Source of the DNA: Halosolutus halophilus
GTDB taxonomy: Archaea; Halobacteriota; Halobacteria; Halobacteriales; Natrialbaceae
Direction: 5' to 3'
Length of the DNA: 64,000 nucleotides
Assembly: GCF_022869805.1 (NCBI RefSeq)
Contig: NZ_CP094974.1
Coordinates: 4,402,001 to 4,466,000, forward strand
In this document: positions 1 to 64,000 of the stretch, piece after piece
How the letters are laid out: each line of letters starts with the position of its first letter
Position numbering within the stretch: the stretch's first letter is position 1
Program-made: the position numbers and the translations under genes
The notes under the pieces: generated by a model
What the model saw: the letters and a program-made list of their open reading frames with translations, nothing else
Database searches by the model: none
What the model was told of the DNA's origin: nothing

Positions 1-107
1 TTGATCGTATACGAGAGCCCGACGTTCGCCTCGACCTCTTCACCCTCGTCCTGGATGGACTCCCCGTCCGAGGACGTGTCGTCGCGTTGGTGTTCCGTTA
101 CTGCCAT
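1..107 (-). CDS. dppC: ABC transporter permease, DppC-like (N-terminal fragment)
   Basis: Only the first 35 codons are in the window; the gene continues past the left edge. The visible protein begins MAVTEHQRDDTSS and is an acidic, hydrophilic N-terminal tail, as is usual for the second permease of haloarchaeal peptide transporters. Its start lies 28 bp after the stop of the DppB-like permease on the same strand, so it is the next operon gene. The DppC identity rests on gene order (binding protein, DppB, then DppC) because the permease domain itself is outside the window. Confidence 0.6.
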   Translation of the reverse strand, partial: MAVTEHQRDDTSSDGESIQDEGEEVEANVGLSYTI

Positions 108-135
108 CGTTTCTCACCTTCGTTGATTCGTGCCA

Positions 136-1152
136 TCATTCTTGGCCACCGTATTTGACTCGCGGATCGATGTACGCGTACGAGATGTCGGTAATGATGA
201 CGCCGACGAGGTACGTGAGACCGAACACGATAGTCGTTCCCATCACGACCGGGTAGTCCCGTTGATGGATCGCTTGGATGATCAACCGCCCCATACCGTT
301 TATCTCGAAAACAGTCTCGGTCAGCACCGCCCCACCGAGCGCCGTGCTCAGACCGAGCCCGATGATCGTGATGACCGGAAGCTGGGCGGGTCTGAACGCG
401 TGTTTGCGGATGATCGTACGCTCTGGAACGCCGTAAGCCCGGGCGAGTTTGATGTACTCGTCCTGTAACGTGTCGACCATCGTCGATCGTTCGATCCGCG
501 TTATCTGTGCCATTTGCAGCGTTCCCAGGGTGATCATCGGCAGGATCAGATGCCTGACCGAGAGAGCGATGACCTGTAGCTGGGTCTCAGTTCTGCGAGT
601 CACCCGGCTGCCGGTTCCCGGCTCGGTCCACGGCATGACGAGTCCCCGTGACGGGAACAGGTCGAGGTGGGTGGCGAAGACGATGATCAACATCAGCCCG
701 ATCCAGAACGACGGTGTGGAGACGCCGATCAACGAGACGATCCGTGCGACGTGATCGGTGGACTCGTTTCGTCGCTTGGCGGAGATGATCCCCAGCGGAA
801 CGGCGGTGGCGATCGCGAACGTGAACGCCGACACGGTCAGCAACAGCGTGATCGGAAGCCGATTCATGATGAGTTCAGCCACCGGCATTCCGGAGTTGAC
901 GTTGATACTCTCGCCGAGGTCACCCTGCGCGACGCTCCCGAGGTAATTGAGGTATCGCTCGTAGACCGGCTTGTCCAGTCCGTACTTGGCCTGCACCTCG
1001 GCGATCTGTTGTGCGCTCGGTGACGGACCGAGCATGATACTCACCGGGTCGCCGGGGATGGCGTTAACGAGGAAGAATACGATCGTTAAGATCCCGAGCA
1101 GTACCGGCACCGCTTGCACTATTCGCCACGCTGTGTACCGAAGTAAACTCAT
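136..1152 (-). CDS. dppB: ABC transporter permease, DppB-like
   Basis: Inner-membrane permease of a dipeptide/oligopeptide ABC importer, 338 aa, the normal length for DppB. It starts MSLLRYTAWRIVQAVPVLLG, the typical DppB opening with a first membrane helix, followed by about five more hydrophobic segments. The EAA-type loop is visible near residue 225 (DEYIKLARAYGVPERTII), the site that docks the ATPase. It sits 120 bp downstream of the dppA-like gene and just before the dppC fragment, all on the minus strand. No ATPase genes are in the window; they are expected beyond the left edge. Substrate specificity (peptide, nickel or sugar) cannot be read from the permease. Confidence 0.9.
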   Translation of the reverse strand: MSLLRYTAWRIVQAVPVLLGILTIVFFLVNAIPGDPVSIMLGPSPSAQQIAEVQAKYGLDKPVYERYLNYLGSVAQGDLGESINVNSGMPVAELIMNRLPITLLLTVSAFTFAIATAVPLGIISAKRRNESTDHVARIVSLIGVSTPSFWIGLMLIIVFATHLDLFPSRGLVMPWTEPGTGSRVTRRTETQLQVIALSVRHLILPMITLGTLQMAQITRIERSTMVDTLQDEYIKLARAYGVPERTIIRKHAFRPAQLPVITIIGLGLSTALGGAVLTETVFEINGMGRLIIQAIHQRDYPVVMGTTIVFGLTYLVGVIITDISYAYIDPRVKYGGQE

Positions 1153-1272
1153 GAATAATCACCCTCTCGTGTAATACTGTACTAATTCTACCGTCATTCT
1201 ACAGTCAAATCCTTAATATTCCGGGGAATCTTCCGCCGTCGACGAATACGTTTCTTTCCGGTCTCTGTCCGA

Positions 1273-2859
1273 TTACTCGACGCCGATGTTGTTGAAGTGC
1301 GTCGACAGCGGGATGATAGCGGAATCCGGATGCGACTGGAAGTCGCTGATGTAATCCGCTACGCCGTAGCTGTTTTTCATGTTGTAGGCGGGCAGGTGCA
1401 CGCGGTCCTCGAGGATCGTGTTCGTCGCCTCGACGTACATCTCGCGGCGCGTCTCCTGGTCGGGCTCTTCGCGCGCGTCCATGATCAGCTGGTCGACCTC
1501 GTCGTTGCCGTAGTACGTTCCGTTCGTGGAGCCCTCGAGTTCCTGCGCGAACAGGTAGTAGGTGAACGCTTCCGGATCGGGCGACCCGGACCACCCGAGG
1601 GTGTACATGTTGTAGTCGTCCTCGCTCCCCGTGGCGTACAGGTCGAGGAAGGTACCCCACTCGAGGCGCTCGAACGTGACATTGTTGAAGCCGACCTCCT
1701 TGAGACCGTTACTCACGGACTCGCCGATCGCTTCGCGCATGTCGTCCGGGGGAACGATGATGTTCCACTCGTAATCCATGCTGACGCCCGCGTCCTCGAA
1801 CAGCTGCGTGGCCTGGTCGATGTCGCGGTCGTGCGGGACCTCCGCCCACTCGTCCTGGGGGAAGTCCCAGGCGTCGACGATCGACTGCGGGAACGGGCTG
1901 TACTGGCGGACGCCGGCGGGCTCGACGAAGCTCTCGATCGCGTCGTCCATCGAGAACGCGTAGTCGACGGCCTCGCGCACCTGCGGATCGGCGGTCGGCC
2001 CTTCGTTACAGTTGAACGCCAGGTAGAAGTACCCGATGCCGAGGGTCGATTCGATCGACGCGCCGTCCATGTTCTTGACGTCCTCCCACAGCTGTGGTGG
2101 GACGGTCTCGATGATGTCGCTCTCGCCGGTCTCGAGTCCGGTCACGCGCGTGGACTGTTCCTCGACGAAGTCGAACTCGACCCCCGAGATGTTGGGGTCC
2201 TGTTCGCCCCAGTAGTCGTCCCAGCGCTCGAGCAGAACGTACTGTCCGTCCTCCCACTCGACCCACTGGAACGGGCCGCTACCGACCGGATCGTGACCGA
2301 ACTCTTCTTCGTTTCCTTCGCGTTCGGATTTCGGCACGATCGACGCGCCGATCGTGGTATTGAACGCCGCGTAGGGGTATTCGAGGTTGAACTCGACGGT
2401 CTTGTCGTCGACTACCTCGATGCTTTCGATCATGTTGACCTCGGCGGCGTTCTCCGTCTCCTCGTTGACCGGCGCCTCGAACGAGTACTTGACGTCCTCC
2501 GCGGTGACGCCGTCGCCGTTCTGGAACGTCGCTTCGTCTTTGATCTCGGCCGTCCAGGTCGTCCCGTCGTCGCTCACTTCCGGCTCGCCGTCCGCAAGCA
2601 CCGGGACGAGGGAGTCGGTCGCGTCCGCGTTGTACGTGTACAGACCCTCGTAGATCTGCTCGTTGACCTGCGCGGTCGGGACGCCGTTCGCGACGATGGG
2701 GTCGAAGCCGTACGCCCACCCTTTCTCCTGCGTGAACAAGAGTTCGTTATCGCCGCTGTCACTGCTCCCGCCGATGCACCCTGCGAATGTTACTGCGGAG
2801 GCAGCAGCGCCCGAGGCGAGGAGTCGCCGTCGGGACAGTTCTGACACGTGATGTGACAT
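1273..2859 (-). CDS. dppA: Peptide ABC transporter substrate-binding lipoprotein
   Basis: Extracellular solute-binding protein of family 5 (DppA/OppA type), 528 aa. I chose the ATG at 2859 because the protein then begins MSHHVSELSRRRLLASG, a Tat signal with an RRRLL core, followed by a hydrophobic stretch and the lipobox FAGC near residue 28. It is therefore exported folded and lipid-anchored, as is usual for haloarchaeal binding proteins. An in-frame upstream start at 2949 would add 30 residues that bury the signal. The body carries family features such as GDGVTAEDVKYSFE and HDPVGSGPFQWVEW. A TATA-like box 27-34 bp upstream of this start supports it. First gene of the dpp operon; the ligand is not predictable. 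Confidence 0.9.
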   Translation of the reverse strand: MSHHVSELSRRRLLASGAAASAVTFAGCIGGSSDSGDNELLFTQEKGWAYGFDPIVANGVPTAQVNEQIYEGLYTYNADATDSLVPVLADGEPEVSDDGTTWTAEIKDEATFQNGDGVTAEDVKYSFEAPVNEETENAAEVNMIESIEVVDDKTVEFNLEYPYAAFNTTIGASIVPKSEREGNEEEFGHDPVGSGPFQWVEWEDGQYVLLERWDDYWGEQDPNISGVEFDFVEEQSTRVTGLETGESDIIETVPPQLWEDVKNMDGASIESTLGIGYFYLAFNCNEGPTADPQVREAVDYAFSMDDAIESFVEPAGVRQYSPFPQSIVDAWDFPQDEWAEVPHDRDIDQATQLFEDAGVSMDYEWNIIVPPDDMREAIGESVSNGLKEVGFNNVTFERLEWGTFLDLYATGSEDDYNMYTLGWSGSPDPEAFTYYLFAQELEGSTNGTYYGNDEVDQLIMDAREEPDQETRREMYVEATNTILEDRVHLPAYNMKNSYGVADYISDFQSHPDSAIIPLSTHFNNIGVE

Positions 2860-2885
2860 ACCATGAAAAATGCCGTAACGCACCA

Positions 2886-2893
2886 CATATAAG
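2886..2893 (-). promoter_or_regulatory. TATA-like box of the dpp operon
   Basis: Read on the minus strand, ACTTATAT lies 27-34 bp before the dppA ATG, the spacing expected for a leaderless haloarchaeal transcript. The surrounding 2860-3127 segment is AT-rich and separates the dpp operon from the divergent PPC-domain gene. Confidence 0.55.
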
Positions 2894-3127
2894 TTTTGGT
2901 TCTGTCGCGATATATGCCGCAAAATCCGAATGGAATATATAAAAAACAAATCAATTAGATATGGTACATATCGGGAGCAGCCAAGCTAGGGACACTCCGA
3001 GAATGAAGAACCATCATTATTAATTCTTTCTGAACCGAAGTAATACAACAGCGAATTCATTCGTTCGTGCGCAGTCACTGGTAGACAAACGGAGAGCTTT
3101 TTCTATCGGCCGATACAGGTGTTCCGT

Positions 3128-3547
3128 ATGAACTACCGAGCCGTCGAAACCGCGGGTGAGTACGTCGCCCGCCTCGAGACCGGTGCCGACTGGCGGGCCG
3201 AGATCGAATCGCTCGCGGACGAGGTCGGAGCCGACGCGGCCTGGTTTACGGCCCTCGGCGCGGTACAGGATGCCGAACTGTGGTTCTACGATCAGGACGA
3301 CTGCGAGTACCGTCCGATCGAGTTCGACGAGCCACTCGAGGTGGCGAGTTGCGTGGGGAACGTGTCGTGGTTAGACGACGAACGGTTCGCGCACACGCAC
3401 GTCGTCCTCTCGGGCCCCGACGGTGACGCCGTCGCGGGCCACCTGAACGAGGCGACGGTCTGGGCTGGCGAAGTCCACATGCGGGTCTTCGAGCAGGGGC
3501 TCGAACGGGAACACGACGAGACGACCGATCTCGATCTCTGGCTCTGA
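3128..3547 (+). CDS. PPC (DUF296) domain protein
   Basis: 139-aa protein with the plant-and-prokaryote-conserved (PPC/DUF296) fold, often annotated as DNA-binding. The domain fills the protein: ETGADWRAEIESLADEVGADAAW near the start, then the core strand VASCVGNVSWLDDERFAHTHV and GHLNEATVWAGEVHM. H and E residues in these two segments are the typical metal-site positions of the family. ATG at 3128 gives MNYRAVETAGEY; a GTG at 3119 adds only three residues. The stop is one base before the polC ATG, so the two are almost certainly co-transcribed. Its biochemical role in archaea is unknown. Confidence 0.85.
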   Translation: MNYRAVETAGEYVARLETGADWRAEIESLADEVGADAAWFTALGAVQDAELWFYDQDDCEYRPIEFDEPLEVASCVGNVSWLDDERFAHTHVVLSGPDGDAVAGHLNEATVWAGEVHMRVFEQGLEREHDETTDLDLWL

Positions 3548-3548
3548 C

Positions 3549-6500
3549 ATGCGCGAGGCAGACCGGCAGTACTTCCAGCGGCTCGAAACCCAGCTCGACG
3601 AGGCGTTCGACGTCGCCGAACGGGCGAAGGAAGGTAGCGCGGATCCCCGTCCCGAGGTCGAGATTCCCGTCGCCAAGGACATGGCCGATCGGGTCGAGAA
3701 CATCCTCGGGATCGACGGCGTCGCCGAGCGCGTGCGCGAACTCGAGGGGGAGATGAGCCGCGAGGAGGCCGCGTTGGAACTCGCGAAGGACTTCGCGGAG
3801 GGCGAGGTCGGCGATTACGAGACGAAAGCCGGCAAGGTCGAGGGAGCGGTCCGGACTGCCGTCGCCCTCCTCACGGAGGGCGTCGTCGCCGCGCCGATCG
3901 AGGGGATCGACCGGGTCGAGATCCTCCAGAACGACGACGGAACGGAGTTCGTCAACGTCTACTACGCCGGGCCGATCCGATCGGCGGGCGGGACCGCACA
4001 GGCGCTCTCGGTGCTGGTCGCGGACTACACCCGCGCGCTGGTGGGGATCGAGCAGTACGAGCCTCGCCAGGAGGAGGTCGAGCGCTACGCCGAGGAGATC
4101 GGTCTCTACGACAAGGAGACCGGCCTCCAGTACACGCCGAAGGGAAAGGAGACGAAGTTCATCGCGAAGCACATGCCGATCATGCTGGACGGCGAAGCGA
4201 CGGGCGACGAGGAGGTCTCCGGCTTTCGCGACCTGGAACGGGTCGACACCAACAGCGCCCGCGGCGGGATGTGTCTGGTCATGGCCGAGGGGATCGCCCT
4301 CAAGGCCCCGAAGATCCAGCGCTACACCCGGAATCTGGACGAGGTCGACTGGCCGTGGCTCCAGGACCTGATCGACGGCAACTACGACGCGAGCGACGAG
4401 GGTGACGCGACCGACGACGAGGAAAGCGACGGCGGCGACGAGTCGGAGGACGAGGACTGGGAGACGGCCGAGGACGCTGACGAGGAAGACGCGACGGCAG
4501 ACGGCAACGATCCCGCGGCCGACGAACCGGCGGGTCCGCCGCGGGTCGACGAGTCGACGAAGTTCCTGCGGGACCTGATCGCCGGCCGTCCGGTCTTCTC
4601 CCATCCCTGTGCGCAGGGCGGTTTCCGCCTGCGCTACGGCCGGGCGCGGAACCACGGCTTCGCGACCGCCGGCGTCCACCCCGCCGCGATGCACCTCGTG
4701 GACGACTTCCTCGCGACGGGAACCCAGATCAAGACCGAACGCCCCGGCAAAGCCGCCGGCGTCGTCCCCGTCGACTCGATCGAGGGCCCGACCGTCAAAC
4801 TGGCCAACGGCGACGTCCGGCGGATCGACGACCCCGAGGACGCCCTCGAGATCAGAAACGGCGTCGAGAAGATCCTCGATCTCGGCGAGTACCTCGTCAA
4901 CTACGGCGAATTCGTCGAGAACAACCACCCGCTCGCCCCCGCCTCCTACACCTACGAGTGGTGGGTCCAGGACCTCGAGGCGGCCGGCTCGGACGTCCAG
5001 GCTCTCGAGGACGATCCCCACGTCGACCTCGAGTTCCCGACCGCCGATCGGGCCCTCGAGTGGGCCACGGAGTACGACGCGCCGCTCCACCCCGAGTACA
5101 CCTATCTCTGGCACGACCTCTCGGTCGACTCGTTCTGCTCGCTGGCCGAAACCGTCGCCGACGGCCGAGTCACGAACGACGGCGAGACGCTCGTGATCGA
5201 CCACACCGACGTCGCTCGCGACGCCCTCGAGACGATCGTCATCGAGCATCGCCAGCGCGAGGACCGCCTCGAGATCGACGACTGGGAGCCGTTCGTCCGA
5301 ACGCTCGGCTGTGAGATCCGTCACACCGCGACCGATGGGGCCAGCGTCCAGGGGAGCGATCCCGAGGGGCGGGCCGTCGAACTCGAACGGACCTGGTCCG
5401 ACGACGACCTCTCCGAGCGCGCCCGGAACTGGGGCCACGAAGAGGCCGGCGAGAACGCCATCGAGGCCGTCAACGAGGTGGCACCCTTCGCCGTCCGCGA
5501 ACGGGCCCCGACCCGGATCGGGAACCGGATGGGTCGCCCCGAGAAATCGGAGCGCCGCGATCTGAGCCCGCCGGTCCACACCCTGTTCCCGATCGGGGAG
5601 GCCGGCGGCGCACAGCGGGACGTCTCCAAGGCCGCCAAACACGCCGAGACGATGTCGGACACGCCCGGCGTCGTCGAAGTGCAGGTCGGCCGCAAGCGCT
5701 GTGCGAACTGCGGCACGGAGACGTTCACGAACCGCTGTCCCGACTGCGACGAGCGGACGACGCCCGACTACCGGTGTCCCGACTGCGACCAGCGGGTCGA
5801 CCCCGACGAGGCGGGTCGCGTCGAGTGCGATCGCTGCGAGATCGAGGCGACCTGCGTCGAGACCCGCGAGATCGACATCAACGAGGAGTACCGCGCCGCC
5901 CTGGAGTCGGTCGGCGAACGCGAGAACGCCTTCGAGATCCTCAAGGGCGTCAAGGGGCTGTCCTCGACGACCAAGATCCCCGAACCGATCGAGAAGGGGG
6001 TCCTGCGCGCGAAGCACGACGTCTCCTCGTTCAAGGACGGCACCGTCCGGTACGACATGACCGACCTCCCCGTGACGTCCGTCCGGGCGAGCGAACTCGA
6101 CGTCGACGTCGGCCAGTTGCGGGCGCTCGGCTACGAGGAGGACGTTCACGGCGAACCGCTGACCCACGAGGACCAACTGGTCGAACTCAAGGTCCAGGAC
6201 GTCGTCCTCTCGGACGGCGCGGCCGAGCACATGCTCCAGACCGCCGACTTCATCGACGACCTGCTGGAGCAGTACTACGGCCTCGAGCCGTTCTACGAAC
6301 TCGACGATCGGCAGGCCCTCGTGGGGGAACTCGTCTTCGGGATGGCACCGCACACGAGTGCGGCAACTGTCGGGAGGGTGATCGGTTTTACGAGCGCCGC
6401 AGTCGGATACGCGCATCCGTACTTTCACGCCGCGAAACGAAGGAATTGCGACGGAGACGAAGATTGCGTGATGCTCCTTCTGGACGGTCTATTGAACTTT

Positions 6501-7193
6501 AGTAAAACATTCCTGCCAGATCAACGCGGGGGGAAGATGGACGCGCCCCTCGTCATGTCCTCCCGGATCGACCCCTCCGAGATCGACGACGAGGCGCACA
6601 ACATGGACATCGTCACGCAGTACCCCCGCGAGTTCTACCTCGCCACGCGCGAGCAGGCCGACCCCGGCGAGGTCGACGTCCAGATCGCCGAGGACACGCT
6701 CGGCACCGACGGGGAGTACACCGGGTTCGAGCACACCCACGACACGACGGACATCGCGATGGGGCCCGACCTCTCGGCGTACAAGACGCTCGGCTCGATG
6801 ATGGACAAGATGGATGCCCAGCTCGAGCTCTCGCGGAAACTCGAAGCCGTCGACGAGACGGACGTCGCCGAGCGGGTCATCGAGTACCACTTCCTGCCGG
6901 ACCTGATCGGCAACCTCCGGGCGTTCTCCCGCCAGGAGACGCGCTGTCTCGACTGCGGCGAGAAGTTCCGCCGAATGCCGCTGACCGAGGACTGCCGGGA
7001 GTGTGGCGGCCGGGTCAACCTCACCGTCCACAAGGGCTCCGTGAACAAGTACATGCAGACGGCGATCGAGGTCGCCGAGGAGTACGACTGCCGGACTTAC
7101 ACGAAACAGCGGTTAGAGGTGCTCGAACGGGCGCTCGAGAGCATTTTCGAGAACGACAAGAACAAGCAGTCGGGGATCGAGGATTTCATGTGA
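3549..7193 (+). CDS. polC: DNA polymerase D large subunit DP2
   Basis: Catalytic large subunit of the archaeal replicative polymerase PolD, 1214 aa, intein-free. The catalytic motif NCDGDED is at about residues 966-972, inside the conserved block HPYFHAAKRRN and LLLDGLLNFSKTFLPD. By alignment with Pyrococcus DP2, D968 and D970 are the catalytic aspartates. Two zinc sites are visible: CANCGTET with CPDCDERT and CPDCDQRV (about 718-765), and CLDCGEKF with CRECGGRV (about 1131-1155). Residues about 276-333 form a very acidic insert typical of halophiles. The segment at 6346-6537, over the active site, uses clearly different codons from the rest of the gene (AGG, AAT, CTA, TTG, AGT, ACA). This is the site where inteins are found in other archaeal DP2 genes. 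The small subunit DP1 is not in the window. Confidence 0.97.
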   Translation: MREADRQYFQRLETQLDEAFDVAERAKEGSADPRPEVEIPVAKDMADRVENILGIDGVAERVRELEGEMSREEAALELAKDFAEGEVGDYETKAGKVEGAVRTAVALLTEGVVAAPIEGIDRVEILQNDDGTEFVNVYYAGPIRSAGGTAQALSVLVADYTRALVGIEQYEPRQEEVERYAEEIGLYDKETGLQYTPKGKETKFIAKHMPIMLDGEATGDEEVSGFRDLERVDTNSARGGMCLVMAEGIALKAPKIQRYTRNLDEVDWPWLQDLIDGNYDASDEGDATDDEESDGGDESEDEDWETAEDADEEDATADGNDPAADEPAGPPRVDESTKFLRDLIAGRPVFSHPCAQGGFRLRYGRARNHGFATAGVHPAAMHLVDDFLATGTQIKTERPGKAAGVVPVDSIEGPTVKLANGDVRRIDDPEDALEIRNGVEKILDLGEYLVNYGEFVENNHPLAPASYTYEWWVQDLEAAGSDVQALEDDPHVDLEFPTADRALEWATEYDAPLHPEYTYLWHDLSVDSFCSLAETVADGRVTNDGETLVIDHTDVARDALETIVIEHRQREDRLEIDDWEPFVRTLGCEIRHTATDGASVQGSDPEGRAVELERTWSDDDLSERARNWGHEEAGENAIEAVNEVAPFAVRERAPTRIGNRMGRPEKSERRDLSPPVHTLFPIGEAGGAQRDVSKAAKHAETMSDTPGVVEVQVGRKRCANCGTETFTNRCPDCDERTTPDYRCPDCDQRVDPDEAGRVECDRCEIEATCVETREIDINEEYRAALESVGERENAFEILKGVKGLSSTTKIPEPIEKGVLRAKHDVSSFKDGTVRYDMTDLPVTSVRASELDVDVGQLRALGYEEDVHGEPLTHEDQLVELKVQDVVLSDGAAEHMLQTADFIDDLLEQYYGLEPFYELDDRQALVGELVFGMAPHTSAATVGRVIGFTSAAVGYAHPYFHAAKRRNCDGDEDCVMLLLDGLLNFSKTFLPDQRGGKMDAPLVMSSRIDPSEIDDEAHNMDIVTQYPREFYLATREQADPGEVDVQIAEDTLGTDGEYTGFEHTHDTTDIAMGPDLSAYKTLGSMMDKMDAQLELSRKLEAVDETDVAERVIEYHFLPDLIGNLRAFSRQETRCLDCGEKFRRMPLTEDCRECGGRVNLTVHKGSVNKYMQTAIEVAEEYDCRTYTKQRLEVLERALESIFENDKNKQSGIEDFM

Positions 7194-7366
7194 ACCGACC
7201 GTTTGCGCTGCGCACGTCGCCTCGTCGCTCGGCAAAAGGTCGATCGAAAGGGCTCCTCCTTCCGTTCCGTGACCCTTCGCGTCACTCCACATCAGTCGTC
7301 GGCCCGCTCGAGAGCGCCTGCGGTGTTCTCTCGCGGTGAGTCCGGCGGACGCGTCCTCGTCGCCGG

Positions 7367-8275
7367 TCAGTCACCGACGCTGCCCAGTCCCGGCATCTCG
7401 GCGTCCGGATACTCGATCGTCGGCGCGCACCGCCGGCCCGGCAACCGCTCCAGCAGGGCGTCGTTGAATCGCTGCGGTCGTTCCCGTGGCGCCCAGTGCC
7501 CGCAGTCCTCGATGAGGTCCACTTCGGCGTCCGGGATTCGCCGTGCCGCACGGATCGACCACTCGACCGGGACGAGCGGATCCTGTTTCCCGTGGATGAG
7601 CGCCGTCGGCACGGCGAGCGAGTCGAGGTCGTCGACGAAGTTCGTCGCGACCCGGCCGCTGAAGGAGAGTTCGTTGCCCTGGAACTGTTTGAACGCCTGT
7701 AACGATCGCGGCGTCTTGAGTTTCGCCCTGACGTCGTCGACGAACTCGCGCGGGAGGTTGTCCGCATCCGCGACGAGACCGTCCAGGACGGCGCGAACGC
7801 TCCGGTTCGACACGCTCGCGGCGATCTTTCCGAACTCCGCGGCCCCCGGGATCTGTGACAGGTGCTTCCACGTCAGGGCCTCCGGCAGTCGCTCACCAAG
7901 CCCGTAGCTGCTGACGAGCGCCAGTCGATCGACGCGGCCGGGGCTGGCGAGCGCGTAACCGAGGGCTGCGCCGCCGCCCATGGAGATGCCGACGAGCGAG
8001 ACGCTGTCGTACGGCAGCGTCGCGAGGAAGCCGTCGAGGACGTCGACGTACGCGTCGATCGTGTGCTCGACGGAGCCGGTGCTGTTCCCGTACTCGGGCC
8101 AGTCGAGCGCGTAGACGCGGTACTCCTCCGCGAGGGCGTCGACGGTGTGACGCCACGAGACCGTCGCGTCGTCGATCCCTGCCCCGTGGAGTAACACGAC
8201 GGGCGGTCCGTCGGTTCCCGCGCGCCGGTAGGCGATGCGACAGTTCCCGACGGTGGCGACGCCGGTCCCGGTCAT
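7367..8275 (-). CDS. Alpha/beta-fold hydrolase
   Basis: 302-aa alpha/beta hydrolase. The oxyanion region VVLLHGAGIDDATVSW, the nucleophile elbow SLVGISMGGG (Ser in G-I-S-M-G), an acidic residue in LIHGKQDPLVPVEW and the histidine in EDCGHWAPRERP form the expected Ser-Asp-His triad. ATG at 8275 is preferred over a TTG at 8293, because MTGTGVATVGNCRIAYR leads straight into the first strand. It is convergent with polC and has no operon partner. The family includes esterases, lipases, haloperoxidase-like and C-C hydrolases; the substrate cannot be predicted. Confidence 0.85.
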   Translation of the reverse strand: MTGTGVATVGNCRIAYRRAGTDGPPVVLLHGAGIDDATVSWRHTVDALAEEYRVYALDWPEYGNSTGSVEHTIDAYVDVLDGFLATLPYDSVSLVGISMGGGAALGYALASPGRVDRLALVSSYGLGERLPEALTWKHLSQIPGAAEFGKIAASVSNRSVRAVLDGLVADADNLPREFVDDVRAKLKTPRSLQAFKQFQGNELSFSGRVATNFVDDLDSLAVPTALIHGKQDPLVPVEWSIRAARRIPDAEVDLIEDCGHWAPRERPQRFNDALLERLPGRRCAPTIEYPDAEMPGLGSVGD

Positions 8276-8714
8276 GGTCGCCGCCGATCGCAAGTGGGCC
8301 AGTTACCACCCGTGACGACGCCGCGTCGCTCGCCCGGGCAGACCGATACCGTCGCGCTTCCTTCCACGACGCCTCTTCCGGCCCGTGGGCTGGTCGGGCG
8401 GTCGTCGATCGTCGCCCCGATCCCGGCCGACGATGCCGTGATACCAGTTCTCATTCCTGCCTACTCGGGACGGTTACTAAATAATGTTTGTGGTCATTTT
8501 TATGTCCAATTTACATCGTTCATGCCGGCGTGACGACCGGCCGTCGGTGCCGAGTCGGGTCCCGCTACTACAGTCGATCCGGATCGATTTGATATAGCGA
8601 GATCTGGTTTATCTCTCGAATTTGATCGAAGATACCGAAATTCGCGGATCCTGAAGATTCTGCCGCGCTGGCCGCCCTCCCTCCTTTATACGGGTGCGCG
8701 GCGTGAAATCTCAT
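8276..8714. other. Intergenic region without a supported gene
   Basis: Open frames here lack recognisable domains and normal codon bias. The stretch around 8471-8525 is AT-rich (TTACTAAATAATG and CATTTTTATG), and 8571-8660 is also AT-rich with ATATAG. This suggests promoter DNA for the zinc-ribbon gene at 8715 and possibly an unannotated transcript. I see no tRNA or repeat. Confidence 0.5.
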
Positions 8715-9014
8715 ATGACCAACGAACAGCACCAACCGCGACTCGGCTTCGGAACGGAAGTTTACACCGAGGACGGAGCCAGGATCGGCCGGATTCGCGG
8801 CTTCGACGAGGAGGGGTTCTACGTCACCCTCCGGGACGGGATCCAGGGGATGAGCGTCGAACACGTCCGATCGGGTCACGAGTTCGGCGAAGCCGAACTG
8901 ATGTGGCGGTGTCTCGAGTGCGGCGAGATGGGGAGTCTCGATCGGGATCTGCCGGAGACCTGCCCGTCCTGTGGGAGCGACCGGGAGGACCTGTACTACT
9001 GGACCGAGGACTGA
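8715..9014 (+). CDS. Rubredoxin-like zinc-ribbon protein (DUF7130-type)
   Basis: 99-aa small protein. The N-terminal half (LGFGTEVYTEDGARIGRIRG) resembles a PRC-barrel-like beta module. The C-terminal half carries a rubredoxin-like zinc ribbon: CLECGEMG, then CPSCGSDRED about 20 residues later. The aromatic C-terminus LYYWTED is typical of a haloarchaeal family I recall as DUF7130. ATG at 8715 is chosen; an upstream GTG would add seven residues without a better signal. It stands alone between intergenic regions. Function is unknown; a structural zinc is likely from the two CxxC pairs. Confidence 0.8.
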   Translation: MTNEQHQPRLGFGTEVYTEDGARIGRIRGFDEEGFYVTLRDGIQGMSVEHVRSGHEFGEAELMWRCLECGEMGSLDRDLPETCPSCGSDREDLYYWTED

Positions 9015-9125
9015 GTGGGCCGACACCGCTCCGGCGACTTTTCGTGGGATCATCGACGATCCAGTGTTGGTCCCCCTGAAATCGGACCCGAACTGCCTTT
9101 GACGTCCAGGCGCGACGAGTGAAAT

Positions 9126-10073
9126 ATGGACATCGTCGTCTTCGGGGCCGGCAGTCTCGGGAGTCTCGTCGGCGGGGCGCTCGCCCGTCGGCACGACGTC
9201 ACGCTGGTCGCCCGGGCGGCTCACGCCAGTGCCGTCCGCGAGTCGGGGCTCCGGCTTACCGGTCAGTTCGACGATCGAGTCCGGCCAGCGGCGACGGCGG
9301 ACGGCCGGAATCTCGACGCTGACCTCGTGATCGTGACGGTCAAATCGTTCGACACGGTTGAGGCCGCCGAGACGCTCTCGACGGGATCGTTCGATGCCGT
9401 TCTCTCGTTGCAAAACGGGATGGGAAACGAGACGACGCTCGCCGATCGGCTCGACTGCCCGGTTCTGGCTGGAACTGCTTCCTACGGCGCGATTCTGCGG
9501 GATTCAGCCGTCGTCGAGTGTACGGGGATCGGAGAGATCGTCCTCGGGCCGCGTGAGGGCGGCGAGTCCCGGATTGCCGATCGGGTCGGCGAGGCCTTCG
9601 ATCGGGCGGGTCTCGAGACGGTCGTCGCCGGGGACATGCCCCTGCGGCTGTGGGAGAAACTCGCCGTCAACGCCGGAATCAACGCCGTGACGGCCCTGAC
9701 GAGGACCGAAAACGGGGCCGTCCTCGACGCCGACGCGAACGCGCTCGCCCGGGCAGCGACCCGGGAGACGGCACGGGTCGCCCGGGCGTCCGACGTTCGT
9801 CTCTCGAACCGGGCGGCACTCGCTGCGATGGACGACGTGGCCGCGGCGACCGCGGCGAACACCTCCTCGATGCACCAGGATCTTCGCGCCGATCGGCGCA
9901 CCGAGATCGACGCCATCAACGGCTACGTGGTCGATCGGGCGGCCGAACGGAGAATCGACGTGCCGACGAACCGGGTGCTGACGGGACTGGTGCGGACGTG
10001 GGAGCGGGGTCGCGGCCTCCGGGCGGAGACCGGCAACTCGGGGTCGGGAAAAACGTCCGGAACGACGCCGTGA
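9126..10073 (+). CDS. panE: 2-dehydropantoate 2-reductase
   Basis: Cytoplasmic NADPH-dependent ketopantoate reductase, 315 aa, making pantoate for coenzyme A synthesis. It begins MDIVVFGAGSLGSLVGGAL, with the GxGxxG Rossmann loop at residues 7-12 and a following basic HDVTLVARAAH that fits NADPH. The middle holds the family segments VKSFDT and LQNGMGNE. The C-terminal helical domain has the catalytic lysine in LWEKLAVNAGINAVTALT and the SSMHQDL motif. Archaea make CoA through a modified pathway (pantoate kinase and phosphopantothenate synthetase) that still needs this step. Gene order gives no further hint; the next gene is convergent. Confidence 0.9.
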   Translation: MDIVVFGAGSLGSLVGGALARRHDVTLVARAAHASAVRESGLRLTGQFDDRVRPAATADGRNLDADLVIVTVKSFDTVEAAETLSTGSFDAVLSLQNGMGNETTLADRLDCPVLAGTASYGAILRDSAVVECTGIGEIVLGPREGGESRIADRVGEAFDRAGLETVVAGDMPLRLWEKLAVNAGINAVTALTRTENGAVLDADANALARAATRETARVARASDVRLSNRAALAAMDDVAAATAANTSSMHQDLRADRRTEIDAINGYVVDRAAERRIDVPTNRVLTGLVRTWERGRGLRAETGNSGSGKTSGTTP

Positions 10074-10083
10074 CGGTGACGGG

Positions 10084-10443
10084 TTAGAACGGTGCTTCGG
10101 GGCCTTCGTCGGCGCTGCCGTCGTCGTCGACGGTTTCGCCGGGGAAGGAGGGGCTCATGCCGCCGCCCATGTCGTCGCCGCCGTCCATTCCGGTAGTAGC
10201 GTTGACTTTCTCGATCTCGGGAATCTCCTTGACCATGCGGCTCTTGATCGCCTGGATCGTCATCGGCGAGATACCGCAACCGCTGCAGGCGCCGCCGAGG
10301 GCGATGGAGACCTCGCCGGTCTCACGGTCGAGGTCCTGGATCGCCGCGCTGCCGCCGTGCATCTGGATCTGCGGGAAGTTCCGTCGCAGGAAGTTCGCGA
10401 CGCGGTCTTCGAGGTCGTCCCCGTCCTGGGTCTCGGTGCTCAT
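10084..10443 (-). CDS. nfu: NifU C-terminal-domain (Nfu) Fe-S protein
   Basis: 119-aa protein that carries or transfers an Fe-S cluster. The NFU domain is complete: NFLRRNFPQIQMHGGSAAI, then the cluster ligands in GACSGCGISPMT (CxxC, residues about 61-64), and MVKEIPEIEKV. The C-terminal tail is rich in Gly, Met, Asp and Ser. The start at 10443 (MSTETQDGDDLED) gives a normal Nfu length; the longer in-frame start at 10650 overlaps the next gene and encodes an arginine/serine-rich stretch. It probably acts with the SufU- and SufS-type proteins encoded near 58-61 kb, although they are not linked. Confidence 0.88.
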   Translation of the reverse strand: MSTETQDGDDLEDRVANFLRRNFPQIQMHGGSAAIQDLDRETGEVSIALGGACSGCGISPMTIQAIKSRMVKEIPEIEKVNATTGMDGGDDMGGGMSPSFPGETVDDDGSADEGPEAPF

Positions 10444-10501
10444 AGACGCCCTTTCGGTATCGGAGACCCTAAACCTTCCGTCCCTTCTGTGGACCTTGGA
10501 G

Positions 10502-10819
10502 TTACGCGAATCCGAAGACGCGCTGGAGTTCGCGCTCGATTTCTTCGACGTGGATCTCGAGGACCTCCTCGAACCGATCCTCTTCGACGAGAACGCCAGT
10601 GACCCGATCGTACGGGTCCTCGGGCAGTTCGACGCGGAACTCGCCGTCACCCTCGTAGAACGGTTCGCTCTCGTTTAACACCTGCTGGTCGATCGCGTGC
10701 ACGAGTTGGGAGTCGTACTGGTCGTTCATCCGGTTGAACGCGTTCTTGTACGCCTGCTGGAGTTCGGGGAAGTAGTTGGCGTACTTGTCCTCGAACTTCT
10801 CGGGATCGAAGTCGGCCAT
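10502..10819 (-). CDS. Haloarchaeal DUF5783 family protein
   Basis: 105-aa acidic protein beginning MADFDPEKFEDKYANYFPEL, with NESEPFYEGDGEFRVELPED in the middle and the C-terminus ELQRVFGFA. This pattern matches the haloarchaeal family DUF5783. No catalytic motif, signal or membrane segment is visible; the protein looks like a soluble alpha-rich cytoplasmic protein. It lies 58 bp upstream of nfu on the same strand, so the pair may be co-transcribed, but no functional link is known. Confidence 0.8.
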   Translation of the reverse strand: MADFDPEKFEDKYANYFPELQQAYKNAFNRMNDQYDSQLVHAIDQQVLNESEPFYEGDGEFRVELPEDPYDRVTGVLVEEDRFEEVLEIHVEEIERELQRVFGFA

Positions 10820-10985
10820 GGTGGATACGAACGCGAGCGAAGACAAAAGTGGGACGATCACCGGGTCGCAGCGGTTCACTGCGAACGGACAGTTCCCCCG
10901 ATTGATGCGGTAGGGGTGTCCTACATACGGAGGAGGCGTACGCAAGCGGAATCGACACCCACTCCCGTCGTGGATATCAAGCACC

Positions 10986-11369
10986 ATGCCCACCGACCAG
11001 CACCCTATCCCACGCGAAGCGTTGCCACCGGGGTGGGGTCCCGCCGAGTCGGGTGACGATTACGTTTCGTATCGTCACACGCAATCCCCGCTCGAACTGA
11101 TCGCGGACCGCACGCTCCCCGATCAGTCGCACCCGGGGCTCGGTCTGAGCCGCTGCTGGGAACTCAGGTACAGCTACACGCTCAACGACCGATCGATCAC
11201 CGAGGCGATCGGTCGCGTCTCGACGCGTCGGGCCGCAGTCGATGGTCTGTTGGAGTGTATGGGCCGGATTCACGACGAGATCGAGGATTCGGCCGACGTG
11301 AGCGAGATCCAGGCCGTTCTCGAGGAGGTCTCGCTCGCGGGCGTGGTCCCGGACAACCCGTCCGTCTAG
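10986..11369 (+). CDS. Conserved haloarchaeal protein of unknown function
   Basis: 127-aa soluble protein starting MPTDQHPIPREALPPGWGP. The N-terminal half reads like a beta sheet domain (DDYVSYRHTQSPLELIADRT, WELRYSYTLNDRS), followed by a helical C-terminus (AAVDGLLECMGRIHDEIED). There are no metal clusters, transmembrane segments or nucleotide loops. Codon usage is that of a normal haloarchaeal gene. It is transcribed divergently from the DUF5783 gene. I do not recognise a named family. Confidence 0.75.
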   Translation: MPTDQHPIPREALPPGWGPAESGDDYVSYRHTQSPLELIADRTLPDQSHPGLGLSRCWELRYSYTLNDRSITEAIGRVSTRRAAVDGLLECMGRIHDEIEDSADVSEIQAVLEEVSLAGVVPDNPSV

Positions 11370-11677
11370 TAATCCGATCGCCGTCAGCCGACCGACTCGA
11401 TTCTATTCCCGTCGTCCGTTCCAGTCGCTGTCCGCAAACCCGAACGACTCCCCTCGATAAATCCTATGTTACGATATGAAATAGTCGCGTTTCGGTGGCC
11501 GGCTGACCCTCGAACCGCCCCGGTGTACAGTACTCTCGACGCAGACGTGCTCGCCACCGCTCTCATCGATCGAGTCGCAGCCGATGCCGGTACTCGATCC
11601 GCCGTCCGCTCCTGGCAGGTTCGGAGTACTTATACTGGCGACGAAAGTAGGTAGGTATCAGCACGGGTCGATCGCCG
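11370..11677. other. Intergenic region upstream of the PHP gene
   Basis: A 62-codon open frame at 11466-11654 (MLRYEIVAFRWPADPRTAP) is possible, but its third positions are not clearly G/C-biased and no family is recognised, so it is not called. CTTATAC near 11628 is a possible TATA element for the PHP gene that starts at 11678. Confidence 0.4.
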
Positions 11678-12433
11678 ATGACATCTCATCTCTCCTTCGC
11701 TATCGATTTTCACGTCCACTCGGACGAGTCCTACGACGGGCACGAACCGATCGAACTCGTCCTGGAACACGCGGCCGACATCGGACTCGACGGCATCGTG
11801 ATCACCGACCACGACGAGATCGATGAATCCCTGCGCGCCGCCGACCTCGCGCCGGAGTACGGCCTGGTCGGCATCCCCGGCGTCGAGGTGTCGACCCGTC
11901 ACGGTCACCTGCTCGCGATCGGCGTCGAGGAACGGCCCGACCCCGGACAGCCGTTCGTGGAGACCGTCGAGGCCGTCCGCGAACTCGGCGGGATCGCGAT
12001 CGTTCCCCACCCGTTCCAGCGAAGTCGCCACGGCGTCCGAAAACGGCACATCGACGACGCCGACGCGATCGAGACGTACAACTCGATGCTCTTCACTGGC
12101 TACCGGAATCGCCGTGCACGAACGTTCGCCCGTCGACGCGGCTACCCCGAGATCGGCGCGAGCGACGCCCACTACCTGCCGAACGTCGGTAAGGCCTACA
12201 CCGAAATCCGCGTAGAACCCGGCGCCGAGACCCCGACGAAGGCGGAAATCAACGGCGACGACCTCGTCGACGCGATCCTCGAGGGCCGAACGCAGATCCA
12301 CGGCAAACGGACCCCGGTCCACAAGAGCACCGTCCAGTACGCGAAAGGGGCGGTTCGCAAGTCGACCTACCTGCTGACGTCGCGAGCGCCGCTGGTGCCG
12401 ACGATACCGGCGTCGATGGATCGATCGGGATAG
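11678..12433 (+). CDS. PHP-domain metal-dependent phosphoesterase
   Basis: 251-aa PHP-domain hydrolase. All metal-site motifs of the short PHP class are visible: DFHVHSDESYDG near the start, TDHDEIDE around residue 48, GVEVSTRHGHLLAIG around residue 70, the HPF motif around residue 111 and GASDAHYLPNVG around residue 160. These bind a di- or trinuclear metal centre that cleaves phosphoesters. The last 60 residues (GKRTPVHKSTVQYAKGA onward) are a basic haloarchaeal extension. Substrate unknown; nucleoside 3',5'-bisphosphate or small phosphoesters are possible by family. It is convergent with the RecJ-like gene 25 bp away. Confidence 0.88.
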   Translation: MTSHLSFAIDFHVHSDESYDGHEPIELVLEHAADIGLDGIVITDHDEIDESLRAADLAPEYGLVGIPGVEVSTRHGHLLAIGVEERPDPGQPFVETVEAVRELGGIAIVPHPFQRSRHGVRKRHIDDADAIETYNSMLFTGYRNRRARTFARRRGYPEIGASDAHYLPNVGKAYTEIRVEPGAETPTKAEINGDDLVDAILEGRTQIHGKRTPVHKSTVQYAKGAVRKSTYLLTSRAPLVPTIPASMDRSG

Positions 12434-12458
12434 CTCGTCAGGTCGACGGTGGCACTCG

Positions 12459-13970
12459 TCAGGACAGTTGCTCGCCGACGATCTCGTCGGCGTGTGCGAT
12501 GAACGCTTCTTCGCGTCCCTTCGGGACCGTCGCCCCCGCCGCGACGTCGTGGCCCCCACCGTCGCCGTCGACGGCCCGGGAGGCCTCTCCCATGACGACC
12601 GAGAGATCGAGTCCCTGCCGGACGAGCGAGTGAGTGCCGCGCGCCGAGACCTTGATCTCGTCGTCGTTCTTGGCTGCAAAGGCGACGATCGGCTTCGATC
12701 GGCTGATGCCCTCGTTGCCCATCGCCATCCCGGCGACGATACCGACGATCGTCTCGCGGATGCGATCGCCGGCGTGGAACCACTGGACGTGTTCCTCGTG
12801 AGTGACGCCTTCCCGGGTGACGAGATCGATCCCGTTCGAGAGGTTTCGGCGGTGGTTCCGCAGGAGTTTCCGGGCGCGTTCGAGGGCCCCGTCGCGATCG
12901 CCGAGACAGACGGCGAGACCGACGTCGGCCCGCTCGTACCGGGCGGTCGCGTTGAGCAGCGTCGAGAACTCGCTTGCGTCCCGGAGTTCGGTACCGATCG
13001 GTTCCTCGGGAAGGACGTACGCCGTCCCGACCAGCCCGTCGATCTTCGTCGCGGGGACGCCACTCGAAACGGCTCGTTTGACGAGTGCGCTGGTGACAGT
13101 CCGTTTCTCGTCGTTCGTGAGCCCGGACCAGCGCCGCCACTCCCCGTCCCGTTTCAACTCGAGGTCGAGGTCGCTGAGAAAGCGCAGCGCACCCTGCTGG
13201 TCGTTCGAGATGCCGGGAACGTGGACGTCCGTGGCGTACTCGAGCAGTTTCGGGAGGGGTCGAGTCTGTTTCCCGTAGAGGGCGAGATCTTTTCCGGTCT
13301 CGACGACGCCGGCCGCGACACCCTCCTCGACGATCGCCTGATTCGCGCCGTGAAGTTCCCCGCCCGAGGCCTGCATGTCGCCGACGGCGCCGACGACGGC
13401 GAGGGCGGCGAGGTCACGGTTGTCGGCGCGGGCGTTCGCGGCCGTCGATGCGGCGACGGTGCCACCGTCGGAGCGCAGTCCGACGGTTCGTTCACCTCCA
13501 TCCGCTGCGACGGAGGGGTCTTCATTCGAAACGTCGGCGAGCGCTCGCGCGAGGACGTAACTCGCACCGGCCCCCGACAGCTCTGCGGCCCCGTCGATTC
13601 CGACCAGGAGCGGGTTGAGGTGGTACTCGGTCTCCCGATCGGCGGGCTGATGATGATCCGCGATGACGGGCGTGAAATCGCCCGCGTCTTCGTGCTCGCC
13701 GATGCAATCGAGCTGGCCGCTCCCGAAGTCGGTAAACAGGACCGTTTCGTAGTCGGTCGCCGCGATGTCCGCGACGGCGTCCTCGTCGAGTTGTTTCTCG
13801 AAGACCGTCTCGAACGGAATCGCCGCCCGCTCGAGTGCGCTCGCGGCGATCGCCGCGCTGGTGAGTCCGTCGGCGTCGATGTGTGACGCGAGCAACACGC
13901 GATCGGCGTCACACAGCCGCTGGGCGCATGCTACCGCGCGATCCTCGAGTTCGGGAACCGGCCCTGCCAT
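12459..13970 (-). CDS. RecJ-like DHH/DHHA1 single-strand exonuclease
   Basis: 503-aa DHH-superfamily nuclease. The DHH domain has LLASHIDADGLTSAAIAAS (residues about 26-45), LFTDFGSGQLD, and the DHH signature IADHHQPADRE near residue 100, which together build the Mn/Mg site. The DHHA1 domain ends with GGGHDVAAGATVPKGREEAF. Archaeal members (GAN/RecJ type) degrade single-stranded DNA or RNA and can associate with the replisome; haloarchaea usually carry several RecJ paralogs, so which one this is remains open. The start at 13970 places the first helix MAGPVPELEDRAVACAQRL properly. Its 5' end abuts a truncated membrane-protein gene on the other strand. Confidence 0.88.
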   Translation of the reverse strand: MAGPVPELEDRAVACAQRLCDADRVLLASHIDADGLTSAAIAASALERAAIPFETVFEKQLDEDAVADIAATDYETVLFTDFGSGQLDCIGEHEDAGDFTPVIADHHQPADRETEYHLNPLLVGIDGAAELSGAGASYVLARALADVSNEDPSVAADGGERTVGLRSDGGTVAASTAANARADNRDLAALAVVGAVGDMQASGGELHGANQAIVEEGVAAGVVETGKDLALYGKQTRPLPKLLEYATDVHVPGISNDQQGALRFLSDLDLELKRDGEWRRWSGLTNDEKRTVTSALVKRAVSSGVPATKIDGLVGTAYVLPEEPIGTELRDASEFSTLLNATARYERADVGLAVCLGDRDGALERARKLLRNHRRNLSNGIDLVTREGVTHEEHVQWFHAGDRIRETIVGIVAGMAMGNEGISRSKPIVAFAAKNDDEIKVSARGTHSLVRQGLDLSVVMGEASRAVDGDGGGHDVAAGATVPKGREEAFIAHADEIVGEQLS

Positions 13971-14005
13971 CGAGAAACTGTGGGACGGCTTCGTTCATAA
14001 ACCCG

Positions 14006-14515
14006 TGGATCGTCCCTGTACGGCTCTACGCTGGATTCGTCCTTCCGCTCGTCGCGGGGCTGGTCGGTCGGCACGTGGCCGCCGCCGACGGCAGGTTCGC
14101 GCCGACGATCACGGGATCGGCGGCGGCCGGGACGACGGCCGTGATCGTCCTCGGGATCCTCCTGATCGCGATCGGGATCGCGTTCTCTCCCCTGGTCGAG
14201 GCCGTCGCGGTCGCGCTGTTCACGGCCGGCGTCGCCGGCTTCGCGACGCTCGTGCTCCGCGACGTCGTGCCGGCGGTTCCGCGACTCCCGGGTACGCTTC
14301 TCGCTATCGCCACGCTGTCGCTCTTCTGGACGATGACACTGGCGCTCGCGTTCGCCTCTTCCGCGCTCGCGGACGCGTCCCCGATCGTCACGATCCCGGC
14401 GATGATCCGCTGGCACGGGAGCGTCAACGCCTTCGGCTTCGCCCTCCCGGCCGTCCTCGCGCTCCGACTGCTCGAGGGCGGCGCCACGGCCTCGCCGAGC
14501 GACCCGCGGGCGTAA
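14006..14515 (+). pseudogene. 5'-truncated YndJ-like membrane protein gene
   Basis: About 170 codons of a membrane protein with four to five hydrophobic segments (LYAGFVLPLVAGLVG, AVIVLGILLIAIGIAFSPL, LLAIATLSLFWTMTLALAF). It ends with the YndJ-type motif MIRWHGSVNAFGFALPA. YndJ-family proteins are much longer, so the N-terminal part is missing. No suitable start codon precedes the first helix; the frame stays open upstream only by running antisense through the start of the RecJ-like gene, where the residues are arginine-rich noise. It is either a remnant cut off at a rearrangement junction or a gene with an unusual start. Family assignment is from the C-terminal motif. Confidence 0.5.
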
Positions 14516-14543
14516 TTCTCGGGTACTCGGATCGACCCCCTTC

Positions 14544-14903
14544 TCATATCCCGAGCAGTTCCGGCACCGGGTTGCGAAAGAGGAGCAAGAGGAGATTGTT
14601 CGCTACCAGTGCGAGGTAGACGACGACCACGGTGGCCACGAACCGCCCGTCGATCGGATCCGAGAGGACGTGGCCGATCGCAACCACGATTGCGGCGTAA
14701 CACAGCGCGGCGAGCGCGACGCCGGGTAATCCGAATATGCCGTAAAAGAAGACGGTAACGGGATTGAGTTCGGTCGCGTACGGAACGAGGAAGAACATCG
14801 TCGCGGCGACCATGTCGATACCCCAGAGCGTGACAAATGCGAGTCGGAGCCCGACGGTGCCCGGCGGATCCAGGTGGCTCTCGAGAGTCCGTGCTGCTGT
14901 CAT
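14544..14903 (-). CDS. Small haloarchaeal membrane protein
   Basis: 119-aa integral membrane protein with about three helices: FVTLWGIDMVAATMFFLVPY, FGLPGVALAALCYAAIVVAI and FVATVVVVYLALVANNLLLL. The short loop ATELNPVTVF between helices one and two resembles the E-x-N-P motif of the DUF5658 family, which I suggest with low certainty. No charged catalytic residues are seen in the membrane. It is convergent with the truncated YndJ-like gene and precedes the hem operon end; function unknown. Confidence 0.7.
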   Translation of the reverse strand: MTAARTLESHLDPPGTVGLRLAFVTLWGIDMVAATMFFLVPYATELNPVTVFFYGIFGLPGVALAALCYAAIVVAIGHVLSDPIDGRFVATVVVVYLALVANNLLLLLFRNPVPELLGI

Positions 14904-15010
14904 CGTACCCCCGAATAGCGGCCCGAGAGGGGTAGCGATTGACCTTGCTCATTCCGGTCGTCCCGAACGCACGCGGCGTTTCAGCCCCGCTCGATCGACT
15001 CACGTGATCG

Positions 15011-15898
15011 TTATTCGTGGGGTTCTCGAACGGCCGCGATCGTCTCGCGGGCCAGCGCGTCGAACGTCGCCTCCGCCGGTACCACGTCGACGTCTATCCC
15101 CCGCGACTCGGCGGTCCGCTTCGTCGGGTCGCCGATCGCGCCGACGGTCGCGCCCCGGAGGCCCGCGAGGGCCGATTCGCGGACCCCGCGCACGTCGGCG
15201 GCCTCGAGGAAGTGATCGACCGTCAGCGACGAGGTGAAACAGGCGGCGTCGAGTTCGTTCTCGGCCGCGAGTTCGGCCGACTCGCCGCTCCCCTCGGGTC
15301 GGACCAGCCGGTAGAGGATCGTCTCGTGGACGTACGCGCCCGCGCTCTCGAGTCCCTCGAGCAGGACGTCGCTGCCGTGATCGCTCCGGGCGACCTCGAT
15401 GCGGACACCGTCGACCCCGGCTCGCGGCTCCGCCGTCTGCTCGCGGTCTGACGGACCGCTCGCATGGTCCGAGGGACTCGGAGAGTCCCTCGCTACTCGA
15501 CTGTCCGCGGAACGGAGTTCCGCGCTACTCGCTCGTTCCCCGGAGCCACGCTCCGCGCTCCCGTCGAGCGCCGCGACGAGGCCGCTCGACGTGAACTCCT
15601 CGGGGACGAGATCGACCTCGTAGCCCACGTCGCGGAGGGCGTCGGCCGTCGCGGGCCCGATCGCACAGACGGTCGCGTCGCCGGGGTCCCAGCCGGCGTC
15701 GGCGGCGAGTTCCGCGCCGGTCTTGCTCGTCAAAATCACGTAGTCGGCGTCGGTCCGTGGGGCGGCGTCGGTCGGTTCGACGGCGAGCATGGGGTCCGGA
15801 ACGGGGTCCGCACCGAGTGATTCGAGCAGGTCGGCGGCGTCCGCGAGCCGATCGTCGTCGGGGCGAAAGACGGCGACCGTGGGGGTGTCGTCACTCAT
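15011..15898 (-). CDS. hemD: Uroporphyrinogen-III synthase
   Basis: 295-aa HemD, which closes hydroxymethylbilane to uroporphyrinogen III. The two-domain HemD fold is visible: VAVFRPDDDRLADAADLLESLG, YVILTSKTGAELAADAGWD, then CAIGPATADALRDVGYEVDLVP. The second half has DAACFTSSLTVDHFLEAA and GATVGAIGDPTKRTAESRG. Residues about 110-160 are an Arg/Ser/Glu-rich linker not seen in compact HemD proteins; it is encoded by three GC-rich hairpins inserted in frame (15471-15555). Last gene of the hemC-cobA-hemD operon; its ATG lies six bases after the cobA stop. Confidence 0.92.
   Translation of the reverse strand: MSDDTPTVAVFRPDDDRLADAADLLESLGADPVPDPMLAVEPTDAAPRTDADYVILTSKTGAELAADAGWDPGDATVCAIGPATADALRDVGYEVDLVPEEFTSSGLVAALDGSAERGSGERASSAELRSADSRVARDSPSPSDHASGPSDREQTAEPRAGVDGVRIEVARSDHGSDVLLEGLESAGAYVHETILYRLVRPEGSGESAELAAENELDAACFTSSLTVDHFLEAADVRGVRESALAGLRGATVGAIGDPTKRTAESRGIDVDVVPAEATFDALARETIAAVREPHE
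15471..15555. repeat. Three in-frame hairpin elements inside hemD
   Basis: Three perfect hairpins, each with a 3-nt loop. GAGGGACTC/GAGTCCCTC is at 15471-15491, CGCGGAAC/GTTCCGCG at 15506-15524, and CGGAGC/GCTCCG at 15541-15555. The first two are each followed by GCTACTCG or CTACTCG on the plus strand. They keep the hemD frame and encode a low-complexity linker. The middle one is the same 19-bp palindrome found in pspAB at 54353-54371. Confidence 0.75.
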
Positions 15899-15904
15899 CG
15901 TACG

Positions 15905-16711
15905 TCACGCCTCCTCGTTCGGAGTGCCGTAGTCGTTCTGCAGGAACTCCACGACCGAGTCGCGCGTGCCGGCGACGTCGCCGATCACCGTCACGGCGGG
16001 CGGCGAGACGTCGGCCTCGTCGCGGGCGTCGACGATCGTCTCGAGGGTGCCGGTCGCGACCTGCTGGCCGGGCCAGGTGCCGCGTTCGACGAGCGCGACC
16101 GGCGTCTCTGGGTCCATTCCGGCCTCGCGCAGCGCCGTCGTGTAGTCCGGGAGCCGACCGACGCCCATGAGGACGACGATCGTGCCGCCGGTCGCGGCCA
16201 GGGCCTCCCAGTCGACCGCCGATTCCTCCTTGGTGGGATCCTCGTGGCCGGTGACGAACGAGACGGAGGACGCGTGATTGCGGTGCGTGACCGGAATCCC
16301 AGCGACGGCGGGCGCGGCGATCGCGGACGTAACTGCGGGGACGACCTCGAAGGGCACTTCGTGGGCGGCGAGGTACTCGGCCTCCTCGCCACCGCGGCCG
16401 AAGACGAACGAGTCGCCGCCCTTGAGCCGAACCACGGACTTCCCCTCGCGGGCGAGTTCGACCAGCCGCTCGTTGATCTCGGACTGGGGCGTGCGATCGC
16501 CGTCGGCGCGCTTGCCGACGTCCTCCCGGCGGTCCTCCGGCAGCAGGTCGATGATTTCGGGACCGGGGAGTTTGTCGTGGAGCACGACGTCGGCGTCCTC
16601 GAGCAGCCGTTTCGCCCTGACGGTCAGCAGGTCCGGATCGCCGGGGCCGCTGCCGACGAGGTAGACGGTGCCCGGCTGTGGGCCGTTCGAGTCGGTCGAC
16701 CCGCCCGCCAT
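15905..16711 (-). CDS. cobA: Uroporphyrinogen-III C-methyltransferase
   Basis: 268-aa SUMT. It methylates uroporphyrinogen III at C2 and C7 with SAM, giving precorrin-2 for siroheme, cobalamin and the alternative (siroheme-derived) heme route used by archaea. Motifs are textbook: VYLVGSGPGDPDLLTVRA at residues 16-33, DVVLHDKL, the RLKGGDSFVFGRGGEEAEYL loop, PAVTSAIAAPAVAGIPVTHR, and GTIVVLMGVGRL. The start ATG directly follows the hemC stop codon and the stop is six bases before hemD, so the three genes form a tight operon placing SUMT at the uroporphyrinogen III branch point. Confidence 0.95.
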   Translation of the reverse strand: MAGGSTDSNGPQPGTVYLVGSGPGDPDLLTVRAKRLLEDADVVLHDKLPGPEIIDLLPEDRREDVGKRADGDRTPQSEINERLVELAREGKSVVRLKGGDSFVFGRGGEEAEYLAAHEVPFEVVPAVTSAIAAPAVAGIPVTHRNHASSVSFVTGHEDPTKEESAVDWEALAATGGTIVVLMGVGRLPDYTTALREAGMDPETPVALVERGTWPGQQVATGTLETIVDARDEADVSPPAVTVIGDVAGTRDSVVEFLQNDYGTPNEEA

Positions 16712-17848
16712 CTACTTCCCCTCCGGCTGGTCTTCCGGGGCCGGATCGTCGTCGCTCTCGGCGTCCTCGCGCGCGGATTCGATCAGTTCCGCGGCACCGC
16801 GATCGGCGAGGTCGTTCGCGAACTCGCGGGCGGCCTCGACGTGGGTCTCGACCGGGAGGTCGCGGCTCGCGGTCACCGACTCCTCGCCCTCCCGGTCGGA
16901 GACGTGGACGGACGCGTGGACGTACTCCCCCTGGACGACGGCGTAGATGCCGATCGGCGCGATACAGCCGCCGCCGAGTTCCGCGAGGAGGGTGCGCTCG
17001 ACCGTCGTCTCGACCCGGGTTCGCGGGTGGTCGATCGCGGACTGGATCTCGCGGGCGGTCTCGCCGTCCGTCGCGGTCACCGCGAGCGCGCCCTGACCCG
17101 GCGCGGGCACGAACGTCCCCGTCGGGAGTTGCTGGTAGTCGACGTAGTGCGCGAGGCCGCTGCGTTCGAGGCCCGCCTCCGCGAGGACGATCGCGTCGTA
17201 GGCGGTCTCGACCTCGCGACCCAGGGCCTGCTTTTCGAGTTCCGAGAGGTCGTCGAACCACTCGTCGACGGTGCGGTCGTACTCGGGTTCGAAGTCGTCG
17301 TTTCCGGTGTTTCCTTTGCGCTCCTTGTCCGCCTCCGATCGCTCCTGGTGTTCCGCCTGGAGCGCGGGCGCGAGCAACTTCTCGAGGCGCGTGTCCACGT
17401 TCCCGCGCAGCGGCTCGACCTCCAGGTCCGCCCGCTCCGAGAGCAACTGTGCGCGCCGGCGCAGGCTCGACGTGCCGACGATCGCGCCGTCCGGCAGATC
17501 ATCGAGCGTCGTTCCCTCGGGCGTGACGAGGACGTCGCCCGGTCGGCCGCGTTCCGGGATCGCGGCCGTGATGAGTTCCTCGGGCTGTTCGGTCGGCATG
17601 TCCTTCATCGAGTGGATCGCGCCGTCGACGTCCCCTTCGAGGACGCGCTCGTCGAGTTCGCGGACGAACGCGCCCGTCTTCCCCAGTCGGTGGATCAACT
17701 CGTCCCTGATCTGGTCGCCCGTCGTCTCGACGGTCACGAGTTCGACCTCGTACCGCCGGTCTTCGAGGGCCTCCTTTACGAGTGAGGCCTGCCGCCGGGC
17801 GAGTGCAGAGCCCCGTGTCGCCAGTCGCAACGTCCCGCGCGTTCTCAT
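16712..17848 (-). CDS. hemC: Hydroxymethylbilane synthase
   Basis: 378-aa porphobilinogen deaminase, joining four porphobilinogens into hydroxymethylbilane. It begins MRTRGTLRLATRGSALARRQ and has HSMKDMPTE, the GTSSLRRRAQLL segment and the cofactor cysteine in AELGGGCIAPIG, which carries dipyrromethane. A hydrophilic insert at residues about 185-230 (ERSEADKERKGNTGNDDFE) is longer than in bacterial HemC, as in other halophiles. The ATG at 17848 is chosen; upstream in-frame codons encode non-conserved sequence. CTTTTCATAC on the minus strand, about 27 bp upstream, is a plausible TATA element. First gene of the hemC-cobA-hemD operon. Confidence 0.95.
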   Translation of the reverse strand: MRTRGTLRLATRGSALARRQASLVKEALEDRRYEVELVTVETTGDQIRDELIHRLGKTGAFVRELDERVLEGDVDGAIHSMKDMPTEQPEELITAAIPERGRPGDVLVTPEGTTLDDLPDGAIVGTSSLRRRAQLLSERADLEVEPLRGNVDTRLEKLLAPALQAEHQERSEADKERKGNTGNDDFEPEYDRTVDEWFDDLSELEKQALGREVETAYDAIVLAEAGLERSGLAHYVDYQQLPTGTFVPAPGQGALAVTATDGETAREIQSAIDHPRTRVETTVERTLLAELGGGCIAPIGIYAVVQGEYVHASVHVSDREGEESVTASRDLPVETHVEAAREFANDLADRGAAELIESAREDAESDDDPAPEDQPEGK

Positions 17849-18045
17849 AGGCGGTAGTGGTCGCCTCGAGTATGAAAAGCGCACGCTTGTCCGCCGGGCC
17901 GGGCGACGGATCGATCGCCGGGCCCCGCTTGTCGTCCCGCCGGACGATCGGTCCGACGACTGGATCGCGGCAGCGGTCCGACGATCGGGGTCACGGCGGC
18001 GGACCACGACGACGAACGACGTCGTCGGCGAGCGCAACCGCGGAT

Positions 18046-18080
18046 CGTGTTGATGCGTATCAACACGATGATAAATATTA
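18046..18080 (+). promoter_or_regulatory. Operator-like palindrome and TATA region of the first EamA gene
   Basis: CGTGTTGAT at 18046-18054 and ATCAACACG at 18059-18067 form a perfect 9-bp inverted repeat with a 4-bp spacer. It lies directly upstream of the AT-rich GATAAATATTATC element (18070-18082), which sits about 26-38 bp before the ATG at 18108 and is the likely TATA box. The position fits a transcription-factor operator covering the BRE/TATA region. The cognate regulator is unknown. Confidence 0.7.
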
Positions 18081-18107
18081 TCGGACCCCATCCCGTTGCT
18101 GGAGTGT

Positions 18108-19058
18108 ATGCGATACGGTACCGCCGGACTGTTCGTCCTGCTCGCAGCCGTCTGGGGGCTGTCGTTCGTCGCGGCGCGCGCCGCGCTGCCGTACATTCCG
18201 CCCGTTCCGCTCGCAGCCCTCCGGTTCGATATCGTGGCCGTGGCGACGCTCGCGTACGCGAGCGTCACGACCGATCGGTGGTATCCCGAAACGATCGACG
18301 AGTGGCGCGTCGTCGTTCTCGGCGGGACGCTGTTCGTCGCCGTCCACCACGCGCTGCTGTTCGCGGGCCAGCAGCACGTCACGAGCGCCGTCGCGAGCGT
18401 CGTCATGAGCCTCGACCCGGTGCTCGCCGCCGGATTCGCGTGGGCGCTGCTGGCCGACGAGCGACTCGATCTCGTCGGCGTTCTCGGCCTCTGTACGGGA
18501 CTGGTCGGCGTCGTGATCGTCGCGAATCCGACGTTCGACGGCGCGGACGCGGCGACGATGCTCGGCGTCCTGCTCGTCTTCTTGTCGGCCGCCGCGTTCG
18601 CGCTGGGCGCCGTCCTGACGCGTCGCTATCGAACCGCCCTCCCCGTGCGATCGATGCAGGCGTGGATGATGGTCGTCGGGGCGCCGCTGTTGCACGTCGC
18701 GGCGATCGCGCTCCCGCTTCCCGGATTCGGTGCGATCGAGTGGACGACGCCGGCGCTGCTCGGACTCGCGTACCTCGCCCTCGTCGCCGGCGTCTTCGGG
18801 TACTTGCTCTACTTCGAACTGCTGGACCGGATCGGGGCGATCGAGATCAATCTGATCGGGTACGCCGCACCCGTCTTCGCAGCGATCGGCGGCTGGGCGG
18901 TTCTCGACGAACCGATCGCGGCGCGTACCGTCGCCGGGTTCGCCGTCATCGTCTGCGGATTCGTCCTGATAACGCGCGACTCGATCCGAACGGAACTCGC
19001 GGGCCGGGGATCCCGCGCGGTCGAAACGAGCGGTTCGGACCGACGACGCGATCGCTAG
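18108..19058 (+). CDS. EamA (DMT) family transporter
   Basis: 316-aa drug/metabolite-transporter protein with ten hydrophobic helices in two EamA repeats. The first repeat begins LFVLLAAVWGLSFVAARAAL; the second contains LGVLLVFLSAAAFALGAVLTRRY and IGAIEINLIGYAAPVFAAIGGW with the typical EPIAARTVAGFAVI end. The tail after residue 290 is charged and disordered. ATG at 18108 (MRYGTAG) is preferred over an upstream TTG at 18096, as it fits the TATA spacing. It is a paralog of the gene at 24455, with near-identical segments such as HHALLFAGQQ. Substrate unknown (amino acids or other metabolites). Confidence 0.88.
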   Translation: MRYGTAGLFVLLAAVWGLSFVAARAALPYIPPVPLAALRFDIVAVATLAYASVTTDRWYPETIDEWRVVVLGGTLFVAVHHALLFAGQQHVTSAVASVVMSLDPVLAAGFAWALLADERLDLVGVLGLCTGLVGVVIVANPTFDGADAATMLGVLLVFLSAAAFALGAVLTRRYRTALPVRSMQAWMMVVGAPLLHVAAIALPLPGFGAIEWTTPALLGLAYLALVAGVFGYLLYFELLDRIGAIEINLIGYAAPVFAAIGGWAVLDEPIAARTVAGFAVIVCGFVLITRDSIRTELAGRGSRAVETSGSDRRRDR

Positions 19059-19157
19059 GGATCTTCGACGTCGAATCTCGCCGCCGGTACGGGTCCGTTC
19101 CCAGCTTCCGGGAATCCGGCCCGGCTTTTATCCGCGTTAATTCCATATCTGGGCTCG

Positions 19158-19526
19158 ATGAGCGAAACGATCTACGAACGGCTCGGCGGCGAGGACGCAA
19201 TCGCCGCTGTCGTCGATCGATTCTACGAACGGCTGCTCGAAGACGACCGCGTCGCCCACTTCTTCGAGGACGTCGACATGCGGAGACAGCGCGCCCACCA
19301 GACGCAGTTTCTCAGTTCGGTCGCCGGCGGCCCGGTGGAGTACTCCGGCGAGGACATGCAGTCTGCGCACGACCACCTCGATATCACGCCGTCCGACTTC
19401 GACGTGATCGCGACGCATCTGGCGGAGACGCTGGTCGAGTTCGAGGTCGAGGAGGCCGATCGCGCGGCCGTGATGGAGGCGGTCGCCGGCTACGAGGACG
19501 ACGTCGTCACCGTCGCCGCCGACTGA
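19158..19526 (+). CDS. glbN: Group 1 truncated hemoglobin
   Basis: 122-aa truncated globin that binds heme and O2/NO. It starts MSETIYERLGGEDAIAAVVD, the typical group 1 opening with the GG turn, then VVDRFYERLLEDDRV holds the B10 tyrosine. The distal Q pair is in AHQTQFLSSVAGGP and the proximal histidine in MQSAHDHLDI. A likely TATA element CTTTTATCC (19125-19133) stands 25-33 bp upstream. It lies 218 bp before a quinol NO reductase gene on the same strand, so NO binding or dioxygenation is a likely role. Heme synthesis genes lie on both sides. Confidence 0.92.
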   Translation: MSETIYERLGGEDAIAAVVDRFYERLLEDDRVAHFFEDVDMRRQRAHQTQFLSSVAGGPVEYSGEDMQSAHDHLDITPSDFDVIATHLAETLVEFEVEEADRAAVMEAVAGYEDDVVTVAAD

Positions 19527-19664
19527 TTCTTCCGCGATCGGACGATCGAGGTGGGAATGGAGAGCGACGCGTCCGATCGACCTCCTCGATCGGGTCGACG
19601 GCAACCGTTCGTCGCCCTCGCCGGTCCGACGAAACTCCACCCCGGTCACCCCTAATCCCTGTCG

Positions 19665-19702
19665 CGAACTCGTTCGGGTCCTTTTCCAGCCGGTAGGAAA
19701 AG
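19665..19702 (+). promoter_or_regulatory. NarO-type CGAA-N4-TTCG site and inverted repeat before norZ
   Basis: CGAA-CTCG-TTCG at 19665-19676 matches the motif reported for the haloarchaeal denitrification regulator NarO. Immediately after it, CTTTTCC (19681-19687) and GGAAAAG (19696-19702) form a perfect 7-bp inverted repeat around AGCCGGTA. Both lie 43-80 bp before the norZ ATG, where a promoter would be. The match is by eye and a site of eight fixed bases can occur by chance. Confidence 0.5.
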
Positions 19703-19744
19703 CCGGGCCGTTTGACGGGTCTTGCACGTCGACATCCGACTGTA

Positions 19745-22063
19745 ATGAAGGTAAACAGAAAGCAACTCGCCGCGTTCCTCGCGGTGATCTTCTTCGTGAA
19801 CCTCGTCGTCATGGGCGGCGGGGCGTGGCTTTCCTACGAGAACGAACCGGAGATTCCCGAGACGATCGTCGGCCCGGACGGCGAGACCGTCGCGACGAGC
19901 GACGACGTCCAGTCGGGGAAGGCGGTCTTCCAGGAGAACGGCCTGATGAATCAGGGGTCGGCCCTGGGCCGTGGTAGTTACTACGACGTCGACTACACTG
20001 CCGACGCCCTCGAGTCGAAGACCGACCACATGCGCGACTATTACGCGCAAGAAGAGTACGAGACGGCCTACGAGGACCTCGAGGCGTCCGAACAGGCCGC
20101 GATCGACGAGACGGTCCGGCAGGAACTCCAGTCGAGCAGCCACGGCGAACGGGTCGAGTACTCCGCCGCGGAAGCGTACGCCCACCAGCAGGTTCGCGAG
20201 GAGTACGTCGAGCGCTACCACGAGGGCGACCGCGAGCGCGGCATCCAGGAGGGACTGATCCCGACCGAGGAGGAAGCCGAGCAGTTCGCCGACTTCGCGC
20301 TGTGGACCGCCTGGATCTCCCACACCGATCGCCCCGGCTCCGACGCCTCGTTCACCAACGACTTCCCGTACTCGCCCGCCGCGGGCAACGACGCCGGCGG
20401 GCCCGTGATGACGTGGAGCGTCATCGCGATGGTGTTACTGGTCGCCGGCGCCGGGGTCGCGATCTGGCTCTACCAGGCCGTCGAACTCCCCGAGCCCGAA
20501 GCGAACGGCGTCTCGATCCCCCACCCGAAGGAGATCGATCTCACCCCGAGTCAGCTCCTGAGCACCAGATTCATCCTCATCGGGGCGCTGTTGTTCGTCT
20601 TCCAGACGTTCCTGGGCGGCTTGCTCGCCCACTACTACGTCGAGCGCGACGACTTCTTCGGCCTCCACGAGGCCGTCGGGTTCGACGTCCTCGAGTACCT
20701 ACCGTGGACGATCGTCCGAACCTGGCACGTCGACCTGGGGATCCTCTGGATCGCCACGATGTGGCTCGGAGCCGGACTCTTCCTCGCCCCGCTGTTGACC
20801 GGCCGCGAACCCCGCAAGCAGGCGCTGTACGTGAAGGGGCTGCTCGGCGCGTTGCTCGTCGTCGCCGTCGGCGGCCTCGCCGGCATCTGGCTCGGCGTCA
20901 ACAACTTCTTCGGCGGCGAGTGGTGGTGGCTCCTGGGTAACGAGGGGCTGGAGTACGTCGAGATCGGTCGCGTCTGGCAGGCCGGCCTGCTGGTCGGCTT
21001 CCTCGGCTGGACCGCCCTCGTGGCGCGCGGGTTCAAGCCCTTGCTCGATCGCGAGCCCCGGTACGGGCTGGCCCACATGATCGTGTACGCGGGCGGTTCG
21101 ATCGGCCTGCTGTTCACGGCCGGCTTCCTCTACACGCCCGACACGAACTTCGTCATAACCGAGTTCTGGCGCTGGTGGGTCGTCCACATGTGGGTCGAGG
21201 GCGTCTTCGAGTTCTTCATCCTCGTCGTCATCGCGCTGACGCTGGTCTCGATGAACCTCCTGACAAAGAAGTCCGCCGAGAAGGCCGTCATCTTTCAGGC
21301 CGCACTCGTCATGGGGAGCGGCATCATCGGCGTCTCCCACCACTACTGGTGGGCCGGCCTCCCCGAGGTGTGGCTGCCGATCGGCAGCGTCTTTTCCACC
21401 CTCGAGTTCATTCCCCTGCTGTTCATCCTCTACGAGGCGCTGGGCCAGTACCGCGCGATGGCCGCCGCCGGGACGGACTTCCCCTACCGGACGGCCTTCT
21501 ACTTCATCGTCGCCTCGTCCGTCTGGAACTTCTTCGGGGCCGGCGTCATCGGCTTCTTCATCAACCTCCCGGTCATCAGCTACTTCGAGAGCGGGACCTA
21601 CCTCACCGTCGCTCACGCCCACGGCGCGATGTTCGGGGCCTTCGGCTTCCTCGCGATGGGGATGGCCGTCTACATCCTCCGGGTGACCACCCGCCCCGAG
21701 AAGTGGTCCGCGAAACGGCTGCGCTGGTCGTTCTGGCTGTGCAACGCCGGCCTCGCGCTCATGTTGTTCCTCTCCCTACTCCCGGTCGGCTTCCTCCAAC
21801 TCGAGGTCGCGTTCACGGAGGGGTACGCCGCCTCGCGCAGCCTCGCGTTCTACGACAGCGGGATCGTCCAGACCCTGTTCTGGCTGCGCATGCCCGGTGA
21901 CACGCTGTTGATCCTGGGGGCGATCGTCTTCGCCTGGGACGTCGTCGCGAAATTGCTCTTCCAGCGAAAGCCGACCGTGAGCGAGGAGTCGACCACTCAC
22001 TCGCACGTCATCGCCGATCGGCTCGTCGCCGACGGCGTCGAATCGGTGAGCGACGACGACTGA
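19745..22063 (+). CDS. norZ: Quinol-dependent nitric oxide reductase (qNOR)
   Basis: 772-aa single-subunit NO reductase that reduces 2 NO to N2O with electrons from quinol. The N-terminal 220 residues form the extracytoplasmic cytochrome-c-like domain without heme ligands, after one signal-anchor helix (LAAFLAVIFFVNLVVMGGG) and including FQENGLMNQGSALGRGSY. The C-terminal part has about twelve helices of the heme-copper superfamily, with metal-ligand histidines in FWRWWVVHMWVEGVFEFF, GVSHHYWWAGLPE and LTVAHAHGAMFG. The ATG at 19745 gives the standard start MKVNRKQLAAFLAV. It lies downstream of the truncated hemoglobin and a NarO-like site, consistent with denitrification or NO defence. Confidence 0.95.
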   Translation: MKVNRKQLAAFLAVIFFVNLVVMGGGAWLSYENEPEIPETIVGPDGETVATSDDVQSGKAVFQENGLMNQGSALGRGSYYDVDYTADALESKTDHMRDYYAQEEYETAYEDLEASEQAAIDETVRQELQSSSHGERVEYSAAEAYAHQQVREEYVERYHEGDRERGIQEGLIPTEEEAEQFADFALWTAWISHTDRPGSDASFTNDFPYSPAAGNDAGGPVMTWSVIAMVLLVAGAGVAIWLYQAVELPEPEANGVSIPHPKEIDLTPSQLLSTRFILIGALLFVFQTFLGGLLAHYYVERDDFFGLHEAVGFDVLEYLPWTIVRTWHVDLGILWIATMWLGAGLFLAPLLTGREPRKQALYVKGLLGALLVVAVGGLAGIWLGVNNFFGGEWWWLLGNEGLEYVEIGRVWQAGLLVGFLGWTALVARGFKPLLDREPRYGLAHMIVYAGGSIGLLFTAGFLYTPDTNFVITEFWRWWVVHMWVEGVFEFFILVVIALTLVSMNLLTKKSAEKAVIFQAALVMGSGIIGVSHHYWWAGLPEVWLPIGSVFSTLEFIPLLFILYEALGQYRAMAAAGTDFPYRTAFYFIVASSVWNFFGAGVIGFFINLPVISYFESGTYLTVAHAHGAMFGAFGFLAMGMAVYILRVTTRPEKWSAKRLRWSFWLCNAGLALMLFLSLLPVGFLQLEVAFTEGYAASRSLAFYDSGIVQTLFWLRMPGDTLLILGAIVFAWDVVAKLLFQRKPTVSEESTTHSHVIADRLVADGVESVSDDD

Positions 22064-22140
22064 CGGCGGTCGTCTCCCGCCGGCCCCGCATCCGATCCAC
22101 GACCCGGCCGGTCCACCGCGTCCCCACCGGGACCGGGTCT

Positions 22141-22815
22141 TTAGGTGATTTCAACCGCCTTGCGTCGCCTGGTGAGGTAGTAGCCCGCCACGATCGGCTG
22201 TAACGGGGGGACGGAGAGGCTCGTGAACGCGATCCCGAGGTACAGTCCCGGATTCGGCCGCCAGTCGTCACCGTAGGTACAGACGTAGGCGGCGTCCTGG
22301 TGAATCGCGACCGGAAACGCGCCGAAGGCGATCGCGCCGGCCAGCCCGACCGCGGTCGAGAGCAGTCCCGGAAGCGCGAAGACGAACGCGACGATCGCGA
22401 TCACGGCCCCGATCACCGTCGCTCCGAACGAGGCCGCCACGACGAGCCACCAGCCCGACCACCCCGGTTTCGTCCCGAACCGCTTGTGCCGCCGGTAGAG
22501 GTAGAATACGCCCGCGATCGGGGCCCAGACGGCCGCGAACGCGGCGTTGAGCCACGGGCTCGGTTTCCAGTGGCTGCTGACGCCGCCCCGGCGACGAATC
22601 CGGCGGGCGTCGACGACGAGCGCGCCGACGAGCGCGATCGTCAGGAGCGTGTAGCCGAACGTACTGACCAGCACCAGTCCGCGTTCGAGGAACGGCACGC
22701 CGGGATCGGCCTCCCGGACGACGCCGATCAGGCCGACGCCGACCACCGGCGGGAACAGAAAGCAGAGTCGCTCGATGGCCCGCCCCCAGTCGATCGCGTC
22801 GAGGCTCGTCGTCAT
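22141..22815 (-). CDS. Haloarchaeal membrane protein of unknown function
   Basis: 224-aa integral membrane protein with about six helices, for example LCFLFPPVVGVGLIGVV, GYTLLTIALVGALVVD, WLNAAFAAVWAPIAGVFYLY and VVAASFGATVIGAVIAI. A cytosolic basic loop (RRIRRRGGVSSHWKP) and the short tail TRRRKAVEIT are the only hydrophilic parts. No transporter or enzyme motif is recognised. It is convergent with norZ, so no operon link is implied. Confidence 0.75.
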   Translation of the reverse strand: MTTSLDAIDWGRAIERLCFLFPPVVGVGLIGVVREADPGVPFLERGLVLVSTFGYTLLTIALVGALVVDARRIRRRGGVSSHWKPSPWLNAAFAAVWAPIAGVFYLYRRHKRFGTKPGWSGWWLVVAASFGATVIGAVIAIVAFVFALPGLLSTAVGLAGAIAFGAFPVAIHQDAAYVCTYGDDWRPNPGLYLGIAFTSLSVPPLQPIVAGYYLTRRRKAVEIT

Positions 22816-22951
22816 TGCAATATCAGCCGACGTGACGTTTCGACCGCCGTCGGTTACGTGTATCGGACACAGCGATCCCGTTTCAATTCGGGCCGTTCGA
22901 TCGCGGGTCGACCCTGGCTCGATCGCTACGCGTGTTCGCGTACGGCGTCCG

Positions 22952-24298
<1,347 letters not shown>

Positions 24299-24454
24299 GC
24301 GCGGGCCTTTGCGATGGGACGGCAAAGTAGTACCGAGGTTCGATCGCCGTCGCGGGATCGGAGCCCGATCGACATCGCGGCGCGAGGGTCGATCGCCGTC
24401 GCGCGATCAGTGCGGTTAAACCCGTGCTTCGCCGATCCGCAGGATACTGTCCGT

Positions 24455-25375
24455 ATGCGCTATCGAATGCCCGTTCTGTTCCTGCTCGTCGCTGCGATCT
24501 GGGGATCGACGTTTCCGGCCGTCCGCGTCGCCGTCGACGTCGTTCCCCCGGTCCTGTTCGCTGCCCTTCGATTCGACGCCGTGGCGATCCTCGTGCTGGG
24601 GTACGCCGCCGTCCGTGGCCATCGCATCCGTCCCCGTCGCGGGGAGTGGGCCGGAGTCCTCGCCGGCGGCGTGTTCCTGATCGCGCTCCATCACGCGCTG
24701 CTGTTCGCCGGCCAGCAGTACGTCACGAGCGCCGTCGCCGCCGTCGTCGTCGCGACGGTGCCGATCCTCACCGCGGGGCTCTCGCGCGCGCTGCTCCCGA
24801 GTACCGGCCTCGGCGTCGTCGGTACCGTCGGTCTCGGGCTGGGTTTCCTCGGGACGGCGATCGTGTCCGATCCGGACCCGGCGGCGCTGTACACGGCCGA
24901 ATCGCTCGGCGTCCTCCTCGTTTTCGCCGCCGCCATCGCGTTCGCGCTCGGGTCGGTCGTTACCCAGCGAACCCGGACCGGACTCCCGATCGCCTCCCTC
25001 CAGGGGTGGATGATGCTCGTCGGCGCACCGGTCCTGCACGGTGCGAGCGTCTCACTGGGGGAACCGCAGTCGATCGACTGGACGCCGGCCGCGGCGGTCG
25101 CGTTCGTCTACCTCGTTCCCGTCGCCGGCGGCCTCGGCTACCTGCTGTACTTCGACCTGCTCGATCGACTCGGCTCGATCGAGATCAACCTCGTCACGTA
25201 CCTGTTACCGGTCTTCGCCGCGATCGTCGGCTGGCTCGTCCTTCGAGAACCGCTCGCGCCGTCGACGGTCGTCGGATTCGTCGTCGTCGCCGTCGGCTTC
25301 GCCCTGGTCAAGCGGCGGGCGCTCGCGCGACTCGTCTCGAGGGGGCCGCGGGCGGGCCACGAAGTGGATCGGTGA
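24455..25375 (+). CDS. EamA (DMT) family transporter, second paralog
   Basis: 306-aa ten-helix EamA transporter. It begins MRYRMPVLFLLVAAIWGSTF and shares segments with the protein at 18108 (HHALLFAGQQ, TSAVAAVVV, and SIEINLVTYLLPVFAAIVGW), so the two arose by duplication. The ATG at 24455 is chosen because in-frame upstream codons to 24314 lie within non-conserved sequence containing repeats of GATCGCCGTCGCG. It does not share the palindromic operator of the first copy, so the two may be regulated differently. Substrate unknown. Confidence 0.88.
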   Translation: MRYRMPVLFLLVAAIWGSTFPAVRVAVDVVPPVLFAALRFDAVAILVLGYAAVRGHRIRPRRGEWAGVLAGGVFLIALHHALLFAGQQYVTSAVAAVVVATVPILTAGLSRALLPSTGLGVVGTVGLGLGFLGTAIVSDPDPAALYTAESLGVLLVFAAAIAFALGSVVTQRTRTGLPIASLQGWMMLVGAPVLHGASVSLGEPQSIDWTPAAAVAFVYLVPVAGGLGYLLYFDLLDRLGSIEINLVTYLLPVFAAIVGWLVLREPLAPSTVVGFVVVAVGFALVKRRALARLVSRGPRAGHEVDR

Positions 25376-25381
25376 CGCGCG

Positions 25382-25420
25382 AAAAAGAGCGACGGTAGAT
25401 TCGCGACGAGGATCGTCGCG
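25382..25420 (-). terminator. Terminator of the amt-glnK fusion gene
   Basis: Read on the minus strand after the stop at 25426, the perfect hairpin CGCGACGA-TCC-TCGTCGCG (25420-25402) is followed 15 bases later by TTTTT (25386-25382). A hairpin plus T-run is a plausible archaeal terminator here. Confidence 0.5.
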
Positions 25421-25425
25421 TTCGA

Positions 25426-27081
25426 TCAGACCGCGTCCGTGCCGGTTTTGCCGGTCCGGATCTGGTACGCGCTTTCGACGGGCGTGACGAAGATTTTCCC
25501 GTCGCCTGGCTCACCGGTGTGTGCGCCCTCGCTGATCGCGTCGACGACGTCCTCCGCGGGGATGTCCGCGACGACGCACTCGATCTTGACCTTCTGGTGG
25601 AGATCGACCGTGTACTCCTCGCCGCGCCACTGCCCCTTTTTCGCGGGCTGGGAGCCGCGCCCGGAGACGTTCGTGACGGTCAGCGAGGGGGCTCCGGCGT
25701 CCGCCAGCGCCGTCTTGATCGCGCCGAGGCGATCGGGACGGACGATGGCGGTGACCATCTTGATCTCGCCGCCGTTCGGGTTGCCGCCGTCGGGACGGAG
25801 CACCTCGGTTCCGGCCGTCCCGCCGTCGGTCGCGACCTCTGGCTTACCGAACTCGGGGTAGGTGTCGACGCCGTGTTCGGAGACGTCGAGTCCGTCGCGT
25901 TCGTGTTCGGGCGTGACGCGAGCCTGTCCGACAGCTTTGAAGGCGAACCAGATGAGAGCGGTCGCACCGACCGTCCACGCGGTGATGATGAGGACGCCGG
26001 CGACCTGCGCGACGAACGCGTTCGCGACGCTGTCCACGACGCCGGGTGCGGCGACGAACGGGAACAGCAACGTCCCGAGAATCCCGGCCGAGCCGTGGAC
26101 GGGGAACACCGCACAGACGTCGTCGATCTTCAGTTTCTGTTCGACGAACTCGAAGACGATCGGGAGTTGCGCACCGGCGAGCCCGCCGACGACGAACGCG
26201 CCCCACCAGGCGGCGGTGTCGGGAATCGCGGTGATGCCGACGAGACCGGCCAGCAGTCCGTTCGCGACGTACAGCGTGTCGACCTTGCCGGTCTTGAGCC
26301 AGGCGACGAATCCGGCCCCCATCGCACCGCAGGCCATCGAAATCGTGGTGGTCATGGCGACGCGGCCGAGCTGGTCGCCGAGGAACGCGCCCTCGCCGAC
26401 GATGGCGGAGGTGCCGACGTTGAAGCCATACCAGCCGAACGCGAGGATCAGCGTGCCGAGGACGGCGAAGGTCAGCGAGTGACCGGGGATGACGTTCGCG
26501 GAGCCGTCGTCGTTGTAGCGGTCCATGCGCGGGCCGAGCACCCACGCGGCGGTGAGACCGGCGATGCCGCCCATGCCGTGGACGATCATCCCGCCCGCGA
26601 AGTCGGCGAAGGGCGTCCCGGTGAGCGTCTCGATGTGTCCGCCGGCCCACGTGATCCCGGTGACGACCGGGTAGATGACCGCGGCCAGCAGGAAGGTGTA
26701 GGTGACGTACGCGCGGAGCTTCGCGCGACCGGCGACCGCCCCGGAGACGATCGTCGCCGCAGTCATGGCGAAGACGGCACCGTACAGCCAGCCGATCCAG
26801 CTGCTGGCGTCACCGGTGAACGCGGGTTCGAAGCTACCGCCGGCGACGACGCTCTCGACCCCGACGCCGATCAGGAAGAACACCGTCACGCCGACGCTCC
26901 AGGTCAGCAGGTTCTTCGTCAGCTGGTTCGCCACGTTCTTCGAGCGCACCTGCCCCGCCTCGAGCATGGCGAAGCCGGCGTGCATGAAGAAGATCAGGAA
27001 CGTGGCGACCAGGATCCACGTGTTGTTGATCGCCTCGATCAGCATCTCCGGATCCGACTGCAAGAGCGTCGACTCCATCAC
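25426..27081 (-). CDS. amt: Ammonium transporter Amt fused to a PII (GlnK) domain
   Basis: 551-aa fusion. Residues about 10-415 are an Amt/Mep/Rh channel with eleven helices: [20 protein letters not shown], and the pore twin histidines in [12 protein letters not shown] and [12 protein letters not shown]. Residues about 416-445 are an acidic and glycine-rich linker. Residues about 446-551 are a full PII domain: [20 protein letters not shown], the T-loop tyrosine in [15 protein letters not shown], and the C-loop in [20 protein letters not shown]. In most prokaryotes Amt and GlnK are separate proteins; here the regulator is tethered to the channel it blocks. A TATA-like CTTATATTAG lies about 135 bp upstream. 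Confidence 0.95.
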
Positions 27082-27703
27082 CCGCTCACCTCCGTCGTGT
27101 CCGTTCTGCGATCGATCGCAGAACGATCGAACGTTTGTAGACGCACGTCCATCTCTGGGCTACTCGACTCCATGGATGTCTTCTGATTCACGTATAGCTC
27201 CGATGAACTTGTCTAATATAAGGGTTAGCGTTGACAAACGCATAATTATCTCGATGTAATAGGGTCAACCGACCAGATCTAGAGGTAGTGTAATGTGTAT
27301 AAGGGTGTTGAATTTTGTGTATTTTTCGATTCGTTGGTATATATTCCTCGTTTGTAAACCCATTTTCGGAGTATACTGCCACGAAACGGCCTCGATCTGG
27401 TTTCAAAGGATGCGATTCGGCTCTCGCGCGGTAGATGTTGCCGCCCGCGAGGCACCGCCGATCGGCCGCTGGACGTTCGTCCGAATTCGCGATCGAGTCG
27501 TGCTCGATCAGCGATCGAACGAGGTCCGATCACCGACCGAGATCGGCCGATCGATCGTCGAGAGGGCTCCGGCCGCGTCGCTGACGGAGAGATCGGCGAC
27601 AGTTTCGGCGGCCTCGTAGACGGTAGGCCTCACCATCGAGCACCTGTAGGGCTGAACTCGGTCCGATCGGGCGGGACGATAGTGGTGATCGATGGCCGCC
27701 CCG
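27082..27703. other. 622-bp intergenic region with AT-rich promoter DNA
   Basis: 27200-27400 is markedly AT-rich. On the minus strand CCTTATATTAGAC (27223-27211) is a likely TATA box for amt, leaving a leader of about 100 nt. On the plus strand GGTATATATTCC (27336-27347) is a second strong TATA-like site. The only frame after it (ATG 27410, 69 codons, MRFGSRAVDVAAREAPP) has weak codon bias and no known domain, so it is not called. No repeat or tRNA is seen. Confidence 0.5.
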
Positions 27704-28717
27704 TCAGGACAGTTGCTCGGCGACGTCCTCGGCGAAGTAGGTCAGAATCAGGTCCGCACCCGCGCGTTTGATCGACAGCAGCGATTCGATCGCCACCTCT
27801 TCCAGGTCGAGCCACCCCTTCTCGGCGGCGGCGTGGAGCATCGCGTACTCGCCGGAGACGTTGTACGCCGCCACGGGGTGATCGAACTCGCGGCGGACCG
27901 CGCCGACGATATCGAGGTACGGCAGCGCGGGTTTGACCATCAGCACGTCCGCCCCCTGTTCGGCGTCGAGTCGGACCTCTCGCATCGCTTCGCGGGCGTT
28001 CGCGGGGTCCATCTGGTAGTGTCGGCGGTTCCCGAAGGCGGGTGCGCCGTCGGCGGCGTCCCGGAACGGGCCGTAGAAGGCGCTCTCGTACTTGGCCGCG
28101 TAGCTCATGATCGGCACGTGCTCGTGCCCCTCGCGATCGAGGGCGGCGCGAATGGCGGCGACCATCCCGTCCATCATCCCGCTCGGCGCGATCATGTCCG
28201 CACCCGCCTCGGCGTGGGAGACGGCGATCTTCTCGAGGGACGCGAGGGTGGCGTCGTTGTCGACCGTCAGCGTCGGCTCGCAGGCGGGGCCGCCTTCCGC
28301 GACGGCCTCGCCCCGAAGTTCCTCCTCGAGCGGTCCGCAGTGGCCGTGATCGGTGTACTCGCAGAGACAGGCGTCCGTGATCACGTAGGCGTCCGTCTCC
28401 CGGCTGATCCGTCGCGTCGCCTCCTGGACGACTCCGTCTTCGGCCCAGGCACGCGTCCCTTCGGGATCCTTGGACTCCGGGATGCCGAAGAGCATCACCG
28501 CCTCCACGCCCGTCTCGCGGACTTCCTCGACGCGGGAGACGCTCTCCTCGATCGGCACCCGATCGTGGCCGGGCATCGACTCGATCGGGACCCGTTCGTC
28601 GGTCGTCGCGTCGACGAACACCGGTGCGATCAGATCCGAGGGATCGACGCTCGTCTCGCTGACGAGGCCGCGAACCCGGTCCTGTCGAAGCCGCCGGGGA
28701 CGATGTGTGAGATCCAT
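27704..28717 (-). CDS. hemB: Delta-aminolevulinic acid dehydratase
   Basis: 337-aa porphobilinogen synthase joining two aminolevulinates. It is of the zinc type: the cysteine triad is in [14 protein letters not shown] (residues about 117-130). The Schiff-base lysines are in [14 protein letters not shown] and [12 protein letters not shown]. The [18 protein letters not shown] block and the end [20 protein letters not shown] are typical. It lies between the amt gene and the spermidine-synthase-like gene and is transcribed with its own upstream region. The step follows HemL and feeds HemC. Confidence 0.96.
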
Positions 28718-28762
28718 ACGCGAGCATTCGTCGGTGGGCGCAAAAACGCCTCGCTCGCGGAC

Positions 28763-29044
28763 TCACTCGAAGGTGGCAACCAAACTCCCCCCTGATCGAG
28801 CGGGTCGGGCGCCCGAGACTCGAACTCGCCCCGCTCCAGGGCGTGTGCTTCGTCGAAGTCGACTCCGGTCACGCCGGTCTCGTCGACCGCGTAAACGACT
28901 CCGTCGTCGCCCAGGTCTGCCTCCCAGGCGTGGCCCGAACCCGGCCTGTCTCAGCGTGGTTCGCCGGCGCCTTCTCGAACGCTTCGACGTATTCGACGAA
29001 CGGCGAGGACGCGGACCGGTGGGACGGAACGCCTCGTCGTTCAT
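28763..29044 (-). pseudogene. Probable frameshifted small gene downstream of the spermidine-synthase-like gene
   Basis: The ATG at 29044 overlaps the TGA of the upstream gene (ATGA), the classic coupling of a real operon gene. It begins MNDEAFRPTGPR but soon becomes arginine-rich. In the second frame the sequence reads SPFVEYVEAFEKAPANHAET and in the third GHAWEADLGDDGVVYAVDET followed by GVDFDEAHALERGEF, both with normal haloarchaeal acidic composition. Joining the three needs two frameshifts. The original protein family is not recognised. Decay is likelier than an assembly error, but both are possible. Confidence 0.45.
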
Positions 29045-30633
29045 CCTGCTGCGGCCTCGGCGTCCTCGTCGGCAGCCTCACCGTCGTCCGGCGTCTCCTC
29101 GACGACGTACCGCTGACCGACCATCGGATCGAGCAGACTGTCGACCGGCGCGTGGTCGTCGCGGAGGAGCGGGACGTCGTCCGTTTCGGCCGAGCGTTCG
29201 TAGTTGCCGACCTCGTCGCGCAGGTCGATGCCGATGTCGCGGCGCTCGTTGCGCTCGCGGAGTTCGTCCTCCGTGAGAAGCGTCTCGTCTTTCGTCGCGA
29301 GCACCTCGATGTTCTGGACGACGATCGACCCCGAGGTCGGGAAACTGTAGACCTGTGGAAAGACCCGGTTCATCGTCTTGTATTCGGCGCGGTAGAACCG
29401 GGAGGCGGGGCCGCGAGGCGCCGAGATGACGTTCGCGAGGAACATACCCTGTGGCGAGAGCCGATCGCTGGCGAGTTGCATGAACTCCTCGGTGGTCATC
29501 TGGAAGGGGACCTTGTCCTTCTTGTAGGCGTCGAGGACGATCAGATCGTAGGTCTCGTCGGTGTTCCGGAGGAACTGCCGGCCGTCCCCGTTGTGGATGG
29601 TCAGGTTCTCGGACTCCTCGACGCCGAAGTACTCCTTGCCCGCGTCGATCACGTCGGGGTCGATCTCGACGACGTCGACGGTCACGTCGTACTCGTCGGC
29701 GAAGTGCTTCGGGCCGGTGAACCCGCCGCCGCCGATGAACAGCACGCGATCGATGTCGTCGGGATCGTCGGCCGCCAGGAACGGGAGGTGGAAGTACCGC
29801 GTGTAGTCGAAGACGTGGCGGTCGGGGTCGTCCAGATCCATCGCGCTGTGGCGGTGGCCGTCGAGGTAGAGCGTCCGCGTGTCGCCCCGATCGACGACCT
29901 GTAGCTCCTGGTAGGGCGTCTGGGTCTGGTGGACGATCCGGCCCTCGACGGCGATCCCGGCCGGACCGCTGACGACGGCCCCGACGAGCAGCACGGTGAC
30001 GCCGGCGACGGCGACCGCCGGCCGCCACTCCATCTCGGGGAGCGTAAGCGCCAGCGCCGTGCCCACCAGGAGGAGCCCGAAGACGAGCCCGATCTGATCG
30101 ACCGTCAGCGTCGGGATCAGGAAGTACGTCGTCCCGAAGGCCCCGAGGATGCTGCCGACGGTGCCGACGGCGTAGACGTGTCCCGACGCCTCGCCGATAT
30201 CCTCCTTCCGGGAGAGTTCGGCGCCGTACGGGCTGATGAACCCCAGCAGGTACGTCGGCGGACCGAACAGGATCGTGACGGCCGGCAGGGACGCGAGCCG
30301 ACTCGGCAGCGGGTACCCCGCCATCGATCGCAACAGCAGGTCGCCCGCGAAGATCAACACGGCGACGTACGCGGCGGTGCCGAGCATGAGCACGGCCAGC
30401 CGCTCGTTCGACGCGTTCACGGCCGCCTGCTTCCCGCCGCGATGATAGCCCAGGCTGAGCGCGGCGAGGAAGACGCCGATGATCGTTCCCCACGTGTAGA
30501 TGCTGCTGCCGAACTGTGGCGCGACGATGCGGCCGGCCAGGATCTCCAGTCCCATGCTGGCGACGCCGGAGACGAAAACCGCCACCTCGGCTCTGGTCAG
30601 CGAGAACCGCTCCCGGGTGTTGAATGCGGCCAT
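29041..30633 (-). CDS. Membrane-anchored spermidine-synthase-like protein
   Basis: 530-aa fusion of a membrane domain and a polyamine-synthase-like domain. Residues about 10-215 hold six to seven helices (VAVFVSGVASMGLEILAGRIV, WGTIIGVFLAALSLGYH, GSILGAFGTTYFLIPTL). Residues about 240-460 are the Rossmann SpeE domain with VLFIGGGGFTGPKHFADEY, VVEIDPDVIDAGKEYFGV, the GDGRQFLRNTDETYDLIVLDAY region and PFQMTTEEFM. A charged 70-residue tail follows. Such fused proteins are widespread; their substrate is not settled, and aminopropyl transfer is inferred only. ATG at 30633 is supported by ACTAAAG (30661-30667, minus strand CTTTAGT) about 28-34 bp upstream. Confidence 0.88.
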   Translation of the reverse strand: MAAFNTRERFSLTRAEVAVFVSGVASMGLEILAGRIVAPQFGSSIYTWGTIIGVFLAALSLGYHRGGKQAAVNASNERLAVLMLGTAAYVAVLIFAGDLLLRSMAGYPLPSRLASLPAVTILFGPPTYLLGFISPYGAELSRKEDIGEASGHVYAVGTVGSILGAFGTTYFLIPTLTVDQIGLVFGLLLVGTALALTLPEMEWRPAVAVAGVTVLLVGAVVSGPAGIAVEGRIVHQTQTPYQELQVVDRGDTRTLYLDGHRHSAMDLDDPDRHVFDYTRYFHLPFLAADDPDDIDRVLFIGGGGFTGPKHFADEYDVTVDVVEIDPDVIDAGKEYFGVEESENLTIHNGDGRQFLRNTDETYDLIVLDAYKKDKVPFQMTTEEFMQLASDRLSPQGMFLANVISAPRGPASRFYRAEYKTMNRVFPQVYSFPTSGSIVVQNIEVLATKDETLLTEDELRERNERRDIGIDLRDEVGNYERSAETDDVPLLRDDHAPVDSLLDPMVGQRYVVEETPDDGEAADEDAEAAAG

Positions 30634-30770
30634 TCGGTCGGTACAAATGGAGAGTGGATTACTAAAGCTACGGGCGATACTCCCGCCCGTCCGTCGACCG
30701 ACGAAGGGGTGGCGTTCGTGGCGGTTCGAGATCCGCGACCGATCGACTCCCGTCGATCGCAATCGCGCCG

Positions 30771-31148
30771 TCAGACCATCGCTTCGTCGCCGATATTCGG
30801 ATTCTCGCGGACGAACGCGACCAGGTCGTCGACGTAGGACTCGAACGTCGGACACTCGATCCCGGTGCCCGCGAGCGCCCGACGGGTGTTCGGACAGGCG
30901 TAGCGCGTCGGGTGATCGAGGTAGTCGATCGTCGCCGGGTCGGCCGGAATCCCCCGCGTCGCGGCGGCCGCCAGCAGGCGCTTCGCGATCGGTTTCGTCC
31001 CGGGCACCGACACGGCGCGGTGGCCCGCGGCGTCGGCGATCGCGTCGGTACTGTCGGAACGAACCCGCCCGGAGAGGGCCGCGACCCGATCGGGTGCGAG
31101 GCTGGTCTCCGCGAGGAGGGCGGGTGTGGACTCCGTGTCGAGTGCCAT
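30771..31148 (-). CDS. Conserved haloarchaeal protein of unknown function
   Basis: 125-aa soluble, mostly helical protein starting MALDTESTPALLAETSLAPD. Two cysteines in YACPNTRRALAG and GIECPTFESYVDD and a histidine in DYLDHPTRY could form a metal site, but this is only suggestive. It lies between the spermidine-synthase-like gene and the asparaginase gene on the same strand, 75 bp downstream of the asparaginase stop, so asparaginase and this gene may be one transcript. I do not recognise a family. Confidence 0.7.
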   Translation of the reverse strand: MALDTESTPALLAETSLAPDRVAALSGRVRSDSTDAIADAAGHRAVSVPGTKPIAKRLLAAAATRGIPADPATIDYLDHPTRYACPNTRRALAGTGIECPTFESYVDDLVAFVRENPNIGDEAMV

Positions 31149-31223
31149 GCTGTCCTCTCGTTCGCCACGAATGTACGGCTATTGATGTGTCTTTGCGTCA
31201 CGGTGGGTCTACCGGGTCGCGGC

Positions 31224-32234
31224 TCAGGCGATCGACTCGACGCCCTCGAACGCCACCCGGACCCGTTCGGTGACGCTCGTCCCGGTATCGGTCGTCGATA
31301 CCGCAAGTGCAGCCCTGATTCGGGCCTTCCACGGCGGGAGATCGCCGCCCGCGATCGCGCCCGCCTCGAGCAGGGTCTTCGCGCCGCCGGGGCCGCCGTA
31401 CAGCCCGGCCGTCGCCCCGGCGTGACAGCGCGACGTGAGCACGACCGGAACGCCCGCGCCGATCGCGTCTTCGAGCGCCGAGCCGAGTTCGCCGGTCGCG
31501 TTCCCGAGGCCGGTTCCGGCGACGACGACGGCGTCGACGCCGTCCTCGAGCGCGCGCTCGACCCGTCGTCCGTCGACGCCCATCGCGTTCGTGACGAGTT
31601 CGACCCGGACGTCGGGGTCGATTCGCGCGCCCGGGATCGGATCGACGTCGCGTCCTGGCTCGCGGAGGAACCGGAACCCGTCCGGGGTGAGTTCCGCAAC
31701 CGGGCCCGCGTCGGGCGACTGGAAGGTCTCGAGTTTGCTCGTGTGCGATTTCACGACCCAGCGGGCGGCGTGGACGGCGTCGTTGAACGCGAGGTAACTC
31801 CCGCCAGCGTCTCGAAACCGATCGTGACCGGCGGCTCGAACCGCCGCGAGGAGGTTCGTCGGGCCGTCGGTTCCCAGCCGATCGAAGGGTCGCTGTGCGC
31901 CCGTGAAGACGACGGGGACGTCTGTCTCGGCGACCAGCGAGCAGTAGTAGGCCGACTCGGCCATCGTGTCGGTGCCGTGGGTGACGACGACGCCGTCCGC
32001 GCCCTCGTCCGCGGCGCGTTCGGCCGCGTCGACGATCCGTCCGGCGTTCTCGAAGCCCATCTGGAAGCCCGAGACCTGACAGACGTCGTCGACGTCGATC
32101 GTGGCGTGGTCGCCCAGTTCCGGAACGGCCTCGACGAGGTCGTCTCCCGACTCCGAGGGGGTCTTCCCCGTATCGTCCCCGCTCGAGGTGCTCGCGATCG
32201 TTCCGCCCGTGCTGACGACTCGAACGTGTGGCAT
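31224..32234 (-). CDS. ansA: L-asparaginase
   Basis: 336-aa asparaginase/glutaminase-family amidohydrolase releasing ammonia from asparagine. Both active-site motifs are present: VVSTGGTIASTSSG at residues 5-18 with the first catalytic threonine, and GVVVTHGTDTMAESAYY near residue 85 with the T-D pair. The C-terminal domain has GTGLGNATGELGSALEDA and VVLTSRCHAG. ATG at 32234 (MPHVRVVSTGG) is chosen; the longer frame upstream is arginine-rich and antisense to the start region of the next gene. Divergent from the APH-type kinase gene. A GatD-type role is unlikely because GatE is absent here. Confidence 0.9.
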   Translation of the reverse strand: MPHVRVVSTGGTIASTSSGDDTGKTPSESGDDLVEAVPELGDHATIDVDDVCQVSGFQMGFENAGRIVDAAERAADEGADGVVVTHGTDTMAESAYYCSLVAETDVPVVFTGAQRPFDRLGTDGPTNLLAAVRAAGHDRFRDAGGSYLAFNDAVHAARWVVKSHTSKLETFQSPDAGPVAELTPDGFRFLREPGRDVDPIPGARIDPDVRVELVTNAMGVDGRRVERALEDGVDAVVVAGTGLGNATGELGSALEDAIGAGVPVVLTSRCHAGATAGLYGGPGGAKTLLEAGAIAGGDLPPWKARIRAALAVSTTDTGTSVTERVRVAFEGVESIA

Positions 32235-32393
32235 ACCCGTTCCTCTCGTCCCGAGGCAGTAAGTCGCTACGCGATGGGGCGGACCACGTGGATTTTTGTC
32301 GCGTCTCCCCGTAGGTTCGACGCGTCGCTTTCTCCGGCCGGAGCTGCGGCACCGTTCTCCGGCCGATCGTCGCACGTCACGCGGCGAACTGCT

Positions 32394-33344
32394 ATGACAC
32401 GAGACGTTCACCGCGCGCTCGAATCGATCGCTGACGACTACGCCGTCGTTCGTGAACTACACGCCGTCCCGCCACACGCAGTTTACGAGGTCACCCTCGA
32501 CGGACGGCGAGCAGTCTGCAAACTCGCTCGCGGCCCTGACGCGGATCCGGCGACGGAGGCCCGCGTCATCCAGTACGTCGACCGGGCGACGTCGATTCCC
32601 GTCCCGTCGGTGATCGACGACGGTCCTCGTCACTTCGTCGCCGAGTGGCACGACGGCGCGCCGGGCGGCGCGGCTGGCGAACCCGCCGATCCGACGCTCG
32701 ACCCGGCAACTGCTCGAGCGATGGGCGAGGGTCTCGCGACGCTCCACGCGGAAACCGCGTTCGCGTCACACGGCGTCTTCGGGTCCGACGCGGACGGACT
32801 CGACCTCGAGGCGTCCGGTAGCTGGGCCGATACCCTGTGTACGCTACTCGCGGAGTGTCGGGCGTTCCTCGACCCGTACGGATACGCAGACGTCGCGACC
32901 GAGGTCCAGCGATTTCTTCGCGATCGACCCGACGCCCTCGCGGGTGCTGGCGACCCGGTTCTCGTCCACGGCAACTATCTGCCCGAACACGTCGGCGTGA
33001 GCGAGGGCGAGATCGCCTGCGTGATCGACTTCGAACACGCGCTCGTCGGTGCGGCCGAGTACGACTACTGGGCGACCGCGATGCCGACGTTCGAGAATCC
33101 CGACCGGACGGTACCGGAGGGGTCACGCCGTGCCTTCCGGGAGGGGTACGAATCAGTTCGCTCGCTGCCGGACGGATTCTCCCGTCGCGGCGACGTCTAC
33201 CGGGCCGTGCTTGCCGTAACCTACCTGCGATCGCTGTACTGCCAGCAGCAGTGGGCGACGCGAGCGACCGCCGATCGACGGGCCGAATCCCTCGCCAGCG
33301 CGGCCCGGTCCGAACTCGAGTCGCTTCGCAATCGACTCGAGTAG
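32394..33344 (+). CDS. APH/ChoK-type phosphotransferase family protein
   Basis: 316-aa protein with the aminoglycoside phosphotransferase/choline kinase fold. The N-lobe has YEVTLDGRRAVCKLA with the ATP-binding lysine. The catalytic loop reads VLVHGNYLPEHVGV where the usual form is HGDxxxxN: the catalytic Asp is Asn and the metal-binding Asn is His. The second metal motif is kept as CVIDFEHALVG. The protein may therefore be an atypical kinase, an adenylyl- or AMP-transferring enzyme, or a non-catalytic binder. ATG at 32394 follows a normal spacing. It lies alone, divergent from ansA. No resistance function should be assumed. Confidence 0.82.
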   Translation: MTRDVHRALESIADDYAVVRELHAVPPHAVYEVTLDGRRAVCKLARGPDADPATEARVIQYVDRATSIPVPSVIDDGPRHFVAEWHDGAPGGAAGEPADPTLDPATARAMGEGLATLHAETAFASHGVFGSDADGLDLEASGSWADTLCTLLAECRAFLDPYGYADVATEVQRFLRDRPDALAGAGDPVLVHGNYLPEHVGVSEGEIACVIDFEHALVGAAEYDYWATAMPTFENPDRTVPEGSRRAFREGYESVRSLPDGFSRRGDVYRAVLAVTYLRSLYCQQQWATRATADRRAESLASAARSELESLRNRLE

Positions 33345-33479
33345 GTGCTGTCGCCGGGGAGTGGCTCCACTCAGGGGCGACCGGCGAATCAATACCCTCA
33401 TTGGTCGGCGTCGGTGACTGAGAGACGAACGCGTGTACCGACTGGAAGGTGACGACGAGACGAGGGCACTCGAACGCGA

Positions 33480-34655
33480 ATGATCCGCTGGCGATATCGC
33501 GAGACCGTCCTGACGCTGTGTACGCTCGCGTTCTTCGCGACGATGGTCGGTCGGCTGTCGATCAGTCCGGTCGTCCCGCTGATCACCGACGAGTTCGGCG
33601 TCTCGAACTCGGTGATCGGCGTCGCGCTCACGGGCATGTGGATGGCCTACTTCGCCGCCCAGTTCCCGAGCGGCGTCCTCGCGGATCGCTTCGGAGAGCG
33701 CCCGGTGATCCTCGTCGCCGTCGGCGGGACCGCGATCGCGAGCCTCTTCCTCTCGCGCGCGCCGCTGTTCGCGCTCTTCGTGGTCGGCACGATCGCCCTC
33801 GGCGGCGTCGCCGGACTCCACTACAGCGTCGCGACGACGCTGCTGGCCCGGACCTACGACGAACTCGGAACCGCGATCGGCGTCCACAACAGCGGCGGTC
33901 CCGCGGCCGGCCTGATCGCCCCGCCGATCGCGGCCTGGATCGGCGTCCGGTACGGCTGGCGGCCGGCGGTCGCGATCGGTGCCGTGATGGCCGTTCCGGT
34001 CGCCGTGCTGTTCGCGTGGCGGATCCGCCCGACGAAGCCGCGCCGGCCCGACCAGCCCATGCGCGACCGGTTCGAACTCGGGCCCGTCGTCGCGTTGCTC
34101 TCCCGCCCGGAGATCGCCTTCCCCGTCGTGCTCGCGACCCTCGGGGCGTTCGTCTGGCAGGCGACCTCCTCGTTCCTGCCGACGTTCCTGGTCGCCCACC
34201 GCGGCCAGTCGACCGAACTCGCCGGCGTGGTTTTCGCGGGCTACTTCGTCGTGCAGGCGATCACGCAGGTCGGCGTCGGGGCGGCCTCCGATCGGTACGG
34301 GCGCGACGTCACCACGGCTGGCTGTATGGTCCTCGCCGCGTCCGGGTTCGCCCTGCTGGTCGCCGTCCCGGGACCGATCGCGCTCGGCGCGGCGGTCCTG
34401 CTGATCGGCACCGGCCTCGGCTGGGGTGCGGCCCTGCTGCCGCGGTTCATGGACGCGCTCTCGGAGGCCGAACGGGGTGCCGGCTTCGGCCTCGTCAGGA
34501 GCGTCTACGGCTTCGTCGGCGCACTGGGCTCGGTCGTGACCGGCGTGCTGGCCGACGTCTTCGGCTGGGGCGTCGCCTTCGCCGTGCTCGCGGCACTGCT
34601 CGCGCTCGTGTTCTGTGCGCTCGCCGTCAACTGGGCGCTGTCGCTCGGCTACTGA
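33480..34655 (+). CDS. Major facilitator superfamily transporter
   Basis: 391-aa MFS permease with twelve predicted helices in two six-helix halves. The loop between helices two and three shows the MFS motif GVLADRFGERPVI, and the matching loop in the second half reads GAASDRYGRDVTT. Helix segments such as VILVAVGGTAIASLFLSRAPLF and LVRSVYGFVGALGSVVTGV are clear. It starts with a short cytosolic MIRWRYRETVL. Neighbours give no substrate hint, and it could be an efflux or uptake carrier. Confidence 0.88.
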   Translation: MIRWRYRETVLTLCTLAFFATMVGRLSISPVVPLITDEFGVSNSVIGVALTGMWMAYFAAQFPSGVLADRFGERPVILVAVGGTAIASLFLSRAPLFALFVVGTIALGGVAGLHYSVATTLLARTYDELGTAIGVHNSGGPAAGLIAPPIAAWIGVRYGWRPAVAIGAVMAVPVAVLFAWRIRPTKPRRPDQPMRDRFELGPVVALLSRPEIAFPVVLATLGAFVWQATSSFLPTFLVAHRGQSTELAGVVFAGYFVVQAITQVGVGAASDRYGRDVTTAGCMVLAASGFALLVAVPGPIALGAAVLLIGTGLGWGAALLPRFMDALSEAERGAGFGLVRSVYGFVGALGSVVTGVLADVFGWGVAFAVLAALLALVFCALAVNWALSLGY

Positions 34656-34754
34656 TCCCGACTCTGACGCCGTTGTTTCGACTGGAACAACGGGCCGCGT
34701 GTTCCGCTCGTAGTCACGAACGCGTTATGTACGCTACCGGGGTATCCCTCGGCG

Positions 34755-34907
34755 ATGGCCACGAAGCAACGACCGAGAGGGGCTGCGCGGTGTACGGACT
34801 GCGGCCGGGCGATGGCAGTCTGGCTCTCGGCGGATGACGCCGTCCATTCGATCGGGTGTACCGACGGCTGTCCCTGTGGCGGAACGGAGTTTCGCGTGCT
34901 CGCGTAA
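34755..34907 (+). CDS. Small CxxC zinc-finger protein (50 aa)
   Basis: Short frame of 50 codons, MATKQRPRGAARCTDCGRAM then AVWLSADDAVHSIGCTDGCP and CGGTEFRVLA. It holds five cysteines in C-T-D-C and C-T-D-G-C-P-C arrangement, the pattern of the many haloarchaeal one-domain zinc microproteins. The acidic and Ala/Gly-rich composition is normal. It sits between the MFS gene and the TrmB regulator, on the same strand as both. No function can be assigned; zinc binding is inferred from the cysteine spacing. Confidence 0.72.
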   Translation: MATKQRPRGAARCTDCGRAMAVWLSADDAVHSIGCTDGCPCGGTEFRVLA

Positions 34908-34995
34908 CGTGAAAATCGACCCACTGCGCCGGACTCCAGGGTTCCACGTCGCCTGAAAACCCTGGTCTTTAGCCGTCCGGGGCCGTGAACGTGGT

Positions 34996-35820
34996 GTGTC
35001 AAAGATCGAGAAAGCGGTCCGGACGTTATCCGATCTCGGGCTCACGGAGTACGAGGCGCGCTGTTTCGTCGCACTGACACGCATCTCCACCGGGACGGCG
35101 AGAGAGGTCAGCGAGGTCGCCGACGTTCCCCGGTCGCGGGTCTACGACACGATCGAGCGCCTCGAACGGAAGGGACTCGTCAGCGTACAGCAGTCCAATC
35201 CGCGCCAGTATCAGGCCGTCTCGGTCGACGCGGCGTGTGAGCGTCTTCGCGACGATTACAGTTCGCGGATCGACGCCGCCGAGAACGCACTCCAGCAGGT
35301 CGATCGTCCCGACACCGTAGCGAACGAGGGGATGTGGTCGATCTCGCGAAGCGAGTACGTCACCGACCGGGTCGTCACATTCCTCGATGACGCCGCCGAC
35401 TCGATCCACCTCCTCGTCGCCGCCGACGAGGTGATCGGCGACCGAGTCCGCCACCACCTCCGCGACGCCGTCGATCGGGATGTAAACGTGTTCGTCGAAG
35501 TGCCCTCGGACGAACACCGGGACGAGTTCGAAGACGCACTCCCGGGTGCGACCGTCGTCACCGCGCCGGATCTCGGCACGACGAATTCGGTCTACGGCGA
35601 GTTTCCGGCGAAGCTCCTGCTGGTCGACGGGGAATCGGTCGTCGCGACGGGAATCAAAGAGCGCGACCCTCCGGACGTCGTCCGGGAGACGGCGGTCTGG
35701 ACCTACGGTCGCGATCACGGGTTCGCCGTCTGGACGCGCGAACTGCTGGACAACCGGATCGAGGGCGGGACGGCGGATCGAGAGACGGATCGAGCGAACG
35801 CTCGAGATGGGGATCGATGA
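34996..35820 (+). CDS. TrmB family transcriptional regulator
   Basis: 274-aa sugar- or metabolite-responsive type regulator. It starts at a GTG (MSKIEKAVRTLSDLGLTEYE), with a winged helix at residues about 8-75 (TAREVSEVADVPRSRVYDTIERLERKGLV with the recognition helix). A coiled linker follows (about 85-105), then an effector-binding PLD-like C-terminal region, residues about 115-255, with AVWTYGRDHGFAVWTREL. This is the TrmB arrangement without the extra sugar-binding domain. Targets unknown; the adjacent MFS transporter is a candidate by neighbourhood. The C-terminal tail is polar. A 21-bp-period direct repeat follows the stop. Confidence 0.85.
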   Translation: MSKIEKAVRTLSDLGLTEYEARCFVALTRISTGTAREVSEVADVPRSRVYDTIERLERKGLVSVQQSNPRQYQAVSVDAACERLRDDYSSRIDAAENALQQVDRPDTVANEGMWSISRSEYVTDRVVTFLDDAADSIHLLVAADEVIGDRVRHHLRDAVDRDVNVFVEVPSDEHRDEFEDALPGATVVTAPDLGTTNSVYGEFPAKLLLVDGESVVATGIKERDPPDVVRETAVWTYGRDHGFAVWTRELLDNRIEGGTADRETDRANARDGDR

Positions 35821-35824
35821 TCGG

Positions 35825-35858
35825 GGCCCAGTCGTGACCAGTCGAGGCCCAGTCGTGA
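35825..35858 (+). repeat. Short direct repeat after the TrmB gene
   Basis: GGCCCAGTCGTGA occurs at 35825-35837 and again at 35846-35858, a 13-bp exact direct repeat with 21-bp period. It is five bases after the TrmB stop codon. No hairpin; role unknown. Confidence 0.6.
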
Positions 35859-35938
35859 TCATCCGATTGACCGATCGATCGCGTGTCAGTCCCGTCTCGT
35901 CCCCGCGGGCGATCGACCTTCACGGCGGCCAGCAGGAG

Positions 35939-36051
35939 TATATAAAACCTCGGTCGTACACGTTCGTCGACGTGTCACCGCAACGGTCGTTCCCGGTCGC
36001 TCGTGGCGGTTTTAGGCCGTCCTAGCTCCATCGACCCCCGCCACTGCGGGG
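35939..36051 (+). other. Orphan TATA box and hairpin, candidate small RNA
   Basis: TATATAAAA at 35939-35947 is the best TATA match in the region, yet the next gene (ferredoxin) has its own TTTAAG element at 36067-36072. A transcript from about 35970 would contain no gene beyond a 17-codon frame, and would meet the hairpin CCCCGC-CACT-GCGGGG at 36036-36051. This is the outline of a small RNA of about 85 nt, or the upstream promoter of the ferredoxin gene. Confidence 0.35.
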
Positions 36052-36071
36052 ATCTCGGCACATACCTTTAA

Positions 36072-36425
<354 letters not shown>

Positions 36426-36542
36426 TACTGTCGTCTGTACCGATTTCCGTGGATTCGCCGACACGGTTCGGCGAATTCGTTCGACGGCTTCCAGTCGACA
36501 GTCTGCCCAGTGGGCGCGATCGAATCGGCGCGAAAATCCTCG

Positions 36543-36707
36543 TTATTCGGCGCGGTCGACGTCGACTTGCTCTTTGAGCGTCTCGAGCCCGTCGGCCTCG
36601 GCGAGTTCCTGCAACCGCTCGCGGAAGTGTTCCTCGCAGAGGCCGACTTTGAGCCCTTCGGATTCGGCGGCGAAGGCGGCCTCGCGGTCGCAGTAGTGGC
36701 AGTTCAT
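36543..36707 (-). CDS. Small CxxC protein (DUF6757-like, 54 aa)
   Basis: 54-aa protein MNCHYCDREAAFAAESEGLK then VGLCEEHFRERLQELAEADG and so on to VDVDRAE. The CHYC pair with CEEHF downstream can bind one zinc (C-x2-C...C-x2-H). The remaining 30 residues form a helix. I recall this as a haloarchaeal family (DUF6757). The start at 36707 is chosen because the longer frame includes non-conserved, aromatic-rich residues. It lies 56 bp upstream of the PHP gene stop region, in the intergenic space with the ferredoxin gene on the other strand. Confidence 0.78.
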   Translation of the reverse strand: MNCHYCDREAAFAAESEGLKVGLCEEHFRERLQELAEADGLETLKEQVDVDRAE

Positions 36708-36763
36708 AGGTGGCCATTGGAACCACGATGCATTGAACCCTCCGCAATCGGCCCACAATTCCG

Positions 36764-37576
36764 TCACGGATCTGCCAGTCCGAGCCGTCGATACTCGTCG
36801 GCGGCGAGTCCCGCGAGGCCGAGTTGATCGTCGTGGGCGTCGCTCCCGCCGGTCGCGAGGAGCCCCTCCCGTTCGATCGTCCGCTCGACCGGACGCAGGT
36901 CGACGTCGCGGCCGTAGGGATACTGCAACTCGACGGCGTCGAGGGCCGCTGCACGGGCGAGCGCCCGCTCCGGGTCGTTGTACCGGAGGGGATGGGCCAG
37001 CGACACGATCGAACAGGCGTCGGCGAGAACCCGCCGTCCCCGATCGAACGACGGGATCTCCCGTGGCACGTAACAGGGATCGCCGTCGCCGATGAGGCCG
37101 TCGAAGGCGTCCCGGTAGTCGTACTCGACGTCGGGATGAGCCGCGATCGCGCGAGCCACGTGGGGCCGGCCGAATCCCTCGTGGACCGTCACGCCGAGGT
37201 CGACGCCGAGTCGATCCTCGACGCAGTCGACGATCGCTCGGCCCCGCTCCCGGCGGTTCTCCTGGACGTCCTCGACGAGCGACGCGAGTTCGTCGGTCGG
37301 TTCGACCCCGTACCCCAGCAGATCGACGCGCTGAGTATCGTCACCGTGCCGATCGGTCGCCGCGGTCGCGTCCGCCAGTTCGACACGCAGTTCGATCCCG
37401 TGGACGAGCGTTACCCCCTCGCGTTCGATGGCGGGGTCGTCGAACGGCTGTAACCGGTCGTGGTCGGTGAGAGCGACGACGTCCACGCCGGCGTCCCGGG
37501 CCGCGGCCGGGACCGCTTCGAGTTCGAGTTGCCCGTCGGAGCGCGTCGTGTGGACGTGCAGATCGGCGTACGGCAT
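36764..37576 (-). CDS. PHP-domain phosphoesterase
   Basis: 270-aa PHP metallohydrolase, the second in this window. It begins MPYADLHVHTTRSDGQLELE and shows VVALTDHDRLQPF, the HGIEL motif near residue 62, FGRPHVARAIAAHPD near residue 123, SLAHPL near residue 190 and TGGSDAHDDQ near residue 245. This set is the class that includes the 3',5'-nucleoside bisphosphate phosphatase YciV (TrpH-like), so RNA turnover is a plausible role, inferred only. It is longer than the protein at 11678 by 20 residues and not an obvious close paralog. Confidence 0.88.
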   Translation of the reverse strand: MPYADLHVHTTRSDGQLELEAVPAAARDAGVDVVALTDHDRLQPFDDPAIEREGVTLVHGIELRVELADATAATDRHGDDTQRVDLLGYGVEPTDELASLVEDVQENRRERGRAIVDCVEDRLGVDLGVTVHEGFGRPHVARAIAAHPDVEYDYRDAFDGLIGDGDPCYVPREIPSFDRGRRVLADACSIVSLAHPLRYNDPERALARAAALDAVELQYPYGRDVDLRPVERTIEREGLLATGGSDAHDDQLGLAGLAADEYRRLGLADP

Positions 37577-37835
37577 ACCGTACCCGAGTCACGCCCGTCG
37601 GAAAGACGTTTCTCATACTGTCGTCCGAATCGAGTCACACCGATCGTGCGTGCGGGGCTATCGATACGAGCGACTGGCCGCGCAACGCGACCGCCTGTTA
37701 CCACCGCCGATCGACGCTATCGGGCCCGATCGCCGGACGTCTCGAAGGCCCCTCTAGCAGTATTAGGTATAGGTGGACGCTAGAGAATGTATATGGACAA
37801 TGTTTATAATTATCGTTCACGCAGGTTCGCGTGTA

Positions 37836-38123
37836 ATGCTGCTCAATGGCACTGGCGAAGTCATCGACGACTACGAGTACCCCGCGACCACCGAGGAACT
37901 GATCGCAGAACACGGCGACCGCACCCTCGAACTCCCGAACGGCAGCGAGACGGTCGCCGAGGTACTCGCCCGTCTCGAGTCCGAAACCTTCGAAAATCCG
38001 GAGGACGCCCGCTTCGCCGTCTACTCTGCAGTGAGCGACAAGGCGATCGGTCGCGTCGGCTACAGCGATCGCGATCCGACGCCGGTCGGCAGTCCGTACG
38101 CGCCGGACGCCGTCTCGTTCTAA
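37836..38123 (+). CDS. Haloarchaeal DUF5789 family protein
   Basis: 95-aa acidic protein, MLLNGTGEVIDDYEYPATTE, with ELIAEHGDRTLELPNGSET and the C-terminus DPTPVGSPYAPDAVSF. This matches the haloarchaeal DUF5789 family. ATG at 37836 is supported by TTTATAAT at 37803-37810, 26-33 bp upstream, which implies a leaderless mRNA. No catalytic motif or membrane helix is present. Longer in-frame starts to 37773 run through AT-rich promoter sequence and are rejected. Confidence 0.82.
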   Translation: MLLNGTGEVIDDYEYPATTEELIAEHGDRTLELPNGSETVAEVLARLESETFENPEDARFAVYSAVSDKAIGRVGYSDRDPTPVGSPYAPDAVSF

Positions 38124-38186
38124 GGAACGAACTTTTCACCGTGGACATCGCGACCGGCCTTCGGTTGGTCGCTCAATCCCAGTCAA

Positions 38187-38226
38187 AAAACTTCGATGAA
38201 AAACGCCGGGAGAGCTTGTTCTCCCG
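38187..38226 (-). terminator. Terminator after the DUF5784 gene
   Basis: Downstream of the stop at 38309 on the minus strand, the perfect hairpin CGGGAGA-ACAAGC-TCTCCCG (38226-38207) is followed by TTTTT and, 10 bases later, TTTTTT. This is a strong T-rich terminator for the minus-strand gene. Confidence 0.6.
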
Positions 38227-38308
38227 AATCATCGTTCGGTCCTTCGGAACTCACGAGAAAGCCCGATTGCGAAGCGATCGGTACGCCTGACTCCCGTCTC
38301 GAACTCGG

Positions 38309-39319
38309 TTAGTCCAAAAACTCGATCGCGTCCGTCAGATCGAGCGGGACCGATCCCTTCCGGTAGCCCTCGACGTGGCCGTCCGGGCGAGCGCGGTAGA
38401 CGACCGCCGGCCGGTGGCGGACGTCGGGTTGCTCCCCGCGAACGGCGTTCCATGCGTCGTCACGGAAACTCGAACAGTCGACGAACAGGGTCGCGCCGCC
38501 GCCGTGTTCGGCGAGTTGGCCGTTGGTCTTGGTCTCGGCGGTGTCGCGGACGGCGGCGACGGGGCCGGACGCGGCGCGGTTCTTCGGGGGCTGCGGACGG
38601 GTGACCTCGACGAGGACGTTGGTTTCGGCGTCTCTGGCGCGGAAATCCAGCGAGTGACCCGTCGTCACCTCGATCTCGGGGACGACGTCGTAGCCGGCGT
38701 CGACGAGGATCTTCGCGGCAATGAACTCGGCCATCGCGGCGCTCATCCGGACCCGATCGACGTGGTCGCTGGTGCCGAGCTTTCCTGACATGACGTGTCG
38801 GTACTCGTCCAGCGCGCCCGTCTCGAGGAAGTCCTCGAAGAAGCGCGTCGTCTCGCGACGGCCGGCGTCGGGGAAGCCGGCGGCGTGTTCGCGGAAGAAC
38901 GCCCGCGTCGATTCGCGGCCGTCCTTGGACATGAAGACGGGGAGGAAGAACCACGAGATGTGCGGATAGTCCGCGAGCCACGGGTCCTCCTCGTGGAGCG
39001 TCGAGAGCAGTTCCCGCTGTGTCCACCGCGCGACGTGGTAGGGAACCTCGCGCCAGTCGAACTTTTCGGTGCGCCACAGCGACGACGGCGTCTCGGTGTT
39101 GCCCATCCAGTAGGCGCCGTCCTCGTCGTTGTGCGCGAAGAGTGCGACGTCGCCGTTTTGCATCTCGAAGCGGTGTGTCGTCCAGTCGGCACCGATCTCG
39201 TGTCGCGGCGCGACGGCGGTGGCCCCGATATTCGATCGGAGCGGCTGGAGAATGTCGTGTCGAACGCGTTGCTCGCTCCACGTCTCGGGCGAGTATCGAA
39301 AGCGAAGGGGCCGTGCCAC
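38309..39319 (-). CDS. DUF5784 family protein with PD-(D/E)xK-like nuclease motif
   Basis: 336-aa soluble protein. It begins MARPLRFRYSPETWSEQRVR, a pattern of the haloarchaeal DUF5784 family. Residues about 215-265 carry a likely restriction-endonuclease-like core: AGYDVVPEIEVTTGHSLDFRA with a conserved glutamate and aspartate, followed 11 residues later by VLVEVTRPQPP (E-x-T in place of E-x-K). A following strand reads GATLFVDCSSFRDD. The order E...D-x(10-11)-E-x-T on consecutive strands is the PD-(D/E)xK signature; assignment is inference. No neighbouring methyltransferase or helicase is present, so it is not an obvious restriction enzyme. Confidence 0.82.
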   Translation of the reverse strand: MARPLRFRYSPETWSEQRVRHDILQPLRSNIGATAVAPRHEIGADWTTHRFEMQNGDVALFAHNDEDGAYWMGNTETPSSLWRTEKFDWREVPYHVARWTQRELLSTLHEEDPWLADYPHISWFFLPVFMSKDGRESTRAFFREHAAGFPDAGRRETTRFFEDFLETGALDEYRHVMSGKLGTSDHVDRVRMSAAMAEFIAAKILVDAGYDVVPEIEVTTGHSLDFRARDAETNVLVEVTRPQPPKNRAASGPVAAVRDTAETKTNGQLAEHGGGATLFVDCSSFRDDAWNAVRGEQPDVRHRPAVVYRARPDGHVEGYRKGSVPLDLTDAIEFLD

Positions 39320-39420
39320 ACCCTCCCTACGGCTCCGGGGTGCATACGTTTTACGCGCTGGCTTGGTGTTAACGACCGTTACATTGATGTACGCCAGCTA
39401 CCAACATGAGTATACTTACC

Positions 39421-39594
39421 ATGTCAATGGGTGCCTATGACGAGGACGAGCACGAGCGCCGCGAACAGCAAGCCTCGAAGGTCGACGCCGATTTCGACGA
39501 CGAGCGGACGATCTATCACGGCGAGGTCGAGTACGACTCCGGCGACTCGGCCGAAGCACTGCTGAACAAGTTCGAGGAAATCAAGTCGAACTAG
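39421..39594 (+). CDS. Haloarchaeal DUF5786 family protein
   Basis: 57-aa acidic protein, MSMGAYDEDEHERREQQASK, then a DFDDERT segment and the end FEEIKSN. The sequence matches DUF5786, a nearly invariant short haloarchaeal protein. I used ATG 39421, which gives the family start MSMGAYDEDE; an in-frame ATG at 39406 adds MSILT. No domain is known. It is divergent from the DUF5784 gene and its stop overlaps the stop of the next gene on the other strand. Confidence 0.82.
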   Translation: MSMGAYDEDEHERREQQASKVDADFDDERTIYHGEVEYDSGDSAEALLNKFEEIKSN

Positions 39595-40331
39595 TGCCGG
39601 TCGCCTCCTGCGACTTCCTCTTCTCGGGTTCGTGATCCACGCTGGAGTCGTCCGGAGAGCGTCGCGACCGTCGCGACCGCGATCACGTGGCCGACGAGCA
39701 CCCCGAACAGGAGCGGATGGCCGAGTACGAACGGGACCAACAGCAGTTGTCCGCCGGCGAAGGCCACGTTGATCCCGTCGGCACGCGCGTAGCGACGGCT
39801 CGTTTCCGGGTCGAACTCGTAGGTGAGCGACCGCCAGAGGCCGGCGACGCTCGCCCACCAGCACGTTCCGATCCGGTAGACCACGTCCCAGCAGACGAGC
39901 AGCGCCAGCGCGACCGCCGGCGCTGGCGGGTCGGGTCCGAGCCACGCGACCAGCAATGACTGGTCGGTCGTCCGCGGATCGGTGACGAACAGGTACGTAA
40001 CCAGTAGGACGAACGCGATCACGCCGAGCACGACCTCGACGCTCGAACCGAACAGGGCCCGCCGGTAGCCGTCCGGCATCGGGAGCCCTCGAACGGTACG
40101 GCTGAACCGGAGCATGAGCCAGCTTCCACCCGTCGCGACGATCACGGCGACCGTCCCCGGCACCACTGCCTCCCAGAGGCCGTAGCCGGCCGCGACCGCG
40201 AGGACCGCCAGTTCGAACGCGCAGAACTGGACGACGATCGCGGCCCGATCGGAGAGATCGAGACCCGGCAGTGCGCCGACGAGGCTCTCGTAGACCCACG
40301 TCTCGCCGTACTCCGGTGACCGGGCCGTCAC
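39591..40331 (-). CDS. Haloarchaeal polytopic membrane protein
   Basis: 246-aa membrane protein with five to six helices (VQFCAFELAVLAVAAGYGLW, VVLGVIAFVLLVTYLFV, AVALALLVCWDVVYRIGTCW, and two near the end). The stretch WASVAGLWRSLTYEFDPET is typical of a haloarchaeal family without known function. I chose GTG at 40331, giving VTARSPEYGETWVYESL; longer in-frame starts to 40760 run antisense through the epimerase gene. The GTG overlaps the TGA of the upstream gene (GTGA), so the two are translationally coupled. Confidence 0.75.
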   Translation of the reverse strand: MTARSPEYGETWVYESLVGALPGLDLSDRAAIVVQFCAFELAVLAVAAGYGLWEAVVPGTVAVIVATGGSWLMLRFSRTVRGLPMPDGYRRALFGSSVEVVLGVIAFVLLVTYLFVTDPRTTDQSLLVAWLGPDPPAPAVALALLVCWDVVYRIGTCWWASVAGLWRSLTYEFDPETSRRYARADGINVAFAGGQLLLVPFVLGHPLLFGVLVGHVIAVATVATLSGRLQRGSRTREEEVAGGDRH

Positions 40332-41269
40332 TCGGTGCCTCGCGTCGCTACTCGCTTCCGATCGACTCCCTCCTCTCCCGTCTCTGCCCCGATCGCGTCG
40401 CGGACGGCGGTCTCGAACGGCGTCAACTCGAGGTCGACGAGTCGCTGGAACCGATCGTCGGTCACCACGACGGGGTTCCGAACGCCTTCGATCAGCGGAT
40501 GGGCCAGGTCCGCCGGCACGTCGGTGACGAGGTCGACCCAGTACGCCGACAGCCGCGGGCTCAGGACCGGAACGGGAACGATGACCGGTTCGCGACCGGT
40601 CGCCACGTCGGCGGTCTGCGTCAAGAGGTCTCGATACGTGAGCGCCTCCGGGCCGCCGATTTCGTAGACCTCGCCGGCCGTTTCCGGCAGGTCGAGGACC
40701 GCGAGCAGGTACGCGATCACGTCGTCGATCGCGATCGGCTGGCAGGCGACGCGGACCCACTGGGGCGTCACCATGACCGGCAGCCGGGTCGCGAGCTGGA
40801 AGATCATCCTGAAGCTCGCGCTCCCGGCCCCGACGATGATGGCCGCACGAAGGACGGTCACGTCGGCCGTTCCGTCGGCGAGGGTCGACTCGACCGCACG
40901 ACGCGAGGCGAGGTGGGGCGACAGGTCGTCGCCGTCGTCACCGAGGCCGCTGAGATAGACGATCCGATCGACGCCGGCGGCACTCGCCGCGCGTTCGAAA
41001 TTCCGTGCCGCTCTCCGATCCCGATCGACGAAATCGCCGCGGTCGTCCATGGCGTGGATCAGGTAGTACGCGACGTCGACCCCGTCGAGACTCGGCTCGA
41101 AGCTGCCCGGTTCGAGCACGTCGCCCTCGACGACGGTCACGCCGGGGGCCGGGTCGTACGTGCTGGCGTCCCGGACCAGGACGGTAACGTCGTGATCGGT
41201 GGTTTCCCGAAGGGCAGCGACGAGCCGTCGGCCGACGAACCCGCTGGCCCCGGTCACCAGAACGTGCAT
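40328..41269 (-). CDS. NAD(P)-binding epimerase-like protein (NDUFA9/NmrA type)
   Basis: 313-aa atypical short-chain dehydrogenase. It begins MHVLVTGASGFVGRRLVAAL with the GxxGxxG dinucleotide loop at residues 7-13, then VTVVEGDVLEPGSFEPSL and VDRIVYLSGLGD. The catalytic Tyr-Lys pair of classical SDRs is absent, as in the NDUFA9/NmrA-like subfamily. The second half includes VYEIGGPEALTYRDLL, also typical. Related haloarchaeal genes are annotated as NAD-dependent epimerases or complex I NDUFA9-like proteins; activity unknown. Its stop overlaps the start of the membrane protein gene. Confidence 0.87.
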   Translation of the reverse strand: MHVLVTGASGFVGRRLVAALRETTDHDVTVLVRDASTYDPAPGVTVVEGDVLEPGSFEPSLDGVDVAYYLIHAMDDRGDFVDRDRRAARNFERAASAAGVDRIVYLSGLGDDGDDLSPHLASRRAVESTLADGTADVTVLRAAIIVGAGSASFRMIFQLATRLPVMVTPQWVRVACQPIAIDDVIAYLLAVLDLPETAGEVYEIGGPEALTYRDLLTQTADVATGREPVIVPVPVLSPRLSAYWVDLVTDVPADLAHPLIEGVRNPVVVTDDRFQRLVDLELTPFETAVRDAIGAETGEEGVDRKRVATRGTE

Positions 41270-41350
41270 GGGTCCCGTAGGCGGGATGCGGGCTTAAGAC
41301 TCGTGCCGCGACGGTTCGGTATCCGTCTCGATCGTCGTCTTCCGGGGGGG

Positions 41351-42343
41351 TCAGTCGACGGCGTCCCAGCCCGGCGTCTCCGGTGCGCCTCGCGCGTCTT
41401 CGATCGTCTTCGCGATGGCCGATCGCGGGACCGTCCCGTCCGCTCGCCGGCGACGCTCGGTCCACTCGCGGATGGCGGGGCCGATCCAGTCCCCGTCGGA
41501 CCCGGTCTCTTCGATCGCGCCTCCGTCGGCCCTGCCCTCCTCGGGGTCGTCCGCACTGTTCGTTGCGAGTGCTCGCGCTTTCGCGCGGTCGTAGTGGTGC
41601 TCGGACACGGCGAGCGTGCCCGGACTGGAGGCCGCGGCGACGGCGACGAGTTCCGCGCGGTCCGCCGCCGTGAGGTCGCCGCTCGCAGCCCTGTCGACGA
41701 TTCCCTCGAGCCGTTCCGGCTCGGGGTGACAGAAGAGCTTCGCCCCGACCGCCTGCGACCCGAGCAGCAGGCCGTCGGGTTCGTCGTGGCTGTCGTCGAC
41801 CAGCCGATCGCCGCCGAAGGCCGCCTCGACGCGCTCGCACTCGGTCTCCTGGTCCAGCGCGAGGTTGTGCTCGGGATAGGCCCCGCACTCCCCGGGAAAG
41901 AGATCGCCGTCGTCGTGGATCCGACACTGGAGCGTCGTGGGGTCGAGGAAGACGCAGGCCGGCAGCCACGTCTCCTCGTCTCGCCCGAACGGGGCGACCG
42001 GCTTCGGCGGTTTCCGGAGGCCGACGAAGAACGCCGGCCGGCCCGCGACGGCGGCGACCGTGTGCCCGTCGATCTCGACGCCCTCGCTCTCGTCGGCGGC
42101 GTGCCAGAACCGGGGCGTCGCGGCCGCGGCCATCCCGCGCTCGAGGAACGTTCGCACCTCGTCGCGGGTCAGCGGGACGAAGGTCGGGTCGTCGTCGAGG
42201 GGCTCCCTGCGGGGCCCACCCGAACCCGATTTTCGGGGGCCGCGACGGTCGTGCTGGCTCCCGCTCCCGTCGTGGTCGTCGGAGTCGAGCAGCGATCGCC
42301 AGTCCAGACAACAGCCGGCACAGCCCTCACAGTGCACCTCCAT
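41351..42343 (-). CDS. YkgJ-type Fe-S/Zn cysteine-cluster protein
   Basis: 330-aa protein with the YkgJ cysteine cluster. It begins MEVHCEGCAGCCLDWRSLLD, the C-x2-C-x2-CC motif, and adds CVFLDPTTLQCRIHDDGDLFPGE with a further conserved pair (C...C-x-IH) and ECGAYPEHN. The ligands suit a metal or Fe-S cluster. A linker at 30-50 and the C-terminal 100 residues are hydrophilic. The start at 42343 is chosen because the upstream frame to 42610 is antisense to the next gene. Haloarchaea have several such proteins; none has an assigned function. Confidence 0.83.
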   Translation of the reverse strand: MEVHCEGCAGCCLDWRSLLDSDDHDGSGSQHDRRGPRKSGSGGPRREPLDDDPTFVPLTRDEVRTFLERGMAAAATPRFWHAADESEGVEIDGHTVAAVAGRPAFFVGLRKPPKPVAPFGRDEETWLPACVFLDPTTLQCRIHDDGDLFPGECGAYPEHNLALDQETECERVEAAFGGDRLVDDSHDEPDGLLLGSQAVGAKLFCHPEPERLEGIVDRAASGDLTAADRAELVAVAAASSPGTLAVSEHHYDRAKARALATNSADDPEEGRADGGAIEETGSDGDWIGPAIREWTERRRRADGTVPRSAIAKTIEDARGAPETPGWDAVD

Positions 42344-42433
42344 GCGCGGCGGTACCACGGCGTCGCCTATAACCACTCGGTCGGGCCGTGCGGGTGGGGA
42401 ACGACTTTCAGCGTTCGGGATCGATTTGATCGT

Positions 42434-42673
42434 ATGGGACGGGACTCCTGTGACGGCTGTGGTCGAACGGTCACGGCCGCCGGTAGCACGGCCAACCTCT
42501 GGACGTTCGGCGAGGGGGACGGCAGCGAGGGGACGGCGATGACGCTGGAATTCGAGGACGGAACGGAACACCTGCTCTGTTATCCCTGTATCGAGGTATT
42601 GCCCGACCATCCGACGGCGGCCGACGTCGAGAAGCTAGCGCAAGTCGACGCGGAGACGTCGCGATTGCGGTAA
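42434..42673 (+). CDS. Small zinc-ribbon protein (79 aa)
   Basis: 79-aa protein, MGRDSCDGCGRTVTAAGSTA, with FEDGTEHLLCYPCIEVLPDH in the middle. CDGC and CYPC are the two halves of a zinc ribbon, linked by about 42 residues including the beta segment NLWTFGEGD. The C-terminal helix (DVEKLAQVDAETSRL) is acidic. It is divergent from the YkgJ-type gene with 90 bp between them. A haloarchaeal DUF (possibly DUF7561); function unknown. Confidence 0.78.
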   Translation: MGRDSCDGCGRTVTAAGSTANLWTFGEGDGSEGTAMTLEFEDGTEHLLCYPCIEVLPDHPTAADVEKLAQVDAETSRLR

Positions 42674-42807
42674 AGAACGGGGAGCGCCGCGAGCGGGTGA
42701 GCGAACCGCCGCGGCGAATGTAACCCAACCGGAACCTGGACTGTACCTGAACTACGATCGCGCCGTCAGCACGTCGCAATCGCCCGACTCCGAATCACGA
42801 TCGCATC

Positions 42808-42833
42808 GCAACTGCACCGCAACTGCACCGCAA
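42808..42833 (+). repeat. 11-bp tandem repeat next to the tRNA-like element
   Basis: GCAACTGCACC is repeated twice in tandem (42808-42829) with a partial third GCAA. It lies immediately after the 3' end of the tRNA-like element. Role unknown. Confidence 0.6.
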
Positions 42834-42925
42834 GCGGAAGGGGTGGGATTCGAACGCCACGAGGCACGATGGCCGCCGCGGGGCCAGAGGCACCGCGGTG
42901 CTCTTCCGCTGAGCGACCCTTCCGC
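42834..42925 (-). tRNA. tRNA-like element with an abnormal anticodon arm
   Basis: On the minus strand the ends pair perfectly over nine bases, GCGGAAGGG with CCCTTCCGC. A canonical D-arm follows (GCTC-AGCGGAA-GAGC, with A14, GG and A21 positions) and a T-loop G-TTCGAAT-C. Three things are wrong for a normal tRNA. The T-stem GTGG/CCAC has an unpaired C before the closing G-C. The anticodon arm is an extended CCGCGG/CCGCGG helix with an 11-nt loop. About 15 nt separate it from the T-arm. The best-fitting anticodon, UCU (Arg), has C instead of U at position 33. It may be a decayed tRNA, a tRNA with a small unusual intron or a long variable arm, or a tRNA-like RNA. Confidence 0.5.
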
Positions 42926-43035
42926 ACGTGGGTTCGATGGCCGAGTTCGTATTCGTAATCCGTCGGCTACCGGCCGGTAACGGCCGCCTACGGACGAACG
43001 TCACCGTCAGGAAGCGCACGCCAACGGAACGTCGA

Positions 43036-43749
43036 TCACGCGGACGAGCCCGGATCGGGCGACTCGACCTGCGTCGCTCGCGCCGCGGTCGCCTTGAACG
43101 AGGCGACGACGTCCCGGCCCGGCTCGAGCGCGAGCCGATCGAGGCTCGCCCGCGTGATGAGCGCCTGCAGTTCGGCGTCGGCGTCCAGAGCGAGGGTCAC
43201 TCTGACGATCGCGTCGCCCTCCTCGATGCCGGCGACGGTGCCCGTGAACCGGTTCCGGAGGCTGGTTCGATCCGAGTCGGGTGCCTCCCCGGGATCGGTC
43301 AGCACGACCGCGTCGGATCGAACGTTGACCTGGACCGCGGTCGCGTCCGGCGGAACGAGTGCCAGAATCGAGCCGATCGGTGTGTCGACGGTCGCCAGTT
43401 CTCCCGTCCGGTCCCGAACGGTTCCCGTAAAGACGGATTCCGTCACCTGTGCGACGCCGCCGAGTTCGGCGTCGTGTCGATCGAATCGCTGCCGGAGCGA
43501 CCGCGCCGTCGGGGTCAGTTCGGTTCCACCGCCGTCGCTCCCGCCCCGGCGACGCTCGGTGATCGGACCGACGGCGTCTTCGATCTCGACGATCCGGTTC
43601 TGCAGTCGTGCGTACGATCGTCCCAGTTCGTCGGCTGCCCGGTGCATCGAGCCGTACTGGTCGATCGCGTCGAGCATCTCCATGTCCCGTCGATCGATCG
43701 TGACGTCGTCGACGGCCAGTTTCGTGGTGTACTCCTTTTCGATCGTCAT
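43036..43749 (-). CDS. HTH-TOBE molybdate/tungstate-responsive regulator (ModE-like)
   Basis: 237-aa regulator. Residues about 10-100 form a LysR/ModE-type winged helix (MEMLDAIDQYGSMHRAADEL, then SYARLQNRIVEIEDAVGP). The region 100-235 has two TOBE-type beta modules (VFTGTVRDRTGELATVDTP and FTGTVAGIEEGDAIVRVTLA), the fold that binds molybdate or tungstate in ModE and Mop proteins. It lies 70 bp downstream of the tup ABC operon on the same strand and probably represses it when oxyanion is plentiful. Which of Mo or W it senses is unknown. Confidence 0.85.
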   Translation of the reverse strand: MTIEKEYTTKLAVDDVTIDRRDMEMLDAIDQYGSMHRAADELGRSYARLQNRIVEIEDAVGPITERRRGGSDGGGTELTPTARSLRQRFDRHDAELGGVAQVTESVFTGTVRDRTGELATVDTPIGSILALVPPDATAVQVNVRSDAVVLTDPGEAPDSDRTSLRNRFTGTVAGIEEGDAIVRVTLALDADAELQALITRASLDRLALEPGRDVVASFKATAARATQVESPDPGSSA

Positions 43750-43819
43750 TGGTCTTTCGTCGGTCTCGTGTCGCGTTCCGTGCGCACCGTCGGGTGGCGA
43801 CGGTCCCCGTCCTCGGTGC

Positions 43820-44587
43820 TCAGTATATCAGTTCTCCCTCGATAAATTTCCGGGTGCGATCGTCGCTCGGGTTCTCGAACACCCGATCGGCGGGGCCGAC
43901 CTCGAGAATCCGGTTCCCGAGGAGGACGGCGACCCGATCCGCGATTCGCTCGGCCTGGTTCATGTCGTGGGTCGCGACGACGACGCCGATCCCGCGGTCG
44001 CGCGCCTTGCGAACGGCGTCCTCGATGACCGACGTGTTTCGCGGATCCAGGTCGGACGTCGGTTCGTCGAGCAGGAGCAGGTCGGGATCGTACGCGAGCG
44101 CACGGGCGAACGCGACCCGCTGGGCCTCGCCGCCGGAGAGCGACGTCGCGTCCTGGTCGGCGTACTCGCGTAACCCGACGACGTCGAGCGCGTCGAGCGC
44201 GTCGCCGGTTCCGTTGGCCCGGCCGACGATACTCGCGAGTTCGTGACGAACCCGATCGGGCCACGACTGGCGAACCCGGATGCCGTACGCGGCGTTCCGG
44301 CGGACGCTCGTGTCGAAGAGGCTCGCGTCCTGGAAGACCATCCCGATCCGCCGCCGGTACTCGAGGCGTCGCTGTTCGGACACCCGCCAGACGTCGACGC
44401 CGTCGAACTCGATCGACCCGCGATCCGGGGGGTCGAAGAGTGCGAGCAATCGGAGCAGGGTGGACTTCCCGACGCCCGAGGGGCCGATGATCGCGACGAC
44501 CTCGCCGGGAGTGACCGACAGGGAAACGCCCTCGAAGACGGGGTCGGTGCCGTAGCCGTGGTGCACGTCCGTCGCGTCGAGCGTCAT
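43820..44587 (-). CDS. tupC: Tungstate-type ABC transporter ATP-binding protein
   Basis: 255-aa ATPase of an oxyanion importer. Walker A is [19 protein letters not shown] at residues about 32-50, the Q-loop [11 protein letters not shown] at about 84-94, the signature [19 protein letters not shown] at about 140-158, and Walker [19 protein letters not shown]. The His switch is in [15 protein letters not shown]. Its ATG overlaps the permease stop by four bases. Assignment to tungstate rather than phosphate rests on the binding protein encoded in the same operon. Confidence 0.9.
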
Positions 44588-45330
44588 CGGTACCCCCCGT
44601 CGTCGCTTCCGAGCCGAATCACGATCGCGTTGACGATCAGGACGAGCACGACGAGGATCCCGCCGAGGAGCAACGCGGTGTCGAACCGGCCCTGGCGGGC
44701 CTCTAGCTGGATCGCGGTCGTGAGCGTCCGCGTCTTCGAGGTGCCATTCGGGCCGGCGATGTTGCCGCCGACGATGAGGACGGACCCGACCTCGCTGATC
44801 GCGCGGCCGAACCCTGCCAGGACCGCCGTCGCGATCCCGTACCGCGCTTCCTTGATCGTTACGAGGGCGACGTCGACCCGCGTCCCGCCGACAGCGTACG
44901 CCGCGTCGCGGACGGTCTCCTCGACGCTGCTCACTGCGGCGACGCTCACCCCGGTGATAACCGGCGTCGCGAGGACGAACTGCGACATGATCATCGCCTC
45001 CGGAGTGAACACGAGGTCGAGCGAGCCGAGCGGTCCCTGGCTGGACACCAGAAACAGGACGAGGAGTCCGACGACGACGCTCGGGAACCCCATGCCGGTG
45101 TTGATGACCGAGGTGACCAGCCCCTTCCCGCGAAACTCCGCGAATCCGACGAGGAGCGCGATCGGGACGCTACAGACGGTGCTCAGCGTGACCGCGAGGA
45201 GACTGACGTACAGCGAGACGCGGACGATGCTTCGCACGTAGTTCCACTCGAAGGGGAACTCCGCGAGCGGCGACGCGATCGCAATGCCCTCGGCGAACGC
45301 CGGCACGGTCGCAATGCTTTCCGCTATCAT
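44584..45330 (-). CDS. tupB: Tungstate-type ABC transporter permease
   Basis: 248-aa permease with five to six helices. The segment [21 protein letters not shown] and the EAA-type loop in [23 protein letters not shown] (residues about 150-172) are the ATPase docking site. [17 protein letters not shown] is typical of TupB. It overlaps the tupA stop by four bases (ATGA) and the tupC start by four bases, so translation is coupled along the operon. Confidence 0.9.
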
Positions 45331-46283
45331 TCCGACTCCGAATCACCGTCCGGGCTACCGCCGTCCTCCCAGTTCCACTCCTCGGGGACGTACTGTCGGA
45401 AGTTCGGGTCCTCCGACAGGGCCTCCGGGAAGAACAACTGTTCGCCCTCGACGGTGTAGTTCTCGATGATCGACTGTCCCTCGGGGCCCGTGATGTAGCC
45501 GATGTACGCCAGCGCGAGGTCGTAGTTCACGTCGTGGACGGCCGGGTTGACGGCGACGATCCCGTACGGGTTCATCAGCAGTTCCGGCCCGCCCTCGACG
45601 GGCCCCTGAACGTGAATCTCGAGGTCGATGTTGCTCTGCATCGACAGGTAGGTTCCGCGATCGGCCAGCGTGTAGGCCCCCTGCTCGTTGGCCTGGACGA
45701 GTACCTCGCCCATGCCCTGTCCGGCCTCCATGTACCACTCGCCGAAGCTCTCACGATCGAGCCCCGATTCCTCCCAGAGCGCGAGTTCCTTCGTGTGCGT
45801 CCCGGAGTTGTCGCCACGGGAGACGAACATCGACTCCGAGTCGGCGATCGCCTGGAACGCGGTCGTCACCTCCTCGCTCCCCGCGATGCCCGCCGGATCG
45901 TCGGTTCCGCCGACGACGACGAAGTCGTTGAACATGAGGTCGCGTCGGTTGACGCCGTAGCCTTCTTCCATGAACTCGTCCTCGAGCGATCGGGCGTGGA
46001 CCATCACGACGTCCGAGTCCCCGTTCCGGGCGGTTTTGAGCGCTGCGCCCGTCCCCTGCGCGACGGTGTCGACGGTGACGCCGTACCGGTCCTCGAAGGG
46101 CGCGTTCAGTTCGTCGAGTAGCCCCGTGTCGTCGGTGCTCGTCGTCGTCGTCAGCGTGAGCGTCTCACCGCTGATACCCGGCCCGTCGTCGGATTCGTCG
46201 CTGGTGAGCGACGTACAGCCGGCGACTCCGATCGCGGCGGCGCTTCCGACCGCGGCCACGAACGTCCGCCGTTGTATCGACAT
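45327..46283 (-). CDS. tupA: Tungstate-type substrate-binding lipoprotein
   Basis: 318-aa secreted oxyanion-binding protein. The ATG at 46283 gives [20 protein letters not shown] with a Tat-type RR, a hydrophobic core and the lipobox VAGC. The mature part starts acidic. The TupA-like binding motif [19 protein letters not shown] is at about residues 42-60, and [20 protein letters not shown] and [19 protein letters not shown] follow; TTTS is the hallmark of tungstate-binding TupA. The preference over molybdate is inferred from this motif. First gene of tupABC; 46284-46491 holds its promoter. Confidence 0.9.
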
Positions 46284-46503
46284 AGATACTACGACTGACC
46301 GGACGAGCAAATAGCTTTGGGTACTCGAGCAATGACATTCGGTTGCAGGGGATCGCGTACCGAAATCGATCGGTTTCAGACACGGCGGTTTCGCACGGCG
46401 GAACGCGACGATAGTAACTGGATACGGTTACGCTCCGGGTGTCGCGATCACTGCCCGAGACGGTCCGTAGCCTTTAGGACGCGGCCCCGCGGTGAATCGA
46501 ACG

Positions 46504-48306
46504 GTGAACCCCGATCGGATCTTCGAGGCGTTCCCCGCGCCGAGCTATCGCGGGGCCCAGGAGCAGGCCCTCCGTGACATCCGCGACGCCTTCGCTGCGG
46601 GCAACGACGTCGTGCTCGTCCGTGCGCCGACGGGAAGCGGCAAGTCCCTGCTCGCGCGGTCGATCGCGGGCTGTGCCCGGACGATCGACGAGGCCGACCC
46701 GAGCGAGGCCTCGGGGGCCTACTACACGACCCCGCAAGTGTCGCAACTCGACGACGTCGCGGCCGACGAACTGCTCGCCGATCTGAACGTCATCCGCGGG
46801 AAGTCCAACTACACCTGCATCCTGCCGGACGAACGCGACACGCCGGTCAACCAGGCCCCCTGCGTCCGCGAGCGCGGCTACGACTGTTCGGTCAAGCACC
46901 GCTGTCCGTACTTCTCCGATCGCGCGATCGCCTCTAATCGGGAAATAGCGGCGATGACGCTCGCCTATTTCATGCAGACCGCGGGCAGCGAGGTCTTTCG
47001 CAAGCGCGACGTCGTGGTCGTCGACGAGGCTCACGGGCTCGCCGAGTGGGCGGAGATGTACGCGACCATCCAGCTGGGGCCCCGAACGGTGCCCTTCTGG
47101 GACGAGTTGCGCGTCCCCGCGGTCGACAGCGTCGATCGGGCCGCCCGCTACGCGGAGGCGCTCGCCCAGCAGTGCGAGCGCCGGAAGGACGACCTCCTCG
47201 CCAGCGAGTCGCTGACGCCCGCAGAGGTGCGCGAACGCGATCGGTTGCAGGAACTCGTCGGGGAACTCGACTGGTTCGTCTCGGACTACCGCGACCCGGG
47301 GAGCCCGACGACGTGGCTGGTCGACCAGTCCGAATCCGGCTCCGACGACGCCGGCGACGACGGTGACGAACCGAAGGGCGGCCCGCTGACGATCAAGCCG
47401 ATGAACCCCGAGAAGTACCTCCAGCACACGGTCTGGGACCGCGGGAACAGGTTCGCGCTGCTGTCGGCGACGATTCTCAACAAGGAGGCGTTCTGCCGAC
47501 AGGTCGGCCTCGATCCCGCGGTCGTCGCGCTCGTCGACGTCCCGCACACGTTCCCCGTCGAGAACCGCCCGCTGTACGACGTCACGCAGGGGAAGATGAC
47601 CTACGAGCACCGGTCGGAGACGACGCCGAAGATCGCCCGCACGATCGTCCGGATCATGCAGGCCCATCCCGACGAGAAGGGGCTGGTCCACGCCCACTCC
47701 TACGACATCCAGGAGCGACTCGCCGACCTCCTCGCCGATTTCGGCGTCGGCGATCGGGTCCGGACCCACAGCCGGGAGGACCGCGACGCCGACCTCGAGG
47801 CGTGGAAGGCGGCCGACGACCCCGACGTCTTCCTCTCGGTCAAGATGGAGGAGGCGCTGGACCTCAAGGGAGACTTCTGCCGTTGGCAGGTGCTGTGCAA
47901 GGCTCCGTTCCTCAACACGAGCGACTCCCGGGTGGCCCACCGACTCGAGGAGGGCCAGTGGGCGTGGTACTTCCGGACCGCGCTGCGGACCGTGATCCAG
48001 GGTTGTGGCCGGGTCGTTCGCGCGCCGGACGATCACGGCGCGACGTACCTCGCGGACGCGAGTCTGCTCGATCTGTTCGATCGCGCCCGGTCGGACATGC
48101 CGGACTGGTTCGCCGCGCAGGTCGATCGGATGGACGAACCGGAACTGCCGGCGTTCGAGCCGCAGGCTGCACTCGCGGACGAATCGACGTCGGGGGTGTC
48201 CACGGGCCGGGACCGGACCGATCGCGACACCGCGCCGTCGCGGGGTCGATCCGGACGAACGTCACGTTCGAGCCCGCTCGCCGACGTCTGGAACACGGAC
48301 GAATAG
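46504..48306 (+). CDS. ATP-dependent DNA helicase, XPD/DinG type
   Basis: 600-aa superfamily 2 helicase. Walker A is VLVRAPTGSGKSLLAR near residue 45 and the DEAH box VVVVDEAHGLAEW near residue 165. Between them are the four Fe-S cysteines, in NYTCILPDER, NQAPC, GYDCSVKHRCPYF, as in XPD and DinG. The second helicase domain has KGLVHAHSYDIQERL and the arginine finger in VIQGCGRVVRAPDDHG. The start is a GTG at 46504 or 46492; the first fits the TTTAGG element about 26 bp upstream. It probably unwinds damaged DNA or R-loops; the exact ortholog is not clear. The C-terminal tail is Arg/Ser-rich. Confidence 0.88.
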   Translation: MNPDRIFEAFPAPSYRGAQEQALRDIRDAFAAGNDVVLVRAPTGSGKSLLARSIAGCARTIDEADPSEASGAYYTTPQVSQLDDVAADELLADLNVIRGKSNYTCILPDERDTPVNQAPCVRERGYDCSVKHRCPYFSDRAIASNREIAAMTLAYFMQTAGSEVFRKRDVVVVDEAHGLAEWAEMYATIQLGPRTVPFWDELRVPAVDSVDRAARYAEALAQQCERRKDDLLASESLTPAEVRERDRLQELVGELDWFVSDYRDPGSPTTWLVDQSESGSDDAGDDGDEPKGGPLTIKPMNPEKYLQHTVWDRGNRFALLSATILNKEAFCRQVGLDPAVVALVDVPHTFPVENRPLYDVTQGKMTYEHRSETTPKIARTIVRIMQAHPDEKGLVHAHSYDIQERLADLLADFGVGDRVRTHSREDRDADLEAWKAADDPDVFLSVKMEEALDLKGDFCRWQVLCKAPFLNTSDSRVAHRLEEGQWAWYFRTALRTVIQGCGRVVRAPDDHGATYLADASLLDLFDRARSDMPDWFAAQVDRMDEPELPAFEPQAALADESTSGVSTGRDRTDRDTAPSRGRSGRTSRSSPLADVWNTDE

Positions 48307-48602
48307 CAGCCGAAACGCGGCGGATCGGAACTGGTTCCGAGTACTGGCATGACCTCGAATTCGATCCACCGACCGAGACAGCACTCGGCGAAAGGAACGC
48401 GCGGATAAACTATCTATCTCTCGAAACGTGTTACACAGTGTGAAACACGTTGCATTCTACAGGACATCTTGTTGCGTACCGTCGGACGTCTTGCACGGCG
48501 AGTCGCTGACGCCCGCAGCGGTGTCGGCCACGCGTCCTCGTTCGGAGTTCGGGGCGCGTCGTCCCGCCTCGCCGTCGCCGGTGTCGACGCCGCTCGATCG
48601 GC
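48307..48602. other. Convergent intergenic region with a palindrome and AT-rich DNA
   Basis: The region separates the helicase and regulator stops. AACGTGTT (48425-48432) and AACACGTT (48444-48451) form an 8-bp inverted repeat around ACACAGTGTGA, itself partly palindromic. GATAAACTATCTATC lies just upstream (48403-48417) and could be a TATA region. No gene is visible on either strand. Such operator-like sequence is odd between two gene ends; it may serve an unrecognised transcript. Confidence 0.45.
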
Positions 48603-49418
48603 TCACTCACCTCGAACCGGGCCGTCGATCGCTACCGAGTCGATCCGGCGCGCGTTCGTCTTCCGCCACCGGTAGCGACAGGTCGCCCACTCCCGGAGTC
48701 GGGGGTTCGTACTCTCGACGGCGACGACCAGGTGGCCGCTGTCGTCGCAGGCACCGAGAAACACCGTCTCCCCGACGAGCGCGAGTCCCATCGACGGGGA
48801 CTCCTCGGTGACGTACAGTTCGTAGCGGTCGAGCGAGAGCGACTGCCGGAACCGATCGGCGTAGCGCTCCGTCGCGACCTCGAACGTCGATTCGCCGAGC
48901 ACGAGCGTCGTCGACGTCCCGGAGCGGATGATCGGCGCGTGGATCGTCAGGAACTGGCGATTGATGACGGGCGAGATGCCACGGAGTCTATCGCCGTTCC
49001 CCACCGCGGCCGCGAGCCGATCGGCGTACCACTCGATCGGCCGGTGTGGGTTCGTTTCGGTCGCGACCGCCAGTTCGGCCGTCCGAAACCAGTCGACCTC
49101 GAGTTCGGCGGCGCCGACGTCGACTCGGGAGAGAAACGGCTCGACCCGTTCGAGCGTCCTGAATCGTCTCCGTGTGCGCTGGTAGGATTCGAGGGCCAGT
49201 TCGCCGGTCGTGGTGGCCACGTAGCCGCCGTCGACGCGGGCCACCCAACCGCGATCGGTTAGCTCGCCCAGTGTTCGGTGGACCGTCGTCCGGGAGACGT
49301 CGGCGAACGAGACGAGGTCGGCGGGCTGGGCGGGACCGTCGGTCAGTCGATCGAGAACGTCGACGCGGGCGGGCGACCCCGAGAGATAACCGATCCCCCG
49401 GTCCTGCTCGTCGGTCAT
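48603..49418 (-). CDS. Winged-helix regulator with FilR1-type C-terminal domain
   Basis: 271-aa transcription factor. Residues 5-80 form a winged helix (GSPARVDVLDRLTDGPAQPAD, then the recognition helix SFADVSRTTVHRTLGEL). The C-terminal half, residues about 120-260, resembles the FilR1 middle domain (VNRQFLTIHAPIIRSGTSTT style segment and FLGACDDSGHLVVAVESTNP). Haloarchaea have dozens of such regulators. No neighbour is an obvious target; the next gene upstream encodes a tiny membrane protein. Ligand unknown. Confidence 0.82.
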   Translation of the reverse strand: MTDEQDRGIGYLSGSPARVDVLDRLTDGPAQPADLVSFADVSRTTVHRTLGELTDRGWVARVDGGYVATTTGELALESYQRTRRRFRTLERVEPFLSRVDVGAAELEVDWFRTAELAVATETNPHRPIEWYADRLAAAVGNGDRLRGISPVINRQFLTIHAPIIRSGTSTTLVLGESTFEVATERYADRFRQSLSLDRYELYVTEESPSMGLALVGETVFLGACDDSGHLVVAVESTNPRLREWATCRYRWRKTNARRIDSVAIDGPVRGE

Positions 49419-49520
49419 ATACGTTCTCGCTCACTCGCGGCACAGTAAACAGTTTTGTCCGACGAACGGGGGTACTAATTGAACGGGAGCGAGAAACGGC
49501 GCGATCGTTGCCGAGACCGG

Positions 49521-49607
49521 TCAGAACAGTGACATTGCGCCCCAGGCGACCATCGAGGTCACCATGAGAACGGCGAACAGCAGCGCGATGATCTGGTTCT
49601 TGTCCAT
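49521..49607 (-). CDS. Single-helix membrane microprotein (28 aa)
   Basis: Tiny frame encoding MDKNQIIALLFAVLMVTSMV then AWGAMSLF. After a charged MDKN the rest is one membrane helix, the form of the conserved single-pass microproteins found in haloarchaeal genomes. Codons are normal. It lies between the regulator start and the methyltransferase gene, on the same strand. Homology search is needed to prove that it is conserved. Confidence 0.55.
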   Translation of the reverse strand: MDKNQIIALLFAVLMVTSMVAWGAMSLF

Positions 49608-49712
49608 ACTCGGACGAATTCGTCCCGAAGTCATGAATTTGACGACCGCCGCACGGTCGCGTCGCGACCGGCACCCCTTCTCGGCGACGATCCGAAGCGG
49701 TCGTTCCGGTGA

Positions 49713-50993
49713 CTACCCGAACCGGGCGTCGACGACGACGTGATCCACGCCGGCGCTGTGACTCTTGACCCGGCGGCGATCGAGCACCGTGAGGTCCCGG
49801 TCGGCGTCCTCGGCCGCCCGTTCGAGTCGCTCGATCGGCCGGTCCCAGAGCCGCGGTTCGGGCGTCGCCTCGTGGTAGTGGACGACGCCGCCCGGGCGGA
49901 GTGCGGCGAGGGCGTCGTCGAGGAACGTGTAGGCCTCGTCGTCGCGCGCGCGGTCGTCCCGTTCGTCCCGATCGCGGTCCTCCTCGTCGGGCGCGTCGGC
50001 CGCGCTCCCGTAGTACCCCATCACGACCCGATCGACCGCGAGGTCGCCGGCGAGGTCCCGGCAGTCGGTCATGTAGGCATCGACCCGATCGGCCACGTCG
50101 TTGAGCATCGCGTTCTCGACGAGATAGCGGAACGCGGTCGGATTACGTTCCGTCGCCGTCACCCGCGCGCCGGCGCGGGCCATCGGGAGCGTGAAGTAGC
50201 CGATGCCGGCGAACATGTCGAAGACGTGCTCGTCCGCCGCGACGAGGTCACCCATTCGCGCCCGTTCGGCCTGGTTGCCCGGCGAGAACATCACCGTCGC
50301 GGGGTCGAGGCCGTACCGGGTGCCGTGTTCGACGTGGACGGTCTCGGTGTCCCGCTCGCCCGCGACGTGGCGGGTCCGGGGCTCGCGGTAGGTGCCCGCC
50401 GCGCCGTCGTTCGCGATCCCCTCGTCGGCCAGCACGCTGTCGGCCTCGCCGTGCAGTTCGAGCAGCGCCTCGCCGAGGTCCTCTTCGTCGGGACAGTCCT
50501 CGGGCACCGTCACGAGAACGACGGAGCCGACGACGGCCCACGAACCCGGCGCGGCCCCGATCTCGGCCTCGCTCCAGCCTCGATCGGCGAGCAGGTCCGC
50601 CAGGTCCCGCGTCCGGGGCTCGGGATCGACCTGTCGGACGACCTCAAGTACCTGCGTCTCCGTCGGCGGCTCCGTTACCGGGAGCGCGATCCGATCGGGT
50701 CCACCCTCGCGATCCCCGCGCTCACGGGTCGCTTTGTTCTCCGTCTGCTCACGGGCCCCTTGCTCCCGTTCGCACGGTTCGCGGGACCAGAGGTCCCGCG
50801 CTATTCGCGTATCCGAGGGCTTCGCTCCGCTCACCCCTCTCACCCGCCGCGAGTCGTCGTAGACGCCCTCGTCGCGCAGCGACTCGATCGCGGTCTCCGT
50901 CCGCGATTTCTCGACGATCGCGGCCAGCGGGGCGGCGTCCGGGCCGGGGAGCGACGGTTCGAGCGACTCGCTCGCGTCGGGGTCCTCAGTCAT
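49713..50993 (-). CDS. tRNA (guanine/wyosine) methyltransferase, Trm5/Taw2-like
   Basis: 426-aa class I SAM-dependent enzyme of the Trm5/Taw2 group. Residues about 200-320 carry RTRHVAGERDTETVHVEHG, the conserved FSPGNQAERARMGDLV and motif I HVFDMFAGIGYFTLPMA, then TATERNPTAFRYLVENA. The C-terminus ends HSAGVDHVVVDARFG. Group members methylate G37 (Trm5) or transfer the aminocarboxypropyl group in wyosine synthesis (Taw2); I cannot separate them by eye. After GVYDDSRRV (residues about 45-55) there is a 40-residue Arg/Glu-rich insert encoded partly by a hairpin (50780-50800). The start overlaps the nmd3 stop by eight bases, so the two genes are coupled. Confidence 0.85.
   Translation of the reverse strand: MTEDPDASESLEPSLPGPDAAPLAAIVEKSRTETAIESLRDEGVYDDSRRVRGVSGAKPSDTRIARDLWSREPCEREQGAREQTENKATRERGDREGGPDRIALPVTEPPTETQVLEVVRQVDPEPRTRDLADLLADRGWSEAEIGAAPGSWAVVGSVVLVTVPEDCPDEEDLGEALLELHGEADSVLADEGIANDGAAGTYREPRTRHVAGERDTETVHVEHGTRYGLDPATVMFSPGNQAERARMGDLVAADEHVFDMFAGIGYFTLPMARAGARVTATERNPTAFRYLVENAMLNDVADRVDAYMTDCRDLAGDLAVDRVVMGYYGSAADAPDEEDRDRDERDDRARDDEAYTFLDDALAALRPGGVVHYHEATPEPRLWDRPIERLERAAEDADRDLTVLDRRRVKSHSAGVDHVVVDARFG
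50780..50800. repeat. In-frame hairpin element inside the Trm5/Taw2-like gene
   Basis: CGCGGGACC (50780-50788), loop AGA, and GGTCCCGCG (50792-50800) form a perfect 9-bp hairpin with a 3-nt loop. On the coding strand it is preceded by AATAG and followed by AACCGTGCGA, matching the flanks (GTAG before, GACNGT-CGA after) of the copies in hemD and pspAB. Confidence 0.7.
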
Positions 50994-52212
50994 CGCTCTC
51001 GCCGTTCGCGTATGGATCGTACCGTTCCGATTCGTCGGCGTCGTCGCCCGTGTCCGGATCGGGATCGGGGAGGATGTGGAGGCCGGCACGGCTCTTCAGC
51101 ACGGGAACCGTCTCGGCGTCGGGATCGAAGTAGTTGGGTCGGGAGACGGTCTCCGCCCGGTAGGTATCGGGGTCGAGGACCTGGACTGCGTGTTCGTCCT
51201 CGACGGTGACGACCGTCGTCTCGACGGCGTCGTCGCGCTCGCCGAGTTTCCGCGCGTCGGGGGCCGCGCCCTCCTCGTAGTCGGCTTCGTACCGATCGCC
51301 GGTCGTCACCCGGATCCCCTTGAGGTTCCCGTGGGCGCTCCGGACGAGGACGGGGCCGCCCTCGTCGTCGGCGAGGTCGATCACGTCGCCGGGGGTGTAC
51401 GGCGGCAGGCGGACGGCGAAGGTCACCCGGTAAACCTCGTTGCCGTCCTCGTCCTCCGTGACGAGAGTCTCCGCGTCGTTCACGGTGCCGCCGAACTCCT
51501 CGACCATCTTGTTCGCGATCTTCTTCCCGATCTTGTTGGTCGAGACCTTGATGTTCAGCCCGTCGTCGACCTCGCCCATCTCGGTGACGAAGGCGTTCCG
51601 ATCGCCGGTGGCCTCCATGTCGGCGACGACAGCGTTCGCGATCTCTTTCGCCCGGTCCATCTCCTCGCTCGTCGGCGTCCGATCGTCGGCGCGGATCTGG
51701 ACGATGCTGGCGTAGTAGTCGCCGGCGATCCGGCCGCACCGGGTGCAGGTCTGGCGGGCGATCCTGACCGGGACCGTCACCTGCTCTTCGACCGGCGTCC
51801 CCCGCACGACCCCGGTGAAGTAGGCGTGCATCCGAATCGTGTTCTCGTCGACCTGTTCGGGTTCGACCTGCCAGGCGACGTCGTCGACGTCGACGTGGAC
51901 GCCGAGCGACTCGCTGACCTCCTCGATCGCGATGTCGGTGTAATCCTCCGCGCCGACGTCCACCCACCGGTTCCCGCGGTAGACCGCGCCACACTGGGCA
52001 CAGACCCGGACGTCGATCCGGTCCGGCGCGTCCACGAAGTCGAAGTCCTCGAAGTAGCACTCGTCGCAGAGTTCGACCTCGGTGCCGGGACGGAGCGGAT
52101 CGGTAGCGTGCCCGCCGGCACGTTCGGCCTCGGGATCGCCGTCCGCGTCGCTGGCCGATCGATCGGGCACCGGGTCCCCACACCGGGGACAGAACGCACG
52201 CGACTCGCTCAT
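50986..52212 (-). CDS. nmd3: NMD3-like ribosome export/assembly protein
   Basis: 408-aa archaeal NMD3 homolog, a 50S/60S-subunit assembly factor. The N-terminal zinc sites are AFCPRCGDPVP and ELCDECYFEDFD, then VRVCAQCGAVY and a further QTCTRCGRIAG; NMD3 has such a Cx2C array. Residues about 90-260 form the core (KIGKKIANKMVEEFGGTVND), and a beta domain follows. In eukaryotes NMD3 bridges to nuclear export; in archaea only the ribosome-binding part is expected. The start at 52212 gives MSESRAFCPRCG. The C-terminus is acidic. Confidence 0.9.
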   Translation of the reverse strand: MSESRAFCPRCGDPVPDRSASDADGDPEAERAGGHATDPLRPGTEVELCDECYFEDFDFVDAPDRIDVRVCAQCGAVYRGNRWVDVGAEDYTDIAIEEVSESLGVHVDVDDVAWQVEPEQVDENTIRMHAYFTGVVRGTPVEEQVTVPVRIARQTCTRCGRIAGDYYASIVQIRADDRTPTSEEMDRAKEIANAVVADMEATGDRNAFVTEMGEVDDGLNIKVSTNKIGKKIANKMVEEFGGTVNDAETLVTEDEDGNEVYRVTFAVRLPPYTPGDVIDLADDEGGPVLVRSAHGNLKGIRVTTGDRYEADYEEGAAPDARKLGERDDAVETTVVTVEDEHAVQVLDPDTYRAETVSRPNYFDPDAETVPVLKSRAGLHILPDPDPDTGDDADESERYDPYANGESDD

Positions 52213-52575
52213 TATCCCCGATTGGTGGCTGACGGAGTTAAACGGCCCGCTCTCGCCGTCGGGTGGCCGATCGCGATCGACTGGAGCACCTCGAGGGGGC
52301 GACGATCGATCAATAATTCTCACTCTCTGATAACTCTACACGAAACGAGGGGGTCGGATGTCGCCGATAGCCGCGTCAGACGGCGGTCTGACGGGACGAA
52401 TCGAGACGTGTCAGACGAGGTTACGTAACGGGGTCTCCACGTGAAACGAAGGGGTTCGTCGCGTCGATCGGCGATCGGTCCCGTGACCGAGACGTCCGCT
52501 TCGACTCCATCGACCGATCGCGTCCGCGGGGCACACGACAGGGTACTTATTTCTCCGGAGCACCTACGAGTCGAT
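52213..52575. other. Divergent promoter region between nmd3 and htpX
   Basis: About 360 bp with no gene. TACTTATTT (52544-52552) lies 24-32 bp before the htpX ATG and is its likely TATA box. ATCAATAATTCTC at 52308-52320 is an AT-rich patch on the nmd3 side. The in-frame extension of htpX back to 52441 is arginine/serine-rich and not real. Confidence 0.5.
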
Positions 52576-53451
52576 ATGGATTGGCAGCCCGACTGGGGTC
52601 TTCGCGCGCGGATGTTCCTAACGATGTTTCTGCTGTTCGCGCTGTACATCGTGTTCGCGGGCGTGATCGCCGCGTACCTGGGGGGGAGTATCGTCATCTT
52701 CGCCGTGCTGTTCGGTGGGATGTCGGTGGTGCAGTACTACTTCAGCGACACGCTCACCCTCCGGAGCATGGGCGCGAAAGAGGTCTCCCGCGATGAGTAC
52801 CCGCAACTGCACGCCTCGATCGACCGACTCTCACAGCAGGCCGACCTCCCGAAACCGTCGGTGGCCGTCGTCGACTCGAAGGTACCGAACGCGTTCGCGA
52901 CCGGCCGGAACCAGAAGAACGCCGCCGTCGCCGTGACGACCGGCCTCCTGCGGACCCTCGACAGCGACGAACTCGACGGGGTCCTCGCCCACGAACTCGC
53001 CCACGTCAAGAACAGGGACATGATGGTGATGACGTTCGCTTCCCTGCTCGCGACGATCGCGTTCATGGTCGTCCGCTGGGGCGCGTTCTTCGGTGGCGGT
53101 CGCAACAGACAGCAGGGCGGGGTCGTCGTCGCGATCGTCGTCTCGCTGCTGGTCTGGATCGTGAGCTACGTCCTGATGCGGGCGCTCTCGCGCTACCGCG
53201 AGTTCGCCGCCGATCGGGGCGCGGCGACGATCACCGGCAAGCCGTCGGCGCTCGCGTCGGCGCTCCTCAAGATCTCCGGCGAGGTCGACAAGGTCCCGGA
53301 CGAGGACTTGCGCGAGGAGGCCGAGATGAACGCCTTCTTCATCATCCCGATCAAGTCCGGCATCGTCGGTCGCCTCTTCAGCACGCACCCGTCGACGGAA
53401 CGCCGCATCGAACGGCTCCGGGATCTCGAACGGGAGATGGAGGCGTTCTGA
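52576..53451 (+). CDS. htpX: HtpX-type M48 zinc metalloprotease
   Basis: 291-aa membrane protease that clears damaged membrane proteins. Two N-terminal helices (MFLTMFLLFALYIVFAGVIA and VIFAVLFGGMSVVQYYF) precede the soluble domain. The zinc motif is AHELAHVKNRD (HExxH) near residue 140, with the third ligand glutamate in RYREFAADRGAA. Two further helices flank (ATIAFMVVRWGAFFGG and VAIVVSLLVWIVSYVL). It is 460 bp from pspAB with one small membrane gene between; the HtpX-PspAB pairing is also seen in actinobacteria and supports a membrane-stress role. Confidence 0.95.
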   Translation: MDWQPDWGLRARMFLTMFLLFALYIVFAGVIAAYLGGSIVIFAVLFGGMSVVQYYFSDTLTLRSMGAKEVSRDEYPQLHASIDRLSQQADLPKPSVAVVDSKVPNAFATGRNQKNAAVAVTTGLLRTLDSDELDGVLAHELAHVKNRDMMVMTFASLLATIAFMVVRWGAFFGGGRNRQQGGVVVAIVVSLLVWIVSYVLMRALSRYREFAADRGAATITGKPSALASALLKISGEVDKVPDEDLREEAEMNAFFIIPIKSGIVGRLFSTHPSTERRIERLRDLEREMEAF

Positions 53452-53500
53452 ATCGACCGCCGATCCCGACGTCCGACGATCGAATTGCCGGCGACCGTCG

Positions 53501-53740
53501 TCACTCCGGGGGGATGCCGTACGGCCGGGGTCGTCGCGGAGGTCGCTTCCCCACGTAGAACGCGAAGACGACGATCCCGCCGATAACGGGCAGGAGAAAG
53601 AACCCGACGACGAACCCGACGGCCCACATATCCGCGGTATCCATGGCTCGCGCTCTCGCGTCGCGATAGATCAACGCCGCTCCGAGGAGCGCGAGCACCG
53701 CGGCGACGGGGAATCCGACGTCGATGCTGATGCCGACCAT
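53501..53740 (-). CDS. Small two-helix membrane protein (79 aa)
   Basis: 79-aa protein with two membrane helices: VGFPVAAVLALLGAALIYRD and WAVGFVVGFFLLPVIGGIVV, and a proline/arginine-rich C-terminus (GKRPPRRPRPYGIPPE). It faces the htpX gene and diverges from pspAB. A membrane-stress role by neighbourhood is only inference. No family recognised. Confidence 0.65.
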   Translation of the reverse strand: MVGISIDVGFPVAAVLALLGAALIYRDARARAMDTADMWAVGFVVGFFLLPVIGGIVVFAFYVGKRPPRRPRPYGIPPE

Positions 53741-53912
53741 ACCGGACGTTCAGACGACACTGTGATACCGTTTCCGGAGGACGACGGCCGGCCGGATCGA
53801 CCCGGCCGAACGATCCGCTCCCGATCGGTCCTGCCGTCGGCCACTCGAACGGAGTTCGTTCCCGTGCAGACGAATAGAACCCTTTGAAAGGATCGCCCCC
53901 GTTGCCCCACGT

Positions 53913-54620
53913 ATGGGACTGCTCGACGGACTCCGTGCCGTCCTCGGGTTGCGCGCCGAGGCCGACGCGAAACGGGACGCCGACCCCGACGACCTCTTCG
54001 GGATGAGTACCGCCTACCTCACGATGGAAGCCGATCTCGGCTACGAGTCGCTCGACGTCGGGGCGCTGTGTTTCTCCGGCGTCGATTCGAGTAGCTTCCG
54101 TGACGCCGTCGACGAGGTCGAGGCTATCCTCGAGGCCGGCCAGGAGGAGACCGGAACGGAGTTCTCGGTCTCCGCGGACGACCACGGCTACCACTGGGTC
54201 GTCCTCCGGGACGAGGATCCGGAGGATCTCGTCACGAGTCTGCACTTCGCCGCGGACACGTTCATCGAGCACGGCTACGGATCGCGCCTGCTCGCGGCCG
54301 TCTTCGCCTACGAGAAAGGCGATGCCGCGATGCGGCATCGAGACGGGGGTAGCGCGGAACGGAGTTCCGCGGACCGTTCGAGCGGACAACGTCCGCGAGA
54401 AGACGGCGAAGCCGCCGACGGGAACGGTCGCGTCTACTGGATCTACTCCTTCCGCCGCGGCCGGTTCTACCCCTTCGCGCCCCGCTCCGGCCGCGAGCGC
54501 GACTCGAGCGCGGAGTTCAAACTCGAGGCGGCGCTGGACGGCGAACTCGAGATCGAACGCGAGAAGGAGTACTGGTACCCGCTGTGGCCGAGTCAGGGCG
54601 GCCGCCACCCCTGGGAGTGA
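53913..54620 (+). CDS. pspAB: PspA-associated protein PspAB
   Basis: 235-aa soluble protein of the PspAB family, linked in archaea and actinobacteria to PspA-type membrane stress and HtpX. It begins MGLLDGLRAVLGLRAEADAK, with AYLTMEADLGYESLDVGALC and GYHWVVLRDEDPEDLVTSLH. The C-terminus RVYWIYSFRRGRFYPFAPRS and EYWYPLWPSQG is conserved. Residues about 137-165 (RHRDGGSAERSSADRSSGQR) are low complexity and come from three in-frame hairpins (54321-54396). The htpX gene lies upstream on the same strand. Confidence 0.88.
   Translation: MGLLDGLRAVLGLRAEADAKRDADPDDLFGMSTAYLTMEADLGYESLDVGALCFSGVDSSSFRDAVDEVEAILEAGQEETGTEFSVSADDHGYHWVVLRDEDPEDLVTSLHFAADTFIEHGYGSRLLAAVFAYEKGDAAMRHRDGGSAERSSADRSSGQRPREDGEAADGNGRVYWIYSFRRGRFYPFAPRSGRERDSSAEFKLEAALDGELEIEREKEYWYPLWPSQGGRHPWE
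54321..54396. repeat. Three in-frame hairpin elements inside pspAB
   Basis: Perfect hairpins with 3-nt loops: GATGCCGC/GCGGCATC (54321-54339), CGCGGAAC/GTTCCGCG (54353-54371) and GCGGAC/GTCCGC (54382-54396). The middle one matches the hemD copy base for base on the plus strand, CGCGGAACGGAGTTCCGCG, in an unrelated gene 39 kb away. All keep the pspAB frame. Confidence 0.75.
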
Positions 54621-54711
54621 GCGCGGCGATCGGCACGCCAGTCCGCTTCCGTCACATTCGCGACCGTCCGTCGACCGACCGGCCTCCGATCGACCGATCC
54701 CAAACTGTGTT

Positions 54712-54835
54712 GGAGACACTGGTATGTCCGTCTCCCCGTTACGGAGGAGTACGGCAGGACGGCCCCACGCCACATCATCCCCCCACACCCATCACACAAC
54801 TGCGCCATACACCAGTTGTCCCGTCCTGCCTGTAC
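54712..54835. ncRNA. Candidate structured RNA between pspAB and the PQQ-type gene
   Basis: Nested helices are visible. GGAGAC/GTCTCC (54712-54735) is followed by the small hairpin CCG-TTA-CGG. Then GTACGGCAGGACGG (54749-54762) pairs with CCGTCCTGCCTGTAC (54821-54835), 14 bp with one bulged T. Inside that helix ACAACTG (54796-54802) pairs with CAGTTGT (54813-54819) around a 10-nt loop. The single-stranded part is C/A-rich on the plus strand. A minus-strand frame (MAQLCDGCGGMMWRGAVLPY) overlaps it but has poor codon bias. Strand and family are unknown; no known RNA family is recognised. Confidence 0.45.
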
Positions 54836-55016
54836 CCCCTACCCGTTCCGTGGACTCACGACCCACCAGCGGCGAGTCCGTCGGCCGGTTCGGACCCGAC
54901 TGACCTCGCCGTTCGGAGATCCGCGCGTCGCGTCCGCGTCTCCTCCGCGCGATTCTTCGCGAACGGGGATCGACTTTCAGTGGCTACTATAGGGTCGCGT
55001 TCGGTACGCCTCACCA

Positions 55017-56102
55017 GTGACAGAGTGGAACCAGTTTAAGGGTGATCGCGCGAACGCGGGCGTCCGACGCGACCTCGAGGGACCGTACCGGGTCGAGGAG
55101 GCCTGGACCGCCGACCTCTCCGGCCCGGTCCGATCGTCGCCGGTTCTCGATCGCGATACGGTCTACGTCGGCACGAGTTACGGCAACCTGTTCGCGTTCG
55201 ACCGGGAGACGGGCCGCCGGCGCTGGGTGTTCGAGACCGCGTCTGCGATCGACGCGACGCCGATCGTTACCGACGACGTTGTCTACTGTGGGACGGCCGA
55301 CGGCACGATTCACGCGCTCGATCCCGGCACCGGCGACGAGGTCTGGGAGACCGCGCTCGCCGGCGACCTCACGACCTCGCCGTCGCTGTCCGACGGCCGA
55401 CTCTTCGCTGGTCACGCCGACGCGCCGGGGCTATCGGCGATCGACGCCGACACGGGTGACGTGCTCTGGAGCCACGAGACGGAGGGGTCGGTGGTCGGCT
55501 GTCCGGCGATCGACGACGATCGGGTCTACGTCGGGACGAGCGAGGCGACGGTGTACGGCCTCGCGGTCGACACCGGCGAGGTCGAGTGGGACGTGCCGGC
55601 CGACGGTGCGATCACCGACGGCCCGACCCTCGCCGACGGGAGAGCGTACGTCGGCGACGACGACGGCACGCTACTCGCGCTGGACGTCGAGACCGGCCAG
55701 TCGTGGTTCACCTACGAGATCCGGGACGCGTTCACCTCGTCGGCGACGGTACTGCCCGAGGTCGAGACCACCTTCGTCGGCGCGGCCGACGGCTACCTCC
55801 ACGTCACCGACACCACCTTCGGCCGGCGCAAGGTCCGGGGCTGGCTGTTCTCGAAGCAGGGAGTCGCCCTCGACGGCGACGTTCGCTCGAGTCCGGTCGT
55901 CGCCGGCGACGTCTGTCTCGTCGGCGATTCGTCGGGGTCGCTCTACGGCATCGACGTCACGGAATTCGACGTGCTCTGGCACTTCGGGGCCGACGGCGCG
56001 ATCACGAGCACGCCCGCGATCGCCGCGGAGCGCCTCTACGTCGGCAGCGACGACGAACGGCTCTACTGTCTCGAGTGGGACTCCGACGAGCCGATGCCCT
56101 GA
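55017..56102 (+). CDS. PQQ-binding-like beta-propeller protein
   Basis: 361-aa protein made of about seven to eight PQQ/BamB-type blades. Each repeat has the shape VYVGTSYGNLFAFDRETGRR, VYCGTADGTIHALDPGTGDE, VYVGTSEATVYGLAVDTGEV and so on, ending with LYVGSDDERLYCLEWDSDE. No signal peptide is visible: it starts at a GTG with MTEWNQFKGDRANAGVRRD, so it is likely cytoplasmic. It is a protein-binding scaffold or a quinoprotein-like fold without the catalytic residues of dehydrogenases. CTATAGG about 30 bp upstream is a TATA candidate. Upstream 54621-55016 holds no gene apart from the candidate RNA. Confidence 0.85.
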   Translation: MTEWNQFKGDRANAGVRRDLEGPYRVEEAWTADLSGPVRSSPVLDRDTVYVGTSYGNLFAFDRETGRRRWVFETASAIDATPIVTDDVVYCGTADGTIHALDPGTGDEVWETALAGDLTTSPSLSDGRLFAGHADAPGLSAIDADTGDVLWSHETEGSVVGCPAIDDDRVYVGTSEATVYGLAVDTGEVEWDVPADGAITDGPTLADGRAYVGDDDGTLLALDVETGQSWFTYEIRDAFTSSATVLPEVETTFVGAADGYLHVTDTTFGRRKVRGWLFSKQGVALDGDVRSSPVVAGDVCLVGDSSGSLYGIDVTEFDVLWHFGADGAITSTPAIAAERLYVGSDDERLYCLEWDSDEPMP

Positions 56103-56257
56103 GACGCGATCGGCGATCGGGTCCGCTCGCCCACCGTTCGATCACCGAGCCGCGTCTCCGATCGTCTCCGGTCGATGCGTCCCGCTGCCTGCCCCCACTT
56201 TCACTTTCACTCCCCTGTTAACGAGGGTTTATGGGGGGTCCGGCACAACGCGTTGGT

Positions 56258-57289
56258 ATGGCAGACGCAGACCTCGAGACGCTCCCCGGCGTCGGACCGG
56301 CAACCGCAGACAAACTCCACGACGCAGGCTTCGACTCCTTCCAGAGCCTCGCCGTCGCCTCGCCCTCCGAACTGTCGAACACGGCCGACGTCGGCGAGTC
56401 CACCGCGGCGGACATCGTCAACGCCGCCCGCGACGCCGCCGACGTCGGCGGCTTCGAGACCGGCTCTACGGTACTGGAGCGACGAAACGAGATCGGGAAA
56501 CTGAGCTGGCACATCGACGAGGTCGACGACCTCCTCGGCGGCGGGATCGAGACCCAGTCGATCACCGAAGTCTACGGCGAGTTCGGCTCCGGCAAGTCCC
56601 AGGTCACCCACCAGATGGCCGTCAACGTCCAGCTTCCCAAGGAGGTCGGCGGCCTCCACGGCAGCGCGATGTTCATCGACAGCGAGGACACGTTCCGCCC
56701 CGAACGGATCGACGACATGGTCCGCGGGCTGCCGGACGAGGCCATCGAGGCCGCCCTCGAGGACCGCGAGATCGAGGGCTCGCCCGGCGACGAGGACGCA
56801 CTGGAGGCGCTCGTCGAGGACATGCTCGAGAAGATTCACGTGGCGAAGGCGTTCAACTCCAACCACCAGATGCTGCTCGCGGAGAAGGCCAAGGAACTCG
56901 CGGGCGAACACGAGGACGGCGAGTACCCGATTCGGCTGCTCTGTGTCGACTCGCTGACCGCCCACTTCCGCGCGGAGTACGTCGGCCGTGGCGAACTCGC
57001 CGATCGCCAGCAGAAACTCAACAAGCACCTCCACGACCTCGACAAGGTCGGCAACCTCTACAACACCGCCGTCATCGTCACGAACCAGGTCGCCTCGAAC
57101 CCCGACTCGTTCTTCGGCGACCCGACCCAGCCGATCGGTGGCAACATCCTGGGCCACAAGTCGACGTTCCGGATCTACCTCCGCAAGTCCAAGGGCGACA
57201 AGCGGATCGTCCGCCTCGTCGACGCCCCGAACCTCGCCGACGGCGAGGCCGTCATGCGCGTCCAGGACGAAGGCCTGAAGCCCGAGTAG
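56258..57289 (+). CDS. radA: DNA repair and recombination protein RadA
   Basis: 343-aa archaeal recombinase. The N-terminal helix-hairpin-helix domain has [20 protein letters not shown] (residues 6-25). The ATPase core has Walker [18 protein letters not shown] at about 102-118, Walker [18 protein letters not shown] and the L2-side motif [18 protein letters not shown]. It forms filaments on ssDNA and drives homologous pairing. ATG at 56258 follows TTTATG (56228-56233) by 25-30 bp; the start at 56231 is rejected. No intein is present. Confidence 0.97.
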
Positions 57290-57313
57290 CGTCCGCAGAA
57301 TTCAGTTTCGCGG

Positions 57314-57592
57314 TCAGTCGCTCCGCGGCTCGATCGAAACGTCGATCGAGTCGGCGCACGTGACGGTAACGTCGTAGCCGCAGTAGCCGAACTCGACGCG
57401 TCCGCCGCGGCGCTGCCGTCGATCGTGGTCGGTCGGTGCGAACACCTCTTCGAGTGCCTCGGGATCGATCACGTCCCACAGCGGCGGCAACGCGAGGACG
57501 TCGACGCCCTTCGCGTCCGCGACCGCGGCGACGATCGCGTCGGTGATCGGCTCCCGCTGTCTGCTCCCTTTCGACGTGCCGGTGATAATCAT
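57314..57592 (-). CDS. HalOD1 output domain protein (92 aa)
   Basis: 92-aa single HalOD1 domain, the haloarchaeal output module seen in many signalling proteins. The ATG at 57592 gives MIITGTSKGSRQREPITDAI. The hallmark stretches are VDVLALPPLWDVIDPEALEE and VEFGYCGYDVTVTCADSIDV. It has no receiver or sensor domain. It is convergent with radA. Ligand or partner unknown. Confidence 0.85.
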   Translation of the reverse strand: MIITGTSKGSRQREPITDAIVAAVADAKGVDVLALPPLWDVIDPEALEEVFAPTDHDRRQRRGGRVEFGYCGYDVTVTCADSIDVSIEPRSD

Positions 57593-57668
57593 CGAACTCC
57601 GTATGCGACAGAGTGGCAAAAACTTATCTCCGAACGGCGGTGTGTCGTCGGGAACCGGGGACGTCCCA

Positions 57669-58088
57669 TCAGTCTTCGGTCGTCGTCTTCTCGACGTCGA
57701 GTTCGCCGCGGTAGATCTCCGCGCCGTCCTGTGCGACCTTCTCCGCGAGGACCGCGCACTTGACGCGCATCGGCGAGATGTCGACACCGAGCATCTCGAT
57801 GACGTCGTCCCGGTCCATCGCGAGCAGTTCGTCGATCGTCTTCCCGGCGAGGTTACCCGAGAGCATGCTCGCGGAGGCCTGGCTGATCGCACAGCCGTCG
57901 CCGGAGAAGGCCACCCGCTCGATCGTCTCCCCGTCCTCGTCGAGGCGGACGTCCATGCGAATCTCGTCGCCACACATCGGATTCTCGCCGATGTGAGTGA
58001 AGGTTGGATCCTCGAGTTCCCCGTAGTTCCGGGGATTCTTGTAGTGGTCGAGGATCTGCTGTCTGTACATATCGGATCCCAGTCCCAT
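57669..58088 (-). CDS. sufU: Fe-S cluster assembly scaffold SufU/IscU-like
   Basis: 139-aa scaffold that receives sulfur from the cysteine desulfurase. The three ligand cysteines are in IGENPMCGDEIRM, FSGDGCAISQASASML and MRVKCAVLAEKVA, with the aspartates of the SufU/NifU-N family. It begins MGLGSDMYRQQILDHYKNPR, the standard opening. The SufS-type gene is 2 kb away (60178-61422) on the same strand, separated by the HD and amidohydrolase genes. The Nfu protein at 10084 may accept its clusters. Confidence 0.93.
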   Translation of the reverse strand: MGLGSDMYRQQILDHYKNPRNYGELEDPTFTHIGENPMCGDEIRMDVRLDEDGETIERVAFSGDGCAISQASASMLSGNLAGKTIDELLAMDRDDVIEMLGVDISPMRVKCAVLAEKVAQDGAEIYRGELDVEKTTTED

Positions 58089-58172
58089 CGTTGGATACGG
58101 GTAGGCCAGTGAGTTGTAAAAGGGTTCCGGGGCCCCGTACGGCGACGGTATCGAAGTCGGTCCGATCGCCGA

Positions 58173-58805
58173 CTACCGCTCGCCCGCCGTCTCCGCGTCG
58201 AACTGGTCGACGAACTCGCGAACGAACGCCGCACGATCGGCCGCGATCTCGCGTCCGACGTCGGTGTACATCCGCGCCGGCAGGTCGAGGATCTTCTTGT
58301 GCAGGTGGTTGTACTGGCTCCGTCCGTCGGGGGACCCGTCGTCGGCGGGCGGGATCGACGGATCGTGAATCGGCAAGCCCAATTCACCGCCGTAGGCGAA
58401 CACGCGGGCGATCCCGACCGCGCCGAGGGCGTCGAGGTTGTCCGCGTCGGTGAGGAGTTTCGCCTCGATCGTCTCGGGTTCGACGGCGTTCGAGTACCGG
58501 TGGGCCCGGATGCAGTGTTGAACCGCGTCGATCGTCGCCTCGTCGGCACCCTCGTCTCGCAGAATTTCGCCCCCTTTCCGGGCACCCCAGACCGCGTGGT
58601 CGTCGATCTCGCCGCGATCCTCACGCGATCGACCGACGTCGTGGAGGGCGACGGCGAGGTACAGGACGGTCTCGTCGACCGGGGTCGGGTGCCGATCGAC
58701 GAGGGTCTCGGCGAGCGCGTCGACGCGCTGGACGTGGTGCCAGTCGTGGGCCGGCGGGGCAGCGTCGAAGTAGCGGCGGGCGCGATCGCGAACGGCGTCG
58801 AGCAT
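58173..58805 (-). CDS. HD-domain phosphohydrolase
   Basis: 210-aa HD hydrolase (YedJ-like class). It begins MLDAVRDRARRYFDAAPPAH, with HDWHHVQRVDALAETLV and the HD motif LAVALHDVGRSRED (residues about 50-62). Further metal ligands lie in CIRAHRYSNAVEPETIEAK and LLTDADNLDALGAVGIARV. A phosphodiesterase or nucleotidase activity is expected, but the substrate is unknown. The start at 58805 gives the right N-terminal helix; the longer frame to 59309 is antisense noise. It lies next to sufU on the same strand. Confidence 0.87.
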   Translation of the reverse strand: MLDAVRDRARRYFDAAPPAHDWHHVQRVDALAETLVDRHPTPVDETVLYLAVALHDVGRSREDRGEIDDHAVWGARKGGEILRDEGADEATIDAVQHCIRAHRYSNAVEPETIEAKLLTDADNLDALGAVGIARVFAYGGELGLPIHDPSIPPADDGSPDGRSQYNHLHKKILDLPARMYTDVGREIAADRAAFVREFVDQFDAETAGER

Positions 58806-58920
58806 GCGGCGTTCGTCGCACGGACACGGTAAAAAAGCCTCGTTCGCCGGCGGAAACCGAGGTCGATCGCGTTCGTCCGGTTCACCAATAGCTATACGGT
58901 CCCTCGACAACCGTGCTCGC

Positions 58921-60138
58921 ATGCGAGTTATCGACTCGGACCGGCTCGTTACCGGTCGGGACGAGCGACCGATCGAGGACGGACGCGTCGTGCTCGACGA
59001 CGACGGAACGATCGCGGCCGTCGGCACCCGGGAGGACGTCGACGCCCCGGACGACGCCGAGATCGAGGCGTACGCCGCGACCGTTCCGGGACTCGTCGAC
59101 GCGCACCTGCACCTCCAGGGAGTTCGCGAGATGGATCCGATGACGTGGATCACGGAATCGTCGGAACTGGGGACCGCGCGGGCGACGGCGGACCTCCGGT
59201 CGCTCCTCGAGGCGGGGTTCACGACGGTCCGGGACGTCGGGTCGACGACGGGCCTCGGGCTCCGCGGAGCCGTCGCAGAGGGGACGATTCCGGGGCCGCG
59301 GATCTTCACGAGCGGCCGGACGATCAGCCAGACCGCGGGCCACGGCGACGATCACTTCCTCCCCTACGAGTGGGTATCGGAGGGTGGTGGTGCGATATCG
59401 ACCCTGGCGGACGGCCCCGACGAGTGTCGCAAGGAAGCCCGCAAACGGATCCGAAACGGCGTCGACGTGCTCAAGATCATGACCACCGGGGGCGTGCTCA
59501 GCGAGAAGGACGCCCCGGACCAGAGCCAGTTCACCGACGCCGAGGTGCGGGCGCTCGTCGAGGAGGCCCACCGGGTCGGAATTCCGGTGGCATCCCACGC
59601 GCAGGGTGCCCCCGGAATCAAGACCGCCCTCCGAAACGGCGTCGACACGATCGAGCACGGCTTCTACCTCGACGAGGAGTGTCTCGACCTGTTCCACGAG
59701 ACGGACGCCGTCTTCGTCCCGACGCTCGCGATCATGCACCGACTCGTCGAAAACGGTGCGGACCACGGCGTTCCCGAGTACGGCCTCGAGAAGGCTCGAA
59801 AGGCCCGCGAGGCGCACTTCGAGTCCGTCGAACGCGCCTACGAGGCCGGGATCCCGATCGCGACCGGGACGGACTTCCTCGGCCCCGAACTCATTCCGCA
59901 CGGCGAGAACGCGCTCGAACTGGAACTGCTCGTCGAGGCGGTCGGCATGGACGAACACGAGGTGCTCCAGTCGGCGACCCGCGTCGCTTCCCGGACGATT
60001 CCCGCCGATGACGTCGGTACGCTCGAAGCGGGGAACCGGGCCGACCTCCTCGCGCTCGGGCGCGATCCGATCGCGGATATCACTGCGGTTCGTGACGTGG
60101 AGGCGGTCTACAAGGGGGGAGAACTCGTTTCCGTGTGA
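58921..60138 (+). CDS. Metal-dependent amidohydrolase (imidazolonepropionase/prolidase-like)
   Basis: 405-aa amidohydrolase-superfamily enzyme. The HxH pair is in VPGLVDAHLHLQGVREM (residues about 60-68), the lysine-type bridge in DVLKIMTTGGVLSEKDAP, further metal ligands in VASHAQGAPGIKTALRNGVD and TIEHGFYLDEE, and the last aspartate in GIPIATGTDFLGPEL. The C-terminal NRADLLALGRDPIADI segment is the usual composite-domain strand. It could hydrolyse dipeptides, imidazolones or lactams; the subclass is uncertain. ATG at 58921. Confidence 0.88.
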   Translation: MRVIDSDRLVTGRDERPIEDGRVVLDDDGTIAAVGTREDVDAPDDAEIEAYAATVPGLVDAHLHLQGVREMDPMTWITESSELGTARATADLRSLLEAGFTTVRDVGSTTGLGLRGAVAEGTIPGPRIFTSGRTISQTAGHGDDHFLPYEWVSEGGGAISTLADGPDECRKEARKRIRNGVDVLKIMTTGGVLSEKDAPDQSQFTDAEVRALVEEAHRVGIPVASHAQGAPGIKTALRNGVDTIEHGFYLDEECLDLFHETDAVFVPTLAIMHRLVENGADHGVPEYGLEKARKAREAHFESVERAYEAGIPIATGTDFLGPELIPHGENALELELLVEAVGMDEHEVLQSATRVASRTIPADDVGTLEAGNRADLLALGRDPIADITAVRDVEAVYKGGELVSV

Positions 60139-60177
60139 CTTTGCCGTCGGAAAATCGTTCGTGGTAGTCAGCGATCG

Positions 60178-61422
60178 TTACGCGAACAACTGTCGCGCAT
60201 CGTCCAGCGCCGCGATCAGCTTGTCGACCTCCTCGCGCGTGTTGTAGACGTAGAAGGATGCGCGAGCGGAGGCCGCGATGCCAAGCTTGTCGTGCAGCGG
60301 CTGGGTACAGTGATCGCCGGCCCGGATCGCGATCGTGTGGTCGTTCAGGATCGAGGTCAGGTCGTGGGCGTGGACGCCGTCGACGTTGAAGCTGACCAGC
60401 CCGCCCCGATCGGGGCCGCCCTCGGGGCCGTAGATCTCGACGTCGTCTTCGGCCGCGAGCTGATCGCAGGCGTAGGCCGCCAGTTTCTCCTCGTGGGCGC
60501 GGATGCGGTCCATCCCGACGTCTTCGAGCCAGTCGATCGCGGCGTGGAGGCCGACGGCTTCGGCGATCGGCGGCGTGCCGGGTTCGAACTTCCAGGGGAG
60601 GTCGCCCCAGGTGGAGTCCTCGAAGGTGACCTTGCGGATCATGCCGCCGCCGTAGAGGTAGGGATTCATCTCCTCGAGCAGGTGCTCCTTGCCGTAGAGG
60701 ACGCCGATCCCGGTGGGACCGGCCATCTTGTGCCCCGAGAAGGCGTAGAAGTCGGCGTCGATTTCCTCGACGTCGACCGGACGATTCGGGACGGCCTGCG
60801 CGCCGTCGATGAACGAGAACGCGCCGTGTTCGTGCGCGAGGTCGGTCAACTCCGAGACGGGGTTGACGGTACCGAGCGTGTTCGAGACGTGGACCGCCGA
60901 GACGATCGCGGTGTCGTCGGTGAGCAACTCGCGGGCGTGGTCCATGTCCAGTCGGCCGGTCTCGTCGATCCGGATGTACTTCACGTCGGCCCCGGTCCGC
61001 TTGCCGATCTGTTGCCACGTGACCAGCGAGGCGTGGTGTTCCATCTCCGTCAGGACGATTTCGTCGCCGGGACCGAGTTCGTCCAGCCCCCACGAGTAGG
61101 CGATCAGGTTCTCGCCCTCGGTCGTGTTCTTGGTGAAGATGATTTCCTCGCGGCCGTCGGCGTTGATGAACTCCGCGACGCGATCGTGGGCCTCCTCGTA
61201 GCGAATCGACGCCTCCTGGCTGAGGTGGTGGATCCCGCGGTGGACGTTCGCGTTGGACTGCCGGTAGTAGTCGCTCATCGCGTCGACGACCGGATCGGGC
61301 GTCTGGGTCGTCGCCGCGTTGTCGAGGTAGACGACCTGCTGGCCGTCGAACTCCCGCTCCAGAATGGGGAACTCCTCGCGGATGGCTCCGACGTCGAGCG
61401 GTTCGAGTTCCTGGTGACTCAT
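60178..61422 (-). CDS. sufS: Cysteine desulfurase, SufS type
   Basis: 414-aa PLP enzyme providing sulfur for Fe-S clusters. The PLP lysine is in YAFSGHKMAGPTGIGVLYGK (residues about 222-241) and the catalytic cysteine in IRAGDHCTQPLHDKLG (near residue 376). Other family segments are VYLDNAATTQTPDPVVDAM at about 30-48, IIFTKNTTEGENLIA and VSNTLGTVNPVSELTDLA. The short SufS-type loop at the active site distinguishes it from IscS. It pairs with the SufU-type scaffold at 57.7-58.1 kb. Confidence 0.94.
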   Translation of the reverse strand: MSHQELEPLDVGAIREEFPILEREFDGQQVVYLDNAATTQTPDPVVDAMSDYYRQSNANVHRGIHHLSQEASIRYEEAHDRVAEFINADGREEIIFTKNTTEGENLIAYSWGLDELGPGDEIVLTEMEHHASLVTWQQIGKRTGADVKYIRIDETGRLDMDHARELLTDDTAIVSAVHVSNTLGTVNPVSELTDLAHEHGAFSFIDGAQAVPNRPVDVEEIDADFYAFSGHKMAGPTGIGVLYGKEHLLEEMNPYLYGGGMIRKVTFEDSTWGDLPWKFEPGTPPIAEAVGLHAAIDWLEDVGMDRIRAHEEKLAAYACDQLAAEDDVEIYGPEGGPDRGGLVSFNVDGVHAHDLTSILNDHTIAIRAGDHCTQPLHDKLGIAASARASFYVYNTREEVDKLIAALDDARQLFA

Positions 61423-61629
61423 TACTAACTAGGAGGGGCGCCAGACAAAACACTCCTTCGGTCCGCGGCCCGTTCTGCCGGTCTCGCGGTCGACTGACGA
61501 ATCACGAACGCAGAAACCGGGTAGGGGTATCCGGCAGGTGCCGTCACACGCTGCCGTGCGTCCGTGTATCACACCCGTGTATATACGTGTGTCGTCGATC
61601 GGGGGTCCGCGAGAGCCCGCGGCGATCGG

Positions 61630-62478
61630 TTACTGTTGCACTTCGAGGACTCGCGCCCCGCAGTCGTCGCAGGTGATCGCGTACACTTCGTGGGAGCGAC
61701 AGCAGGATTCGACGGTTTCCGCGTCGATCGAGATCGGGCCTCCACAGGCCGGACACTGTTCGACGAACGCGCGAAGCCCGCTGGCTAGCTGGCTGCGCTG
61801 TTCGAGCGGGCGCGACTCCCAGTCGGGCAGGTGCTCGTCGAGCACCCGCGAACTCGCCAGGTCGGCCACCAGCGCGGCGTCGGACTCCCACTGGGCGGCC
61901 AGCCGACCGTCGACGCGGGCGACCGCGTTGCCGCTCGACTCGCTGACCGTCACCGTCTCCGGGTCGGTTTCGAGGAAGTCGGCGACCTGTGATTCGCGAT
62001 CGGCGTCGCGCATCTCGTCGATCTCCGCCCGCCACGCGGTCTGGAGGTCGTCGTCGAGACAGAGGTCCTCCTCGCCGTTCGCGGTCGTACAGGGGGTGAC
62101 CACGCCGTGTTCGAGGAAGAACGACTCGGGTTCGACCGGTTCGAACTGGTCGGACGCCCCGTCGGTTTCGTGCCCCGTCTCGCCGGTCTCGACGGCCGGA
62201 GCGCCCGGTTCGGGGGCCTTGTCGAATTTCGCGAGCAGCCAGTCGGGGAAGTACTGCTTGGTCACCGTCGGCGTTCCCGGTACCAGGTACCCCCGGAAGT
62301 AGATCGCTGCCAGCGAGACGAGGAGCACGACGGGGGCGATCGGCGGCGAGATCGCGGCGACGGCCGCCGCGAGCACGGCCGCGATCACGACGTTGACGAT
62401 CGTACACGGAGTGCAGCGGTTCTCACCCGTGTACTCCGGTTGTCGGAGGCGATCGAGAGCGAGCGAACTGTCTGCCAT
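61630..62478 (-). CDS. Membrane protein with C-terminal zinc ribbon
   Basis: 282-aa protein. Two or three helices near the N-terminus (IVNVVIAAVLAAAVAAISPP and IAPVVLLVSLAAIYFRGYLV) follow a CTPCT element. The rest is cytosolic: an acidic 100-residue middle, then helices, and a C-terminal zinc ribbon, EQCPACGGPISID and ITCDDCGARVLEV, with an extra SCCRSH between. No known enzyme motif is visible. It lies upstream of the sufS region on the same strand. Function unknown. Confidence 0.75.
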   Translation of the reverse strand: MADSSLALDRLRQPEYTGENRCTPCTIVNVVIAAVLAAAVAAISPPIAPVVLLVSLAAIYFRGYLVPGTPTVTKQYFPDWLLAKFDKAPEPGAPAVETGETGHETDGASDQFEPVEPESFFLEHGVVTPCTTANGEEDLCLDDDLQTAWRAEIDEMRDADRESQVADFLETDPETVTVSESSGNAVARVDGRLAAQWESDAALVADLASSRVLDEHLPDWESRPLEQRSQLASGLRAFVEQCPACGGPISIDAETVESCCRSHEVYAITCDDCGARVLEVQQ

Positions 62479-62542
62479 ACCGATTCAGTGCGCGGCGGTT
62501 TGCAAAAAGGTTGGTATCGATCGTCCACGCGATGTCAGGAGG

Positions 62543-62836
62543 CTAGTACATCCGAAGCAACTGGGCGTGTCGCGTCGCGCCTACCTCGAGGACGTTCGCC
62601 TCATCGACGAACCCTTCCTCGACGGCGAGTTCTACGGCGCGGGTGCCGACGATGTTGGCGACGGTGGCCCGTGCGAGGCTGTCGATCACGGCGCTTTCGT
62701 CGACCGCGTTACCGCCGTAGAACTCCTCGGTGACGGTCAGCGAGAGGTCGCCCTCCTCGAACGTCTCGCCGAGGACGTCCTCGTCACAGACCGCGACCAG
62801 CAGCCCCTCCTGTGTCTCGCGTTCGTTGACGATCAT
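62543..62836 (-). CDS. DUF424 family protein
   Basis: 97-aa protein of the archaeal DUF424 family. It has MIVNERETQEGLLVAVCDED, GETFEEGDLSLTVTEEFYGG and ATVANIVGTRAVELAVEEGF, the conserved pattern. ATG at 62836 is preferred over a GTG at 62845 which directly follows the TPR gene stop. It is co-transcribed with the TPR gene. Archaeal DUF424 proteins are widespread and their function is unknown; a tRNA or ribosome role has been suggested from gene neighbourhoods, which I cannot support here. Confidence 0.88.
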   Translation of the reverse strand: MIVNERETQEGLLVAVCDEDVLGETFEEGDLSLTVTEEFYGGNAVDESAVIDSLARATVANIVGTRAVELAVEEGFVDEANVLEVGATRHAQLLRMY

Positions 62837-62845
62837 GCCTGCCAC

Positions 62846-63694
62846 TTATTCCAGTCTCCACTCGTCGTCGCCCTCGCCCTCCCGGACGCGATCGACCCGT
62901 TCGATATCGCTCTCGCCCATCGCGCCGGGCTGACCGCCCTGGCCCTGCATCTCCTGGCGTTCCTCGACGAGGCGCTGTTCGGCCCGCTCGCGCATCTCGT
63001 TGGCCTCGTCGGCGATCTCTTCGGCCTCGTCGTACTCGCCCAGTTCCTCGAGGATGCGGGCCTTCTCCTCCAGGACCTGGGCGTTGCGCATGCCGAGGCG
63101 AACCGCGTTGTCGATACAGTGCAGCGCTTCCTCTGCCAGGCCCCGCTCGGAGAGGAAAAAGGCGCGGTTGAACCAGCCCTCGGCGAACCGCTCGTCGATT
63201 TCGACGGCGCGTTCGGCGTGTTCGAGGGCCTGCGCGGTCTCGCCGAACTCCCAGAGCGCGTACGCGAGGTTCGTCTCCGCCGTCGCGGCGTGCTCGCTCG
63301 AATCGTCGATCCGCAGCGCTTCGCGGTGGGCTCCGATCGCCTCGTCGTACTCCTCGAGTTCGGCGTGGGCGACGCCCTTGTTGACCCACGCCTCCTGTTC
63401 GACGCGATCGTCCTCGGCGAACCGGGCGGCCCGCTCGAAGGCGTCGGTGGCCTGCTCGTAGCGGTTGATCTGCATGTAGTTCAGGCCGACGTCGAGCAAC
63501 TCGTCCGCGTCGACCTCCGCCTGGTCGATGTTGTGCTCGTCGAGCGTGTCGGTGACCACGCGCGAGTCGACGGGATCGACCTTCGAGGGGTCGACGCCCA
63601 GTTCCGGCGGATCGAGGTCGAACTCCTCGTAGGGATCGTCGAAGCCCTCCCCTTCGGAGAAGGGGTGATCGCGATCGCCCTCTCGGTCAGTCAT
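62846..63694 (-). CDS. TPR-repeat protein
   Basis: 282-aa protein with five tetratricopeptide repeats at residues about 65-245. Typical repeat starts are LLDVGLNYMQINRYEQATDA, AWVNKGVAHAELEEYDEAIG, ETNLAYALWEFGETAQALEH and GWFNRAFFLSERGLAEEALH. The N-terminal 60 residues are acidic and disordered, and the C-terminal tail has a glutamine/glycine stretch. TPRs mediate protein-protein binding; no partner is known. It is followed directly by the DUF424 gene. Confidence 0.88.
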   Translation of the reverse strand: MTDREGDRDHPFSEGEGFDDPYEEFDLDPPELGVDPSKVDPVDSRVVTDTLDEHNIDQAEVDADELLDVGLNYMQINRYEQATDAFERAARFAEDDRVEQEAWVNKGVAHAELEEYDEAIGAHREALRIDDSSEHAATAETNLAYALWEFGETAQALEHAERAVEIDERFAEGWFNRAFFLSERGLAEEALHCIDNAVRLGMRNAQVLEEKARILEELGEYDEAEEIADEANEMRERAEQRLVEERQEMQGQGGQPGAMGESDIERVDRVREGEGDDEWRLE

Positions 63695-63774
63695 GAGCGG
63701 AATGTGGCGGCGACGACTGTTAAGGGCTGCGACCCGGGTTTCGGCGGCGCCGTACGCCGCGTCGAACGCGGTTC

Positions 63775-64000
63775 TCAGGCGTTCCCGCCGAGGCGTCTGG
63801 TGGCCGTCCGGAGCGACTGTGTCACCGCTCCCGGGTGCGGCAGTCCGAGGCGGTACCGGACCCGGTCCTGGCGTTTGAACGGGTCGAACACGGCGGGCTC
63901 CTCGAGGTCCCAGATCCGTGCGCGGGTGTCCCGGCTCCCGCGTCGATCGCAGATCGCGTTCGCTGCGCGCCGGCCGGCCTCGTTGGCCGACTCCATCGAG
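63775..64000 (-). CDS. FAD-dependent oxidoreductase (C-terminal fragment)
   Basis: The C-terminal 74 codons of a gene that starts beyond the right edge. SMESANEAGRRAANAICDRR is the closing FAD-binding helix of amine-oxidase/phytoene-desaturase type flavoproteins, where the substrate-side residues precede A-N-E-A-G-x-x-A-A. A haloarchaeal tail follows (PAVFDPFKRQDRVRYRLGLP). Without the rest, the substrate (carotenoid, squalene or other) cannot be told. It runs toward the TPR gene with the same strand. Confidence 0.65.
   Translation of the reverse strand, partial: SMESANEAGRRAANAICDRRGSRDTRARIWDLEEPAVFDPFKRQDRVRYRLGLPHPGAVTQSLRTATRRLGGNA

Follow-up and report, generated by a model that had tools for sequence, protein, structure and literature searches.

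The hemD gene, on the minus strand at positions 15011-15898 of the window (the whole 64-kb stretch of DNA that was analysed, in whose plus-strand numbering the hairpin coordinates are given), encodes a uroporphyrinogen-III synthase, and its HEM4 domain (Pfam PF02602, E 1.8e-43) is matched in two stretches of the open reading frame. Protein alignment places an inserted block of 48 codons, S113-G160 (15416-15559), between the two HemD lobes, and this block holds four hairpins on the same strand. With hairpins in square brackets and loops in lower case, the coding strand of its first half reads [CGGAGC gtg GCTCCG] gggaacgagcga GTAG [CGCGGAAC tcc GTTCCGCG] GACAGTCGA, and that of its second half GTAG [CGAGGGACTC tcc GAGTCCCTCG] GACCATGCGA [GCGGTC cgtca GACCGC] GAGCAGACGGCGGAGCCGCGAG. 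Hairpin 1 (15541-15555; CGGAGC-gtg-GCTCCG) has arms of 6 bp, hairpin 2 (15506-15524, type A; CGCGGAAC-tcc-GTTCCGCG) arms of 8 bp and hairpin 3 (15470-15492, also type A) arms of 10 bp, each with a 3-nt loop, and hairpin 4 (15443-15459, type B) has 6-bp arms around a 5-nt loop. The GTAG before hairpin 2 carries a TAG tag at 15525-15527, and GACAGTCGA follows the hairpin. Hairpin 3 is the type A hairpin of a 60-bp unit (15436-15495, minus strand), TAG-[CGAGGGACTC tcc GAGTCCCTCG]-GACCATGCGA-[GCGGTC cgtca GACCGC]-GAGCAGA, which has the layout of a wider family and scored 76.7 bits (E 5.4e-22) in a search with the covariance model R2, described below. A sequence-only reading of this DNA had counted three perfect hairpins with 3-nt loops and arms of 6-9 bp; all three are there, with arms of 6-10 bp, and hairpin 4 had been missed.

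HemD matches were obtained in 59 of the 61 genomes searched, the majority broken in two at the linker, and in an alignment of 25 HemD orthologs the 48-residue block was found in the window species only. The 24 orthologs without it include those of the congeners G001 and G002, where the sequence reads GLVAALRDEARIDGARVEV and GLVADLDDAVDGARVEV; the HemD of G030 has a different Ser/Arg/Glu-rich stretch at this position. These orthologs, together with the presence of the same element in frame in unrelated genes, bear out the earlier proposal that palindromic elements were put in frame into hemD, and they speak against the alternative named with it, an ancestral linker shared by all haloarchaeal HemD proteins. 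In an AlphaFold2 model built from the ortholog alignment, the lobes have pLDDT values mostly above 90 and the insert values of about 44-53, and the insert is thus predicted to be a disordered tether joining the lobes. The hairpins probably derive from a miniature mobile element of haloarchaea, of which they are copies and which we call the double hairpin, and the insertion in HemD is best read as tolerated and selfish, with no known benefit to the enzyme.

Perfect hairpins as such are not what distinguishes this locus. Hairpins with 3-nt loops and arms of at least 8 bp number eight in the window against 2.9 in first-order Markov shuffles, and those with arms of at least 10 bp one against none. 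Across the 0.8 Mb of the genome on which these statistics were drawn, alongside model searches that scored the best candidates only, hairpins of most loop sizes exceed the shuffles by up to about twofold, with no special excess of 3-nt loops. The CGAGTAG-like flank by itself is not significant in the window (44 against 36.9 expected) and becomes so only in combination with a hairpin. What sets the hairpins of hemD apart is that they are clustered and have tag, linker and tail in common. Plain chance is ruled out by the recurrence of the element across the class.

Anatomy, insertion sites and distribution of the element

Since a blastn search of the hemD array against its own genome (G000) returned only a few short matches, covariance models were needed, R1 built from eight copies and R2 describing both hairpins. 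The core of the element is TAG-[hairpin A, 8-10 bp]-GACCRTTCGA-[hairpin B, 5-8 bp]-GAGAAGA, and its usual length is 54 bp, or 18 codons, as given by an A of 19 nt and a B of 15 nt. The TAG is invariant in the seed alignment (A3), and the base before it varies (GTAG, ATAG, TTAG). The sequence-only reading had seen the same flanks in two other genes of the window, and both hold copies. A complete 54-bp element, TAG-[CGCGGAACggaGTTCCGCG]-GACCGTTCGA-[GCGGACaacGTCCGC]-GAGAAGA, lies at 54350-54403 on the plus strand in the PspAB gene (PF22742; R2 87.8 bits), next to a further hairpin, CGATGCCGC-gat-GCGGCATCG, at 54320-54340 on the same strand. The second copy (L170) is at 50733-50812 on the minus strand in a TYW2/Trm5-like gene, with its hairpin A at 50780-50800 (R2 67.6 bits). 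A decayed element-like sequence, CGAGTAGCGTCCGCAGAATTCAGTTTCGCG, is also seen at a gene end at 57283-57312.

The R2 search found seven copies above 45 bits in G000, all at 4.41-5.06 Mb, that is, in the last 13% of the 5.06-Mb contig, with none at 1.0-1.4 Mb. In the congener G001, unlike G000, the strong copies are spread over the main contig, and this clustering in G000 is left unexplained by a mobile double hairpin.

Two exact comparisons of empty and filled sites fix the borders of the element. The PspAB gene of the window has gained 54 bp relative to that of G002, whose protein is 90% identical: GGAGG^CGGTGGAACCGCC has become GGGGG[TAG...GAGAAGA]CGGCGAAGCCGCC. The second site is in a small haloarchaeal gene, which we take to be DUF5783, where about 50 orthologs are empty and encode EPFYEGDGEF or near variants, and carriers in several lineages and genera have exactly 54 bp more, GAGGG[TAG...GAGAACA]CGACGG, at EPFYEG^DGEF. 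In one genus, a single species of the nine sampled carries the element here and its eight congeners are empty; the copy of this gene in the window (10652-10819; G000:C1:4412652-4412819) is likewise an empty site, EPFYEGDGEF. Neither a target duplication nor terminal inverted repeats were found at these two sites. The presence of copies at one site in different genera could be due to independent insertions, gene exchange or old insertions followed by losses.

Arrays are built where a copy has entered an older hairpin or lies next to one. The insertion point in PspAB is the arm of an older hairpin, further hairpin pairs lie within hairpin B of five copies (L093, L113, L115, L121, L124), and three copies interrupt the palindromes at tnpB ends (L064, L118, L213). 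Elsewhere, copies in different genomes appear to share a position (L171/L301/L381; L341/L351; L352/L368; L342/L362), in the genes of a HerA-like protein, argininosuccinate lyase, ValRS and TrpB, and these positions appear to be either hot sites or shared old insertions.

A wider search of the genome and of haloarchaea, which the sequence-only reading had called for, found the element genome- and class-wide in unrelated genes. With R1, 35 of 37 relatives had matches at E <= 10, and the typical number was 10-39 per genome although only 150 candidates were scored in each. At E <= 1e-6, R2 had matches in 26 of 33 Halobacteria and in none of 164 other genomes of the phylum, the division into classes being our reading of the kinship information. 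A strict pattern was found in 35 stretches among 84,980 species, all in haloarchaeal records (Haloarcula, Halorientalis, Natronococcus, Natrinema, Halorubrum, Halorhabdus and others) except for one MAG labelled only Euryarchaeota. Viral contigs gave no match to two patterns, and viral spread was discarded on that ground. We found no description of the family in the open-access literature, and as far as that literature shows it was previously unrecognised; we regard it as an archaeal form of palindromic mobile element not described before.

Among the intergenic copies, one subgroup (L333, L344, L353, L356, L357, L358) has a T-rich stretch (TTTTTGC or similar) and AG[TC]CGAGCGG[GA]ACC upstream, and a tRNA-like sequence appears to lie close to one of its members, L353. 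Another subgroup (L330, L331, L334, L336, L337, L339, L340, L343, L347) has a longer tail, AGAAATCGGCTGGGGAGGGCGTGG, in common, so that in some genomes the double hairpin would belong to a larger dispersed repeat.

Host genes, reading frame and constraint on the hairpins

Host genes whose protein family was confirmed encode TrpB, the large subunit of carbamoyl-phosphate synthase, GatE (in two genomes), Dna2-like and Rad3-type helicases, ValRS, argininosuccinate lyase (ArgH), CobN, a HATPase domain protein, a Fer4/CCG protein, PspAB, TYW2 and HemD. In these hosts the element always has one orientation and nearly always encodes S-S-A-E-x-S-S-A-D-x-S-S-G-x-x-P-R-E-D, most of the confirmed proteins having been chosen by this main frame; a second, less common frame is used in part of HemD, in TYW2 and in the Fer4/CCG protein. 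The unbiased part of the sample is ten open reading frames with the element in another orientation or frame. In each of these that has a Pfam domain the element lies outside it, the exception being the Fer4/CCG protein, which has the element in plus orientation between domains; for the intergenic copies among the ten, the N-terminal extension that holds the element is spurious. Copies between genes, close to gene ends, are numerous, and for these the automatic open reading frame and GC3 calls are misleading. Insertions within genes encode a hydrophilic linker rich in Ser, Arg, Asp and Glu; the element would explain odd linkers of this composition in haloarchaeal enzymes, with consequences for annotation, for alignments and for ideas on the origin of disordered linkers.

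The arms of the hairpins stay complementary and their loops vary freely. Over 94 copies, 97.2% of paired cells pair, in an alignment that is itself structure-based and leans towards pairing, and this falls to about 34-40% when the partner is slid by one column. Cells changed on both sides number 235 against 67 in shuffles. The arm pairs comprise 1261 Watson-Crick, 7 G.U (7 of 1305) and 15 A.C pairs, the counts of unpaired cells being somewhat lowered because R2 was seeded with clean hairpins. As the arms covary almost only as Watson-Crick pairs, pairing is kept at the level of DNA. Same-site copies in the small haloarchaeal gene agree with this: at third codon positions the arms show no difference in 100 pairwise comparisons against 0.296 in the flanks, and the loops differ at about 0.45. 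Arm and loop statistics of this kind separate constraint on DNA from constraint on RNA or protein.

The same data bear on the alternative that the element is an RNA structure, such as a terminator or regulatory hairpin, or a peptide linker under selection. The abundance of intergenic copies near gene ends and the similarity of the encoded peptides would fit such a role, but there is no excess of G.U pairs, the element has no match in Rfam and thus no tie to a structured RNA family, the arms are conserved at synonymous positions where the loops vary, and the host proteins are unrelated; we consider this reading highly improbable. Equally hard to credit is that nothing moves and that template switching at quasi-palindromes creates the palindromes, and makes them perfect, where they stand. 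Perfect arms without G.U pairs would be expected from such a process, and so would orthologous hairpins in congeners that differ by compensatory changes and new loops, as for the hairpin beside the PspAB element, which in G002 is CGATACCGC-gca-GCGGTATCG, with a compensatory change and another loop. It does not account for the exact empty sites, nor for the recurrence of a single 54-bp consensus, its tag, linker and tail included, at loci that are unrelated and spread over many genera. As a sole cause it is ruled out by that shared consensus; template switching may well contribute as a maintenance process.

C-GNA-G triloops are unusually stable mini-hairpins in DNA. Of 110 hairpin A loops, 63 are GNA and 7 TNC, and the closing pair is C-G in 109; the 82 background hairpins of this genome have 10 GNA and 12 TNC loops. 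This bias, given the stability of such triloops, suggests that it is the TAG strand that functions in folded, single-stranded form. The loops of hairpin B are without strand bias (25 GNA against 24 TNC), which counts against the mobile double-hairpin model in that its GNA bias is not strand-specific.

Relation to known palindromic elements and mobilisation

Palindromic elements that keep the reading frame are known best from Rickettsia and, in the form of intragenic REPs, from other bacteria. With the double hairpin, free-living archaea have a counterpart that is abundant and for which congener pairs and exact empty and filled sites are available. The likeness to Rickettsia palindromic elements (RPEs) proposed in the sequence-only reading holds for behaviour, and for homology the tag gives no support. 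Both are small palindromic DNAs, lie in frame in many unrelated and often essential genes, add a stretch to the protein and have no known mobiliser; the haloarchaeal element is absent from orthologs (HemD, PspAB, the small gene) and dispersed with frame kept in unrelated genes. RPEs, compared here by description, are given as about 150 bp (PMC10969869), and those of R. conorii as CGTC-tagged (Di Nocera et al., PMC3733652), whereas the present element is a double hairpin of about 54 bp, tagged TAG or GTAG and confined to Halobacteria, its strict pattern occurring in haloarchaeal records only (the MAG above apart). Its tag resembles instead the other REP superfamily of that survey (PMC3733652). 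Two hairpins joined by a short linker are also found in the double-hairpin elements of Allomyces mitochondria, which have been reported to be mobile; these are alike in layout by description, and organellar.

The resemblance to GTAG-REPs raises the possibility of a true GTAG-type REP in Archaea, moved by a RAYT (REP-associated tyrosine transposase). As in bacterial REPs and REPINs, a short GC-rich hairpin has TAG or GTAG directly at its 5' foot, the target is not duplicated and some copies are intragenic, as known for REPs (PMC3733652); hairpin A alone looks like a GTAG-REP, GTAGCGCGGAACgaaGTTCCGCG being very close in layout to GGTAGCGCCGGGCCATGCCCGGCG of Stenotrophomonas maltophilia (PMC2817692). 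However, only the TAG is constant and the base before it variable, the unit is an asymmetric pair of A and B rather than an inverted REP dimer, and it occurs in Halobacteria only. No Y1/HUH IS200 transposase (PF01797) is detectable in G000, G001, G012 or G041, all of them element-rich, and genomes without Y1 have about as many elements as others. Nor is there a RAYT gene flanked by repeats: of 30 Y1 loci, one has a strong element within 1.5 kb, and that one is inside a tnpB end. A RAYT-driven REP is thus quite unlikely. The 2013 REP survey names bacterial phyla only (PMC3733652), and a recent one that includes archaea deals with intergenic sequence, with no word starting with "halo" in its main text (PMC12306157).

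Closer in host range are the PATE and SMR-A elements of Haloquadratum walsbyi, which, in the parts of their description drawn on here (PMC3119063), are transposase-free and palindromic and cause no target duplication; those parts make no mention of in-frame insertion into core genes for either. They relate PATEs to IS605 ends, with near-terminal palindromes and no inverted repeats, features that the double hairpin has throughout, and include a 52-bp terminal-only version. A minimal PATE, that is, a terminal-only IS605/TnpB derivative mobilised by the TnpA of IS200/IS605 elements, would also agree with the several copies in tnpB 3' ends. No IS605 element bounded by A and B was found, though, the copies in tnpB hold both hairpins together as an insertion, and G000 has no TnpA, which leaves this origin conceivable but doubtful. 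Kinship with SMR-A, a small mobile repeat, would account for the target habit, as SMR-A is described as inserting into near-terminal palindromes of IS605 and PATE elements (same source, same parts) and copies of the double hairpin lie inside tnpB-end palindromes and inside their own hairpin B; many others lie in ordinary genes. SMR-A is set apart there by a length of about 110 bp and prominent inverted terminal repeats, neither of which fits an element of about 54 bp without such repeats, and we consider the relationship unlikely. Its mobilisation, too, is called enigmatic in that description.

Taken together, the double hairpin is dispersed, is gained precisely and without duplication, keeps its hairpins and survives in compatible frames. 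Its subterminal hairpins at both ends, with neither inverted repeats nor target duplication, recall the chemistry of IS200/IS605, and by analogy we infer that it moves as a folded single strand, by mobilisation of a single-stranded DNA hairpin. As with IS200/IS605, RAYT/REP and PATE elements, the hairpins would be recognised in trans by an HUH-type or other hairpin-processing enzyme, and movement would be favoured at times when the DNA is single-stranded. A copy would need intact arms to be mobilised, so that the arms would be conserved, and insertions that break the frame or land in a folded core would be purged, leaving in-frame linkers in core genes. Against this model stand the four element-rich genomes with no detectable Y1 transposase and the finding that only one of the 30 Y1 loci is near a strong element. 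More tentatively, and with rather less than even confidence, the 54-nt double hairpin may be a class-wide element, often with GNA triloops, that needs no Y1-type (IS200/IS605) transposase, is moved as a folded single strand by a host or viral enzyme, and by preference inserts into hairpins that are already there. Nested arrays resembling cloverleaves would then be built, and core enzymes would steadily acquire disordered linkers of 18 residues. Several carriers are from genera that can be grown in culture (Haloarcula, Natrinema, Halorubrum, Natronococcus), so mobility is directly testable.

Two IS200-type tnpA (Y1_Tnp) genes hold a related double hairpin, GCGGAATCgaaGATTCCGC tgacctc GCGGAACaggGTTCCGC, in their coding sequence after VPK (L218, about 1470-1542; L221, about 1611-1723). 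A second double-hairpin type, CGAAAGGC..GCCTTTCG-GATGA-CGAGAGACGGC..GCCGTCTCTCG-AACCA, is seen at L113, L115, L109 and L210, at times nested in hairpin B of the first type, which suggests that haloarchaea have several double-hairpin families.

Follow-up and report, generated by a model that had tools for sequence, protein, structure and literature searches.

Can an ammonium channel and the PII protein that plugs it be one polypeptide, and what follows when this is the only PII protein of the cell? The question is raised by a gene of Halosolutus halophilus within a stretch of 64,000 nucleotides (the window), for which an earlier note had proposed that the channel (Amt) is covalently fused to its regulator GlnK. 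The proposal was borne out: one uninterrupted frame contains both domains (table 1), and both score over their Pfam cut-offs, with 318 bits for Ammonium_transp (PF00909, cut-off 23.2) and 94.3 bits for P-II (PF00543, cut-off 25). No kinase or other catalytic C-terminal domain was found in the Pfam search, Amt and P-II being the only families above cut-off. The match to the amt subfamily model of NCBIfam (TIGR00836) is full-length and falls slightly under the curated cut-off (330.9 and 343.3 bits, respectively). Translation likely starts at the ATG at 27078 rather than at the GTG at 27081, because the former is preceded at the appropriate position by a perfect GGAGGTGA. The linker follows the Amt tail motif YPEF and is acidic and glycine-rich.

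Table 1. Features of the Amt-PII fusion gene (positions in the window)
Feature	Positions	Strand	Residues	Remarks
Amt-PII fusion gene	25426..27081	minus	551 aa	one open frame, no stop
Shine-Dalgarno sequence	27093-27086	minus		perfect; ends 7 nt before ATG 27078; from the sequence
Ammonium channel domain	25858..27018	minus	22-408	Pfam and conserved pore residues
Amt C-terminal tail	25849..25905	minus	393-411 (19 aa)	conserved; homologue comparison
Linker	25765..25848	minus	28 aa	two DGG motifs; predicted mostly disordered
PII/GlnK domain	25447..25761	minus	441-545 (Pfam span)	Pfam
T-loop	25600..25659	minus	PII positions 36-55	with Arg47 (pore plug) and Tyr51; predicted flexible

Family searches of the 5.06-Mb single-contig genome hit a single P-II and a single Amt, and this frame accounts for both. 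The earlier statement that no separate GlnK gene is seen nearby thus holds for the whole genome, and the suggested search for a second, free GlnK found none. Two glutamine synthetase genes are present. The GlnD domain (GlnD_UR_UTase) gave no match genome-wide, while in the control 8 out of 14 genomes were matched, three of them over the cut-off.

The residues expected of a working channel and a working PII protein are retained. The ligand-site residues Q39, K58, G87, D88, K90, and R103 are all present in the window protein. Among 133 fused homologues, Q39, R47, K58, T83, G87, D88, G89, and K90 are invariant, including the pore-plugging Arg47 of the T-loop (133/133), and R103 is kept in 131. 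Haloarchaeal PII, whether fused or free, has Gln at position 101 (Arg in E. coli GlnK). Variability in the fused PII is lower in the T-loop columns (0.22 bits) than elsewhere in the domain (0.70 bits). One relative (locus L037, genome G347) carries a 15-residue insert after IECVV in its fused PII, shortly past the T-loop and outside the T-loop itself. In the channel, D160, F161, H168, and H329 are invariant across 78 fused homologues; by equivalence to the E. coli residues we take H168 and H329 to be the twin histidines of the pore and D160 to be its conserved aspartate. A single-chain AF2 model based on a 78-sequence alignment (without an alignment the model was uninformative, pLDDT 42) is confident for both domains, displays flexibility in the linker (398–430) and the T-loop (474–494), and gives no fixed arrangement of the domains (pTM 0.72). 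The modelled Amt part matches AmtB, including entries of the AmtB-GlnK complex, and the PII part matches GlnK2 of Haloferax mediterranei.

The T-loop tyrosine requires a distinction. The earlier note had described it as intact, which is correct for the T-loop as such and for Tyr51 but not for the position equivalent to E. coli Tyr46, which is Trp in the T-loop alignment. The emphasis on this tyrosine is doubtful as far as a switch is concerned: position 51 is Tyr in 120 and Phe in 13 of the 133 fused homologues, and the tyrosine is probably not the switch since no GlnD was found in the genome. Phe51 occurs in none of 41 free PII proteins, and its limitation to fused PII is consistent with a lack of need for uridylylation.

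The best reading of these data, with a probability of roughly three in four, is a genuine single-chain Amt-GlnK in which the classic plug has become intramolecular and is controlled by ADP, ATP, and 2-oxoglutarate, because the pore, ligand-site, and pore-plugging residues are all kept. Archaeal GlnK has the corresponding properties, as ADP favours the complex with Amt and MgATP with 2-oxoglutarate breaks it (PMC8395244, PMC3198391); in Hfx. mediterranei, GlnK is found with AmtB following an ammonium shock (PMC3831643), and a small protein, sP36, is a further regulator of archaeal Amt (PMC10714827). The Amt trimer would consist of three chains, whose PII domains would assemble into one PII trimer beneath it, on flexible linkers. 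At low 2-oxoglutarate or with bound ADP the T-loops with Arg47 would enter the pores and ammonium uptake would stop, and with MgATP and 2-oxoglutarate the T-loops would move off and the channel would open. The tether would keep the local concentration of PII in the millimolar range (estimated at about 2–13 mM for the 28-residue linker, an order of magnitude from a simple polymer chain formula with an assumed separation), so that control would lie with the ligands and not with GlnK abundance or uridylylation. The trimer geometry, the pore blocking, and the ligand switching are inferred; a PII trimer built into each channel trimer and blocking within the molecule, both put forward in the earlier note, are plausible from the conserved residues and the E. 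coli complex. The single chain fixes the stoichiometry, which could aid structural work on gated ammonium transport.

PII is usually viewed as a mobile hub that reports the nitrogen status to many targets and whose capture by Amt acts as a signal in its own right. Most of the sampled genomes of the Natrialbaceae encode no PII other than the one attached to the channel, so a role as mobile hub seems impossible, and the question arises how soluble targets of PII, glutamine synthetase among them, are served. One conceivable answer, to which we assign a low probability, is that with an open channel the tethered PII also recruits glutamine synthetase to the membrane and activates it there. Haloarchaea with a single PII and a single Amt might then possess a membrane hub whose T-loops either close their own channel or, when it is open, dock glutamine synthetase, with entry and assimilation mutually coupled and no diffusible PII signal. 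This would fit a genome in which the sole PII is fused while two glutamine synthetase genes exist, the activation of glutamine synthetase by GlnK in Hfx. mediterranei (PMC3831643), the binding of GlnK to glutamine synthetase through the same T-loop in M. mazei (PMC10651883), and the location of the fusion gene of Monoglobus next to glutamine synthetase III. However, nothing in the sequence points to a glutamine synthetase at the membrane, its regulation by PII may simply be lost, and no nitrogen-assimilation partner is among the direct neighbours of the window gene, which are an EamA-type transporter, a class-III aminotransferase (hemL-like), and a hemB-like gene, with nitric oxide reductase farther off.

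About equally improbable is that the fusion is a precursor from which proteolysis of the linker or internal translation frees GlnK, which would restore normal two-protein behaviour. The linker is long, of low complexity, and predicted to be disordered, and a few relatives have detached PII copies beside the fusion, but its sequence and length vary freely among the homologues and no conserved cleavage motif was seen in them. Internal translation was unsupported by Shine-Dalgarno scoring of 134 fused and 41 free genes: an internal GlnK start with a match of at least 6 was found in 29 out of 41 free PII genes and in 1 out of 134 fused genes. Since the start typical of free glnK is lost in 133 of the 134 fused genes and the Met that opens the PII domain varies to Leu among fused homologues, internal initiation of GlnK from a Shine-Dalgarno sequence is not a conserved feature of the fusions.

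Compared with the intramolecular plug, it is very improbable that the PII domain has lost sensing and now serves as a structural or stabilising appendage; the fixed 1:1 tether takes away its mobility and Tyr51 is replaced by Phe in some fused homologues, but the nucleotide, 2-oxoglutarate, and pore-plug residues are invariant in the fused proteins. A frame error in sequencing or assembly that merged two overlapping genes, as a one-base slip could do given that in the split relatives that were read (except two Halosimplex pairs) glnK begins before amt has ended, is ruled out, since the frame is also uninterrupted in two congeners (G389 and G398) and at 133 related loci, which come from many laboratories and have in-frame linkers of differing length (20–68 residues), and since the fusions in Bacillota are annotated as a single CDS.

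The rarity that the earlier note implied did not hold. With fusions called from frame length alone (an open frame of about 475 amino acids or more through the PII match), which may put the tallies off by a few, PII was fused in 97 out of 103 PII-containing genomes of the same family (90 fused only, 7 fused and free, 6 free only; 111 genomes surveyed), and an order-level sample of 111 genomes, each at least 90% complete, contained 101 genomes with PII (68 fused only, 3 fused and short, 30 short only). Fusions were found in 9 of the 11 families of the order-level sample. Among the named carriers are Natrinema, Natrialba, Natronorubrum, Halorubrum, Halorussus, Halonotius, Haloplanus, and Natronomonas. 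At the loci that were read, the long frames held both domains with one exception (L176, in a genome that also has a true fusion). There, what had looked like PII fused to a protein other than Amt is a stop-to-stop frame crossing hemB out of phase, and a free PII copy lies at its end. Among the 150 matches listed from the phylum sample, no open fusion was found outside the haloarchaea, and matches there to both domains are interrupted by stop codons, which is expected of adjacent genes. Pfam-confirmed fusions were identified in Bacillota, in Enterococcus raffinosus (WP_222227351.1) and Monoglobus pectinilyticus (WP_320691151.1). The fusion is thus not unique, and in many haloarchaeal families it is the norm.

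The split amt-glnK pairs indicate how a fusion could form. The stop codon of amt overlaps the start codon of glnK (ATGA, or ATG with TGA five bases on), so a small frame change would fuse the pair, and a GGAGGTGA-like site for glnK sits within the amt tail, where it codes for GGE. In a bootstrapped tree of 84 Amt sequences the label fused or split changes 13 times, with 11 changes forced by well-supported branches, and in a wider quick tree of 117 sequences it changes 11 times, with 8 changes forced. Several origins of the fusion are supported, because fused sequences occur twice within an otherwise split second type of Amt (L170/L171 and L047/L168/L169) and again in bacteria; within the main Amt type the Amt tree alone does not separate gain from loss. 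Two Halosimplex loci (L119 and L144), placed amid fused relatives, encode a separate GlnK with a DGG-rich, linker-like N-terminal extension that ends in PNDGEIKM, which looks like the secondary split of a former fusion. Repeated fusion, and apparently some fission, amount to a natural experiment that could show for which of its functions PII must be free.

Further arrangements were observed beside fused genes. At L031 and L032 (genomes G282 and G359) a split amt-glnK pair of a second Amt type is directly followed by an Amt-PII fusion, so that both forms adjoin. Detached PII copies adjoin the fused gene at L005, L026, L176, and L177, and at least one of them, that at L176, still bears the linker-like sequence TDGGKPNDGEIKM. 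In Halovenus carboxidivorans (L107, positions 1965-2561, plus strand) a second PII beside the fusion has an N-terminal hydrophobic helix of its own that resembles a membrane anchor, followed by a DGG linker, so that this PII seems to be held at the membrane with no channel attached.

Full-text searches of the accessible literature turned up no account of a naturally occurring Amt-PII fusion; a prior mention is possible in subscription reviews, which were beyond reach. Tremblay and Hallenbeck (2009) are apparently cited for Amt modules joined to other domains (in PMC5764959). The fusion was overlooked rather than hidden, because Pfam readily detects the domain pair and NCBI labels the fusion genes of Bacillota "ammonium transporter." These bacterial fusions share the domain order of the haloarchaeal fusion in one CDS but differ in their Amt part (about 38% identical), their linkers, the lack of Tyr51, and their position on a separate branch of the tree. 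An Amt core with additional C-terminal sequence or an additional domain is likewise found in the Ks-Amt5 histidine kinase (6EU6, PMC5764959) and in Sd-Amt1 of Shewanella denitrificans (8QJ3, 8QJ4, 8QPF), although the Amt part acts as a sensor or receptor in these proteins (Ks-Amt5 has lost transport), whereas the fused domain of the haloarchaea is expected to regulate transport. The closest solved PII structure is the ATP-bound GlnK2 of Haloferax mediterranei (PDB 4OZJ, 4OZL, 4OZN), which is almost identical to the fused PII in its T-loop, B-loop, and ligand residues but is a free soluble protein. The AmtB-GlnK complexes (E. coli, PDB 2NUU/2NS1; Hfx. mediterranei AmtB1-GlnK) belong to the same families and have the plug and the pore residues in common with the fusion, in which their 3:3 stoichiometry is also expected, but the fusion is one chain without a free PII pool, cytosolic release, or a detected GlnD. 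Overall, the parts and the expected plug are already known, and what appears to be new is a PII protein permanently joined to the channel as the only PII detected in the genome.

What the first reader, a model, noticed from the sequence alone, without database searches (positions are those of the whole stretch)
42834..42925. tRNA-like element with 9-bp acceptor, normal D-arm and abnormal anticodon arm
The end helix, D-arm and T-loop are those of a tRNA, but the T-stem has a bulge, the anticodon arm is an extended self-complementary helix, and 15 extra bases precede the T-arm. It is either a decayed tRNA, a tRNA with a non-canonical small intron, or a tRNA-like RNA with another job. Nine-plus-four pairing of acceptor and T-stem recalls tRNA-Sec or allo-tRNAs, but there is no UCA anticodon, so I do not claim that.
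Basis: partly seen in the sequence, partly recalled or inferred. Interest (0 to 1): 0.75.

Follow-up and report, generated by a model that had tools for sequence, protein, structure and literature searches.

The report
Conserved anticodon-less tRNA-like RNA, haloarchaea
The window carries a small RNA gene that folds like a transfer RNA but has a closed hairpin where the anticodon should be, and the same RNA is kept, usually as one copy, across many salt-loving archaea, so it is probably a working tRNA mimic with a job outside reading the genetic code.

Summary
On the minus strand, 42923-42835, lies an 89-nt tRNA-like gene: 7-bp acceptor GGAAGGG/CCCUUCC, normal D-arm, an anticodon arm replaced by a capped hairpin, a type II-like variable arm (the '15 extra bases'), and a T-arm with one bulged base. 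ARAGORN and Rfam do not call it. Homologues, usually single-copy, occur in 139 of 292 Halobacteria genomes (42 of 78 genera), in none of 203 other genomes of the phylum and in no IMG/VR contig. All 156 distinct copies have the bulged T-stem. In a 29-copy alignment the arm covaries, the core is far better conserved than its flanks, and an AT-rich promoter-like box sits about 30-40 nt upstream. It is therefore not a decayed tRNA, and no intron model fits. It most likely works as a stable, non-decoding tRNA mimic recognised through its invariant acceptor/D/T elbow. Its partner, and whether it is aminoacylated, are unknown. I found no description of it in the open literature searched; one relevant paper (Holzle 2012, tRNA-like elements in H. 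volcanii) could not be read.

The parts
42835..42923 (-). anticodon-less tRNA-like RNA gene, positions 1-73 equivalent (89 nt)
   Evidence: homologues
42917..42923 (-). acceptor stem 5' strand GGAAGGG
   Evidence: invariant in 29/29 aligned sequences
42900..42914 (-). D-arm GCUC-AGCGGAA-GAGC
42876..42898 (-). capped hairpin in place of the anticodon arm: CCGCGG-U-GCC-UCU-GGC-C-CCGCGG
   Evidence: covariation in 5 of 6 pairs of the basal helix; no 7-nt loop
42861..42875 (-). type II-like variable arm C-GGC-CAUCGU-GCC-UC (the '15 extra bases')
   Evidence: same geometry as the variable arm of haloarchaeal tRNA-Ser
42843..42860 (-). T-arm GUGG[C]G-UUCGAAU-CCCAC with bulged C at 42856
   Evidence: 6/5-nt bulged T-stem in 156 of 156 distinct copies
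42835..42842 (-). acceptor stem 3' strand CCCUUCC and discriminator G73; CCA not encoded
42944..42961 (-). TATA-like promoter box (GGATTACGAATACGAACT), about 21-38 nt upstream of the first base
   Evidence: conserved in Natrialbaceae; AT-rich box at a similar distance in all subtypes

Best explanation
It is a free-standing non-coding RNA gene whose product is a stable tRNA mimic that cannot decode. Shown by sequence comparison: a tRNA elbow (acceptor, D-arm, T-arm, with U8, A14, G18G19 and a UUCRANU T-loop) under strong constraint; an anticodon arm turned into a capped helix that varies in sequence and length but keeps its pairing; a conserved bulge in the T-stem; and an AT-rich promoter-like box of its own. 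Inferred: RNase P and tRNase Z trim the ends, the CCA enzyme completes the 3' end, and a protein that binds tRNA (an aminoacyl-tRNA synthetase or another elbow/acceptor binder) recognises the nearly invariant GGAAGGG/CCCUUCC acceptor and T-arm. Missing anticodon and bulged T-stem would keep it out of elongation factor 1A and the ribosomal A site, so it acts off the decoding cycle, either as an amino-acid carrier for a non-ribosomal reaction or, slightly more likely, as a regulatory ligand or competitor for its partner. The claim 'conserved, functional, non-decoding tRNA-like RNA' stands at about 0.9; the ligand/carrier mechanism at about 0.3.
For: Natrialbaceae: 30 orthologous loci, most sharing neighbouring genes; core identity 0.86, promoter 0.70, flanks 0.50. 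Class-wide: 139/292 genomes, zero in the reversed-pattern control; 0 of 203 phylum genomes outside the class. Structure: 98.1% of cells paired, 7 pairs with changes on both sides against 2.1 in shuffles, covariation score reached by 0/500 shuffles and by no slid version. The constrained cloverleaf equals or nearly equals the free minimum in the representatives folded; basal helix of the modified arm averages 6.8 bp against 4.4 in shuffles. T-stem bulge in 156/156 distinct copies although the search patterns did not ask for it. Promoter box at a similar distance in three subtypes lying at unrelated loci. No parent: best own tRNA 75% alike, none of 45 has a GGAAGGG acceptor.
Against: No expression data could be examined for any copy. 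It is absent, by the strict pattern, from about half of the genera, so it is dispensable. The discriminator is G in 121, A in 34 and C in 1 distinct copies, which speaks against one strict synthetase identity. No co-occurring tRNA-dependent enzyme was found: no second full SerRS, no LPG-synthase domain; the CDPS search is uninformative because nothing rang in the controls either. The constancy of the acceptor is partly imposed by the patterns used, though the pattern-free search also shows it.
Confidence: 0.6

Rival explanations
1. Decayed tRNA (pseudogene) or remnant of an integration event.
For: ARAGORN and Rfam reject it; one relative (L030) really looks degenerate; partial 3'-half copies follow the gene in L031-L033.
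Against: Kept across families with compensatory changes and a conserved bulge, promoter and loop nucleotides; no close parent tRNA.
Confidence: 0.02
2. A real decoding tRNA whose anticodon arm is interrupted by a non-canonical intron.
For: Archaea have small non-canonical tRNA introns; extra bases lie in the anticodon and variable region.
Against: I saw no bulge-helix-bulge splice site in the folded copies; the arm apex is not conserved (3-6-nt caps in most folded copies, longer loops in some Haloarculaceae), so there is no conserved anticodon; the own genome has 45 ordinary tRNA hits.
Confidence: 0.03
3. A processing signal (t-element-like) that makes RNase P/tRNase Z cut a longer transcript, as in the 5S rRNA leader of Haloferax.
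For: t-elements exist in haloarchaea (PMC4326828); the long subtype often lies on the same strand downstream of sdhA.
Against: It has its own promoter-like box and sits at unrelated loci in different subtypes. A pure processing signal needs no invariant acceptor sequence.
Confidence: 0.12
4. A substrate of seryl-tRNA synthetase: an amino-acid donor carrying serine for a non-ribosomal reaction.
For: SerRS does not read the anticodon and uses the long variable arm and G73 (established knowledge). The short subtype has G73 and a variable arm with the geometry of haloarchaeal tRNA-Ser (1 nt, 3-5 bp stem, UC before the T-stem).
Against: The long subtype keeps mainly GGCUUC of that arm and often has A73. 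The D-arm is type I, unlike tRNA-Ser. No extra SerRS.
Confidence: 0.12
5. A base-pairing regulatory sRNA that uses the tRNA fold only for stability.
For: Haloferax has many regulatory sRNAs; the hairpin apex is free to change between clades.
Against: The apex is the least conserved part, whereas the acceptor, D-arm and T-arm are nearly invariant.
Confidence: 0.1

Closest known systems
Canonical haloarchaeal tRNA (type II: tRNA-Ser/Leu)
   Same: acceptor of 7 bp, U8, D-arm with G18G19, UUCRANU T-loop, long variable arm in the short subtype, unencoded CCA
   Different: no anticodon loop, bulged T-stem, D-arm of type I with 4 bp and usually 7 nt, acceptor unlike any tRNA of the genome
Bacillus cereus tRNA-Other (pseudo-tRNA outside translation)
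   Same: tRNA-like RNA not used for decoding, in a lineage-restricted distribution (PMC3399842)
   Different: tRNA-Other has a Trp (CCA) anticodon and is confined to some Bacilli; this one has none and occurs in many genera of one archaeal class
tRNA-like domain of bacterial tmRNA
   Same: acceptor and T-arm kept, anticodon arm replaced by an extended helix
   Different: no mRNA-like part or tag; about 80-120 nt only; archaeal; full D-stem
t-element of Haloferax volcanii (5S rRNA leader)
   Same: tRNA-like fold in haloarchaea, expected substrate of RNase P/tRNase Z (PMC4326828)
   Different: t-element lies in the rRNA transcript and serves processing; this is a separate gene with a promoter-like box
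tRNA-Sec and allo-tRNAs (8/4 or 9/3 acceptor/T arms)
   Same: long variable arm, odd acceptor/T geometry
   Different: conserved acceptor is 7 bp, T-stem is 5 bp plus a bulge, no UCA or any anticodon
rancRNA_s194 of Haloferax volcanii
   Same: 97-nt free-standing ncRNA with a TATA box, in Haloferax (PMC6104027)
   Different: the Haloferax copies have no complement to the published cstA site +61..+68, and s194 is reported as confined to Haloferax

Membership tests
Canonical decoding tRNA | 7-nt anticodon loop with an anticodon | tested here: not met
   capped helix in the window copy; no standard anticodon loop in the folded representatives
Canonical decoding tRNA | cloverleaf with intact D/T tertiary nucleotides | tested here: met
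   U8, A14, G18G19, UUCRANU T-loop invariant or nearly so
Canonical decoding tRNA | recognised by tRNA models | tested here: not met
   ARAGORN 0 in window, Rfam none for the window copy; the long subtype does hit RF00005 at 39-44 bits
tRNA-Sec / allo-tRNA | acceptor longer than 7 bp, conserved | tested here: not met
   outer two pairs are not conserved in relatives
tRNA-Sec / allo-tRNA | UCA or other functional anticodon | tested here: not met
   no anticodon loop
tRNA-Ser (SerRS substrate) | G73 and long variable arm | tested here: inconclusive
   met in most of the short subtype; 34 of 156 distinct copies have A73, and the long subtype mostly lacks the stem
tRNA-Ser (SerRS substrate) | serylation | not testable with these tools
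   needs in vitro charging
t-element (processing signal) | located inside a longer functional transcript | tested here: inconclusive
   own promoter-like box and changing neighbours, but many long copies follow sdhA; no transcript data
rancRNA_s194 | 8-nt complement to cstA mRNA +61..+68 | tested here: not met
   on Haloferax relatives (H. volcanii itself was not identified among the genomes)
tmRNA | tag-encoding mRNA-like region | tested here: not met
   whole RNA is 89 nt, no insert; ARAGORN no tmRNA
tRNA-Other type pseudo-tRNA | expressed tRNA-like RNA absent from polysomes | not testable with these tools
   no expression or polysome data available

The most novel reading that the evidence does not exclude
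A family of free-standing tRNA mimics without anticodon, spread through the Halobacteria, that is charged with an amino acid (or held uncharged) and works outside translation, for example as the amino-acid donor of an unknown tRNA-dependent pathway or as the sensor/competitor of a synthetase; to my knowledge it would be the first such RNA conserved so widely in an archaeal class.
Probability: 0.3. Interest if true: 0.9.

Novelty: new variant of a known kind. Interest (0 to 1): 0.76.

Why it matters
Structured non-coding RNAs conserved widely across an archaeal class are few, and tRNAs stripped of decoding are little known outside tmRNA, plant-virus tails and a Bacillus pseudo-tRNA. Here the acceptor and elbow are held nearly invariant while the decoding end is abolished, a natural separation of 'what binds proteins' from 'what reads codons'. 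Homologues occur in genetically tractable genera (Haloferax, Haloarcula), so aminoacylation, binding partner and phenotype can be tested directly. It also shows that window-type copies are missed by ARAGORN and Rfam.

Tried and rejected
Pseudogene: rejected by covariation and conservation. Intron: no splice motif seen and no conserved anticodon. Nine-pair acceptor: outer pairs not conserved. s194 identity: tempting because the Haloferax copies are 98 nt and s194 is 97 nt, but the published cstA pairing site has no complement. tRNA-dependent partners: an extra SerRS and lipid aminoacyl transferase not found; CDPS uninformative. Viral origin: no match in IMG/VR contigs. Known RNA family: none for the window copy. 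Literature: searches for tRNA-like RNAs in haloarchaea gave only t-elements and unrelated sRNAs; Holzle et al. 2012 is not held, so I cannot exclude that they list the Haloferax copy. The conserved Haloferax sRNAs H225.2R, hts10 and htsf_359, whose sequences I could not see (PMC3956466), could be this RNA; not testable here.

Full report
What is there. The window is from a haloarchaeon of the same family as genomes whose named relatives are Natrialbaceae. Between a small zinc-protein-like ORF ending at 42673 (+) and a ModE-like regulator at 43036-43749 (-) lies, on the minus strand at 42923-42835, GGAAGGG-TC-GCTC-AGCGGAA-GAGC-A-CCGCGG-T-GCC-TCT-GGC-C-CCGCGG-C-GGC-CATCGT-GCC-TC-GTGG[C]G-TTCGAAT-CCCAC-CCCTTCC-G. 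This is a cloverleaf with an ordinary acceptor of 7 bp, an ordinary D-arm and T-loop, a capped helix instead of the anticodon arm, a variable arm of the type II kind, and a T-stem with one bulged base. ARAGORN calls no tRNA in the window, and Rfam gives neither a gathering-level hit nor a tRNA hit at E up to 10.

More than chance. The single-sequence fold is weak evidence (z -1.5). Comparison is strong. A 161-base BLAST query finds single-copy matches in most family genomes, giving 30 loci. In 29 intact Natrialbaceae copies the core is 86% identical pairwise and the promoter stretch 70%, while 90 bases on either side are 50%. On an alignment that includes copies from outside the family, 98.1% of cells are paired; seven pairs show changes on both sides against 2.1 in shuffles; the covariation score (0.110) is not reached by any of 500 shuffles and falls to 0.017-0.048 when partners are slid. 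Five of the six pairs in the basal helix of the modified anticodon arm have double changes. MAFFT, not a structure-fitted aligner, made that alignment.

How far it extends. A covariance model (it also picks up ordinary tRNAs at lower scores) and patterns show the same RNA across the Halobacteria: 139 of 292 genomes and 42 of 78 genera by a strict pattern, with none in the reversed-pattern control. None of 203 phylum genomes outside the class and no IMG/VR contig matches. Three subtypes can be told apart. A: Natrialbaceae, the window's own type, bulge GUGG[C]G. B: a short type in Halorussus, Haladaptatus and others, bulge GCG[U]GG. C: a long type of roughly 93-105 nt (one copy longer) in Haloferax, Haloarcula, Halorientalis and Halobellus, same bulge as B, with a longer arm. 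Several genomes hold a short and a long copy.

What is kept and what is free. In 156 distinct copies the T-stem has 6 nt against 5 with a bulge every time, although the search patterns fixed only the 3' side; the T-loop is UUCRANU; the D-loop is nearly always AGYGGNA; the discriminator is G in 121, A in 34 and C in 1. The acceptor is invariant, partly by the patterns, but also in the pattern-free family search. The region between D-arm and T-arm runs from 29 to 73 nt. The modified arm mostly ends in 3-6-nt caps that differ between clades; in some Haloarculaceae the folded loop is longer and holds a clade-specific GCCAGA motif. Its basal helix is longer than in shuffles (6.8 against 4.4 bp). 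The cloverleaf is the free minimum or close to it in the copies folded.

Own gene. In all three subtypes an AT-rich box lies about 40 to 28 nt upstream of the first base, although the surrounding loci are unrelated: neighbours kept among Natrialbaceae, sdhA upstream for the long type with homologues in about 29 loci, a response-regulator-like gene and glmS for Halorussus. This is where an archaeal TATA box would sit for a transcript starting a few bases before G1. No expression data were available.

Origin. The genome's ordinary tRNAs are all clearly different: the best aligns at 75%, where tRNAs among themselves average 65%, and no tRNA has the GGAAGGG acceptor. So it is not a recent decayed copy.

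How it probably works. Constraint lies on the face that proteins read (acceptor, D/T elbow), and the decoding end is closed. Missing anticodon and T-stem bulge should exclude it from EF-1A and the A site (inference from known EF-Tu contacts with the T-stem). The simplest mechanism is a tRNA mimic bound by a tRNA-binding protein, as ligand, competitor or amino-acid carrier. The short type has G73 and a variable arm laid out as in haloarchaeal tRNA-Ser (GGC...GCC-UC), so SerRS is the first candidate; the A73 copies and the reduced arm of the long type weaken this. No extra SerRS or lipid aminoacyl transferase was found in 44 genomes; the CDPS search had no positive control.

Known RNAs. t-elements of Haloferax are rRNA-leader processing signals (PMC4326828). 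The H. volcanii tRNA inventory of 52 genes does not mention such an RNA in the text read (PMC2584109). rancRNA_s194 is 97 nt and 50S-bound, but its published 8-nt cstA site (+61..+68, GGUUACUC in Haloferax relatives) has no complement in the Haloferax copies. The B. cereus pseudo-tRNA tRNA-Other is the nearest functional parallel. I could not read Holzle et al. 2012, nor identify the conserved Haloferax sRNAs H225.2R, hts10 and htsf_359, so priority is not settled.

Limits. Absence in half of the genera rests on a strict pattern and may hide divergent copies. The long subtype scores as a tRNA in Rfam (39-44 bits), so databases may list some copies as tRNA of undetermined type.

Noticed in passing
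L153 99-186; L149; L150; L172; L196; L199; L214; L218; L316: A second, rarer tRNA-like type with acceptor GAAAGGG/CCCUUUC (or GAACGGG), normal unbulged T-stem, type II variable arm and a 6-bp anticodon arm with a small loop; three copies in Halogranum amylolyticum, 3 of 194 genomes by pattern. Weak tRNA-Sec similarity for two copies in Rfam.
   Followed up: partly
L031 2325-2560; L032 about 2680-2730; L033 minus strand; also L075 (own genome, after a tRNA-Lys): Partial tRNA 3'-half repeats ending ..GTTCGAATCCCACCCCGTCCGC follow the element (and a similar one follows an ordinary tRNA-Lys) at roughly 100-nt spacing; they may be integration scars or a repeat family.
   Followed up: no
L030 1507-1586 (minus): One Natrialbaceae genome (G006) has a degenerate copy with a broken D-arm and altered acceptor, possibly a true pseudogene of this RNA.
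   Followed up: no
L112, L113, L114: One genus (g6) carries a second short copy at another locus, with similar upstream and downstream sequence among the three genomes seen.
   Followed up: no
L161, L173, L204, L212 and other Haloarculaceae copies: The arm apex holds a clade-specific motif (U)GCCAGA, absent from other clades; it may mark a clade-specific contact.
   Followed up: no
window 43036-46310 (-): ModE/TOBE-type regulator followed by ABC transporter genes and a substrate-binding protein, looking like a tungstate/molybdate uptake cluster (from the ORF translations only).
   Followed up: no

Follow-up and report, generated by a model that had tools for sequence, protein, structure and literature searches.

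The protein segment added to the trm5 gene of Halosolutus halophilus is probably a copy of a haloarchaea-wide, non-autonomous palindromic element that codes for protein. It lies in the window, that is, the whole stretch of 64,000 nucleotides analysed here, which is part of a single-contig genome of 5.06 Mb (G000, the own genome). The core of this element would consist of two adjacent hairpins, X and then B, with conserved spacers, entering genes as a precise cassette of 51 or 54 nucleotides, and extra modules (A, C or an additional X) may stack at one site. Within genes the cassette would be retained in sense orientation and mostly in a single frame, with the host enzyme tolerating the acidic loop and selection retaining the in-frame acidic-loop insertions. 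The arms would change jointly in the DNA itself, probably through correction of quasi-palindromes or exchange of modules via hairpin or single-stranded DNA.

The host gene (Table 1) codes for a Trm5/TYW2-like methyltransferase with Pfam matches to PF02475 (TRM5-TYW2_MTfase, E 7e-49) and PF25133 (TYW2_N_2, E 3.8e-9). The first-pass annotation had placed a hairpin inside this coding sequence directly past GVYDDSRRV, and both the Pfam matches and the mapping of the insert, which sits between GVYDDSRRV and PDR, bear this out. Compared with the syntenic gene of G001, a genome of the same genus, the window gene is longer by a net 43 residues (129 nucleotides). The insert is a chain of the hairpins A, X and B plus a possible decayed module, the latter being a weak reading from the letters. 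In an AlphaFold2 model of the product, built from 29 aligned sequences of the 52, residues 59-96 have a pLDDT below 50 and are flanked by two confident segments (mean 75.5); the loop formed by the insert is predicted to be disordered.

Table 1. Positions of the three inserts, their hairpins and the trm5 host gene in the window.
Feature	Position	Strand	Basis
Trm5/TYW2-like methyltransferase coding sequence (426 aa), host of insert	49713..50993	-	open reading frame, Pfam, 51 aligned orthologs
trm5 insert region, residues 52-98	50700..50840	-	ortholog comparison, synteny
trm5 module A hairpin (GAGGG...CCCTC)	50815..50839	-	DNA fold; equivalent position in the L004 and L008 inserts
trm5 X-B double-hairpin core, family-defining unit	50741..50809	-	model match of 78.7 bits, by construction, as a training copy of the first covariance model
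trm5 X hairpin CGCGGGACC-AGA-GGTCCCGCG, 9-bp arms, 3-nt loop	50780..50800	- (coding strand; hairpin letters read on +)	repeat search and folds
trm5 B hairpin (ACGGG...CCCGT)	50751..50769	-	sequence, DNA fold
trm5 possible decayed second B/C module (GACGG...CCCGTGAGC)	50720..50745	-	reading of the sequence; weak
hemD insert, about 46 aa; hairpins A, X1, X2, B, C	15419..15556	-	locus comparison, DNA fold
hemD X1 hairpin CGCGGAAC-GGA-GTTCCGCG	15506..15524	-	hairpin search
hemD X2 hairpin CGAGGGACTC-GAGTCCCTCG	15470..15492	-	hairpin search and covariance model
pspAB X-B insertion, 60 nt, between the A and C hairpins; GAGAC before, GAAGAC at end	54345..54404	+	covariance model, orthologs
pspAB X hairpin CGCGGAAC-GGA-GTTCCGCG	54353..54371	+	hairpin search
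pspAB module A hairpin	54320..54340	+	hairpin search, orthologs
pspAB module C hairpin	54405..54416	+	orthologs, DNA fold

Relatives free of the insert were sought by ortholog alignment and are common. We found 55 trm5 loci and aligned 51 of them (L004-L054), excluding the four weakest (L055-L058). A minimal site (...YDDSRRVRE-DGPDRVALP...) was present in 28 of the 51 when the alignment was read by eye, and the other 23 carry additional residues of varied length at the GVYDDSRRV site; the spacing from YDD to ALP exceeds 26 residues in 21 of 52 sequences, the window included. Two genes of the same genus were located by synteny with pspAB: that of G001 has an empty site (YDDSRRVREDGPDRVALPV), that of G002 a short remnant-like form of six residues (YDDSRKVRAVEADREGAPDRIALPV). 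The insert stems of L004 differ from those of the window.

Two further inserts in the window are located in hemD, whose product matches PF02602 (HemD), and in a gene called pspAB in the first-pass annotation (apart from Trm5/TYW2 and HemD, hosts are named from a reading of their sequences). The coding strand of all three inserts shows the same order of modules: A, X (GARTAGC-stem-GRACC), B (TKCGARCGG-stem-CCGYGAG) and C. In DNA folds the chain comes out complete for hemD and pspAB, and as A, X and B for trm5; z values against shuffles are -2.9 (trm5), -3.2 (hemD) and -5.5 (pspAB). The X arm of trm5 is indeed one pair longer than in the hemD and pspAB copies, as had been noted, and the two positions at which the arms were said to differ form a single base pair, G-C versus A-T, with one letter in each arm. 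The second X hairpin of hemD was missing from the first-pass list.

The hemD insert was absent from 29 of 29 other loci read (out of 40 matching genomes). The X-B part of the pspAB insert was found in the window only, among 30 loci read from the 38 of 41 genomes that matched. Here, the content of the site ranges across relatives from none, over a C-like hairpin alone (L209) and A plus C with X-B absent (L206 and L208; genomes G002 and G015), to A, X, B and C; the remaining loci are short, or different without a recognisable X-B. The A hairpin of pspAB is GATGCCGC/GCGGCATC in the window versus GATACCGC/GCGGTATC in G002, with one pair changed on both sides. Modules also differ in a transporter-like gene, which has A and B in the own genome (L066) and A, X and B plus another B/C module in G019 (L153).

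The first-pass annotation had described the trm5 hairpin as the third member of a hairpin family. As a lone hairpin it is unremarkable: perfect 9-bp arms with a 3-nt loop occur three times in the window against a mean of 1.4 in dinucleotide shuffles, and 5 out of 40 such shuffles have three or more. We therefore rejected the lone hairpin as evidence, since it is not above shuffles in such GC-rich sequence. The information-bearing unit is X plus B, and as a double-hairpin X-B family the signal stands far above chance. Other ways of searching for the family were set aside as well, namely a strict flank pattern, which gave the three window copies versus four control matches, and BLAST with the whole trm5 insert, for which the best non-self match in the own genome had an E of 2.3e-4 and the next one of 0.018. 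A resemblance at window positions 42877-42897, where no tRNA was called, was likewise rejected as a family copy: the match covers just the hairpin part, with 10.9 bits and an E of 4.2.

Searched with a covariance model trained on five X-B copies, the own genome gave 11 places at E <0.01, four of them training copies and seven new, three of the latter below 1e-7. With a second model, built from 11 copies, 52 of 61 related genomes had matches at E 0.01, with 1 to 59 per positive genome; these counts are lower bounds, at most 86 candidates having been scored per genome (35-150 across all covariance-model searches). In an even draw from the phylum, matches were present in 19 of 24 same-order genomes, the own included, and in 0 of 124 others of that phylum; model E-values are rough and this draw served as the control, with few first-look candidates in many of its genomes. 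The X-B family is specific to haloarchaea and widespread among them. We found no description of it in the open-licence literature of PubMed Central, a scope that leaves subscription journals mostly outside, and the family is apparently undescribed.

Ten of the 11 copies in the own genome (E <0.01) are located at 4.10-5.06 Mb, the last 19% of the contig, in which the window occupies 4.402-4.466 Mb (binomial 5e-7, for an interval picked after the data had been seen). Copies in G029 look scattered, unlike this clustering.

Comparison of filled and empty sites shows how precisely the cassettes are delimited. The UPF0173-like gene of G001 has exactly 54 nucleotides more than five other loci located by pattern (out of 29 others). 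When 13 further hosts were compared with 40 orthologous stretches, nine showed clean differences, either of 51 nucleotides (L200, HemC; L119; L173, PepF-like; L164; L156) or of 54 (L121, L175, L141 and, as a net value, L117). Among the comparisons for these nine hosts, the inserts of L336 and L341 are variants or eroded, and the difference for L365 is 45 nucleotides; the other four of the 13 (L199, L202, L161, L197) gave no clean alignment. Typically, the left end of the cassette is GA[CTG]AGCG and its right end ...CCGCGAG[AC]A-GAC(G); it usually ends with ...CCGCGAGAAGAC(G), often adjoining GAC or GAT. In hosts compared with empty sites we saw no clear target-site duplication, direct repeats being 3-4 nucleotides at most. 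The cassettes would have moved as DNA.

Certain insertions are common to relatives (L118/L204, L198/L203, L160/L205). L147 and L150 (match at 1501-1563), from genomes assigned to families f17 and f1, have the cassette at one site of the same gene with a common unusual end (GAGAACACGA), which might reflect an old insertion or gene transfer. Since some sites are common to distant genomes, as in this pair, vertical inheritance or transfer explains part of the distribution. Overall, gain, loss, replacement and transfer all seem possible. Three apparently related genes starting with M-G-T/I-D (L142, L151, L169) carry the cassette close to their start, which suggests a recurrent N-terminal site.

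Copies inside genes are strongly biased in strand and frame. According to GC content by codon position, 43 of 88 stretches are intragenic and sense, 3 intragenic and antisense, 11 ambiguous and 31 intergenic or without assignment. The three antisense calls did not stand: L142 and L176 read as sense, and L181 looks intergenic. One phase is used by 36 of the 43 intragenic sense copies, and translation of the consensus in six frames shows that this phase is the sole acidic one (net charge -2, hydropathy -1.91), the others having net charges of +1 to +7 and one of them a stop. The peptide of the used frame, D-S-A-E-R-S-S-A-D-R-S-S-G-x-x-P-R-E-D-G, is a hydrophilic, acidic and probably disordered loop. 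Most simply, selection would have removed insertions that landed in a different frame or on the opposite strand, with a bias of the insertion mechanism as the alternative.

The bias towards the sense strand, a single frame and the acidic one of six would also fit a conserved acidic linker or tag that is selected as a peptide and spread through recombination, with the palindrome being incidental. We give this explanation a low probability, for many copies appear to lie between genes and are not a multiple of three in length, insert-free orthologs are common, and the arms covary in DNA while the peptide drifts.

Covariation was analysed in an alignment of 88 matches (80 distinct, from 74 sources), which are best-scoring chosen loci and not a random sample. 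In the 80 distinct copies, 97.1% of the cells are paired versus 81.2% after shuffling, with 175 both-sided changes versus 49.4 expected and 9 one-sided ones, counts that are biased by the fitting of this alignment to the structure; no slid register exceeded 46.6% paired. The cells comprise 1073 Watson-Crick pairs, 11 G-U pairs and 32 others, so that G-U accounts for 11 of 1116 (1%). The claim that hairpin geometry is kept through compensatory change is supported by this joint variation of the arms, with the qualifications that the unit is a chain of several hairpins (A, X, B, C) instead of a single one and that the stems fall into discrete types. Neither is the insert present in all orthologs nor do its copies lack covariation, the combination that the first-pass annotation had named as contrary to its reading.

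The stem types, counted in the 88 matches, are CGCGGAAC (19), CGAGGCGC (12), CGAGGGAC (10), CGCGGGAC (10) and CGCGGAGC (9). Since they are discrete, independent events must be fewer than cells, and what looks like compensatory change may consist of a few old events plus replacement of modules. The B hairpin of L119 is wholly unlike that of its G002 ortholog L336; one-sided intermediates are present too (L208 in pspAB, and L066).

Strong covariation could also point to a structured RNA element whose hairpins are kept for regulation or stability of the mRNA, and RNA folding of the three coding inserts in the window does give structures of greater stability than shuffled sequences (z -4.45 for trm5, -3.23 for hemD, -4.23 for pspAB). 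Folds of the same stretches with DNA parameters beat shuffles too, however, and copies are scattered over many genes that have no relation to one another, at positions that differ likewise, while insert-free orthologs are frequent. Rfam provided no family match, with 0 matches over the whole window and 0 up to E 1 in 17 mostly intergenic loci; one Rfam match considered as a known RNA family was rejected, scoring 15.3 bits where the gathering score is 63. Together with the rarity of G-U pairs, this makes an RNA element improbable. The near-absence of G-U points to symmetry at the DNA level rather than to selected RNA folding.

Arms that are near-perfect and poor in G-U might have been created locally, each palindrome arising independently by slippage or template switching. 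Some loops even differ by inversion: the orthologous X hairpins of L160 and L205 have the loops TAC and GTA, which are reverse complements, as though through an inversion of the hairpin. Nevertheless, the spacers GGACCnTTCGAGCGG and CGCGAGnAGACGG and the order of the two hairpins are common to unrelated genes, which contradicts an independent local origin, and we regard it as very improbable. Local slippage or template switching may instead be a means by which arms are maintained. For the dispersed element that we favour, few G-U pairs and joint changes would fit with palindrome correction at the DNA level.

How such a cassette is mobilised is a separate question. The 5´ foot of the X hairpin (alignment columns 6-9) often reads GTAG or ATAG, mostly RTAG with a minority of other letters, which might hint at REP/RAYT-like or IS200/IS605-derived elements mobilised by a Y1 transposase. 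Intragenic REPs have been described in bacteria (PMC3733652) and the PATEs of Haloquadratum are related to IS605 (PMC3119063). However, PF01797 (Y1) is absent from G000, G001, G023 and G041, which hold at least 22, 34, 48 and 31 copies, and across 61 genomes the Y1 transposase count and the number of copies show no correlation (Spearman 0.10, p 0.46). Dependence on Y1/RAYT transposases was rejected on these grounds, and an element of this origin is unlikely; past action of Y1, or action in trans, is possible. No transposase or integrase is linked to the cassette. Tentatively, and with less than even confidence, we suggest that an order-wide active system other than Y1 copies the 51/54-nucleotide cassettes beside GAC, that hairpin-based correction keeps their self-complementarity and that the acidic frame survives. 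If this is true, the cassettes are a continuing source of acidic surface loops, and halophilic proteins evolve in part through repeat insertion.

So far, coding palindromic elements have mostly been treated as something peculiar to Rickettsia. The Rickettsia palindromic elements (RPEs), as described in PMC10969869 and PMC6649704, are likewise short palindromic repeats inserted in frame into unrelated metabolic genes, with a conserved encoded peptide and copies outside genes too. In-frame palindromic insertion into unrelated genes and a conserved peptide were both found here, whereas the core of 51-54 nucleotides falls short of the roughly 150 bp given for RPEs (PMC10969869); the haloarchaeal chains reach about 130-140 nucleotides. 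Unlike RPEs, the haloarchaeal cassette has two adjacent hairpins and stackable modules and is archaeal, and its arms stay matched, while RPEs are described as losing the identity of their repeats with time (PMC6649704). By analogy, and as a likeness of kind and not of compared sequences, the haloarchaeal family appears to work like RPEs.

REPs tagged with GTAG or CGTC and their RAYTs resemble the cassette in being small hairpin repeats with some intragenic copies and alternative complementary stem residues, as described in PMC3733652; their foot may have a counterpart in the frequent GTAG or TAG letters of the X hairpin. The same paper calls G-U pairs frequent in GTAG REPs and the units opposed in many REP families, whereas in the cassette G-U is rare, X and B are co-oriented and several copy-rich genomes have no Y1 gene. 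No word beginning with Halo or Natr occurs in the text of that paper. The PATEs of Haloquadratum walsbyi are, like our cassette, haloarchaeal, transposase-free repeats bearing palindromes; they are set apart by their description, with near-terminal palindromes related to IS605 ends, and an in-frame coding role is not among the features described in the passages of PMC3119063 considered here. Near-perfect inverted repeats in functional coding sequence have also been reported for mitochondria of nematomorphs, where quasi-palindrome correction is discussed, but these palindromes overlap conserved parts of proteins and form no dispersed family (PMC6649704), in contrast to the added cassette in haloarchaea.

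An order-wide example in archaea with clean filled and empty sites allows an old question, whether repeats write new parts of proteins, to be tested directly in culturable, genetically tractable organisms, and it shows a route from repeated DNA to new protein segments. The cassette family would account for a class of haloarchaeal protein indels rich in Ser/Arg/Glu/Asp, and it points to a mobilising activity. Its G-U-poor covariation offers a natural test of palindrome correction at the DNA level.

Several minor observations were made alongside. A longer repeat of about 200-530 nucleotides, apparently intergenic, has X, B and C hairpins (L166, L167, L168 at about 940-1460, L170, L171, L186-L195) and conserved ends (GGTGGCGCGYGCTG ... 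GAATCGGCTGGGGAGGG ... CCACGATAGCA); L167 and L168 match over 525 nucleotides at 90%. It had no Rfam match; it might have given rise to the coding cassettes, or it might be a structured RNA. The longest perfect hairpin of the window (18044-18069, 11-bp arms, loop GCGT) is by its sequence unrelated to the X-B family. A direct repeat of 244 nucleotides with 73% identity connects window positions 18733-18976 and 25071-25314, and further paired stretches at 18300 and 24644 are 77% identical; these probably represent paralogous genes.
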